Of a DNA stretch of 32,701 nt, positions 1 to 32,701 are shown one piece after another. The notes below the pieces were generated by a model. It was not told where the DNA came from. It ran no database searches and saw nothing but the letters and a program-made list of their open reading frames with translations. This DNA is from a virus, in the IMG/VR virus record IMGVR_UViG_3300049432_000208, positions 1 to 32,701 of that record; one strand, 5' to 3'. The position numbers and the translations under genes were made by a program. Every line of letters starts with the position of its first letter. Within the stretch, counting starts at the first letter, position 1.

Positions 1-210
1 ATGAAGATCAAGGACAAAGGTAAATCACTCTACGCGCTCTGCCTCAAATCCACCGGCGAGCCGTCCGTCCGGGTACATGGCCGGAGGATGTTTACCGAAT
101 CGCAGGCTGCCTACATCAACGAGGATATTCTCAAGAACGCCTCAGTTGAATGGAAGCCCATCGAGGAGGGCAAGGACGGGCGCGAGGCGCTGCGTCGATC
201 TGCCAAGTAA
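1..210 (+). CDS. Hypothetical 69-aa protein, possibly 5'-truncated by the window edge
   Basis: The reading frame opens with an ATG at the first base of the window and runs to a TAA, so the ATG may be the true start or an internal Met of a longer gene; no upstream sequence is available to look for a ribosome binding site. The product is small, basic and soluble (Lys/Arg-rich at both ends), with no signal peptide or membrane segment and no motif I recognise. It lies on the same strand as the small genes that follow, which look like phage or accessory genes. Function unknown. Confidence 0.5.
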   Translation: MKIKDKGKSLYALCLKSTGEPSVRVHGRRMFTESQAAYINEDILKNASVEWKPIEEGKDGREALRRSAK

Positions 211-247
211 CTAGCAAGCAACTAACAAGTAACTATCAACCCTGAGC

Positions 248-292
248 TGAGGCCTTCGTCGCGCATATCGCCGGCGAGGGCCTCACTCTGTT
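248..292 (+). terminator. Weak hairpin, possible terminator
   Basis: TGAGGCC (248-254) can pair with GGCCTCA (279-285), followed by a short T-containing stretch (CTCTGTTT). The loop is long (24 nt) and the U-tract poor, so termination is uncertain. It sits in the only gap between the first two genes. Confidence 0.3.
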
Positions 293-314
293 TACCACGC
301 GGAGGATTCAATCA

Positions 315-815
315 ATGAATGGAATACCTGTCAGAATCGAACAACTTTTGCGCGATGGAAATCCGCCGCGCTGCCGCATGTCCACCTTTCTTCAATCTGG
401 TTCAGAGACTGTTATCACGCAGCCCGGCAGCCCGAATGAAACCATCATCAGGAGCGAGACAGGCAAAGGCATCACGATTATCTTTGTCACGCCCGACCCG
501 CTCAAGATAGACCTGCCAGCCAGCAGACCATCAACACCTGAAGTCGTAGCCGTCAAGGAATACAAAGAACTTCTGGCTGAAATCCGCGCGCGTGTGTTTG
601 AAGCGCTCGATCAGCATGAGAAGGGGCCGGAGCATCAAGGGCAACCGTGCTGGTCTGAGAGGTGCAACTTCATCGCCTTCATGTGTCACTCGCTCGGCCT
701 GAATCTCGAACATTTTTCAGTGATAGCTGAAGTGCTGGAAAGTTACGGCCACGATCATCACAAGCGGGAAGACGACGACGTGCTTGATGCGGAGGAGGTA
801 GGAAGCGATGCTTAA
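315..815 (+). CDS. Hypothetical 166-aa protein
   Basis: The start is supported by a GGAGG about 8 bases upstream of the ATG. The protein has a mixed N-terminal half with a short beta-like hydrophobic stretch (GITIIFV, near residue 53), a helical middle (about 80-100) and an acidic, His-rich tail (YGHDHHKREDDD). No known domain was recognised. Its stop codon overlaps the start of the next gene by 8 bp, which suggests translational coupling in one small operon. Small genes of this type are common in the non-structural part of phage genomes, but the function is unknown. Confidence 0.6.
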   Translation: MNGIPVRIEQLLRDGNPPRCRMSTFLQSGSETVITQPGSPNETIIRSETGKGITIIFVTPDPLKIDLPASRPSTPEVVAVKEYKELLAEIRARVFEALDQHEKGPEHQGQPCWSERCNFIAFMCHSLGLNLEHFSVIAEVLESYGHDHHKREDDDVLDAEEVGSDA

Positions 816-1302
816 ACAAATCACAGGCCGTTGTAAGTTCTGCAACGCTCCCATTCGCTGGGCGCGCCACAAAACCACAGACAAGCCAAACCCGCTCAAC
901 CCGCAACCCGTCCTCGATGGCAACATCCTGCTCGACCCGCAGCGCAACGTCTACGAGCAGCTCACCGGCGATGACCTCAGCCTCGCACGAGAGAAAAGGA
1001 TCAACCTGTTTCTCTCTCATGCCGCCACGTGCCAGCGTCAACCTCAGCGGGGCAGCGGTCGCACCTCCTACCCCGAAGAGATGCTGGCCTCCTGCTCCTC
1101 GCGCTCCGAGGCCGAAGACCTCAAGCGTGACATCAGTCAAAGGTTTCACCGTCCTCTCTATGTCGTCAACAAGCCGGAATACACCCTGCCTTTCCTCGTG
1201 ATGATAGATGAAGACTTGTCCGCGCCGGCGCGCGCAGAGATCAGGCAGTTCGTTGTCGAGTGGAAGAAGGTGCAGGAGGAAAGAGGGGTGGCCGCGATAT
1301 GA
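808..1302 (+). CDS. Small zinc-binding-type phage protein (CxxC ... HxxxC)
   Basis: This 164-aa protein has CKFC near residues 12-15, then W and K/P residues, and HAATC near residues 70-74. The order C-x2-C - long spacer - H-x3-C resembles small phage proteins in which a split Cys/His set holds one zinc. The C-terminal half (about 90-164) is helical and charged, with no catalytic signature. It overlaps the upstream gene by 8 bp and its TGA overlaps the ATG of the next mini-ORF (ATGA), so the three form a coupled set. Role unknown; DNA binding or protein-protein contact are inferences only. Confidence 0.6.
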   Translation: MLKQITGRCKFCNAPIRWARHKTTDKPNPLNPQPVLDGNILLDPQRNVYEQLTGDDLSLAREKRINLFLSHAATCQRQPQRGSGRTSYPEEMLASCSSRSEAEDLKRDISQRFHRPLYVVNKPEYTLPFLVMIDEDLSAPARAEIRQFVVEWKKVQEERGVAAI

Positions 1303-1421
1303 AAGAGAAGTTTCACATCATTTATGGACGGCGATGGTATGAGCGCGCCTGCTTCTTCATCCTCTAGCTGATCGCGTTGCCTTTCCTTTTTCTCACCATT
1401 CCTAAGCGCTGGCGGAAGTAA
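1299..1421 (+). pseudogene. 40-codon mini membrane protein interrupted by an in-frame amber codon
   Basis: An ATG overlapping the previous stop (ATGA) opens a frame of 22 codons ending in TAG at 1365-1367. Directly after the TAG the same frame continues for 17 sense codons (LIALPFLFLTIPKRWRK) to a TAA at 1419-1421. Read through the TAG, the product would be a basic N-terminus, a hydrophobic segment spanning the amber position, and a basic C-terminus: a typical tiny single-pass membrane protein. The simplest reading is a nonsense mutation (for example CAG to TAG). Amber read-through, or two meaningless short frames, are the alternatives. Confidence 0.4.
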
Positions 1422-1451
1422 CCTCCGGCAATCACACCACCACACAAACGA

Positions 1452-1491
1452 CTCGCCCGTGTCCGGGTTTGGCGACTAAGACACGAGCGAG
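1452..1491 (+). other. Strong intergenic hairpin upstream of the 82-aa membrane protein
   Basis: The arms at 1452-1463 and 1480-1491 pair over 12 positions with one mismatch (CTCGCxCGTGTC with its complement) around a 16-nt loop. No T-run follows, so this is not a classical terminator. It lies 40 bases before the start of the next gene and could be a leader RNA structure. Confidence 0.4.
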
Positions 1492-1531
1492 CCAACCATC
1501 AACCTCATTTCACCTTTTAGGAGACAAAGCA

Positions 1532-1780
1532 ATGGTCTGGAAAACTGTATCACAGAAGCGAACGGGCATCTCCAAGCCGCGATATATCACCTGGCATCAA
1601 CTGGTGGCATTCGTTCTCGGCATGGCGATGATGCTGTTCATCACATGGGGCTGGCACCAGAAGCTGCAACAGGATAAACGCGAATTAGTGGATGCGTTGA
1701 ACTGGGCAGTCCAGCGAGGAGTCAGAGCAGAAGGATTGCTGATTCTTTGCCGCCAGCAACAACAAGCCAAACCTCAATAG
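1532..1780 (+). CDS. Small single-pass membrane protein (82 aa)
   Basis: I chose the ATG at 1532 because AGGAG stands about 9 bases upstream; the frame stays open to a TTG at 1469, but that start has no ribosome binding site and would add a polar extension. The product has a basic N-terminal 20 residues, one clear membrane helix (about 26-42, LVAFVLGMAMMLFITWGW), then a Lys/Arg/Gln-rich helical tail that probably lies in the cytoplasm or forms a short coiled coil. Size and layout recall phage spanin or Rz-like proteins or small membrane morons, but no diagnostic motif is present. Confidence 0.6.
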   Translation: MVWKTVSQKRTGISKPRYITWHQLVAFVLGMAMMLFITWGWHQKLQQDKRELVDALNWAVQRGVRAEGLLILCRQQQQAKPQ

Positions 1781-1824
1781 CCAACCGGCTAAAGTTACTC
1801 ACTCACACATTGAAGGAGAATCAG

Positions 1825-2028
1825 ATGAAGCTCAAAGCTCTGTTAGCGATCTTACTGTGTGCGCTCGTTGTCAGCGCACAGGAAAAGCAACCAACCGTTC
1901 CATTAGCTCCTGCGGAGCGGGTCTGGAAAGACTCATTGATTCCAGACTGTTACGTGCGGTGCGAGTGCTACACCGACGCGAAAGGTGAGACGGTCTGCAT
2001 TACGTATTTGGTTTGTGAGCAGGACTAA
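1825..2028 (+). CDS. Cys-rich secreted peptide (67 aa)
   Basis: The ATG at 1825 is preceded by AAGGAG. The first 18 residues are a signal peptide (basic KLK, hydrophobic core LLAILLCALVV, cleavage after SA before QEK). The mature part of roughly 49 residues ends in a Cys-dense motif of pattern C-x3-C-x-C-x8-C-x5-C, suggesting disulfide bonds in the periplasm or outside the cell. A strong terminator follows 60 bases later. A decayed second copy of the Cys motif lies at 4127-4213. Family not recognised; a secreted small structural or toxin-like peptide are possibilities, not conclusions. Confidence 0.65.
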   Translation: MKLKALLAILLCALVVSAQEKQPTVPLAPAERVWKDSLIPDCYVRCECYTDAKGETVCITYLVCEQD

Positions 2029-2088
2029 AGGTGATTAGTCCTCCACAACATCATACCTAACGAGAGAACATCTCTCATGTGTCTTATC

Positions 2089-2122
2089 GGGCGGCAGGGA
2101 AATCCTTGCCGCCCTTTTATTT
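2089..2122 (+). terminator. Rho-independent terminator
   Basis: GGGCGGCAGG (2089-2098) pairs with CCTTGCCGCCC (2104-2114, one bulge) and is followed by TTTTATTTT. It ends the transcript of the Cys-rich peptide gene and insulates it from the nuclease gene downstream. Confidence 0.85.
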
Positions 2123-2178
2123 TCTCTGATAGTATCGCGCGCGCCTTTATCCTCAAATAGACGGAAGGAAAGCCCGCC

Positions 2179-3312
2179 ATGGACTTCATTGACCAACTCA
2201 ACACACTTGCAGCTAAAGTTCCTAAACTCTGTGATGTATTGCAAACCGAAGAGGCGACAAAGAACGCTCTGGTAATGCCATTTATTAACTTACTGGGCTA
2301 TGACATCTTCGATCCCACCGAAGTAATACCTGAGTTCATTGCCGATGTCGGAATAAAAAAGGGTGAAAAGGTTGATTATGCCATCAAGAAAGATGGTCAG
2401 ATCATCATGCTTTTCGAGTGTAAACACTGTGGCGGCGATTTGAGCATCAAGCACGCCTCGCAACTGTTTCGCTATTTCACTGTCACGGACGCACGGATCG
2501 GCGTGCTGACAAATGGCGTGGTCTATCGCTTCTTCACCGATCTCGAAGCCCCGAATAAGATGGACGAGAAGCCATTTCTTGAAGTCAACATGCTCGACCT
2601 CAATGAAACGGTAGTCGCCGAACTGAAGAAGCTGACGAAGCCTGCCTTCAACCTGGATGAGTTGATGACTTCAGCAGGTGATCTAAAATATACCCGCGAG
2701 ATTAAGAAGCTCATGGCCGAGCAGTTGGAAAATCCCTCAGATGAGTTTGTTAAATTCTTTGCGTCAAAGGTATTCGACGGGCCACTCACACCAACCCGGC
2801 GCGAGTATTTCTTCGGTATCACAAAGCACAGCTTTACTCAACTGGTGAATGATCGGATCAACGACCGCCTCAAGTCTGCAATGTCGGGTGTCGCTCTGCC
2901 TGATCCGGGTGCAGTTCAAGAGACAACACCGGAAGGAGGGGAAGATACCCGGCGAGATAGTATGATAGATACAACCGCTACGGAGCTTGAGGGTTTCTAC
3001 GTCGTAAAATCTCTATTAAGGGACGTGGTTGATTTGAATCGTCTGGTTTACCGTGATACACAAAGCTATTTCGGCATCCTTCTCGACGACAATAACCGGA
3101 AGCCCATTGCCCGGCTCTACCTCAACCGCGCCCAGAAGTACATTGGCGTCTTCAACGAGCAGCGGAAAGAGGAGAGGATCGCTATCCAGGACTTAAATGA
3201 TATTTATCAATTTGGCGATAAGATGCGCCGCGTCTTTGCTTTTTATGAGCAGGAGAAAAGCAGCGGCACATCTGAGGCTGAAAATGTAGCAGACGACCAG
3301 CCAGACGCCTGA
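2179..3312 (+). CDS. Stand-alone HsdR_N-type PD-(D/E)xK nuclease family protein
   Basis: A 377-aa soluble protein. Residues about 15-130 match the type I restriction HsdR N-terminal nuclease fold: Glu-rich first helix (EEATKNALVMPFINLLGYD), then D67 in KVDYAI and E80-C-K82 in LFECKH, the expected metal-binding D...ExK set. Family members (COG4748-like) lack the helicase part of HsdR and are often annotated as restriction endonuclease. Residues about 280-360 form a second alpha/beta domain (YFGILLDDNNRKPIARLYLN...KYIGVF) seen in the same family. No methylase or specificity subunit is nearby, so this is not a complete type I system. It may be an orphan nuclease used in phage defence or exclusion, which is inference. 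It has its own leader after a terminator. Confidence 0.75.
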   Translation: MDFIDQLNTLAAKVPKLCDVLQTEEATKNALVMPFINLLGYDIFDPTEVIPEFIADVGIKKGEKVDYAIKKDGQIIMLFECKHCGGDLSIKHASQLFRYFTVTDARIGVLTNGVVYRFFTDLEAPNKMDEKPFLEVNMLDLNETVVAELKKLTKPAFNLDELMTSAGDLKYTREIKKLMAEQLENPSDEFVKFFASKVFDGPLTPTRREYFFGITKHSFTQLVNDRINDRLKSAMSGVALPDPGAVQETTPEGGEDTRRDSMIDTTATELEGFYVVKSLLRDVVDLNRLVYRDTQSYFGILLDDNNRKPIARLYLNRAQKYIGVFNEQRKEERIAIQDLNDIYQFGDKMRRVFAFYEQEKSSGTSEAENVADDQPDA

Positions 3313-3366
3313 GATTGGAAGTAGGCATAGCTTATTAAGATTGTCAGATGTAAAGGAGTCCTCACA

Positions 3367-4110
3367 ATGAATCGTCTTGCATTGCAACTCAGCTTTATAT
3401 TCATTCTTTGCTCCTGCATATTTGCCCAGGAGCCAGCCCGCCAGACAGTCGCCATTAACTTTAAGGACACAGCTAAAAAAGCCATTGTTGGCACGCTCGT
3501 CAGTTTGGATATGGCGCAGGTTTCGATTGAGACGGATGAGGTTCGCAAGCTTGGGCTGAAGATTGATCTACAACAGGTGGCAAGCATTATCTTCTTTGAT
3601 ATTCCCATCAGCGCAATGCCAGATAAGCCTATTCCTATAGTCAACGCGGACATAGTCACCTGCGGAACGATGTCTATAAAACGGCCAGAGCTTCGTGATC
3701 TTCGATTAGGAATGCACTTCGTTGAAGTAAAGGCATTAAAACCGACGCTTCGCTTTACTAATTATACAAGTGAAGTTGGCGAGCAGGCTGCCATTAGTTT
3801 CATTCCCGAAAAGGGCGCTCGCTCGATACGGTTAGGGTTTTTAGACAGTCGCCTAACGTCCATCAAAGTAAGTTACGATGGCTCTGTTCCCTGGAATAGT
3901 GAGCAAGAGTTTCTTGCACGAATAGCGGACGCCTTTGGTCTGCCCAAGACTTGGGATGGTTTACTAAAGTGCGAAGGTTTGAGCTTTGAAGCTGATTATA
4001 ATTATGGGGTTTCGCCTGAAGTTCATTTGTATAGCCCAGATGCAGAACAAATAGTCAGGAAGCGTCGTGCCGATATTGAAGAGAAGAAGCGGCGAGAATT
4101 TAAGCCTTAA
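3367..4110 (+). CDS. Secreted or lipoprotein-like protein of unknown function (247 aa)
   Basis: An AAGGAG lies about 9 bases before the ATG. The N-terminus is a signal peptide (hydrophobic LSFIFILCSCIFA, then QEPARQ); it may be cleaved after IFA by signal peptidase I, or LCSC could act as a weak lipobox. Residues about 28-80 look beta-rich and recall small barrel domains (AIVGTLVSLDMAQVSIETD...LQQVASIIFF). The middle and C-terminal part (about 115-230) includes a hydrophilic alpha/beta region and ends in a charged helix. No catalytic motif is seen. It is followed by the remnant of a Cys-rich peptide and a terminator, the same arrangement that ends the cassette at 1532-2122. Confidence 0.6.
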   Translation: MNRLALQLSFIFILCSCIFAQEPARQTVAINFKDTAKKAIVGTLVSLDMAQVSIETDEVRKLGLKIDLQQVASIIFFDIPISAMPDKPIPIVNADIVTCGTMSIKRPELRDLRLGMHFVEVKALKPTLRFTNYTSEVGEQAAISFIPEKGARSIRLGFLDSRLTSIKVSYDGSVPWNSEQEFLARIADAFGLPKTWDGLLKCEGLSFEADYNYGVSPEVHLYSPDAEQIVRKRRADIEEKKRREFKP

Positions 4111-4126
4111 ATTGTTGCAAAGGAGC

Positions 4127-4213
4127 CATTCCTGTTCAGCGGCATGACATTGCTCAACCGGCGCGAAGGGTGAACCGCTGTGCGTCGTGTACTGGGTCTG
4201 TGAGAAGGACTGA
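4127..4213 (+). pseudogene. Decayed second copy of the Cys-rich secreted peptide
   Basis: The frame ending in TGA at 4211-4213 encodes AKGEPLCVVYWVCEKD, which lines up with AKGETVCITYLVCEQD at the end of the intact peptide at 1825-2028. The DNA aligns further upstream only if a 4-base deletion (AGAC after ATTCC) is allowed, and an in-frame TGA (4145-4147) cuts the frame. The AAGGAG ribosome binding site survives at 4120-4125, but the signal peptide and N-terminal half are missing, so a deletion between them is inferred. It is a clear dead paralogue, not a working gene. Confidence 0.75.
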
Positions 4214-4220
4214 AGAAACT

Positions 4221-4269
4221 AATAGCGGGAGCAGAAGACGACGGCGTTCTTTGGCTCCCGCTATTTTTT
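4221..4269 (+). terminator. Strong rho-independent terminator, probably bidirectional
   Basis: AATAGCGGGAGC (4221-4232) pairs perfectly with GCTCCCGCTATT (4254-4265), with an inner AGAA/TTCT pairing, and a TTTTT tract follows. It ends the plus-strand cassette. On the minus strand it lies directly after the 159-aa gene and could stop that operon too, though its T-tract there is interrupted. Confidence 0.85.
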
Positions 4270-4747
4270 ATGTCTGCGGATTGGTTTCAACAAGATAAGG
4301 GTCTATTTGTATTACACGGTCTTTAATTTTGACATAACTTTCTTCCGGAGATAGCGGCGGCGGCAAGGCTTTGTCATCGGCTCTTAAGGTTTCGACGATC
4401 TTCCTTGGAGGTTGCATCGCTGAGGCCAAGACCCCAATACTTCCAAGTGCGCTAAAACTGCCTTGGTATAAAGAACCCCCCGGAATAACTTTAGTCACAT
4501 ATGTTCGGCAAATTGATATTTTAGGTCTTATCTCGACGACCTCGACCCTCACTTTTTCCCGATCTAGCACGTCAAGAACTTCACTGGTTTCAGGGTCTAT
4601 TATTTCGAGAGGCTTCTCAGCCAGCACGGCGAACACCATTCCGAGCTTTACGCCCTTCTCTTGACCTATATTGATGGCTAATTCTCTTTCGTTGAGAATT
4701 TGTGCCACACGGCCCTCTAACATATCTTTCTTGGGTTTAATACTCAT
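4268..4747 (-). CDS. Beta-rich protein, FlgT C-terminal-like fold, last gene of the cyclase cluster
   Basis: A 159-aa protein without signal peptide or membrane segment. Residues about 10-85 (RVAQILNERELAINIG, GVKLGMVFAV, then V/E-rich strands) follow the pattern 'intrinsic function at a Gly-rich turn, then GMxFxV' seen in FlgT C-terminal-type small barrels; this assignment is from pattern only. The last third is Pro-rich and likely extended. Its ATG overlaps the stop of the upstream membrane-protein gene by 11 bp, so it was the final coupled gene of a minus-strand operon. The transposon upstream has probably cut it off from the operon promoter, unless read-through occurs. Confidence 0.55.
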   Translation of the reverse strand: MSIKPKKDMLEGRVAQILNERELAINIGQEKGVKLGMVFAVLAEKPLEIIDPETSEVLDVLDREKVRVEVVEIRPKISICRTYVTKVIPGGSLYQGSFSALGSIGVLASAMQPPRKIVETLRADDKALPPPLSPEESYVKIKDRVIQIDPYLVETNPQT

Positions 4748-5237
4748 TATCCTCTCCGGTTTTTGGCAGCAATACTGCCACAGTATATGGAGGCGGGGGG
4801 AGCACTGTTACCCCAGCTCTGTGTATGTAACCTAACCACAAGGAATTTAATCTCCCAACACACCGCGCTCGGTATTCGGCACGGAGCGACTCCGTAACCT
4901 CAAAGGTGCCCATAACAGCTCCATCGCTTACATCAAATACTTTTAGATGATCACCAATACTCAACTTAACATTTCCAGTTTTTTTGATCACAATATATGG
5001 GATTTCTCTGTGATATAAAACTCTATCTATCTCGACTGTGCTACCTGCTGTAAGTTGCCGGGTCAGGTCCAAGATAATATTTTTTGATTCTTCCAGCTCT
5101 GCTACCTTTTGATTTGCTAACCGGTAAACGTCCCCATAGTACTGAAGCCTCCTGAATATCACTGCTACGGCTTGTGAATAATGGATGATTCCATTGATTA
5201 TAAATGGCGAAACGATAACCGCCCCAAAGCTAATTAG
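4737..5237 (-). pseudogene. 3' part of a two-TM membrane protein gene split by the transposon
   Basis: This is codons 56-219 of a gene whose first 55 codons lie at 7822-7988. With the element and one CTAATTAG copy removed, the junction reads L-L-I-S-F-G in one frame, giving 660 bases and 219 residues. The fragment holds the rest of the second membrane helix (ISFGAVIVSPFIINGII), a short coiled coil (about 95-113) and a beta-rich domain (about 118-192, with LSIGDHLKVFD and a following MGTFEVTE strand), then a Pro-rich end. The GTG at 5162 could still start a 141-aa fragment without most of the membrane part. The beta domain resembles that of the next gene, so the two may work as partners; the function is unknown. 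Confidence 0.8.
5230..5237 (+). repeat. Target-site duplication, left copy (CTAATTAG)
   Basis: The 8-bp CTAATTAG next to the left inverted repeat is repeated at 7822-7829 next to the right one. Eight-bp duplications are the known product of IS1595-family transposition. The site is palindromic, which makes the terminal repeats look longer than they are. Confidence 0.9.
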
Positions 5238-5261
5238 GGTAATAATATCTTTGACTCACCA
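5238..5261 (+). repeat. Left terminal inverted repeat
   Basis: It begins GGTAATAATAT and ends TTGACTCACCA; it differs from the inverted right end only at positions 12 and 13. The outermost GG is typical of the family. Confidence 0.9.
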
Positions 5262-5309
5262 TACCTTAAATGATATGGTGACTCTAGTATCTCATTTCCT
5301 GTATAGTCT

Positions 5310-5342
5310 GCCGCGCGGCGTGGTAAAATACCAGAGCGGAGG
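5310..5342 (+). promoter_or_regulatory. Palindromic operator candidates before the TA cargo operon
   Basis: GCCGCGCGGC (5310-5319) is a perfect palindrome, followed by TGGTA-AAA-TACCA (5321-5333), a perfect inverted repeat that contains a possible -10 (TAAAAT). A GGAGG ribosome site follows at 5338-5342. The position is where a toxin-antitoxin operon would be autoregulated. No convincing -35 was identified. Confidence 0.45.
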
Positions 5343-5348
5343 CGCACG

Positions 5349-5780
5349 ATGGTTACGAAAAAGAAGCTCGCTAACAAGTCACCCAAGAAGTCTGGCAAGG
5401 CGCGTAATAGGATTCTAAAATCAGGTGAGCCGACATCTGCGCTGGTAAGAATTTCACAAGAGATTGAGACCGAACCTGACCGGAAAATCGGCCTCAAATA
5501 TTTTGTTCCGCCTGAACTTGAATATCAGTACGCTGATAATCTCAATGTTACCCACACCGAGAACGAGTTTATAATTTCTTTCGTCCAACTACAGCATCCT
5601 CTTGTTGCAACTAATGAAGAGATGAAGGCAGTTGATACTGTCTACGGCAAGTGTGTGGCTCGACTCATTGTCTCACCCCGAAGGATGCCAGCGTTTATTG
5701 AAGCAATGAGTAAGAATTTCAATAGATATATGGAAGAACTAAAATCTAGCATGGAAGCGGAAGAGGGGGCGGAGAAATAA
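5349..5780 (+). CDS. DUF3467 family protein, first gene of the transposon cargo
   Basis: A 143-aa protein with a Lys-rich disordered N-terminus (1-25) and a DUF3467-like domain (about 48-135): 'YADNLNVTHTENEFIISFVQL' is followed by 'VARLIVSPRRMPAFIEAMSKNFNRYME', the expected pattern of a beta strand, an N/HTxxEF motif and a helix. DUF3467 has no proven biochemical role. GGAGG stands 7 bases before the ATG, and the stop overlaps the next ATG (TAATG). Its place at the head of a toxin-antitoxin operon suggests a regulator or accessory antitoxin part; that is inference. Confidence 0.7.
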   Translation: MVTKKKLANKSPKKSGKARNRILKSGEPTSALVRISQEIETEPDRKIGLKYFVPPELEYQYADNLNVTHTENEFIISFVQLQHPLVATNEEMKAVDTVYGKCVARLIVSPRRMPAFIEAMSKNFNRYMEELKSSMEAEEGAEK

Positions 5781-6247
5781 TGCAAGATGAGGCTACAATT
5801 CGACAGCCCAACCGCTCCAATGGCAGAGGTGTTAGTTACGGCGAGCCGTCCCTAGCAGAAAAGGGCGTCTATGTTCTACGTCCTCATATCACGCGGAGGC
5901 AAACTGTCTTTATAGGAGAGGGCAGCATAAAAGTCGTAACGGAAGACCGGCAAGACTCAATCGCCACCCCAGAGAAAGAGATAAGGAAACAGTTCCGCGC
6001 TCTTGCTGCTAAGCTATGCAAAGAGCATCCGTCAATCAACATGAACCCAGAGGTTCTTAGGGGTGCGCCACGAATTGAAGGGACACGGCTGTCGGTTGGT
6101 ACGATTCTGGCGAAGCTATACATTTACGGAAACATTCAAGCTCTCGTAGAAGCCTACGAGCCTCACCTGAGCGAAGAGCAAGTTAAGGAGGCTATTGCCT
6201 ACGCTCAAGACTTCTTGGAGATAGCTTGTGGCTCAAACGAACCTTAA
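5780..6247 (+). CDS. DUF433-type antitoxin with long N-terminal extension
   Basis: 155 aa. The C-terminal part (about 84-148) is a clear DUF433 domain: I-x-MNPEVLRGAPRIEGTRLSVG, a helix-turn-helix-like region, then HLSEEQVKEAIAYA. Plain DUF433 antitoxins are about 75-100 aa; the extra 80 N-terminal residues (beta-rich, with a charged linker) are shared with some longer family members. It pairs with the DUF5615 gene downstream, which overlaps it by 20 bp. The likely role is to neutralise the toxin and repress the operon. The start ATG overlaps the previous stop. Confidence 0.8.
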   Translation: MQDEATIRQPNRSNGRGVSYGEPSLAEKGVYVLRPHITRRQTVFIGEGSIKVVTEDRQDSIATPEKEIRKQFRALAAKLCKEHPSINMNPEVLRGAPRIEGTRLSVGTILAKLYIYGNIQALVEAYEPHLSEEQVKEAIAYAQDFLEIACGSNEP

Positions 6248-6638
6248 GGTCATGGTTGACGAAGACCTTCTTGATAAACGAACAATAGCCGCCCTTCGTA
6301 GTCTTGGCTCGGCAGTCAGCGTAAAAACGATAGAAGAGTGTAGCCTAGCTTTAGGGACTAAAGATAAAATCTTAGTTGCTGCCACGAAGCGAAAACGGCG
6401 AGTGCTATTGACCGCAAATTACAATGACATTAACGAGTCTCGCTATAAGCCATGTGGACATGGCGGCATCATTCTAATTGATCACCCAAGACCTTCACCC
6501 GAAGTTGTATGCGCTCGTTTGAAAGCTTTTTGTAGGTCTGGCAAGAGGTCGCAAGCAAAAGGTCATGTTACATATCTAAGAGCGGATAAGTTCACCATTC
6601 ATAAGTTGCATGGTGAAAAGATTGAAGAGAGGTACTAA
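6228..6638 (+). CDS. DUF5615 PIN-like toxin
   Basis: 136 aa. The N-terminus has the PIN-like core: K-V-M-V-D-E-D (acidic pair near residues 11-13), an LRSLG helix, then D46 with K-D-K-I-L-V-A-A and R-R-V-L-L-T-A-N-Y-N-D-I. In family members this last motif usually reads TxDxDF; here TANYNDI keeps a single Asp, so the active site is slightly unusual. The GTG start at 6228 follows GGAG by 7 bases and overlaps the antitoxin gene. The predicted role is an RNase-type toxin, as for VapC relatives; activity of this variant is not certain. Confidence 0.75.
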   Translation: MAQTNLKVMVDEDLLDKRTIAALRSLGSAVSVKTIEECSLALGTKDKILVAATKRKRRVLLTANYNDINESRYKPCGHGGIILIDHPRPSPEVVCARLKAFCRSGKRSQAKGHVTYLRADKFTIHKLHGEKIEERY

Positions 6639-6793
6639 TGAGAAAGCAAACTGAAAATGAGTTGCAAAGCGAAGCAAACGCTTTCACTAATTTAACAAGA
6701 AAACTCTTAGCCGTCCCGAAGAAAGAAATAGACGATCAAAAAGCGAAATACGACAAAGGTAAAGAGCGGAAAAACGAAAAGCGGGCTAAGTAG
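6638..6793 (+). CDS. 51-aa charged protein, last gene of the cargo operon
   Basis: The ATG overlaps the toxin stop (TAATG). The product is a Lys/Glu-rich helical protein containing FTNLTRKLLAVPKKEID, a pattern (leucine-rich helix, then VPKxE) commonly found in small proteins encoded after PIN-type toxins. It could be a second antitoxin or an accessory protein. A 9-bp hairpin begins in its last codons. Confidence 0.65.
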   Translation: MRKQTENELQSEANAFTNLTRKLLAVPKKEIDDQKAKYDKGKERKNEKRAK

Positions 6794-6800
6794 TCCGCTT
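6779..6800 (+). terminator. Hairpin at the end of the TA cargo operon
   Basis: AAGCGGGCT (6779-6787) pairs with AGTCCGCTT (6792-6800), including one G-T pair, around a four-base loop. The following sequence (CCGTTTGCCTCGCTTTTG) has only a loose T content, so it is a probable but weak terminator between convergent genes. Confidence 0.5.
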
Positions 6801-6828
6801 CCGTTTGCCTCGCTTTTGACGCTTTGTT

Positions 6829-7773
6829 TTAGTGTCCCAAAAGGCTGCCTGTCAGTTCATCATACGTTAGCCTCTTACCTGCAATCTGCTTTACCGTCTG
6901 AATAAACCTGTCGGCATCCTTTCCCTTACGTGTATTGAATCTAAAAGTCTGCTCGTCAAGATAGCGGAACAGATGAAAAGGTTCTACGCTCACATACGTT
7001 CCCTTGATACCGCGCTTTAGAAGACTCCAAAAGTTCTCGATACCGTTTGTGTGAATCTGGCCGTCAACATACTTTTCAGCATGGTCAATCACTTGATGGA
7101 TGTAATCAGTGTGAAGACCGCTATAACCTTTCCAACCATCCGTGAAAAGCTCCGCGCCTTTTTCAACTTGACGCTTCACTTCGCCGTGTAGAGTTGCCTG
7201 TGTCGCGTTATCAATGACCTTTGCTCTGACTTTACCATCGCGCTCTAGCAGACCCATGACAGCAACTTTACCTTTGCCGCCTGTGCCTTGAATCTTCCTA
7301 CCGCGCTCGCTTCTATGCATGTTGCGAGCAAGACCGCCGATGTATGTCTCGTCAACTTCCACTTGACCGGATAGTTTCTCAAACGTGCCACTCTGCATAG
7401 CTAGACGGATGCGATGGAGCAGAAACCAAGCGGTCTTCTGAGTGACACCCAGAGCCCGGTGAATCTCATAAGAACTGATGCCATTCTTAGCACTAGCAAT
7501 CAGCCAGATAGCAGCCAGCCACTTATCAAGACTGATAGCCGAGTCTTCCATGACTGTACCGCGCTTGACGCTGAATTGCTTATGACAAGCCTTGTTCATG
7601 CACTTCCACATGCGGCGAGAAGAGAGATAAGATACTGCCTTGCCTTCACAGTGAGGGCATGTGACACCATCAGGCCAACGCATCATTGCCATGAAGGTGA
7701 CGCACGTATCAGCATCAGCGAAATACTTAATCGCTTCTTGAAGTGTCTTGGGGAAGTTGCTTTCGTTTTCCAT
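6829..7773 (-). CDS. IS1595-family (ISXO2-like) transposase
   Basis: A 314-aa protein of full family length. It has an N-terminal zinc ribbon with C39-x2-C42 and C58-x4-C63, a helical DNA-binding part (about 80-125) and the ISXO2-like DDE domain: D141 in VDETYIGG, D212 in FTDGWKGY, and E246/N247 in TNGIENFWSLLKRG. The start ATG at 7773 lies 24 bases inside the right inverted repeat, so its promoter must be in the element's end. No frameshift or stop is seen, so it is probably active. It is transcribed towards the passenger operon. Confidence 0.95.
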   Translation of the reverse strand: MENESNFPKTLQEAIKYFADADTCVTFMAMMRWPDGVTCPHCEGKAVSYLSSRRMWKCMNKACHKQFSVKRGTVMEDSAISLDKWLAAIWLIASAKNGISSYEIHRALGVTQKTAWFLLHRIRLAMQSGTFEKLSGQVEVDETYIGGLARNMHRSERGRKIQGTGGKGKVAVMGLLERDGKVRAKVIDNATQATLHGEVKRQVEKGAELFTDGWKGYSGLHTDYIHQVIDHAEKYVDGQIHTNGIENFWSLLKRGIKGTYVSVEPFHLFRYLDEQTFRFNTRKGKDADRFIQTVKQIAGKRLTYDELTGSLLGH

Positions 7774-7797
7774 GAACGAAGTATCTCATAGAAAGCG

Positions 7798-7821
7798 TGG
7801 TGAGTCAAGTATATTATTACC
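7798..7821 (+). repeat. Right terminal inverted repeat
   Basis: Read inward on the minus strand it starts GGTAATAATAT and ends TTGACTCACCA, matching the left end at 22 of 24 positions. Confidence 0.9.
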
Positions 7822-7829
7822 CTAATTAG
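7822..7829 (+). repeat. Target-site duplication, right copy (CTAATTAG)
   Basis: Identical to 5230-5237, directly next to the right inverted repeat. With one copy kept, the interrupted coding frame is seamless. Confidence 0.9.
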
Positions 7830-7988
7830 CAGTCGAATCCACCAAGCATAAATAGCAAGGGGAGGAAAGAGAAAGACTGCGATTCCGATTAACCCTCCGC
7901 CAAATCCAGCAGCGCCTAGCCACCAAGCGGAATCACGATAAGGCCATGAAGGCCAATCTGCATTTGGTGGGAGAGGTTCATCGGGCAT
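7822..7988 (-). pseudogene. 5' part of the two-TM membrane protein gene split by the transposon
   Basis: Codons 1-55 of the 219-codon gene that continues at 4737-5229. They encode a Pro/Trp-rich N-terminus (about 1-20), the first membrane helix (about 25-48, Gly-rich then FLFPPLAIYAWW) and the beginning of the second. On its own the frame runs into the element and stops at 7683 after about 100 residues, of which the last part is transposon-derived. It lies 75 bases after the 68-aa gene and was probably transcribed with the cyclase. Confidence 0.8.
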
Positions 7989-8063
7989 TAGGAATGAATG
8001 TAATCCTATTTTTAATTAACGTGAAGGTTCTCCATCGACACCCACGCTATGAAACTGCTTGTT

Positions 8064-8270
8064 TCAGTGGCCGCCAGAAGTATCTTTCGTAAATACTCCC
8101 GCCTCTTCCATTAACTTATCAACCGCTGCCGCATTTATTCCTGTTGCGACGATAATGATGGAAATAACCTGTCCATTTTCATCTCGTCTTAGATAATGAG
8201 ATGTGCCGTTTATTGCTTCGGCGATTTCGAGTAGTTGCGCGCCTGTGAGTGTGGTCGGATCAATGCTCAA
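8064..8270 (-). CDS. 68-aa protein of the cyclase cluster
   Basis: I place the start at a TTG (8270) that overlaps the stop of the upstream zinc-ribbon gene (TTGAGCATTGA) and has GGAGG about 12 bases upstream; longer in-frame starts would lie fully inside the zinc-ribbon gene. The sequence suggests a compact alpha/beta unit: a helix (LTGAQLLEIAEAINGT), two strands (HYLRRDENGQVISIIIVATG) and a C-terminal helix. It has no Cys and no membrane segment. No family recognised. Coupled translation argues for a shared function with the cyclase. Confidence 0.55.
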   Translation of the reverse strand: MSIDPTTLTGAQLLEIAEAINGTSHYLRRDENGQVISIIIVATGINAAAVDKLMEEAGVFTKDTSGGH

Positions 8271-8439
8271 GACTCTTCTCAGCCTCCAGAAGCTCCCGCC
8301 AGTGCTCGCCTGATTGCTGTTGCTTAAAAGCCACATGCTCGACCTTCCGCGATCCACATTTCTCACACGGCTTGGAGAATGTGGGCTGCTCGTGAAGACA
8401 CGTCGTACAGACGTAACTGCGATTAAGATTGTCAGTCAT
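8260..8439 (-). CDS. 59-aa zinc-ribbon protein coupled to the cyclase
   Basis: The ATG at 8439 overlaps the cyclase stop (ATGACTGA). The protein carries CTTC (residues 11-14) and CEKC (about 24-27), a four-Cys zinc ribbon, followed by a charged helical tail with several Gln/Glu. A longer frame to 8574 exists but would overlap the cyclase gene deeply. Such mini ribbons may act as adaptor or nucleic-acid-binding parts; the specific role here is unknown. Confidence 0.65.
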   Translation of the reverse strand: MTDNLNRSYVCTTCLHEQPTFSKPCEKCGSRKVEHVAFKQQQSGEHWRELLEAEKSLEH

Positions 8440-9211
8440 TCTTCTTAGGTCGCGGACCAACAGGTATACGAAGTGGCGGTCGAGACGTGGTCTGGGATTT
8501 ATTAGGATCAGCGGGTTGGGGGCGAGGGCTAGGAATGGAGCGGGGCTGTACACTCGGCGGCTTTTGTCCACCACTTAAACCGCTTCCCTGGCTGCTGATT
8601 ATTCCTCGAGCCGATGTTGGGTTGTTAGCTCCCCTTTGTCTTTCGGCGATCATCCGCGGTGTAGCGGTCTTGGTGATCTGATGCTTGCCATCAAACCCCT
8701 GTAATTCGAATTCAGACGATATGAATCTTAGGGTCTTATGCTCAGGTGCCTTCTCAAAATCAATCTGACTTATTGCATCCCTGCTGACCATGACACCGCT
8801 GCCCCGAGCCACGCTCATCACACGCTGGGTGAAATTAACGGCTGTGCCGAAGATGTCGCCGTTATCTTCAATCCGTACAGCGCCAACATGCACTCCTGCT
8901 CGGATTGCCACCCTCTGATCCCCGGTGTCATCGTGTAATGACACTGCAAAATTAAATGCCGCGACTGCTGTTTTGAAGACTGCAAAAAAAGAGTCGCCAG
9001 CAGTTTTAACTTCATAACCGTTCCAGAGGCTTATCCAAGAACGTGCCGATAGGAAATGGGCACGTCGGATTTCATGAAACTGCTGGTCTCCAACTTCGCG
9101 CTGTAAGACGGTTGAACCAACGATGTCAGTGAAGACAATGGCGAGGGTAAGATGGTCTGTTTTGGCTTGAAGCCAATCCTGAATGCTCATAACGGGCGCA
9201 TTGTACGTCAT
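8432..9211 (-). CDS. Class III adenylate/guanylate-type nucleotide cyclase with Pro-rich tail
   Basis: 259 aa. The catalytic domain (about 20-185) has the class III set: metal Asp D29 in FTDIVGST and D73 in TAGDSF, the purine-side residues K69 (GYEVKTAGD) and D119 (NGDIFGTAVN), and the transition-state pair N126 and R130. The Lys/Asp pair is the one expected for ATP rather than GTP. No sensor domain or membrane helix precedes it; residues about 195-259 are a disordered Pro/Ser/Arg-rich tail. It heads a minus-strand cluster with a zinc ribbon, a 68-aa protein, a two-TM protein and a beta-rich protein. Signalling by a cyclic nucleotide to the membrane partner is a reasonable inference. Confidence 0.85.
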   Translation of the reverse strand: MTYNAPVMSIQDWLQAKTDHLTLAIVFTDIVGSTVLQREVGDQQFHEIRRAHFLSARSWISLWNGYEVKTAGDSFFAVFKTAVAAFNFAVSLHDDTGDQRVAIRAGVHVGAVRIEDNGDIFGTAVNFTQRVMSVARGSGVMVSRDAISQIDFEKAPEHKTLRFISSEFELQGFDGKHQITKTATPRMIAERQRGANNPTSARGIISSQGSGLSGGQKPPSVQPRSIPSPRPQPADPNKSQTTSRPPLRIPVGPRPKKND

Positions 9212-9395
9212 GTAGGCAGTAGGGGTGTAGCCCTCAGGTAGGAACTACGCGCTCAGGCGGGCAGGATCGAGCAGCTTTGGCCACCTCAGAGCTGACTAGA
9301 GACAAAGCAGCAGGGCTGTGATAGCATCTGCGCCGTCCTCAGTCCAAAAAGGATTCTCACCGTTACTGCTATTGAAATCGAGGAGCGATGAACAT

Positions 9396-9818
9396 ATGAA
9401 ACCCTGGTACAAGAACTGGAAAATCATTGGTGGCATAGTGGTGGCTGTGCTGATTATCGGCGCGATCAAGAATCAGACCGACCAGCAAAAGAATGCTCCG
9501 GCTACAAACCAACAGAGCAGCAATCCTCCCGCTACTCAAAACAGTGCTTTGGCTCCCGTCCCTGCGCCTTCGTCTGCCATTCAACCACAGCCCGCGACCG
9601 GCGTCGTCATGGCCAATTACAACCGGGTGAAAACTGGAATGAAATATAATGAAGTGGTAGCTATCCTTGGTAAAGAAGGAATTGAACAAAGCAGTAACGA
9701 GATCGGCGGAGTGACGACTGTCATGTATCAGTGGGAAGGCGAGAGTTTCGGGGCGAACATGAATGCAATGTTTCAGAATGGCAAGCTAATTTCAAAGGCA
9801 CAGTTCGGTCTTAAATAG
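9396..9818 (+). CDS. Membrane-anchored DUF3862/SmpA-like protein
   Basis: 140 aa from the ATG at 9396, chosen for the GAGGAG 9 bases upstream; the longer frame from 9318 lacks a ribosome site. It has a short cytoplasmic start, one membrane helix (about 9-24, IIGGIVVAVLIIGAI), a low-complexity Gln/Asn/Pro/Ser/Ala linker (about 27-70) and a C-terminal domain (about 73-140) with YNRVKTGMKYNEVVAILG, a W in YQWEG and FQNGKLISKAQFGLK. This matches the DUF3862 (BLIP/SmpA-like) pattern. It is divergent from the cyclase and convergent with the phage tail gene, so it is probably a host or moron gene. Confidence 0.75.
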   Translation: MKPWYKNWKIIGGIVVAVLIIGAIKNQTDQQKNAPATNQQSSNPPATQNSALAPVPAPSSAIQPQPATGVVMANYNRVKTGMKYNEVVAILGKEGIEQSSNEIGGVTTVMYQWEGESFGANMNAMFQNGKLISKAQFGLK

Positions 9819-9908
9819 AAGCACACAGAAGACGAGCGTGCAGAAAATCATCAAACTTTTCACCTAGCTTCTCCTGAATTGAAATAACTATCAGTCTTTC
9901 AAGCGACA

Positions 9909-12900
9909 TTAAGGCAAGTCGGCACAGTAGGTTTCAAATTGAATCATTTCCGCCGTAGTCAATGGACGATTGACGGCAAGCGTTTCAACCATCTCAACTC
10001 CTGCCGGTAGAGCGGCGGCGGCTGTACTTGCGCCGATATAAAGCGCGCTTGAAGCGGAAGCAGCAGCAGGGATTGTGCCGCCGTATGTCAGAGTCTTTGC
10101 TACGCCGTCCAACCGTGCCTGCATTCGGGCAGCATTACCGACTCCTGCACCATCGAAGCGTTGAATAAACGTGTGGAAAGTCGAGCCGAGTGCCTGAGTG
10201 AATACACCGTAGCTGCCCATCTGAAGATAGATGTCGTTAGCGGCGATGTAAGGGATGTAGTCACTGCCGTTTCCAGTCCCCATCACAGTGCCGCTACTTG
10301 ATAGTTTCATCAAATGAATGACTGTATAACCCGTCAGTCCTGACAGAATTCCGCTGGCAGTTGCCATCACATCATCCACACCGTCGAACACGACCGCTGG
10401 AACCGACCCATGCCTATTGATTCGGTACTGCGGCCTCTTTCCACTGGTCGCCTGGGTAACATGATTATCCTGACCTGAGAGGTCATTCCACGTCGTGACG
10501 GTATTCGTGTCTACGAGTCCAGTGATAGAGCGGGATGAGAGCCACAAAATCAAACCTTCAATTTCCAGCGGAGAGAAGGCGCGGCGCAACCACTCAATTC
10601 TCCACTGGCGGGATGTTGGATTGAAAGTAAAGCCCGACTGATTAGCCATGCGGATAGTAACTTGATCTTTAGCGGGTATAAAAGCGTTCCACGTCAGGCC
10701 GCCTTCAAGGGTACCCACCGGTGTCGCATGGACAGAATCCTTCGTCCTCACGCCTGTGACTGTGGCCGTTTGCTCTTCAACGACGCTTGCGAAGATGGAC
10801 GGGAAATCTATAGTAACAAGCTGGCTGGGCTGCTCGCCCTTCGTGGCATACGCCACCGTGCTTGACCAATTGCCGCTATCGAATCGCGCTCTTAACTGGA
10901 CATCTCCACCGAGACTCCAGAATGCAGTGGGCGTCAGATTTTTACCGGGAAGCGTAAACGTCTTTGCCGTTGACCAGTCCGTTCCCAGCACTTTGATCTG
11001 CACGACCGTGGTTTCTACTTCGAGGTCGGTGAGCGCAGTTGTCAGAGTCAGCACGACGCGACCCCAGCCGCTGGCATCTTTATTGACAGCAATCGTCGGC
11101 GCAGGCAGCGGAGATCCTAAATATGTGTTCTCCAATGCGTGTCCATACCACCTTGATACATTGCCCTGACCATCATAAGCCCGCACAAAGAAGTCGCTGT
11201 GATAGAAGGGATTCAGACGGTCGATGTAGAAGTAAGGAGTGCGTCCTTTGTAAATTACCTCGCCCCCTATACCTCCTGTGTTGTAATCGGGGATGCTCAT
11301 CCCGCCGCTCGCCCACACGCCGCCCGTCACGGCGTCCACCACCTCATAGCCCACAATCTTTTCAGGATTGGTGACAACATCCGCTGGCTCATCCCAGTAA
11401 ACCAGCTTGCTTCCATGTGTAGGGGTCTTGGGGTCAATAGCGAAGTCGGGAATGTCGCCAATCGAGAGCGTTTCATTAGTTACGTTGAAGGTGTCGGAAA
11501 TGCTCGATGCGCTCGGTGATCTTGTGACTGCCAATTCCGCGACGATCCTGACCGTGTGAACACCCTTGCCGCGCGCGATGAATGTGAAGGCCGCCTGATT
11601 CGAAGCATCCGGCACCAGCACGACCTCAGTCAGTTGCTCAGCGCCTCCCGGTGAAGTCAGATAGACCTTTGCTCTCATCTGACCATAGGTGTACGTCGGA
11701 AAGGTGTAGATGCCGCGAATGAACTGAACGAAAGCACCGTTCGACGTGTGCTTGCCTGTGATCGTCTTAGTGCCGATGGTGCCGGCGCCGGGAAGGGTGG
11801 GGGAGATGTTATTCGTTCGTCCTGCCGCCGACTTTTTCCCGCTCCAGTTGACTGTGTACACCCGGAAGACCAGAGCCGCACTCCAACCAGCAGGAGGAGC
11901 CACGGTGAAACGGAGCGCCGGTGTTTTGCCACCAGGTATGAGGTATTCGACGCTGGAGATCACTTGGTAGATCTCGTACTCTTTGGTATCACCTGCCGTG
12001 GAAGCCGGATAACTCCCGACAATCCGCTGTCCGTCGAAATCGAGCGTCAGGCTGGCCGGCTCCGGAGGCAGATCCAACTTACCCAGCACTGTATAGGCCG
12101 CCGTCACAGCAGTGCCTGCGGTGAAAGCCGTTTCAGTGACCACCTTGACCGTGTAGCTCACCTTTTCAACGCCGCGCACCTCAAAAGCAGCTTGAAGGTA
12201 TGTCGGGTCAGGCGCGATCGTGCCATAGTCTTTATAGGTGTTGTCTGCCTCGGCGGTCTTCTTGACGTAGATCCTTCCGACATGAGCATTAGCCGAAGGA
12301 GAGAACTGCACGGCCACGCGCAGGCTGGTCACAACAGTCTGGTCTGCTTGCAGGATGCTGCTCTCTGAGAGCGTCACACTTTCAACGGCGGGCGGGGCAT
12401 CGAGCAGTCCGGCGCGCGCTTCCGGAAGCCGACTCGGAAGCGGCGAATGATCGGTGTCACTGTATGCTGCCGGATTGTAAAGACTCATGTTGAGCGGGTC
12501 GCCGATCCCTGTCTCAACATGCTCTTCTTTTTTAATGACGACGAATTCCTGATCTTCCCAATCGACCGCAGTGGAGTTGGTCACAAGCACAGGATCGCCC
12601 GGCAGAACGTGATAAGTTTTCGGGCTGCCCTTAAGGGCTGCCATTTGATCCTGGTCACACAGCACGCGGGCGTAGAAGCTGACGCCGCGCTGCACCTGCG
12701 AACGATAGGCCGTGCCGAAATCAATCGTGACTGCCCGCTCCTGCTTGTCGGCTTCAAGCAGAGCATCGCGCACCAGTTCCACCGGCTCGCCTTCATCGAG
12801 GAACTCATGCTGCTTGTCGCGGTAGATGCCGATGATCTTATTCGGCCTGCTCTTGCGATCCACCGGCCACGTGCGAAAGGAACCTGGGGCGGTGTGAGCG

Positions 12901-14060
12901 AGATCAAGGGTAAACACCGGCGCCCTCGTCGCCGGTGACATGAAGCGCATCATGTCGTTGCGATAAGTCCCGGTGCCATATCCTGACCACTGCCAATCAG
13001 CGCAACTGATCTGGCAGATTCGGTCGAGCATCGTTGTGAGGTCATAAGGCGGCATGAACCAGAGGCCGCACTCGAAGCGGGGAATCTGGATGAGCAGTCC
13101 CGCGGTGGCGACATCCGGTGGCGTTCCGGCAGTTACTCCTGAGAGAGTCGTGATGAGCAGGCTGCGCGTGACGGGGCTGGGCACATCGAAATAGCCGACG
13201 AAAGCGCCTGCCGCATCCGTCACGTACACTCTGAACGAGGTGTGATCAATGATGTCTTCTTTGAGCAGCCAGTTGACCTGAAAGGCCGTCTCTCCAACGC
13301 CGAGCGTGATCGAGTCGGTAGCAATAGAAGCAGAGTTTCTGGAAGCGCTGGAATTCTCAGCGCCTTTCACTGTCACGACACGGACGCCGTAGGTGCTGCC
13401 CGCCACGAGTGTTCCGCCTGAAGTCGGCGTCAAAGAGAGCGAGCGCGGCGTATAGCTGGCATCGTCCCACCAGATCAGCTCGTCGTTCCAATCGCGCCAA
13501 TCTACCCATGCCGGCCAGTTGACGAGGCTCTTCGGTCGCTGACCCCAGCGGATGAGCTGATCGGCGGCAGCATTGGCCGGGTTTGGTTTGTAGAAGTAGT
13601 GGAGGCGCGGATCATCGGCATCGGGCACCAAATCACCATTAGCTTTGATCTGTCGCCCAAGATTGTCGTAGTTGGCCGTGCGAAGAGTGCGGAAGATTCC
13701 GAAGACGGACTTCGTTTGCTCGTCGCTCAATCCTCGCGGCAACCTGGCTGAATAATAGGCTGCGTCGGGGTGGCCTCCTTCGGTCGGAAAGAATTCGTCG
13801 GCCACGTCATCGGGCAGGCCGTTGTGAAAAGCATAGTCGGCTGCTTCAATAGGGAAGGCATCTGCATAAAGACGCACGAGAGCATCCCACGGCCCTTTAC
13901 CGACAACCTGCTGAATGATCTTTTGAGTCACCTCAGCCGTGCCGCCCTGATTCATTGCCGTCTCATCACGGTGCTTGGCACGCCAGCCCGTGAGGGGCTG
14001 CTCGTTGTAGGCAATGGGAAAGCGCTGGAGCTTATCAAGGGGATCAAGGACTGACGACAT
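9909..14060 (-). CDS. Tail tip/fibre protein with Fn3-like domains and C-terminal LamG (1,383 aa)
   Basis: The ATG at 14060 follows AAGGAGG by 8 bases and overlaps the upstream gene by 17 bp; a further 26 in-frame codons upstream are unlikely. The N-terminal ~560 residues look like a tail-hub region (many aromatic and acidic residues, WPVDRKSRPNKIIGIYRD near 420). The middle part (about 570-1150) is a chain of beta-sandwich, Fn3-type segments. The last ~220 residues form a concanavalin/LamG-like domain (LILWLSS, WNDLSGQDNHV, VVFDGVDDV, LYIGAS). As the last and largest gene of the tail module it is probably the host-recognition protein, with the lectin-like end binding a surface glycan (inference). 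Confidence 0.75.
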   Translation of the reverse strand: MSSVLDPLDKLQRFPIAYNEQPLTGWRAKHRDETAMNQGGTAEVTQKIIQQVVGKGPWDALVRLYADAFPIEAADYAFHNGLPDDVADEFFPTEGGHPDAAYYSARLPRGLSDEQTKSVFGIFRTLRTANYDNLGRQIKANGDLVPDADDPRLHYFYKPNPANAAADQLIRWGQRPKSLVNWPAWVDWRDWNDELIWWDDASYTPRSLSLTPTSGGTLVAGSTYGVRVVTVKGAENSSASRNSASIATDSITLGVGETAFQVNWLLKEDIIDHTSFRVYVTDAAGAFVGYFDVPSPVTRSLLITTLSGVTAGTPPDVATAGLLIQIPRFECGLWFMPPYDLTTMLDRICQISCADWQWSGYGTGTYRNDMMRFMSPATRAPVFTLDLAHTAPGSFRTWPVDRKSRPNKIIGIYRDKQHEFLDEGEPVELVRDALLEADKQERAVTIDFGTAYRSQVQRGVSFYARVLCDQDQMAALKGSPKTYHVLPGDPVLVTNSTAVDWEDQEFVVIKKEEHVETGIGDPLNMSLYNPAAYSDTDHSPLPSRLPEARAGLLDAPPAVESVTLSESSILQADQTVVTSLRVAVQFSPSANAHVGRIYVKKTAEADNTYKDYGTIAPDPTYLQAAFEVRGVEKVSYTVKVVTETAFTAGTAVTAAYTVLGKLDLPPEPASLTLDFDGQRIVGSYPASTAGDTKEYEIYQVISSVEYLIPGGKTPALRFTVAPPAGWSAALVFRVYTVNWSGKKSAAGRTNNISPTLPGAGTIGTKTITGKHTSNGAFVQFIRGIYTFPTYTYGQMRAKVYLTSPGGAEQLTEVVLVPDASNQAAFTFIARGKGVHTVRIVAELAVTRSPSASSISDTFNVTNETLSIGDIPDFAIDPKTPTHGSKLVYWDEPADVVTNPEKIVGYEVVDAVTGGVWASGGMSIPDYNTGGIGGEVIYKGRTPYFYIDRLNPFYHSDFFVRAYDGQGNVSRWYGHALENTYLGSPLPAPTIAVNKDASGWGRVVLTLTTALTDLEVETTVVQIKVLGTDWSTAKTFTLPGKNLTPTAFWSLGGDVQLRARFDSGNWSSTVAYATKGEQPSQLVTIDFPSIFASVVEEQTATVTGVRTKDSVHATPVGTLEGGLTWNAFIPAKDQVTIRMANQSGFTFNPTSRQWRIEWLRRAFSPLEIEGLILWLSSRSITGLVDTNTVTTWNDLSGQDNHVTQATSGKRPQYRINRHGSVPAVVFDGVDDVMATASGILSGLTGYTVIHLMKLSSSGTVMGTGNGSDYIPYIAANDIYLQMGSYGVFTQALGSTFHTFIQRFDGAGVGNAARMQARLDGVAKTLTYGGTIPAAASASSALYIGASTAAAALPAGVEMVETLAVNRPLTTAEMIQFETYCADLP

Positions 14061-14628
14061 AAGGGTATTCCTCCTTGATGCGAAACGACCATGAGACCCC
14101 GCCGCGCTGGTTGTATTCGTAGTCGAGATCGGAATCAATCAGGTAAGTGCGACGCTCGTTGACAGTGCCCGATGGGTTGATGAGGTCAACCAGCTTGCCG
14201 GGATAGTGAAAGAGGTGCCAGGCCTTTAACTCTTCAAACTCTTCGAGGTCGCTGTCCGGATTGCTGAGTTCCCAATCGTGGACGTGCTCACCAAGACCGG
14301 AGCTGCGCGTCTGCGTTGGCCCGTAAATGGGACGAAACACCTGCACGCCCGGCTTCTTGGCATGAATGGGGTTGTTGAATTTCCAGTAAGTCGGAACAAG
14401 CGCGCGCACCGTGATTGTGACAACGGTGGCAGGGTCGGGTCCGTTGTCGCCGGAGACGGTATGGACGCCCGTCCGGTTGGGAGCCTCCCAGACCACGCTT
14501 TGAAGCGCGACGTTGGAGAGAAGACCTGCGCTCGCTGCCCATGTGACATCCTGGTTGGACGCGAAAGCGGTCAGGCTGTCGCCATCTTTAACGAGTGGCC
14601 CTGCCGGGGTGATAGTTGGTGAAGGCAT
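14044..14628 (-). CDS. Minor tail protein with N-terminal Ig-like segment (194 aa)
   Basis: Residues about 1-75 look like a bacterial Ig-like domain (TWAASAGLLSN, VVWEAPNRTGVHTVSGDN). Residues 80-194 form an alpha/beta part rich in aromatic residues (FEELKAWHLFHYPGKLVDLINP, then YLIDSDLDYEYNQRGGVSWSFRIKEEYP), which is the look of distal-tail or baseplate-adaptor proteins. It sits between the DUF2163-like minor tail gene and the fibre gene, with which it overlaps by 17 bp. Exact tail position is not certain. Confidence 0.6.
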   Translation of the reverse strand: MPSPTITPAGPLVKDGDSLTAFASNQDVTWAASAGLLSNVALQSVVWEAPNRTGVHTVSGDNGPDPATVVTITVRALVPTYWKFNNPIHAKKPGVQVFRPIYGPTQTRSSGLGEHVHDWELSNPDSDLEEFEELKAWHLFHYPGKLVDLINPSGTVNERRTYLIDSDLDYEYNQRGGVSWSFRIKEEYPYVVSP

Positions 14629-14634
14629 AGTTTA

Positions 14635-15294
14635 TTAAATCGCGTGGTCAATCCCATCGCGCACGTAACTAACCGGGTCGCCCAGGAAGTCCATCGGCAC
14701 GCGGTTGCCGTAGCGTCCTCCGAGTCGCTGACCTGTATCGTTTGGCGAGTCAGGGTCTGTGTATCCACCGCCGCCGGTACGATTAGGGCCGAAACCTGTC
14801 CGTCCGGTGGTGATGTTCTCGCGCCAGGGAAAGGCTGAGGCGATGGTTTCGCCGGAGATGATCACCGAGTCAGGATCTGCCAGTAGCTCAAATGAGGCTT
14901 GCGCTTCGTCAACTTCACTGGCAGCCAGCTCGCCCTGGCACTTGGCGTCATAGTAAGAAAGAAGCGTATCGCGATCAGTAAAAATCACTCCCCAGATCGC
15001 TCGCGCTCCGTCCATCTGTCTTGTCGAACTGGAGAGGAGTTCACCGATTGCCCTGTCGGCGTTCTGTATTTTGAACTCAACGACATCTGCTTCCAGCCCA
15101 AGAGATGTGGAGAAAGGCGACGGATCTTTCATGTCGCTGTTGTAAACCTGCTCCTCCGGCACATCCACCGTGAGCTGACCGGTCGAGAGATGTAATTCAG
15201 TTTCGCTGGTGAGCGTGATGTCCACGCACGAATGGTGAATCAAGTGGCCGGAGTCAATGAGCGTCTGGAGTGCGGGTCTGACTTCTCTTGGCAT
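14635..15294 (-). CDS. Minor tail protein after the tape measure (219 aa)
   Basis: The ATG overlaps the tape-measure stop (TAATG). The N-terminal half (LIDSGHLIHHSCVDITLTS...LHLSTGQLTVDVPEE...VVEFKIQNADRAIGELL) has strand patterns seen in minor tail proteins of the DUF2163/BR0599 sort that follow the tape measure in many siphoviruses. The C-terminal 60 residues are Gly/Thr/Pro-rich and probably flexible. No catalytic Cys-His-Asp set of an NlpC peptidase was found. Confidence 0.6.
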   Translation of the reverse strand: MPREVRPALQTLIDSGHLIHHSCVDITLTSETELHLSTGQLTVDVPEEQVYNSDMKDPSPFSTSLGLEADVVEFKIQNADRAIGELLSSSTRQMDGARAIWGVIFTDRDTLLSYYDAKCQGELAASEVDEAQASFELLADPDSVIISGETIASAFPWRENITTGRTGFGPNRTGGGGYTDPDSPNDTGQRLGGRYGNRVPMDFLGDPVSYVRDGIDHAI

Positions 15295-18200
15295 TACAGT
15301 CCTTTCCTCCTTCGCTTCTTTCTGACCACGCCGACAACCGCGTCCGCAAAGTCCTGCGAGCGAACGAGGGCGCTGTACCCTCTGCCGTCTTCGTTCTCGA
15401 TGAGTTCAATGCTCTCGATGCGCAGCGTCGGTAAGCCGCCCTGCACCGTGCTGCCGTCAGCTGTGCCGCCGTTTGCCAGCCCGGGCACGCGCTTGGCCTG
15501 AAGGTAGCCTGAGATGGGTCTCCACACGTCGGGCGTGAGCACCACTTCGTTGCCGGTGACGCGGATGAGTTTGTCGTCTTTTCTGTCGTAAGATCCCGGC
15601 ACCAATCCTGAGAAGGTCGAGCCGCCCATGCTGTAAGCCTTGAAAGCAGAGTTGGCGGCGAAGGCCGAGGCCACACTTCCACCATCAGCGAAGACGGGAC
15701 GCATCCGGTTGCGATTATTGGCGCGCGTGGTCTGTTCGGAAGCGGCCTTTTCGATGTAGCCGATGATGGGCGCGAAGTGGCTCCATGTTTCCATGTGGTG
15801 CCGCTTGGTCTTGCTGTCCTTGATGCCGTTGCCTACCTCGACCCACTGACTATGCAACTGCGCAATCTCAGAGCGCGCCTGCGTGCCGGTCATCTGGTCG
15901 GTCTGGACAGCAGCGAGGATCGCCCACAGTCTGTCGCGTGTGCTTCCGGTGGCCGCGTCTCTGGTCTTCTCATCCTTCTTGCGCTGCGCGTCACGATTCA
16001 TAAAGTAAGCGCCAATCAGCAGCGCACCTGCGATAGGAGCTATGAAGGGCAATGCACCGGCGATGCCTGCGGCTATTCCACCCAGACTGCCAAGGCCAGC
16101 AAAACCGCCCATGATGGCACCGTAACCGGCAAGGCCAGCAGACAGCCCCAAAGCGCCGCCCGCGATAGATCCAATCCCGCTGGCTGCGCCGGAGGCCTGG
16201 AAGAAGCCACCACCGAGCGAAGCACCTGCGCCGAGACCCAACATCGGTAACAGGCCGGCGATAGATGCGCCCATGCCAGTGCGAGCTGCGCCGTGAATGG
16301 CTTCGTGTCCTGCCGATGCTCCCAGCGATCCAAGTGCGACACTGCCGTTAATGGTCGCGCCTGCGCTCACGCTGGCCGGAGAAGAGGCGTTGCTGCTACC
16401 ACCGCCTGTGATGCGACTAATGACGCTCGACACCAGCGACCCGATGCCACCACCTCCGCCGCCGCCGACAGCGGCCACGCCGCCTCCAATCGCTCCACCG
16501 GAGGCCGTCGCCGTGCCGCCTTTACCCAGACCTTTCAGCACAGAATTAAGGATGCCGGAGAGGACTTCCCGCACCCGGCTTTGCAGGTAATCGACGACGA
16601 TGTCTTTCCAGAGCTGGTTAAAGCCGGACTTGATCTCCTGCCACGCCCCCTTGAAATCATTGTTGAGCACCCTGCCGAGCGCGCCACCGAAGATGTCTTC
16701 TATCGAATCGGCATAACCCTGCATGGTGTCGGCAAGCATCTCCCATGCGTCGCGCTGCGCAAGGATGGCGTCAACCTCGGAGGCTCGAAGAAGAAGCTGC
16801 TCGCGCATCTCTGTGCTGAGGTTGGCGTAGGCTTCGCCTTCCAACTCCTTCTCGATTCGTGACCGCTCAGTCTTGTTGTTGCTGTCATCAAGTTTGCCGT
16901 TTAACTCAGTCAGAATAGAACTATATTGGTCAGCCGATTTCTTCTGCTGTTCGGTTGCGTCTTGCGTAGCAGTAGCATCTGCTGAGCGACTTATCCCGGC
17001 AACAAACTTATCCCACTCAGCATCAGTCATTCCTTGACGTGGGCGCGCGCCGGAGAGATTGATTATCCTTTCAAGTGCTAACCCGATGGCTTGTAGTCGC
17101 GCTGGCTCTGGCAGGCTTTTTACCGATTCGACCACGTTCTTAAGCGGATCAAGCTGGCTTAAAGTCAGACCTATTTCTTTGACGGAACTTAATTGTTCGA
17201 TGAATTTTTGTAAGTGGGTGTCGCCACCTTTCCCGTTGAGTTCAGCCAAAGACCGAAGAGTTTGGTCAGTCATCTCAGCAATGGATTTAGATAGAGCTTC
17301 AGCGTTTGCTCGCGTTTTTTGGGTAGCTGACATTGCATCAACTGAACGCCACGCCTCACGAAGTTGATTAACCGCATTCTTATTTTCGTCAAGAGCAGTC
17401 GCAGTTGCTGTGCTTTCGAGTCGCGCTTGCTCCATCCGCAAGTTGAATTTCTGAACTTCCGTTGCGCCCTCACCTAAGCCGGTAGAAAGTTCTTTTTGGC
17501 GTTTCCGAACCTCAACTAACTGTGAGGCAAGCTGAGTAGAAACATCTTTGCTTGCTTTCTGAGTATCAAGCTCCTTAGCTTTAGCAAGAGCAGATTCATA
17601 GATAGTTATGATGTTCTTTTTAATGGCATCATCGGTAGAAGTGATGCCTTCACGAAAGAACTGTTCTTGAACAGCCGCAAGTTCAGTTGTATTTCCTAAC
17701 GTGCGTAGCCTTGATTCAACGTCAGCGAGAATATCTTTATATTGCTTCAGTTCGTCAGTTTCACGCTTTCGTGTTCCGCCTCTTACACTTTTACTTGTAT
17801 TAGTAGAAGGCGGAGCAACTGGCACTTGATTGAATCCTTCAGCAAATCCGCCACTTGCCGATGAGCCTGCGAAACGCAGCGCGGATGCTGCCGCTCTGTC
17901 ATAGGCAGCTGCAATGATTTCCAATTCCTGAGCCAGCATTCCGCCAGCTTTAAGAAATTCAACGGCTGCATCACGGCTATAACCAAGAGCGTTGGCAACT
18001 CTTACGTTCTTGTCAATGTTTAGCGTTAGCTCTTTGTTTAGACTGGCAATGCTAGATTCATTGTTAACAATGATCTCGCTTTGCATCTTAATTTCTTCGC
18101 TGAGGTTATCCATCCTCTCAGTCACCGGGTTATACACTTCGGTGATACCCGACTTGAGAAGTTGATAGGAACGATCAATGTTCATTCGATGGGCAGTAGT

Positions 18201-19838
18201 ATTGTCGTTCAAATACTTAATACTTTTGCTCTGTTGAACTATTCCGTCAGACGTGATTCGGAGGGTAGCCTGCAAAGCCGCCTGACTATTTGCCAGCTTG
18301 TTGTCAATAACCGCTGACAATGCAGTGACGGCATCTCCTTCCTCTTTCAAACTTTTAATATATGCCTGAGTAGCGGGGTCTAATCGTCCGATGACAGCAT
18401 TAAGGTTGTCATGCTTCATTGCTGACTGGTCTAGGGCAGCAGAAACCTCTTTGGCCTCCTTATGTGTCTGCGCTTGAGACTCTATGAAAGCCATCGTTAT
18501 GTTGTTGGCTTTTGTAGAAGCTGACTCATAAGAAAGAATGGCATAAAGAGCAATGCCAATTCCGGCAGCTACAGCGATCCAGCCGAGATTAGTTAGAGTG
18601 AGCAGGCCAGCTACCTTACTCAGACCGCCGCCAAGCACAAGGAATTGCGCCTGAAGAAAGCCGACAGCGGCAGTCAAACCGCCAATCGTTATTGCAAGTG
18701 GGCCAACTATCGCCAGCACTCCACCTAAAATCAACAGAGTTTTTTGAACGCCGGGAGGGAGGGAGGCGAAGGCATTAACTAAACCTTCAATTTTTTCCGC
18801 CGCGAAACTGAGAACTGAAGATACGGCGGGAAGTATAGCCTTGCCGACTTTTGCAAATGCGATGTCAACCGTATCAGCGAAGTTTTCAAGTTCATTCTGA
18901 ATGCCACCCGTCATCTTCGGCAGCTTCTCCAACTCAGCAACCATCTTGTTCATGAACTGTTCAGTTGATAAGCCGAGTTCTTGTAGTTGCTTTGTGTCAA
19001 CCGTTCCGAAAGCATCTTTGAGAGCTTTGCCGACGGCAGGCGCGGCTTCAATAATTGGTCGAAGGTCTTGAGAAAGTATCTTCGACTTGCTTGCCATTTG
19101 CCCCAACTGAATCGTTATCCGTTCAAGTTCAGCTTTCCCTCCACCCGTAAACGCAACGGCATTTCCGAAGGCGATGAGATAGCGTTCCGCCTGCTGTGCG
19201 CTGAAACCAACTGCCTGTAGTCGGATTGAGCCTTGAATGGCCTCTCTAAAGCCTAAACCGGGTAGCTTGGCAACTTCACGAAGCGACACCAACCGCTTTT
19301 CGACAGCCTCCGCCGAACCTTCGACGGCAAATAGCCCGCGCTTTAACGAGTCGTATTTGACGGCACTTTCTATGGCTGCTTTACCAGCAGCTACAAGCGG
19401 AAGGGTGAGAGCGGCACTCAGACCGCCACCGACCACCATCAGACTTCTGCCTGCTGCCTGAACTCGCTTAATGCTTTGCTCTGCCGCACGAACTTTATCG
19501 CCCTCAGCTTTGAGGTAGCTATCAGCAGCACGTTGAGCTTCACGAATCTGAACTTGAGCTAGTTGTCGCGCTGAGCGTTCACGAAGACGATCTTGCTGTT
19601 CCGCTTGCCGCGCAGTTTGATTATGGATGCGTTCAACTTGGGCTGCGTATCGTCGCTCTTGCTCAAGAAGTTTCTGTGTGTTGTTGGATGTAGGATTAAC
19701 GCGAGGGTTAGCGGCGGAGGAAGCCTGTTGTCTCATGCGCTCGACGTTAGAGTTGACAGACTTAATGCCTTTCGCCGTTCGGTCAGAAACCGAAATGGGT
19801 ATAACTATTTCGTAGTCACTCTCTCTGCCGCGCATCAT
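15294..19838 (-). CDS. Tail tape measure protein (1,514 aa)
   Basis: It is a very long protein with an N-terminal coiled coil (about 20-130), a tape-measure family region (about 130-330, LREVAKLPGLGFREAIQGSI, then GQMASKSKILSQDLRPIIE), hydrophobic segments around 340-440, long charged helices to about 1,080, and a Gly/Ala-rich hydrophobic stretch (about 1,140-1,330) before a compact C-terminus. These are the hallmarks of siphovirus tape measures, and the length sets tail length: at about 0.15 nm per residue this implies a tail near 220 nm (estimate). The first ~950 codons look clearly less GC-rich than the last third, so the gene may be mosaic. It is preceded by a terminator hairpin. Confidence 0.92.
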   Translation of the reverse strand: MMRGRESDYEIVIPISVSDRTAKGIKSVNSNVERMRQQASSAANPRVNPTSNNTQKLLEQERRYAAQVERIHNQTARQAEQQDRLRERSARQLAQVQIREAQRAADSYLKAEGDKVRAAEQSIKRVQAAGRSLMVVGGGLSAALTLPLVAAGKAAIESAVKYDSLKRGLFAVEGSAEAVEKRLVSLREVAKLPGLGFREAIQGSIRLQAVGFSAQQAERYLIAFGNAVAFTGGGKAELERITIQLGQMASKSKILSQDLRPIIEAAPAVGKALKDAFGTVDTKQLQELGLSTEQFMNKMVAELEKLPKMTGGIQNELENFADTVDIAFAKVGKAILPAVSSVLSFAAEKIEGLVNAFASLPPGVQKTLLILGGVLAIVGPLAITIGGLTAAVGFLQAQFLVLGGGLSKVAGLLTLTNLGWIAVAAGIGIALYAILSYESASTKANNITMAFIESQAQTHKEAKEVSAALDQSAMKHDNLNAVIGRLDPATQAYIKSLKEEGDAVTALSAVIDNKLANSQAALQATLRITSDGIVQQSKSIKYLNDNTTAHRMNIDRSYQLLKSGITEVYNPVTERMDNLSEEIKMQSEIIVNNESSIASLNKELTLNIDKNVRVANALGYSRDAAVEFLKAGGMLAQELEIIAAAYDRAAASALRFAGSSASGGFAEGFNQVPVAPPSTNTSKSVRGGTRKRETDELKQYKDILADVESRLRTLGNTTELAAVQEQFFREGITSTDDAIKKNIITIYESALAKAKELDTQKASKDVSTQLASQLVEVRKRQKELSTGLGEGATEVQKFNLRMEQARLESTATATALDENKNAVNQLREAWRSVDAMSATQKTRANAEALSKSIAEMTDQTLRSLAELNGKGGDTHLQKFIEQLSSVKEIGLTLSQLDPLKNVVESVKSLPEPARLQAIGLALERIINLSGARPRQGMTDAEWDKFVAGISRSADATATQDATEQQKKSADQYSSILTELNGKLDDSNNKTERSRIEKELEGEAYANLSTEMREQLLLRASEVDAILAQRDAWEMLADTMQGYADSIEDIFGGALGRVLNNDFKGAWQEIKSGFNQLWKDIVVDYLQSRVREVLSGILNSVLKGLGKGGTATASGGAIGGGVAAVGGGGGGGIGSLVSSVISRITGGGSSNASSPASVSAGATINGSVALGSLGASAGHEAIHGAARTGMGASIAGLLPMLGLGAGASLGGGFFQASGAASGIGSIAGGALGLSAGLAGYGAIMGGFAGLGSLGGIAAGIAGALPFIAPIAGALLIGAYFMNRDAQRKKDEKTRDAATGSTRDRLWAILAAVQTDQMTGTQARSEIAQLHSQWVEVGNGIKDSKTKRHHMETWSHFAPIIGYIEKAASEQTTRANNRNRMRPVFADGGSVASAFAANSAFKAYSMGGSTFSGLVPGSYDRKDDKLIRVTGNEVVLTPDVWRPISGYLQAKRVPGLANGGTADGSTVQGGLPTLRIESIELIENEDGRGYSALVRSQDFADAVVGVVRKKRRRKGL

Positions 19839-19849
19839 TTATCCCCGAA

Positions 19850-19893
19850 ACACAAAACCCCGCGAGAAAATCACTCAAGATTTCCGTCGCGGG
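19850..19893 (-). terminator. Terminator/attenuator immediately before the tape measure gene
   Basis: On the minus strand CCCGCGA (19893-19887) pairs with TCGCGGG (19865-19859) and is followed by GTTTTGTGTTT, ending a dozen bases before the tape measure ATG. It closes the small HTH operon. Its sequence is related to the hairpin before the 350-aa gene at 23866-23914. Confidence 0.7.
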
Positions 19894-19944
19894 ATTGAAT
19901 ATTGGCTTCAGGGAATGAAGCACTGGTTGTCGAAAGGGATTATA

Positions 19945-20115
19945 TCATTTAGCGACCATGCCGTCTATACATCCTTCTATAAAATATTGTCCTTCGATGT
20001 GAGCTATCATTGATGATGGCTTACCTATCGGAATTTGTAGGAGTGCCGCAAGAGCGACAAGCGACCCTAAAATCCCAACAACATCCTTCCAGCGTGAATA
20101 ATGCCTACTCGACAT
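19945..20115 (-). CDS. 56-aa single-pass membrane protein
   Basis: An ATG-started frame on the minus strand: a basic N-terminus (SSRHYSRWK), one membrane helix (about 11-29, DVVGILGSLVALAALLQIP) and a short polar tail. There is no clear ribosome site, which lowers confidence. It is third in line after the HTH regulator and the 50-aa gene and ahead of the terminator before the tape measure. It could be a small membrane moron or holin-like protein; nothing decides this. Confidence 0.45.
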   Translation of the reverse strand: MSSRHYSRWKDVVGILGSLVALAALLQIPIGKPSSMIAHIEGQYFIEGCIDGMVAK

Positions 20116-20136
20116 GCGCCGGATGCTATCACAGGC

Positions 20137-20289
20137 TTACCTATTTGTCTTCTGCTTCTTTTCTAACTTTTCGAGAGCCTTGCGAGCGCCTTCTGAGGTA
20201 GGTATCTGCTGAGCGGTATAGTTCCGCACGTCAGCCTTTATTTTGCTCTGCTGAGTTTCGATGAACTTGCGCGCGTCGTCGGGCTTCAC
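20137..20289 (-). CDS. 50-aa charged helical protein coupled to the HTH regulator
   Basis: The GTG start overlaps the stop of the HTH gene (GTGA). The product is almost entirely helical and charged (KPDDARKFIETQQSKIKAD, later EGARKALEKLEKKQKT), with no Cys and no membrane segment. Coupling to the regulator suggests a partner or modulator. Function unknown. Confidence 0.5.
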   Translation of the reverse strand: MKPDDARKFIETQQSKIKADVRNYTAQQIPTSEGARKALEKLEKKQKTNR

Positions 20290-20486
20290 TTTGCCTTACC
20301 ACCTTTCTTCTTCGTCGCTGGCCTGCCAACTTTCCGCTCTGCTACCAGCTTCAAGTCCGACTCTTTAACCAGATAGACCTTCCCATATTTCTGCGCTGGC
20401 AAACGTCCTGCCGTGATGAGAGCGTTAATGCGCGAGCGATGCACACCTAACCTATCAGCCACTTCCTGAGTCGTCAGTAGATTCAT
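20286..20486 (-). CDS. Excisionase/MerR-like HTH DNA-binding protein
   Basis: 66 aa from the ATG at 20486; the frame extends to 20561, but that would overlap its own predicted promoter. Residues 3-50 form the winged HTH of the excisionase/MerR type: LLTTQEVADRLGVHRSRINALITAGRLPAQKYGKVYLVKESDL in pieces, with the usual 'AGRLPA' turn and wing. A Lys/Arg-rich tail with a GRPATKKK AT-hook-like motif follows. It probably regulates the divergent promoters at 20539-20606, where two identical 13-bp sites lie; a role as excisionase is possible, but no integrase is in the window. Confidence 0.8.
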   Translation of the reverse strand: MNLLTTQEVADRLGVHRSRINALITAGRLPAQKYGKVYLVKESDLKLVAERKVGRPATKKKGGKAK

Positions 20487-20538
20487 GGGCTGCATTATAG
20501 GCGAGACGAGTTGTGATGTGGTAGTGAACATGCGTGGA

Positions 20539-20567
20539 ATTATATCGAAACTATATAGCAATGTCTA
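20539..20567 (-). promoter_or_regulatory. Sigma70-type promoter of the HTH operon
   Basis: On the minus strand, TAGACA (20567-20562) and TATAAT (20544-20539) are spaced by 17 bp. The start site would be some 45 bases before the HTH gene ATG. A 13-bp operator candidate (20548-20560) fills the spacer. Confidence 0.7.
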
Positions 20568-20595
20568 GGAATTTTCTTGACAAAACTATATAGCA
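20548..20595. repeat. Pair of 13-bp operator candidates (AAACTATATAGCA)
   Basis: Two identical direct copies, 20548-20560 and 20583-20595, are 35 bp apart; each contains the palindrome CTATATAG and is followed closely by GTCTA. One lies in the spacer of the leftward promoter and the other in the spacer of the rightward promoter. Binding between -35 and -10 is the way MerR-type regulators act. Confidence 0.75.
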
Positions 20596-20606
20596 GTCTA
20601 TATAAT
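20577..20606 (+). promoter_or_regulatory. Consensus sigma70 promoter of the plus-strand module
   Basis: A perfect TTGACA (20577-20582) and a perfect TATAAT (20601-20606) with an 18-bp spacer, which contains the second operator copy. It drives the genes from 20694 onward. A promoter this strong would need repression. Confidence 0.85.
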
Positions 20607-20625
20607 TCTCGACATCGAAACAATA

Positions 20626-20660
20626 AAGGCCAGCTATCCCGCGAAGAATGAACTGGCCTT
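20626..20660 (+). other. Leader hairpin
   Basis: AAGGCCAG (20626-20633) pairs with CTGGCCTT (20653-20660) in the untranslated leader of the 77-aa gene. No T-run follows; it may stabilise the transcript. Confidence 0.4.
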
Positions 20661-20693
20661 AAACACCGAATCAACCCTTGAAAGGAATAACCG

Positions 20694-20927
20694 ATGCAAA
20701 CGCATTCTATCACATATCGCACTCCGCGAAAATCAAACACACACAACCAGCCGCTACGCGCTGGCGATGTGGTTCTCGTCAATGATGCCATCTCAGGCCG
20801 CCGCGAGCGGTATCAACTGGCTGATGTAGTCGAGAGGGACGGTCACTTGCGAGTCCGTCTCATCGGCATGAACTTCTACTTTGCTGCGAGCCTTGTTCAA
20901 AGAGTGGAGGTGCGCGATGCAGACTAA
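20694..20927 (+). CDS. 77-aa small beta-rich protein
   Basis: The ATG follows AAGGAAT by about 6 bases and lies 80-90 bases after the consensus promoter. After a basic polar start, residues 22-70 look like a small SH3-type barrel (LRAGDVVLVND, RYQLADVVERDGHLRVRLIG, FAASLVQRVEV). Such barrels are frequent in small phage proteins that bind nucleic acid or other proteins. No specific family recognised. The end overlaps the next gene by 11 bp. Confidence 0.6.
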   Translation: MQTHSITYRTPRKSNTHNQPLRAGDVVLVNDAISGRRERYQLADVVERDGHLRVRLIGMNFYFAASLVQRVEVRDAD

Positions 20928-21267
20928 GAAGACCGCCGCCAAGAAAAAGGCGGCGACCAAGCCCATCATTCCCCCTAAGCCTCCGTATTACGAATACAAC
21001 TACAGATTTCCCCTCGCCGGAAAAGAGGTGGCTGAACTTGCTGATTCCATCATTAACGGGCTGATTGAGATTGACGGCGACGAAGAAGTGGGAGCGGTTT
21101 TGCTCATGCTCAACATCTTCGCTTATGAAGAAAACCCAAAGGTGCGTCATGACAATTTCGAGATTTTCAGAGATAGGCTTCTGCCTTACTCGTCGGCAAT
21201 TCAAAACGCATCTATGGGGCTGACCCAAAAATGTTTCCGAAAGGTCAAGATCTCATGTGCGGAATGA
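20917..21267 (+). CDS. 116-aa hypothetical protein with Lys-rich N-terminus
   Basis: The ATG at 20917 is preceded by GTGGAGG; a longer frame to 20881 exists but lacks a ribosome site. The first 20 residues are Lys/Ala/Thr-rich (histone-tail-like), then come Pro and Tyr residues and a helical, acidic body (ELADSIINGLIEIDGDEEVGAVLLMLNIFAYEE). No known domain. The stop overlaps the ATG of the next gene. Confidence 0.55.
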   Translation: MQTKKTAAKKKAATKPIIPPKPPYYEYNYRFPLAGKEVAELADSIINGLIEIDGDEEVGAVLLMLNIFAYEENPKVRHDNFEIFRDRLLPYSSAIQNASMGLTQKCFRKVKISCAE

Positions 21268-21434
21268 AAGCGACCAAAGATGCACAGGAGGTGAAGGCTC
21301 AACACCTTCACCTCTGTAATCTCTGCATGAATGAATTCAATTGTAGCGGCGACGATTGTTCGGAGTTTGAATTTCAGACTTGTCCTGAGTGTAAGAAGGC
21401 AAGCAAGCGTCGTCGTAAACAACCCAATAAATAA
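21264..21434 (+). CDS. Small Cys-rich zinc-finger-type protein (56 aa)
   Basis: The ATG at 21264 overlaps the previous stop (ATGA). An alternative ATG at 21231 would give 67 aa. The protein has CNLC, then two spaced Cys, then CPEC, i.e. four to six Cys for one zinc site, and a very basic C-terminus (KKASKRRRKQ) suited to nucleic-acid binding. One base separates it from the homing endonuclease start codon. Confidence 0.6.
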   Translation: MKATKDAQEVKAQHLHLCNLCMNEFNCSGDDCSEFEFQTCPECKKASKRRRKQPNK

Positions 21435-21435
21435 A

Positions 21436-22308
21436 ATGGCTATTAGAAAACACACGCTTAATGAATCAGCTTTTGATTCAATAACAGAAGAAAGTGCCTA
21501 CTGGATTGGCTTTTTCATGGCTGATGGTTGTATTACGACGCGCCTAAAGAAAGATGGCAAACCAATGCCGTCTTATATTCGCCTAGATTTAGCCGTACAA
21601 GATGTAGAACATGTAGAAAAGTTCAAAGCGTTTTTAGGTTCTACTCATAAAATTACTATAGGCCATAATGGCAAGAGTGCTGTTTTGGCAATTAGTTCGT
21701 TGCGACTTGCGAAAGCACTTGAGCAATTCGGCATCACGTCAAGAAAAACTCATTCTGCAAAGGTTATCGGATTAGAACAAAACAGGGATTTCTGGCGCGG
21801 ACTAATTGATGGCGACGGACATATTACTATTGCTCATGCGGGACGTAACCGGGCAGCAAAAGCAATGTTGAAATTATGTGGTTCAAAAGCCATGCTTATA
21901 CAATTCAGAGATTTTGTACAGACTCACTCTCCCGATTGTCGCATGTCAATTAAAGAGTATAGAGGTATTTATCATATTGCCATGTGTGGTAAATATGCTC
22001 GTCAAACAATCTCTGTTTTATATTCAGGCTGCTCTGAAGCTCTTGAACGGAAACGTCAAAAGGCTGTTGAAATCCTTAATAGTTTTCCTGCTCAAGATTG
22101 CTATGTATCCGAAACTGATAGGCAGGAATGGCTTACACAGTCGAAAGCGGCTCAAATACTAAGCATTGCGCGGTCAGGTATTCATAGACATATCAATGTT
22201 GGCCGCTTCAAAACTAAAATAATCTTAGGGCAAAGGTATGTGAGCAGAAAAGATGTTTTGAATTATGTGCCTTATGAAAACGGCAGAGGGCGTGGGGTGA
22301 AGGTATAA
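21436..22308 (+). CDS. LAGLIDADG homing endonuclease with C-terminal HTH
   Basis: 290 aa from the ATG at 21436. Two LAGLIDADG motifs are visible: AYWIGFFMADGCI (about 23-35) and DFWRGLIDGDGHI (about 117-129), with the catalytic Asp at each end, so this is a single-chain, two-motif enzyme. Residues about 235-280 (LTQSKAAQILSIARSGIHRHINVGRF ... VSRKDVLNYV) form a second DNA-binding HTH of the excisionase type, like that of the regulator at 20286. The gene is visibly more AT-rich than the phage genes around it, pointing to transfer. It is a freestanding gene; no intron or intein is evident at its borders. Confidence 0.88.
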   Translation: MAIRKHTLNESAFDSITEESAYWIGFFMADGCITTRLKKDGKPMPSYIRLDLAVQDVEHVEKFKAFLGSTHKITIGHNGKSAVLAISSLRLAKALEQFGITSRKTHSAKVIGLEQNRDFWRGLIDGDGHITIAHAGRNRAAKAMLKLCGSKAMLIQFRDFVQTHSPDCRMSIKEYRGIYHIAMCGKYARQTISVLYSGCSEALERKRQKAVEILNSFPAQDCYVSETDRQEWLTQSKAAQILSIARSGIHRHINVGRFKTKIILGQRYVSRKDVLNYVPYENGRGRGVKV

Positions 22309-22318
22309 AAAGAGCAGC

Positions 22319-22356
22319 ACCTAGAGCGCAGCATAAGCCACGCTCTAGGTTTCCCT
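22319..22356 (+). terminator. Bidirectional terminator after the homing endonuclease
   Basis: ACCTAGAGCG (22319-22328) pairs perfectly with CGCTCTAGGT (22341-22350), followed by TTCCCTT on the plus strand. On the minus strand a TTTTT lies a few bases beyond the stem. It separates the inserted plus-strand module from the late operon. A second small hairpin (TTCCCG-CGA-CGGGAA) follows within 30 bases. Confidence 0.75.
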
Positions 22357-22453
22357 TGCTACCCTTCCCGCGACGGGAAAACAAAAACAGTGTGTGTGTG
22401 AATCAATTTATTGCGGCTAACACTTCAAAATCTTCTTCGCGGCCTCTCACCCG

Positions 22454-22780
22454 TCAATCTCCTCTGCCTTTGTACTTATCAGCCATCGAACTGCGTTGCT
22501 GCTGCTGCTGTTGCCGTCCCGATGAACCGTTTGCCCGCCTGACTTCATCCTGTTGTGCCTCGACCTTCTCGTTGTCGGCTTTATTGCGCCCGCGCCAGAA
22601 AGCATCAACAGCGGCCAGAACCCCAGGTGCCGGTTCATATCCAACGTCGCGATACGTCACGCCGTTCTCAAGTTTCTCTCCCCAGTAGAAGCCCTCTTCC
22701 ATCGCTTCCAGGAGATGGGCTGGCGGAGGAGCAACGTACTGCCCGGCCTGTGCCTTCCTCCATCTATAGAAGAACTCCAT
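22454..22780 (-). CDS. Small phage protein with poly-Gln tract, tail assembly region
   Basis: The ATG at 22780 has AAGGG just upstream; a GTG at 22807 in the same frame would add 9 residues and overlap the previous gene by 20 bp. Residues about 1-55 are helical and aromatic (MEFFYRWRKAQAGQY, LLEAMEEGFYWGEKL), and a Gly-poor charged tail follows with six Gln in a row. Between the tail tube and tape measure one expects tail assembly chaperones; this and the 350-aa gene occupy that slot, but no frameshift site was found. Confidence 0.55.
   Translation of the reverse strand: MEFFYRWRKAQAGQYVAPPPAHLLEAMEEGFYWGEKLENGVTYRDVGYEPAPGVLAAVDAFWRGRNKADNEKVEAQQDEVRRANGSSGRQQQQQQRSSMADKYKGRGD
22496..22513 (-). 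repeat. CAG/CAA microsatellite encoding six Gln
   Basis: Six consecutive Gln codons (four CAG flanked by CAA) lie in the gene ending at 22454. Short tandem repeats of this sort change length easily. Confidence 0.7.
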
Positions 22781-22787
22781 CAGCCCT

Positions 22788-23840
22788 TCAGTTATCTCGG
22801 TCTGCACGTTTGAAGGCTGAGATCACTGTTGCCGCCGCTTCGACCTTGTACATAGGGTGAAACGACTGTAGAAAGCGCAGCCGCAACCCTTCGGTGTAGG
22901 GCTGGAAGGCAAGTTCTTCCGGTTCTGCTACAGCCTCCTCAGTGGCCGCAGGAGTCGGATCAACAGCCGTGATGTTCCTCGGGGCTTCTCCAGCGGCCAG
23001 CCGCTCATCGAGCGAGCGGGTGTCTGTGAAGACCACGTCGCTGTAGTGAACGATGGTGCCGTCCGGCTTCGTATCCGGCTCGGTGCTGATGCCCAAGAAA
23101 TGCTCATCGCAGAAACTGATGCCCTGACCGAGATTGATCACGGTTTCGAGCTTGCCCACTTCACCTTTCGTGTGCTCGATGCCGTAAGCGAAGTCATCAC
23201 GGAAACTGGAGCGGCGCGTCTGCTCGGGGCGACGAAAGAGGAGCTTCAATCTGTAGGCGGGGTTCTCCGGATCGCCGATGAGAAGACGCACAGCAATCAC
23301 GCCACCCTGCTCGAACATGAAGCTGATATCGGTGAGTGAATTGCTTGACGCTACGCTCTCGCCTTTAACTTTGAACCATTGCTCGATGGCGCTCTCCATG
23401 TACTCGACGGAGAAGTTTTTCATCTGCTCAGCGGTCAGAGGAAAGAAGTCGGCGTGCCACTGGCCATCACCGTTTTGCTTGTAGAGCTGAACGGCTTCGG
23501 AAGGGATTAGTCCCTTGTCAACTACAGCAGCAGGCAAACTCTTGGGGCGGAACCCGCCACCCTGAATCAAAGCTGAATAGAAGAGATGATTGGCTTCGCT
23601 TTCTTTGGGTAGGCGCGGTCGCACACGGCCTTTGGTCATCTTCTCGGTAACACGTTTCGTGTCTTTCTCGCGCTGAATGATCAATTGCTGGTTGCCGGCA
23701 TTGAGCGCGGCGAAGGTATGAAGAAAGACCACCTCGCGGTCGCCATCGGCTTCGAGCGTCTGAACTTTGGTTGTCGGTTGATCCACCCAGTAGGGACGGG
23801 GCTTCATTGGTGTTGCGTTAACTTCCTGCTGGCCTGACAT
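22788..23840 (-). CDS. 350-aa phage protein between tail tube and tape measure
   Basis: The ATG at 23840 follows AAAGGAG by 7 bases; a longer frame to 23921 would include the terminator stem and is rejected. The body is soluble alpha/beta (DREVVFLHTFAALNAGNQQLI; RVRPRLPKESEANHLFY; IEQWFKVKGESVASSNSLTD; VIAVRLLIGDPENPAYRLKLLFRR), with an Ala/Glu/Pro-rich linker near 305-320. No family recognised. The place in the operon suggests tail assembly or a tail accessory role. It overlaps a downstream GTG but the next ATG lies just beyond its stop. Confidence 0.6.
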   Translation of the reverse strand: MSGQQEVNATPMKPRPYWVDQPTTKVQTLEADGDREVVFLHTFAALNAGNQQLIIQREKDTKRVTEKMTKGRVRPRLPKESEANHLFYSALIQGGGFRPKSLPAAVVDKGLIPSEAVQLYKQNGDGQWHADFFPLTAEQMKNFSVEYMESAIEQWFKVKGESVASSNSLTDISFMFEQGGVIAVRLLIGDPENPAYRLKLLFRRPEQTRRSSFRDDFAYGIEHTKGEVGKLETVINLGQGISFCDEHFLGISTEPDTKPDGTIVHYSDVVFTDTRSLDERLAAGEAPRNITAVDPTPAATEEAVAEPEELAFQPYTEGLRLRFLQSFHPMYKVEAAATVISAFKRADRDN

Positions 23841-23865
23841 GAAATCTCCTTTGGTTTGCTGGTCT

Positions 23866-23914
23866 ATAAAACACAATAACCCGCCACAAGATTTGTCATC
23901 CTGTAGCGGGTTAT
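23866..23914 (-). terminator. Terminator/attenuator before the 350-aa gene
   Basis: On the minus strand ATAACCCGC (23914-23906) pairs with GCGGGTTAT (23884-23876) and is followed by TGTGTTTTAT. It shares an AAATCTTG...GTG...GCGGG...TTGTGTTT order with the hairpin before the tape measure gene, so the two are probably related copies. It would lower expression of genes after the tail tube. Confidence 0.65.
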
Positions 23915-23996
23915 CGCGCAATTGCGAAAGTGCCGTACTTGTGAAAGAACGTGAAGGATCGGGAGCTATGCGCGCCGCCTTCTCAAAAGAGTCGAA

Positions 23997-24530
23997 CTAT
24001 TCGGGTGTCGGAATATGGTCACTGCTCAAGCGTTCTTGCTTGTTATGCAGCGCCTCATCCATTCTGGCGCGGCTCGGTGGCTGTCTTTCTTCTTCAGCTA
24101 CCGGCTGGATTGTTGGCTCAACTACGACATCGCTTGATGTCGGCGTGGCTGGAATCACAGCGTCCTCTCCCGTGGCCACGATGCGCGTGCCTGAAGCGGC
24201 ATCTGTCACCACTTCAACCGGCTGCGTGTAGAGCAGGTCATTGGCACGATGCAACTTGCGTGACTGCAAGCGACGACGCTCCACTTCGACACGTCGCTCC
24301 TCAGCCTGCGACTCATCGCGCCGGCGCTGGAATTCGGCCAGCGTCAGGCCCGGCTCGATTTCAACGCTTTCAGGGTCTTCGCGTCCCTTCAAGATCAACT
24401 CACGGTCATACCTGTCGCGCGTTTCAAGCGCAGTCTCGCCCGCGCGCGATACAACGGGTGTGGGTGCTGGCGCTTCACTCGTTTCCATAGTTGTTACGCC
24501 GCCTGACGTCTTAGTGTCTGTCTCTGCCAT
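23997..24530 (-). CDS. 177-aa charged, probably disordered phage protein
   Basis: GAGGAGG stands 5 bases before the ATG. Thr/Pro/Ala/Val-rich ends flank a charged coiled-coil-like centre (about 40-95, LTLAEFQRRRDESQAEERRVEVERRRLQ in part). It lies just after the tail tube gene, where tail assembly chaperones are common, but no direct similarity could be seen. No membrane segment. Confidence 0.55.
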   Translation of the reverse strand: MAETDTKTSGGVTTMETSEAPAPTPVVSRAGETALETRDRYDRELILKGREDPESVEIEPGLTLAEFQRRRDESQAEERRVEVERRRLQSRKLHRANDLLYTQPVEVVTDAASGTRIVATGEDAVIPATPTSSDVVVEPTIQPVAEEERQPPSRARMDEALHNKQERLSSDHIPTPE

Positions 24531-24563
24531 GTCGCCTCCTCAAACTTCAGATGGTGATGACTC

Positions 24564-25691
24564 CTACTGATGGAGCTGGTTGTCGGTTCGGGTGCGCTGT
24601 TTCCAGTAGCCGCCCGTCACCGGATCGGTGTCCGGGTAGAAGTTGATCGTCACTGCGCCGCTGTTGCCCTGCGGATCGGAGGCCACAGACTCGATTTCTC
24701 CAACCGGAGCAATCCATTCCTGCTCGTAGAAGTAGGCGCTTTCCCCGATGTTGTCGTCGCTGCGGAAGAGATAGGTCAGGTTGGTAATGGGCGTGGCATT
24801 CTGAGCGAGCACGAAGGCGTACAGGTCGGAAGGCAGATAAACCTTGACGCGGGCAGCCGGAACTCGCGCGCCGCGATGGATGTCACGGGCATAAGCGCCC
24901 TTCTTGCGCTCTGTCGGGACAAGGAAGGGATCGCCGGGGAGCTGGTCTACGACGAGACCATTGCCGAGGCTGCACCCGCCGGAGATCAAATCACCATCGG
25001 CGGCAAAGTCCACTGTGGTCACGCCATCATGGAACGTCACCTTGGTGGCTGCCGGGTGCATGTCGTGATGAGTGGGCGCAGCAGGCGGGACGATCACGGC
25101 AGCACCGATGGCAAGAGCTGCGGCATGAGCAGCCGAGAAGCCGAGGGCTTCGATGGCCGCTACCAGAAGATTCAGCTTGTGCATCCCCGTATTGCGCAGC
25201 GTTGCCGACCAGGTCGCGTCTTCCGTTCCGCTGAAGGCCATCTCATAGCTCTCAACGGCCATGTCAGGATAGACGAACTTGAAGCCGCCGAGATCGAAAC
25301 CAATTGTAGACAGCTTTGGCTCTCGTCCCTGGGCTTTCGTCTGCATCAGCGTGGTGATGTCATAGGCACCGGCTCCCACTGCCAGCTCTGCCGATACCGT
25401 CCGGCTGCCGCCGAGACATCTCGCGCCGAAGCGCGCGGCAGTCTCTGCGTTGAGCGAACCGCCGAAGGGTAGCTCTTGTGGAATAATCCAGCCCTTCTTG
25501 AGCTTGCGCCGCTCTTTGCCGTCACCGATCTGCTGGTCGGAGGTGCGAGCCACATCCGGGATGGGCGGCATCATCGAGTTGACCAATGCGCCCACGAAGT
25601 CAGCCGTCAGGATGTAGGGTGTGTTCAAAGCGGACTGCGCCAGCTTCGATATGAAGATGTTAAGGTCGATCAGGTCAAATCTTTCGGCCAC
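24564..25691 (-). CDS. Major tail tube protein (putative, 375 aa)
   Basis: The GTG start at 25691 follows GAGGAGG. The protein has a long N-terminal region, then beta-rich segments (GARCLGGSRTVSAELAVGAG; GFDLGGFKFVYPDMAVESYEMAFSG; NTGMHKLNLLVAAIEALGF) and an insertion with a His/Thr/Val strand pattern near 215-235. The pattern of a self-assembling tube protein and the location between tail terminator and tape measure support this call. At 375 aa it is longer than the usual 150-250 and may carry an added domain. Identity is by order more than by motif. Confidence 0.6.
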   Translation of the reverse strand: MAERFDLIDLNIFISKLAQSALNTPYILTADFVGALVNSMMPPIPDVARTSDQQIGDGKERRKLKKGWIIPQELPFGGSLNAETAARFGARCLGGSRTVSAELAVGAGAYDITTLMQTKAQGREPKLSTIGFDLGGFKFVYPDMAVESYEMAFSGTEDATWSATLRNTGMHKLNLLVAAIEALGFSAAHAAALAIGAAVIVPPAAPTHHDMHPAATKVTFHDGVTTVDFAADGDLISGGCSLGNGLVVDQLPGDPFLVPTERKKGAYARDIHRGARVPAARVKVYLPSDLYAFVLAQNATPITNLTYLFRSDDNIGESAYFYEQEWIAPVGEIESVASDPQGNSGAVTINFYPDTDPVTGGYWKQRTRTDNQLHQ

Positions 25692-25704
25692 GTCGGTGCC
25701 TCCT

Positions 25705-26292
25705 CTATCGTGCCAGCGGAACTGGCTTGATCTCGATGTAAACTTCGCCGAGCGATTCTCTAACCACCGTCTCGCCCATTCGCGCCAAACCCCGTCGCTC
25801 GCGGAATCCGACTACACGTTTGACCACCTGTGGACGATTCAGCGTCCGGCTCTTGTAAAGAGCGAAGGCGACTTTCGCTACTTCTCTCGCATGACGCTTC
25901 TCAGGGTTATCGGCATCGGTGCCAACCTCATCCTCGTAGTAACTGTCGATGGTAAATCGCAGCCTGAATGGGATGTGGCCGACCGTTCTATCCTCGTAGT
26001 TATCAAGCCCGCCGTAACCGACCATGAAGGCGTGAACCTTCTTGACCTGCCCGTCTCCTGCTCCTTCAAGGTGCCTGTCCGATTGCAGTTTCGCTGCCCA
26101 TTTTCCCGGCGCGCGGTCAACGATCAATCTGTTCTTGATGACAGGAAGCTTCTCACCTTCAACCGAAGCACCCGCGGGGATCAAAGCGGCGTTAAGCACT
26201 TCGAGCACGCCTTCCTTGATGTACTCACAGACATCAGCGAACTCCTCTTCTGTCAGCGTGCCGCCCGGCAACGAGATGTCTTCAACAGGCAC
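25705..26292 (-). CDS. Tail terminator/completion protein (putative, 195 aa)
   Basis: The GTG start overlaps the stop of the gp10-like gene (TAGTG). The layout is helix (FADVCEYIKEGVLEVLNAAL), then strands (RLIVDRAPGKWAAKLQ; VHAFMVGYGGLDNYEDRTVGHIPFRLRFTIDSYYED in part) and a conserved-looking GEVYIEIKPV end, as in tail terminator proteins that close the tail top. The location between neck protein and tail tube supports it. Confidence 0.6.
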   Translation of the reverse strand: MPVEDISLPGGTLTEEEFADVCEYIKEGVLEVLNAALIPAGASVEGEKLPVIKNRLIVDRAPGKWAAKLQSDRHLEGAGDGQVKKVHAFMVGYGGLDNYEDRTVGHIPFRLRFTIDSYYEDEVGTDADNPEKRHAREVAKVAFALYKSRTLNRPQVVKRVVGFRERRGLARMGETVVRESLGEVYIEIKPVPLAR

Positions 26293-26678
26293 TAGAAATG
26301 TCTCCCGAACTGATGAAGAAATGCATCCTGCACAACCGGCTCGAACTTCTCAATTGCCCTTTGGGCGGGGTGGCGGCCGGGATAACTTTCCTGGCCTCGA
26401 CCTCTTGTCTGCCATCCATCTTCGATCACGCCGGAATAGGAAGCGTCGGAAGCTATGACCCGCGTCAATCGTCTGCTGGCATCCCGGACGTGGATGGTGT
26501 CAATGAAGTGCCCGCTGTCTCTGGCGCCGACCGCTTCGCCTTCCTGCTGGTAGAGAGTGGTGCCCTGCTCGCCTATTTCATCAAGCGCCCGCTCGATGCC
26601 TTCCCCAAAGTCGGATCCGAAGCGAAGAAGCGCGCTCGGAATTTCAATCGGACCAGTGACGAGAAGACCTTCACTCAT
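26292..26678 (-). CDS. HK97 gp10-like neck protein
   Basis: 128 aa. ALDEIGEQGTTLYQQE in the first helix, then SGHFIDTIHV and strands ending ASYSGVIEDGWQTRGRG, a Pro-Gly-Arg-His turn and a last helix, are the gp10 family pattern (helix, beta hairpin with SG, Y..VE.G, then P...A...). Members join head and tail. The start ATG is 3 bases after the previous stop. Confidence 0.72.
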   Translation of the reverse strand: MSEGLLVTGPIEIPSALLRFGSDFGEGIERALDEIGEQGTTLYQQEGEAVGARDSGHFIDTIHVRDASRRLTRVIASDASYSGVIEDGWQTRGRGQESYPGRHPAQRAIEKFEPVVQDAFLHQFGRHF

Positions 26679-26680
26679 CC

Positions 26681-27067
26681 TTACACCTCTTCAGGGGCGA
26701 TATAAGTACGCCGCAAGCTGGTTGCCCTGATGCGCCAGTAGGCATCACCGCCAAGAGGAGGCACCGTCTCGCCCTGAAGTTCAAAAAGAACATTGTTGAG
26801 ACCTGAGTTGGTTGAATCAACGATCATCAAGTGCGTGGATTTGCGTACCTTTGCTGCGAATGCTGATGTGACATCGGCCACCTTGAATGTTGAGTCGCGG
26901 AAATAATCGCTGAAATCCACACCCCATCCGGCTATCACCGTCTCGATTACGTCAAATGGTCGATCAGTTCCTACTTCATCGAGCAGAAGCATCTTGGCGT
27001 TCGACCCGAGAAATATCTTCCGTTTAGCGTCAAAGGCCTTCGCGTAAATCTTTGACATATCAGGCAT
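26681..27067 (-). CDS. Head closure/joining protein (putative, 128 aa)
   Basis: A mixed alpha/beta protein (IYAKAFDAKRKIFLGSNAKML; WGVDFSDYF; HLMIVDSTNSGLNNVLFELQG; YWRIRATSLRRTYI) with no recognisable motif. It is placed between the connector-like gene and the gp10-like gene, the position of the head-closure protein in HK97-type modules. The assignment is by gene order only. Confidence 0.5.
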   Translation of the reverse strand: MPDMSKIYAKAFDAKRKIFLGSNAKMLLLDEVGTDRPFDVIETVIAGWGVDFSDYFRDSTFKVADVTSAFAAKVRKSTHLMIVDSTNSGLNNVLFELQGETVPPLGGDAYWRIRATSLRRTYIAPEEV

Positions 27068-27076
27068 CAGTCAAAA

Positions 27077-27424
27077 TCACTCGACGACCATGAAGGCTGG
27101 AACGGAAATGACTTCTTCGCTCGTCTCAAAAAGAACAGAGAGGCCATAGGCGATCAGCTCGTAGCGATCCCGACGTTGGTCGTAATCAAGCGCGTCACGT
27201 CCTCCTTCGAGTCGAATCGTGCCTGCGCCGATCTCCTCAATCTTGCGAAGCGCAGCCAGCAGTTGCTGCGCCTCTACGCCCTCGACATCGCCCAGTTTCT
27301 CCGCTGCCTCCGGATGTGTCGCCAGGGAGTAACCGGGGTAACTGCGAAAAAGCGTCAGCCACAACGCTTGCTCTTCCGGAGTGAGCGTTGTGGCTTCGGC
27401 TGCGATCTCTGTGCGGGTCAGCAT
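27077..27424 (-). CDS. Head-tail connector-like protein (115 aa)
   Basis: Mostly helical: LTPEEQALWLTLFRSYPGY, then VEAQQLLAALRKIEEIGAG, and a C-terminal helix-strand end (YELIAYGLSVLFETS). Helical bundles at this spot (between capsid and head closure) usually are the gp6-like adaptor. GGAG lies about 9 bases before the ATG. Motif support is weak. Confidence 0.5.
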   Translation of the reverse strand: MLTRTEIAAEATTLTPEEQALWLTLFRSYPGYSLATHPEAAEKLGDVEGVEAQQLLAALRKIEEIGAGTIRLEGGRDALDYDQRRDRYELIAYGLSVLFETSEEVISVPAFMVVE

Positions 27425-27444
27425 TCAAAGCTCCATGCCCTCTA

Positions 27445-27810
27445 TTACTTCAGCGCTTCGCGGATCTTTTCAGCGCTGGCTTTCCCGATTCCGCTCACAC
27501 CCTGCAAGTCATCATCGGAAAGCGCGCGAAGCGAAGAGAGCGTCTTGTGACCCGCCTCAATGAGCTTGTCTCTGTGCGGGAAGTCTTCCGGCAGATCGTC
27601 CTTGTCATCACCGGCGTTCGGATTAAAGCCGGTCGGAGGAGCGGCCTCGCCCTTCACTTCGACCAGTCCACCTTTGGCGATCATCTGGAGGGTTTTCTTG
27701 CCAGCGCCTTCACCGACTGTCACCTTCTGGTCGCGCGTGACTTCGAGCTTAGTCTCGTCGTCGTAGAAGCTCGTGTTCTTATCCTTCAGTTCGTAGGTCT
27801 TCTCAGCCAT
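27445..27810 (-). CDS. Small phage protein with C-terminal helix-hairpin-helix
   Basis: 121 aa from the ATG at 27810, preceded by GGAGG; a 15-codon extension to 27855 is unlikely. The N-terminal part is beta-rich and charged (YELKDKNTSFYDDETKLEVTRDQKVTVGEG), there is a Pro/Asp-rich linker (about 63-80), and the last 25 residues are a helix-hairpin-helix (LQGVSGIGKASAEKIREAL), a DNA- or protein-binding motif. HhH tails occur in small proteins that follow the capsid gene; the role in assembly is not known. Confidence 0.65.
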   Translation of the reverse strand: MAEKTYELKDKNTSFYDDETKLEVTRDQKVTVGEGAGKKTLQMIAKGGLVEVKGEAAPPTGFNPNAGDDKDDLPEDFPHRDKLIEAGHKTLSSLRALSDDDLQGVSGIGKASAEKIREALK

Positions 27811-27911
27811 CTCGGTTCCTCCGTCTGTCAGTTTGCATTGCGGGGTAGGCTTCAACGTCTCCGTCTAAATCCTTCCCCGCGCTTTCAATAAATAAATCTC
27901 ACAGCGCCAGG

Positions 27912-29147
27912 TTAAGCAGCGTAGGCTTCCATCCACGCCGGGAAGCCTGCGCCGGAGAAGGCGACCGCACCATCCATCACAACGCGAGCGTTACGCTGCA
28001 CGTTGGCGAAGCCCGAGATAATGGAAGCGTAGGTACCCGCAATCTGCTTTTGCACGATCCTGTCCGATTCCACCAGCAGCGGGCGGGCTGTGAGCTGCAC
28101 GAGAGCCGAAGAAGGATCGACAAACACCATCTTCTGGCCGGGCACCTTCAGCGAGAGATACAAATCCTGCATCGTCGGCAGCGGCGTCCGGATGCGCGTG
28201 TTCAGCATGGAAGCTGCGCCCGGATACTGCGTCTTCAGGACTTCGGGCAGCATCAGGTAATCAAGCGACGTGGTGGCATTGCCGATGATGGCCGTCGAAC
28301 TGCGTCCCAAGAGTCCCATCTGAATCCAGACACGCACGATGTCGCGGTAGGTGATGCCGTCGGTCGTGTCTTCGACGCCGATGACCGCAGCCGCTTCTGA
28401 ACCGTCCGCCTGATCGCCATTGATGAGCGCGAGCACGGCGTCGCCGTTCAGCGTATGGCCGAGGATGCGACCGAAGTCCTCGAAGAACAGAGCGACCATG
28501 TCGAGGCTGTTGAACTCAATCGCCTCGTAGGTGATCTCGATTCCCTTGGCGCGCTTCCTGACAGTGACATCCTTCGAGCCGTAGGTGACGGTGCCGATCT
28601 CGATGGTCGCGCCCTCTTCACTTTCGGCCAGCGCGGCATCGGAAAGATCAAGGTGCGGCATCGTGACGGTCATATTGCCGATGGTGATCTCGCGGATGAC
28701 GAGGTCGGGATAAAAGACCGACTGCACTGCACCGCGCATGATCGGATCCATGATGACTTCAGGGCTGACCCAGCGCGTGCCGCCCGCGCCGCCTTCGCTC
28801 GTGACGGGGCCGAAGGAGCGTTGCTGCATGGCCTTGAGCGCCTGCTGCATCTGCTCGCGCTGGGCGATGCCCATGCCGCGCAGCACGGCTTCGCGCATGA
28901 TCTCGGGCAGGAGCCACGCCGTATCGTCGTCGCTCATCAGGGTGCGCACAGTTGTGAAGCTCGGATTGATGCCAAGTTCACTGAACAACATCTCAGGGGT
29001 TGCGCCTTTGTGGTTTTCGGCCAGATATTCGCGCAGCCCGATGTTGCGCGGCTGCTGCGAGTCCTGGCGCATGGCTTCCATCGCTCTGACGAATTGCCGG
29101 ACTTTACCCTTCAGTCCATGAGTCGCGGTTTTTGTTGGGACACTCAT
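27912..29147 (-). CDS. Major capsid protein, HK97 fold
   Basis: 411 aa; AAAGGAG stands 9 bases before the ATG. After a helical N-terminal delta-like region (about 1-110), there are typical capsid segments: ATIEIGTVTYGSKDVTVRKRAKGIEITYEAI (in part, the E-loop/P-domain strand), then a spine helix (LDMVALFFEDFGRILGHTLNGDAVLALING), and an A-domain with IIGNATTSLDYLM and GQKMVFVDPSSALVQLTARP. No crosslink Lys/Asn pair could be assigned. It follows the protease/scaffold and decoration genes, as expected. Confidence 0.85.
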   Translation of the reverse strand: MSVPTKTATHGLKGKVRQFVRAMEAMRQDSQQPRNIGLREYLAENHKGATPEMLFSELGINPSFTTVRTLMSDDDTAWLLPEIMREAVLRGMGIAQREQMQQALKAMQQRSFGPVTSEGGAGGTRWVSPEVIMDPIMRGAVQSVFYPDLVIREITIGNMTVTMPHLDLSDAALAESEEGATIEIGTVTYGSKDVTVRKRAKGIEITYEAIEFNSLDMVALFFEDFGRILGHTLNGDAVLALINGDQADGSEAAAVIGVEDTTDGITYRDIVRVWIQMGLLGRSSTAIIGNATTSLDYLMLPEVLKTQYPGAASMLNTRIRTPLPTMQDLYLSLKVPGQKMVFVDPSSALVQLTARPLLVESDRIVQKQIAGTYASIISGFANVQRNARVVMDGAVAFSGAGFPAWMEAYAA

Positions 29148-29225
29148 CTTGTTTTGCTCCTTTGCGGTGTGTGTTTAGTCCCGACAGAGCCGCGCCCCGG
29201 CCCTCTGGACTGAAAAAGAAAGAAA

Positions 29226-29618
29226 TTAGTAAGTCAGGACTTCGACGGTTGCGCCATCAGCGCCGCCCTTCCAGAAGATGCCGATGCAGCGACCTTCCGG
29301 GTCAGTGCCCTCGACAAACGTGGCCACGCGGTTCTCGCCGGTCGTGCCGTCCACGGCAGCCATCTTCGCCCGCGTGCCGGCAACGACGGCGCCGGAGGCC
29401 TTGACCTCAAGCAATTGATTGAAACGAGTCTCAATCGTGCCGCTACCGCTGGCCGTTCTGGAGGGCTTGAGCACGATCCCGATAGGAAGCGCATTCGCTG
29501 GCGCCTTATCCACCGTGTTGTTTCCGGTGATTGAGACGATGGTGTCTTTCGGCAGGAGTGCCGTGACAATCGTTGCCGGGACGTTCAGGGTTGAGCGATG
29601 CGCTCTCAGTTTTGCCAT
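29226..29618 (-). CDS. Capsid decoration/cement protein (putative, 130 aa)
   Basis: A small beta-rich protein (VPATIVTALLPKDTIVSITGN; ALPIGIVLKPSR; TRFNQLLEVKASGAVVAGTRAKMAAVDG, in part; GRCIGIFWKG) without Cys-rich or helical motifs, encoded between the prohead protease and the capsid gene. The pattern and location suit decoration proteins of the DUF2190/gpD-like class. A GAGGAGAAG ribosome site precedes the ATG. Confidence 0.6.
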   Translation of the reverse strand: MAKLRAHRSTLNVPATIVTALLPKDTIVSITGNNTVDKAPANALPIGIVLKPSRTASGSGTIETRFNQLLEVKASGAVVAGTRAKMAAVDGTTGENRVATFVEGTDPEGRCIGIFWKGGADGATVEVLTY

Positions 29619-29680
29619 GTGCTTCTTCTCCTCGACTGATAAAGTCTGCTGACTTGATGAGCAAAGACTTGCTCGGGAAA

Positions 29681-30976
29681 TTAATTAAAGATCGACCTGC
29701 CGCTCGGCATCGAAGGCGCGGCATAATCCTGCGTTTCTTCGCCGGGCGTCTCGACTGAAGACCTGCCGGAGACGTTCGTCGAGCCGCACGCCTGACAGGT
29801 GGGCTTGAACTTCGCCTCCGCCTTCTCGGCGTACATCTGCGTCAGGCCGGGAAGCTCAGACGCACCGGCTTTGGCAATGATGGTGGCGATAGGAGCTGGC
29901 AAAGTTCCATCCGTGCCAGCTTCAGCCAGCGTTGCCACGCGCAGGGCTTCAGCTCGTGCTCCATCGAGCAATGTGTCGCCAGCCTCGGCGCGCGCAGACA
30001 AACTCTCGACGGCACCAAGCACGATCCCCTCATCAACGTCATCGCCTGTGATTGCTTCAAGACCAAGTTTCTTTTTCTGTTCGGCTGTAAGTTTCACGAC
30101 TGGTTTCTCCTTTGGCTTATCGACAGCGGCGCTGACGGTTGTGACTGGCGTTGGAATGGTGGACGGCGGCGGCGCAGTCGTAGTGGACGCGCTATTAGAT
30201 TGGGTGGCAGAAAACTCATCGTCGTCGCTATCAATGTCTACCCCGCGCTTGGCGAGGCGATCTGCGCCCTGAGTGACGAGAGAGATTTCGTGATAGGCCT
30301 CGATCTTGTTGGCGACGAGGCGAACGATTGAGCCTTCGACTTCCTCGCCGAGCAGGTCCCAGAACTTTCGTTCTTTCTCCAATTCAGGGTGCGAGTAGTC
30401 GTAAGTGAAAACGACGGTGACGGAGACGCTGTGAATCGCTGGCGGCGTCATCAAGAGACCGCGCGCGATCAGCGGGTTGACCTTCCAGTCAATCTTCAGT
30501 TCCGCGTTGATTCCCGGAACGCCTTCAGAGAACTGTCCGGCCTGATCCCACAAAGATTGATTGACCGCTCCGAGCCAGCCTTCGATTTTCTCGTTATCGT
30601 GGTTTGGATAAACTGTCTGGCCTTCCAGGAGCGGAACTGAAGCCTTGAGCACGTCGGCAGGGAACTCGACCCAGTAGCCGGGGATAATGACGGCGGAGAG
30701 CGCGCGGAAGAGCGGGTAGATGTAATCCGTATCCTTCGGCGTGATGTCTTCGACGGTCTCGAACTTCGGTCCGCGGTCGGCTTCCACTTTGACGTTAGTG
30801 TCGAAGAACGAACGGACAGCCTGCTCGTCGGCAAACTTCTCTGAGGCAGCCGCCACCATGATGTCCGCCATGACCGGCGACGGATTGACGCCGAAGATGC
30901 CGCTCATCGCCAACTGGAAGTTGACGCTCGCCTGCCGCTTGCTGTGGCTCAGGATTAGGATTCGAGGTTTTGTCAT
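29681..30976 (-). CDS. Prohead protease fused to a scaffold-like C-terminus
   Basis: 431 aa from the ATG at 30976, which overlaps the stop of the 70-aa gene (TAATG). Residues about 70-245 look like a phage maturation protease: a candidate His in VYPNHDNEKIEGWLG (about 125) and a candidate Ser in PAIHSVSVTVVF (about 195), spaced as in U35/S78 proteases. After a Thr/Pro-rich linker (about 265-290) comes an Ala/Glu-rich helical region (about 300-395) as in scaffolds, then a CQAC motif near the end. Protease-scaffold fusions that cleave themselves are known in HK97-type phages; the catalytic residues are my assignment. Confidence 0.68.
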   Translation of the reverse strand: MTKPRILILSHSKRQASVNFQLAMSGIFGVNPSPVMADIMVAAASEKFADEQAVRSFFDTNVKVEADRGPKFETVEDITPKDTDYIYPLFRALSAVIIPGYWVEFPADVLKASVPLLEGQTVYPNHDNEKIEGWLGAVNQSLWDQAGQFSEGVPGINAELKIDWKVNPLIARGLLMTPPAIHSVSVTVVFTYDYSHPELEKERKFWDLLGEEVEGSIVRLVANKIEAYHEISLVTQGADRLAKRGVDIDSDDDEFSATQSNSASTTTAPPPSTIPTPVTTVSAAVDKPKEKPVVKLTAEQKKKLGLEAITGDDVDEGIVLGAVESLSARAEAGDTLLDGARAEALRVATLAEAGTDGTLPAPIATIIAKAGASELPGLTQMYAEKAEAKFKPTCQACGSTNVSGRSSVETPGEETQDYAAPSMPSGRSIFN

Positions 30977-31188
30977 TAAGCGTTCTTCGCGTCTTCGGGC
31001 TTCAATGCGAGACATTCCTCGCAGGTCACGTCCGGCCAGCGCCGTGAGTAAACATGACCGCGCGGCCACGTCATCGGAGAGCCATGATCCGCCGACATCG
31101 AGCAGGCGGATTTGCCGCCTTCATAATGGTGAACTGACTTTGTTTCCAGCTTCTCGAATTCTTGAGTGCCGGGTTGGTCGCTTGGCAT
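30976..31188 (-). CDS. 70-aa Cys/His zinc-type phage protein
   Basis: His-His-Tyr near residue 19 and a Cys 10 residues later, then TCEEC near 55-59, give a likely HxCxxC zinc site typical of small phage proteins of the form 'VHY...aC...VTCxxCL'. The ATG overlaps the previous stop (TAATG). Function unknown. Confidence 0.6.
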   Translation of the reverse strand: MPSDQPGTQEFEKLETKSVHHYEGGKSACSMSADHGSPMTWPRGHVYSRRWPDVTCEECLALKPEDAKNA

Positions 31189-31388
31189 TATTTCCCCTTG
31201 CTGCTTCCCATGCTCACACCGAGCATCCGGCCTGTCGTCCGCAGCGTGCGCGTTCTGGGCGCGGTCGCGGGCTTCTCGAACTTCTTTCCACAGCTTGAGC
31301 AGGCGCGACGTTCAACGTCTGACGCGGTGAGCGTCGCGCTGCACTTCGGGCAGAAGTTCTGGCTGGCTGATGCTGCGGTGTGACTCAT
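31188..31388 (-). CDS. 66-aa zinc-ribbon protein, first gene seen in the late operon
   Basis: CPKC (13-16) and CSSC (30-33) form a classical zinc ribbon; the C-terminal half is Arg/Thr/Lys-rich and probably disordered. No ribosome binding site is obvious before the ATG at 31388, so the start is less sure than the body. It is coupled to the next gene (TAATG). Terminase and portal would be expected upstream but are absent. Confidence 0.6.
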   Translation of the reverse strand: MSHTAASASQNFCPKCSATLTASDVERRACSSCGKKFEKPATAPRTRTLRTTGRMLGVSMGSSKGK

Positions 31389-31448
31389 GCGGATCGTTTT
31401 AGTCTCAAGTAAAGGGTGCGCGGTGGAGATTTTTGTTTACGAGATGGG

Positions 31449-31847
31449 TCAACAGTTGAGCGGCGGGTCGGCTTGTCCTCGGAAGCGATTCATCAGGAGC
31501 TTCAAAGGAACTTTTCGAGCGCGGCTCACAAAGGTGTAGGCGGAAACAGCACGGATCGGCGGCAACGGCACGCGCCTCGTGGCGACCAGTGGCGGCCTGA
31601 TGAAGCCGATACTTTCGCTGATAGTAGTTTTGCTCTCGTGATTGGCCGTGAGAGTGTCGGCGTGCCTTAACTTGAAGTCTGCCTGCTGTGACGTGGCAGT
31701 GACGGTTGTGACGGCCTGCTCAGCCGCGAGAGCTGGATACTTGTTGCTGGCGCGGGTGTTCGCCAAGCCGGGCGCAGAGAGCGCGAAGCTCACAAGGGCC
31801 AATGCCACCAGCGCCAGCACGAACCTGGGAAAAGAATTGATCTTCAT
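31449..31847 (-). CDS. Secreted protein of unknown function (132 aa)
   Basis: GAGGAGAC stands about 5 bases before the ATG. The first ~29 residues are a signal peptide (KINSFPRF, then VLALVALALVSFALS, cleavage after GLA). The mature part is Thr/Ala-rich, then Pro/Arg-rich, with no clear domain and a single Cys at the end. Codon use is like the neighbours. It could be a phage moron or host gene at the prophage border. Confidence 0.6.
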   Translation of the reverse strand: MKINSFPRFVLALVALALVSFALSAPGLANTRASNKYPALAAEQAVTTVTATSQQADFKLRHADTLTANHESKTTISESIGFIRPPLVATRRVPLPPIRAVSAYTFVSRARKVPLKLLMNRFRGQADPPLNC

Positions 31848-31898
31848 CGAGTCTCCTCAGAGTCGAAAGGGTTGGAGTTAAAGGCGGGTGGTAACAGG

Positions 31899-31952
31899 TA
31901 CGCCCCGCGAAACTTTCGAAGGCCGGATGCCTTCTCCGTTCAACGGGGCGTA
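31899..31952. other. Nested hairpin upstream of the secreted-protein gene
   Basis: TACGCCCCG (31899-31907) pairs with CGGGGCGTA (31944-31952), and inside it GAAGGC (31918-31923) pairs with GCCTTC (31929-31934). On the minus strand this lies about 50 bases upstream of the secreted protein's ATG, so it may be a structured leader RNA. No known riboswitch class could be matched. Confidence 0.5.
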
Positions 31953-31980
31953 TTATGGGGTTAAAAGATGGGCTTATGTG

Positions 31981-32004
31981 GTGAGCAACACCGTGAGCAA
32001 CACC
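31981..32004. repeat. Perfect tandem duplication of a 12-bp unit
   Basis: GTGAGCAACACC occurs twice in a row (31981-31992, 31993-32004). Only two copies; no spacers. Confidence 0.8.
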
Positions 32005-32044
32005 GGACAACTATTTCGCCCATTGGGAAAACAGGAGGTATGAT

Positions 32045-32130
32045 TAGACCGAAGGGTTCGGTATTTGACCCTTATTTGACTACTTAGACCGCAGTCGGAC
32101 TAAATGGCTTAGACAGAATGGTTCGGTCTA
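32045..32130. promoter_or_regulatory. Repeat cluster, operator-like region before the HEAT-repeat gene
   Basis: TAGACCGAA (32045-32053) is the inverse complement of TTCGGTCTA (32122-32130). The TTAGAC core is repeated at 32084 and 32109, ACCGAA-GGG-TTCGGT forms a small hairpin, and TTTGACCCTTATTTGAC is a short direct repeat. This AT-rich intergenic stretch of about 300 bases holds no gene; repeated sites upstream of a plus-strand gene suggest regulator binding, or a former element end. Confidence 0.4.
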
Positions 32131-32179
32131 GTTAGCGTTATGCTGCTTCGAGTGATAGAGATGGCAAGAAGGGTAGCTG

Positions 32180-32701
32180 ATGCCAGCTATGATTACAAAA
32201 GCCTCTGACGTGAAACACATCATAAAGGAGGCTATCTATGACCCACAGGAATCTTTCCCGGCAATAATGGAACTAGCCTGTAGCGTAGATTGGAAGGAGC
32301 GTGAGGTCGCAGCAACCATCCTTGTTGAAGTCAGCAAGAAGAAGCCCGACGACATTGTCAAAGAGATGATCCTTTGGGCTGGCCACCCTGACCCGAACGT
32401 GAGGAGAGCCGCGAGCGAAGGCTTAAGAGGCGTGGCGCGCAGGAATCCAGAGCTGGTGTTGCCTGTGCTCACGAAGCTGAAAGACGATGCTAATACCTAT
32501 GTTAAAAAGTCAGTCGCTAATGTCATGCGAAACGCGGGCAATTACCATCCCGAATTTGTATTCAAGATTTGCGAAGAGTGGGCTGGCCAAGCGAGTCCTC
32601 ATACCGTTTGGATCATCAAAGACAGCCTAAGAAAGCTCAAGGAAAAGTATTCGGAGAGAGTAGCAGAGATAATTGCTTCGTCCAGTCCACGCGCAGCATA
32701 A
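32180..32701 (+). CDS. HEAT-repeat, AlkD-like (DNA alkylation repair superfamily) protein
   Basis: 173 aa, complete to the TAA at the window end; an ATG at 32189 is an alternative start. The protein is all-helical with HEAT pairs: WKEREVAATILVEVSKKKPD, DPNVRRAASEGLRGVARRNPE, ANTYVKKSVANVMRNAGNYHPE and TVWIIKDSLRKLKEKY. The WxxxER, NVRRAASEG and YVKKSVANxxR patterns are the ones found in AlkD-type DNA glycosylase relatives, which bind DNA along these repeats. It is shorter than AlkD (about 230 aa), lacking the first repeats, so repair activity is not assured. Confidence 0.72.
   Translation: MPAMITKASDVKHIIKEAIYDPQESFPAIMELACSVDWKEREVAATILVEVSKKKPDDIVKEMILWAGHPDPNVRRAASEGLRGVARRNPELVLPVLTKLKDDANTYVKKSVANVMRNAGNYHPEFVFKICEEWAGQASPHTVWIIKDSLRKLKEKYSERVAEIIASSSPRAA

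Follow-up and report, generated by a model that had tools for sequence, protein, structure and literature searches.

A small HTH_17 regulator and its paired operators at divergent phage promoters: a probable repressor switch with relatives in Acidobacteria

Comparison with described regulators

The closest worked examples of the arrangement described here are Apl of phage 186 (PMC7498355), RdfS of ICEMlSym (PMC11963761) and CvkR of CAST systems (PMC9938897). Apl, one of the Cox/Xis-type dual excisionase-regulators, is a small excisionase-family protein whose binding between major phage promoters represses both, which it does as a cooperative array on direct repeats 10-11 bp apart, at promoters facing each other (PMC7498355). 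RdfS, an oligomeric excisionase of the HTH_17 type, binds attP as well as the promoter of its own gene, with no consensus motif found (PMC11963761). The MerR-type repressor CvkR is leaderless, stands beside its leaderless target cas12k and represses through a motif lying mainly in the promoter spacer, though this spacer measures 21 nt and the motif forms a 15-nt inverted repeat (PMC9938897). BldC of Streptomyces is a MerR-like winged HTH protein of 68 residues carrying neither coiled coil nor effector domain, and assembles into head-to-tail oligomers on direct repeats (PMC5859096). The locus analyzed here shares features with each of them. It differs from Apl in its back-to-back promoters and in its sites, which are 32-37 bp apart with an inverted one between them in many relatives, and it differs from RdfS in its sharp motifs with a residue-base code. 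A search of the literature available to us gave no description of this regulator family.

The window, which is the whole 32,701-nt IMG/VR contig IMGVR_UViG_3300049432_000208, belongs to an uncultivated tailed phage whose capsid and tape-measure genes were located on the minus strand by a Pfam profile search; the contig may be a fragment of the phage genome. Two back-to-back operons form a cassette whose neighbours are a tail-region gene (22788-23921) on one side and the tape-measure gene (15294-19838) on the other, and terminator hairpins likely flank this cassette at both ends (Table 1). An 11-bp exact inverted repeat, CCGTCGCGGGA / TCCCGCGACGG, is also located at the two ends (19884-19894 and 22366-22376), and could be due to chance or mark the cassette ends. 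A third good promoter, which lacks the operator (TAGACG-17-TATAAT with extended TG, 19939-19967, minus strand), lies upstream of the tape-measure gene, and the HTH_17 domain of the cassette endonuclease is of the same domain class as the regulator. Elsewhere the contig encodes an IS1595-type transposase (6829-7773, minus strand), a protein whose N-terminal domain is that of type I restriction HsdR (2179-3312, plus strand), an adenylate/guanylate cyclase catalytic domain (8432-9211, minus strand), and a DUF433 protein followed by a 136-aa protein (5780-6638, plus strand), which we take to resemble a toxin-antitoxin pair. Relatives of the same phage numbered none when sought through the tail-region gene and two when sought through the capsid, one of which, a 65 kb contig, has no regulator; a search of phage records gave no match at either the DNA or the protein level.

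Table 1. Positions of the cassette features in the window.
Feature	Position	Strand	Remarks
Likely leftward-operon terminator	19849-19896	-	Hairpin + T-rich flank; -24.7 kcal/mol, z -4.3; precedes tape-measure gene
56-aa ORF	19945-20115	-	Membrane-like by eye; no match in Pfam, NCBIfam, PHROGs
50-aa ORF downstream of regulator	20137-20289	-	No Pfam match
HTH_17/excisionase-family regulator	20286-20531	-	81 aa from ATG 20531, predicted leaderless; PF12728, TIGR01764, winged-HTH model
Divergent promoter/operator region	20539-20606	.	Architecture recurs in relatives
Regulator promoter	20539-20567	-	-35 TAGACA 20567-20562, 17 bp, -10 TATAAT 20544-20539; 11/12 consensus
Candidate operator O3, AAACTATATAGCA (TGCTATATAGTTT on regulator strand)	20548-20560	+	Inside leftward spacer
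Cargo-operon promoter	20577-20606	+	-35 TTGACA 20577-20582, 18 bp, -10 TATAAT 20601-20606; 12/12 consensus
Candidate operator O1, AAACTATATAGCA	20583-20595	+	Abuts rightward -35 directly
Leader hairpin AAGGCCAG...CTGGCCTT	20626-20660	+	In rightward transcript; leader -16.6 kcal/mol, z -3.0
First cargo gene, 77 aa	20694-20927	+	Shine-Dalgarno-like AAAGGA; no family match (Pfam, NCBIfam, PHROGs)
Second cargo gene, 116 aa	20917-21267	+	From ATG 20917; no family match (Pfam, NCBIfam, PHROGs)
Third cargo gene, 67 aa	21231-21434	+	CxxC pairs; no Pfam or PHROGs match
LAGLIDADG endonuclease, C-terminal HTH_17	21439-22308	+	PF14528 5.3e-8; PF12728 4e-5; PHROG 4645 6.2e-35
Likely terminator at distal cassette end	22319-22350	+	Strong hairpin; -22.6 kcal/mol, z -5.7

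Divergent promoters, paired operators and the regulator protein

The original prediction placed a leftward and a rightward promoter back to back, each holding the same 13-bp repeat in its spacer at a distance of 35 bp, and both statements proved exact. Among the sigma-70-like sites of the 18.7 kb scanned, the two promoters rank first and second. O1 and O3 are identical copies whose starts are 35 bp apart, and the core CTATATAG of the 13-mer is itself palindromic. Nowhere else in the window does an exact 13-mer recur in direct orientation within 60 bp; such a repeat appeared in 0 of 30 order-2 Markov simulations and in 2 of 20,000 sequences obtained by shuffling the local 160 bp, by which a chance origin was ruled out. 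The proposed search for the 13-mer elsewhere was carried out, and no further copy was found within two mismatches in the rest of the contig. A degenerate third copy lies 35 bp downstream (20614-20628), and an inverted middle operator (O2) was not detectable in the window, where its best match reached 5 of 9 positions.

The first leftward gene had been described as a 66-aa excisionase/MerR-like HTH protein, of which the class assignment holds and the start is probably another. The protein matched PF12728 (3.4e-12, 46.9 bits vs a curated cut-off of 27) and TIGR01764 (1e-11, 45 bits vs a curated cut-off of 28.8), as well as excisionase-family models in a PHROGs search. The leftward promoter points to ATG 20531, which stands 7 nt after the -10, so that a leaderless mRNA encoding 81 aa is probable. 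Leaderless genes are known in Acidobacteria, where they average 13.3% (PMC3160421). The 66-aa form arises from an inner ATG at 20486, a possible alternative leaderless start. A second TATAAT (20487-20499) lies 7 nt before this codon at the same spacing as the main -10, with a -35 that is poor by eye.

An AlphaFold model of the regulator (mean pLDDT 79) was a winged HTH, whose nearest structures are BldC, phage Pukovnik Xis and MerR DNA-binding domains; the top VIA-align matches, 6ama (Z 7.7) and 6amk (Z 7.5), fall under Z 8 and are hence to be read at the fold level only. The predicted protein is thus a stand-alone MerR-like winged HTH, with BldC as its top structural match; to our knowledge BldC is not known as a divergent phage switch. 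The coiled coil and effector domain of classical MerR proteins are absent, and the 81-aa protein has no room for them. The confident fold ends near residue 67 and is followed by a basic GRP tail that is AT-hook-like, in which G-R-P is invariant in a 46-sequence alignment; this tail may act in the AT-rich minor groove. A defence role was considered and dropped, a weak mad1 HTH match being its sole lead.

Relatives and the covariation of helix and operator

The closest relatives of the regulator come from a second phage contig (L003, 64% identity) and from five Acidobacteria MAGs, and we infer the host of the phage from relatives of one gene only. Of 147 genomes sampled from the class to which the Chloracidobacterium MAG belongs, 38 carry the family, several of them in multiple copies. 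When the upstream regions of 67 family loci were compared, a common plan was observed, in which the divergent and the regulator promoter stand back to back with a 17-bp spacer in each, about 14 bp between their -35 boxes, and 6-7 nt from the regulator -10 to the start codon. A test for the two promoters was passed by 37 of the 67 loci vs 1 of 1,526 places picked at random from this DNA; strong promoters lie 6-8 nt before the start codon and are nearly absent at other positions, which favours leaderless translation. The spacers are 17 bp in 33/40 and 30/40 of the relatives for the two promoters, and the O1-O3 distance is most often 33 bp. In many relatives an inverted copy, O2, lies between the -35 boxes. 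Their leftward-side operator overlaps the -35, whereas that of the window lies wholly in the spacer, 6 bp nearer the -10. Distant HTH_17 relatives were rejected as carriers of this plan, as most of the 12 examined failed the two-promoter test, with L005 coming close.

The genes on the divergent strand vary among these loci. A small SWIM zinc-finger gene is divergent from the regulator in 16/67 loci, elsewhere the gene is HNH-like (by eye) or ArdC-like, and because of this variety the regulator seems to serve mobile elements in general as a switch reused for different cargo. The SWIM zinc-finger loci include L003 (5615-5878, minus strand), L031, L032, L074 and L097, often with a tyrosine integrase next. 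At L058, L059, L061 and L082-L087, the divergent gene encodes a family of about 113 aa (MRKDNSTRTP...), multi-copy in some genomes, and is preceded by a conserved AAGTCCTC-type hairpin.

The matches to excisionase-family models, and a tyrosine integrase gene that 13/67 relatives carry on the divergent strand and that frequently follows the SWIM zinc-finger gene, would suit a protein that is chiefly a recombination directionality factor (RDF) of that integrase, with the promoter sites as an autoregulatory side activity. However, an integrase was not found in the 32.7 kb contig, itself possibly a fragment, and most relatives showed none on the divergent strand within the retrieved DNA (often 1.5 kb). 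The operators at the promoters are also not spaced as RDF sites: the direct repeats of RDFs such as Apl lie about one helical turn (10-11 bp) apart (PMC7498355), vs 35 bp for O1-O3 in the window and 32-37 bp among the relatives. We consider this role unlikely.

The operators were further compared with the protein sequence, using the 40 non-redundant loci, out of 67, that passed the promoter filter, with promoters picked by score; the p-values given here are optimistic, because the loci are related and not independent. O1 matched O3 at 7.20 of 9 positions within a locus vs 6.03 between loci (p<1e-4), and matched inverted O2 at 7.15 of 9 vs 5.80 (p<1e-4), while wrong-orientation controls were nearly flat. 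Operator distance rose with differences in the recognition helix (Mantel r=0.30, p=2e-4; partial 0.29), and the protein outside this helix gave no signal (r=0.08, p=0.15), which argues against mere relatedness behind the covariation. An 8-residue window slid along the protein peaked at residues 17-24, which is the recognition helix. When protein positions were scanned against 16 operator positions, residues 18 and 21 alone passed family-wise correction. Arg18 accompanied G in 17/17 loci vs 1/22 (p=3.5e-10). Among the loci with A or C at the operator position paired with residue 21, Gln21 was found with A in 13/13 and Arg21 with C in 13/13 (p=1.9e-7). The bases paired with both residues fall in the -35 box itself. 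The regulator of the window carries Ser18 and Asn21, which places it outside both residue-base rules, so that its operator cannot be predicted from them. The locus nearest to it in helix sequence is L070 (HRSRVGVL), whose O1 reads GCTATAGTT and closely resembles the GCTATATAGTT of the window.

Since the operator bases covary with its recognition helix, the adjacent HTH protein very probably binds these operators. The repeats adjoin integrase genes in some relatives and might instead serve another protein, as integrase arm sites or as sites of a host regulator, with the HTH protein a bystander; but the operator bases covary with the recognition helix of the HTH protein and not with its other parts, which makes this scarcely credible. 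The same covariation supports the earlier view of the region as a compact two-way switch for a phage-borne module, with the HTH protein on the left in control.

Repression and its meaning for the family

On balance, we consider it likely that the winged-HTH protein binds both 13-bp operators and represses its own and the cargo promoters; physical binding, repression in place of activation and leaderless translation are what we infer from sequence comparison. The 81-aa (or 66-aa) protein would bind the two operators and thereby occlude RNA polymerase from both divergent promoters. It would limit its own synthesis, because polymerase is kept off its promoter, resulting in negative autoregulation, and would silence the rightward operon of three small genes and the LAGLIDADG endonuclease.

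The position of the operators had been taken as a sign of MerR-type control, in which the protein would twist the spacer and activate one or both promoters. A MerR-like winged HTH, as predicted by the model, together with an operator within the spacer is consistent with this, and CvkR offers a precedent as a MerR-type protein, though a repressor, whose motif falls for the most part in the promoter spacer of a leaderless gene (PMC9938897). However, classical MerR promoters have spacers of 19-20 bp (PMC5859096), whereas those of the window are 18 and 17 bp and already optimal; the operator overlaps the -35 in relatives, and the regulator has neither effector nor coiled-coil domain. On these three grounds MerR-type spacer control was rejected, and we regard such activation as very improbable. 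For the same reasons, repression by occlusion fits better than activation by DNA distortion.

The family consists of regulators of 60-80 aa with a readable residue-to-base code, often in several copies per genome, in Acidobacteria, a phylum with few genetic tools. A tentative reading, to which we give somewhat less than an even chance, is that they belong to a large and hitherto undescribed class of leaderless mini-repressors carried by mobile elements of Acidobacteriota, in which two recognition-helix residues define many specificities insulated from one another. If this is true, the promoter and its repressor would coevolve, because the operator bases for both residues lie inside the target -35 box, and the specificities may set immunity groups among co-resident elements. 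This makes it testable how co-resident mobile elements escape cross-repression, and the family could supply small orthogonal repressors.
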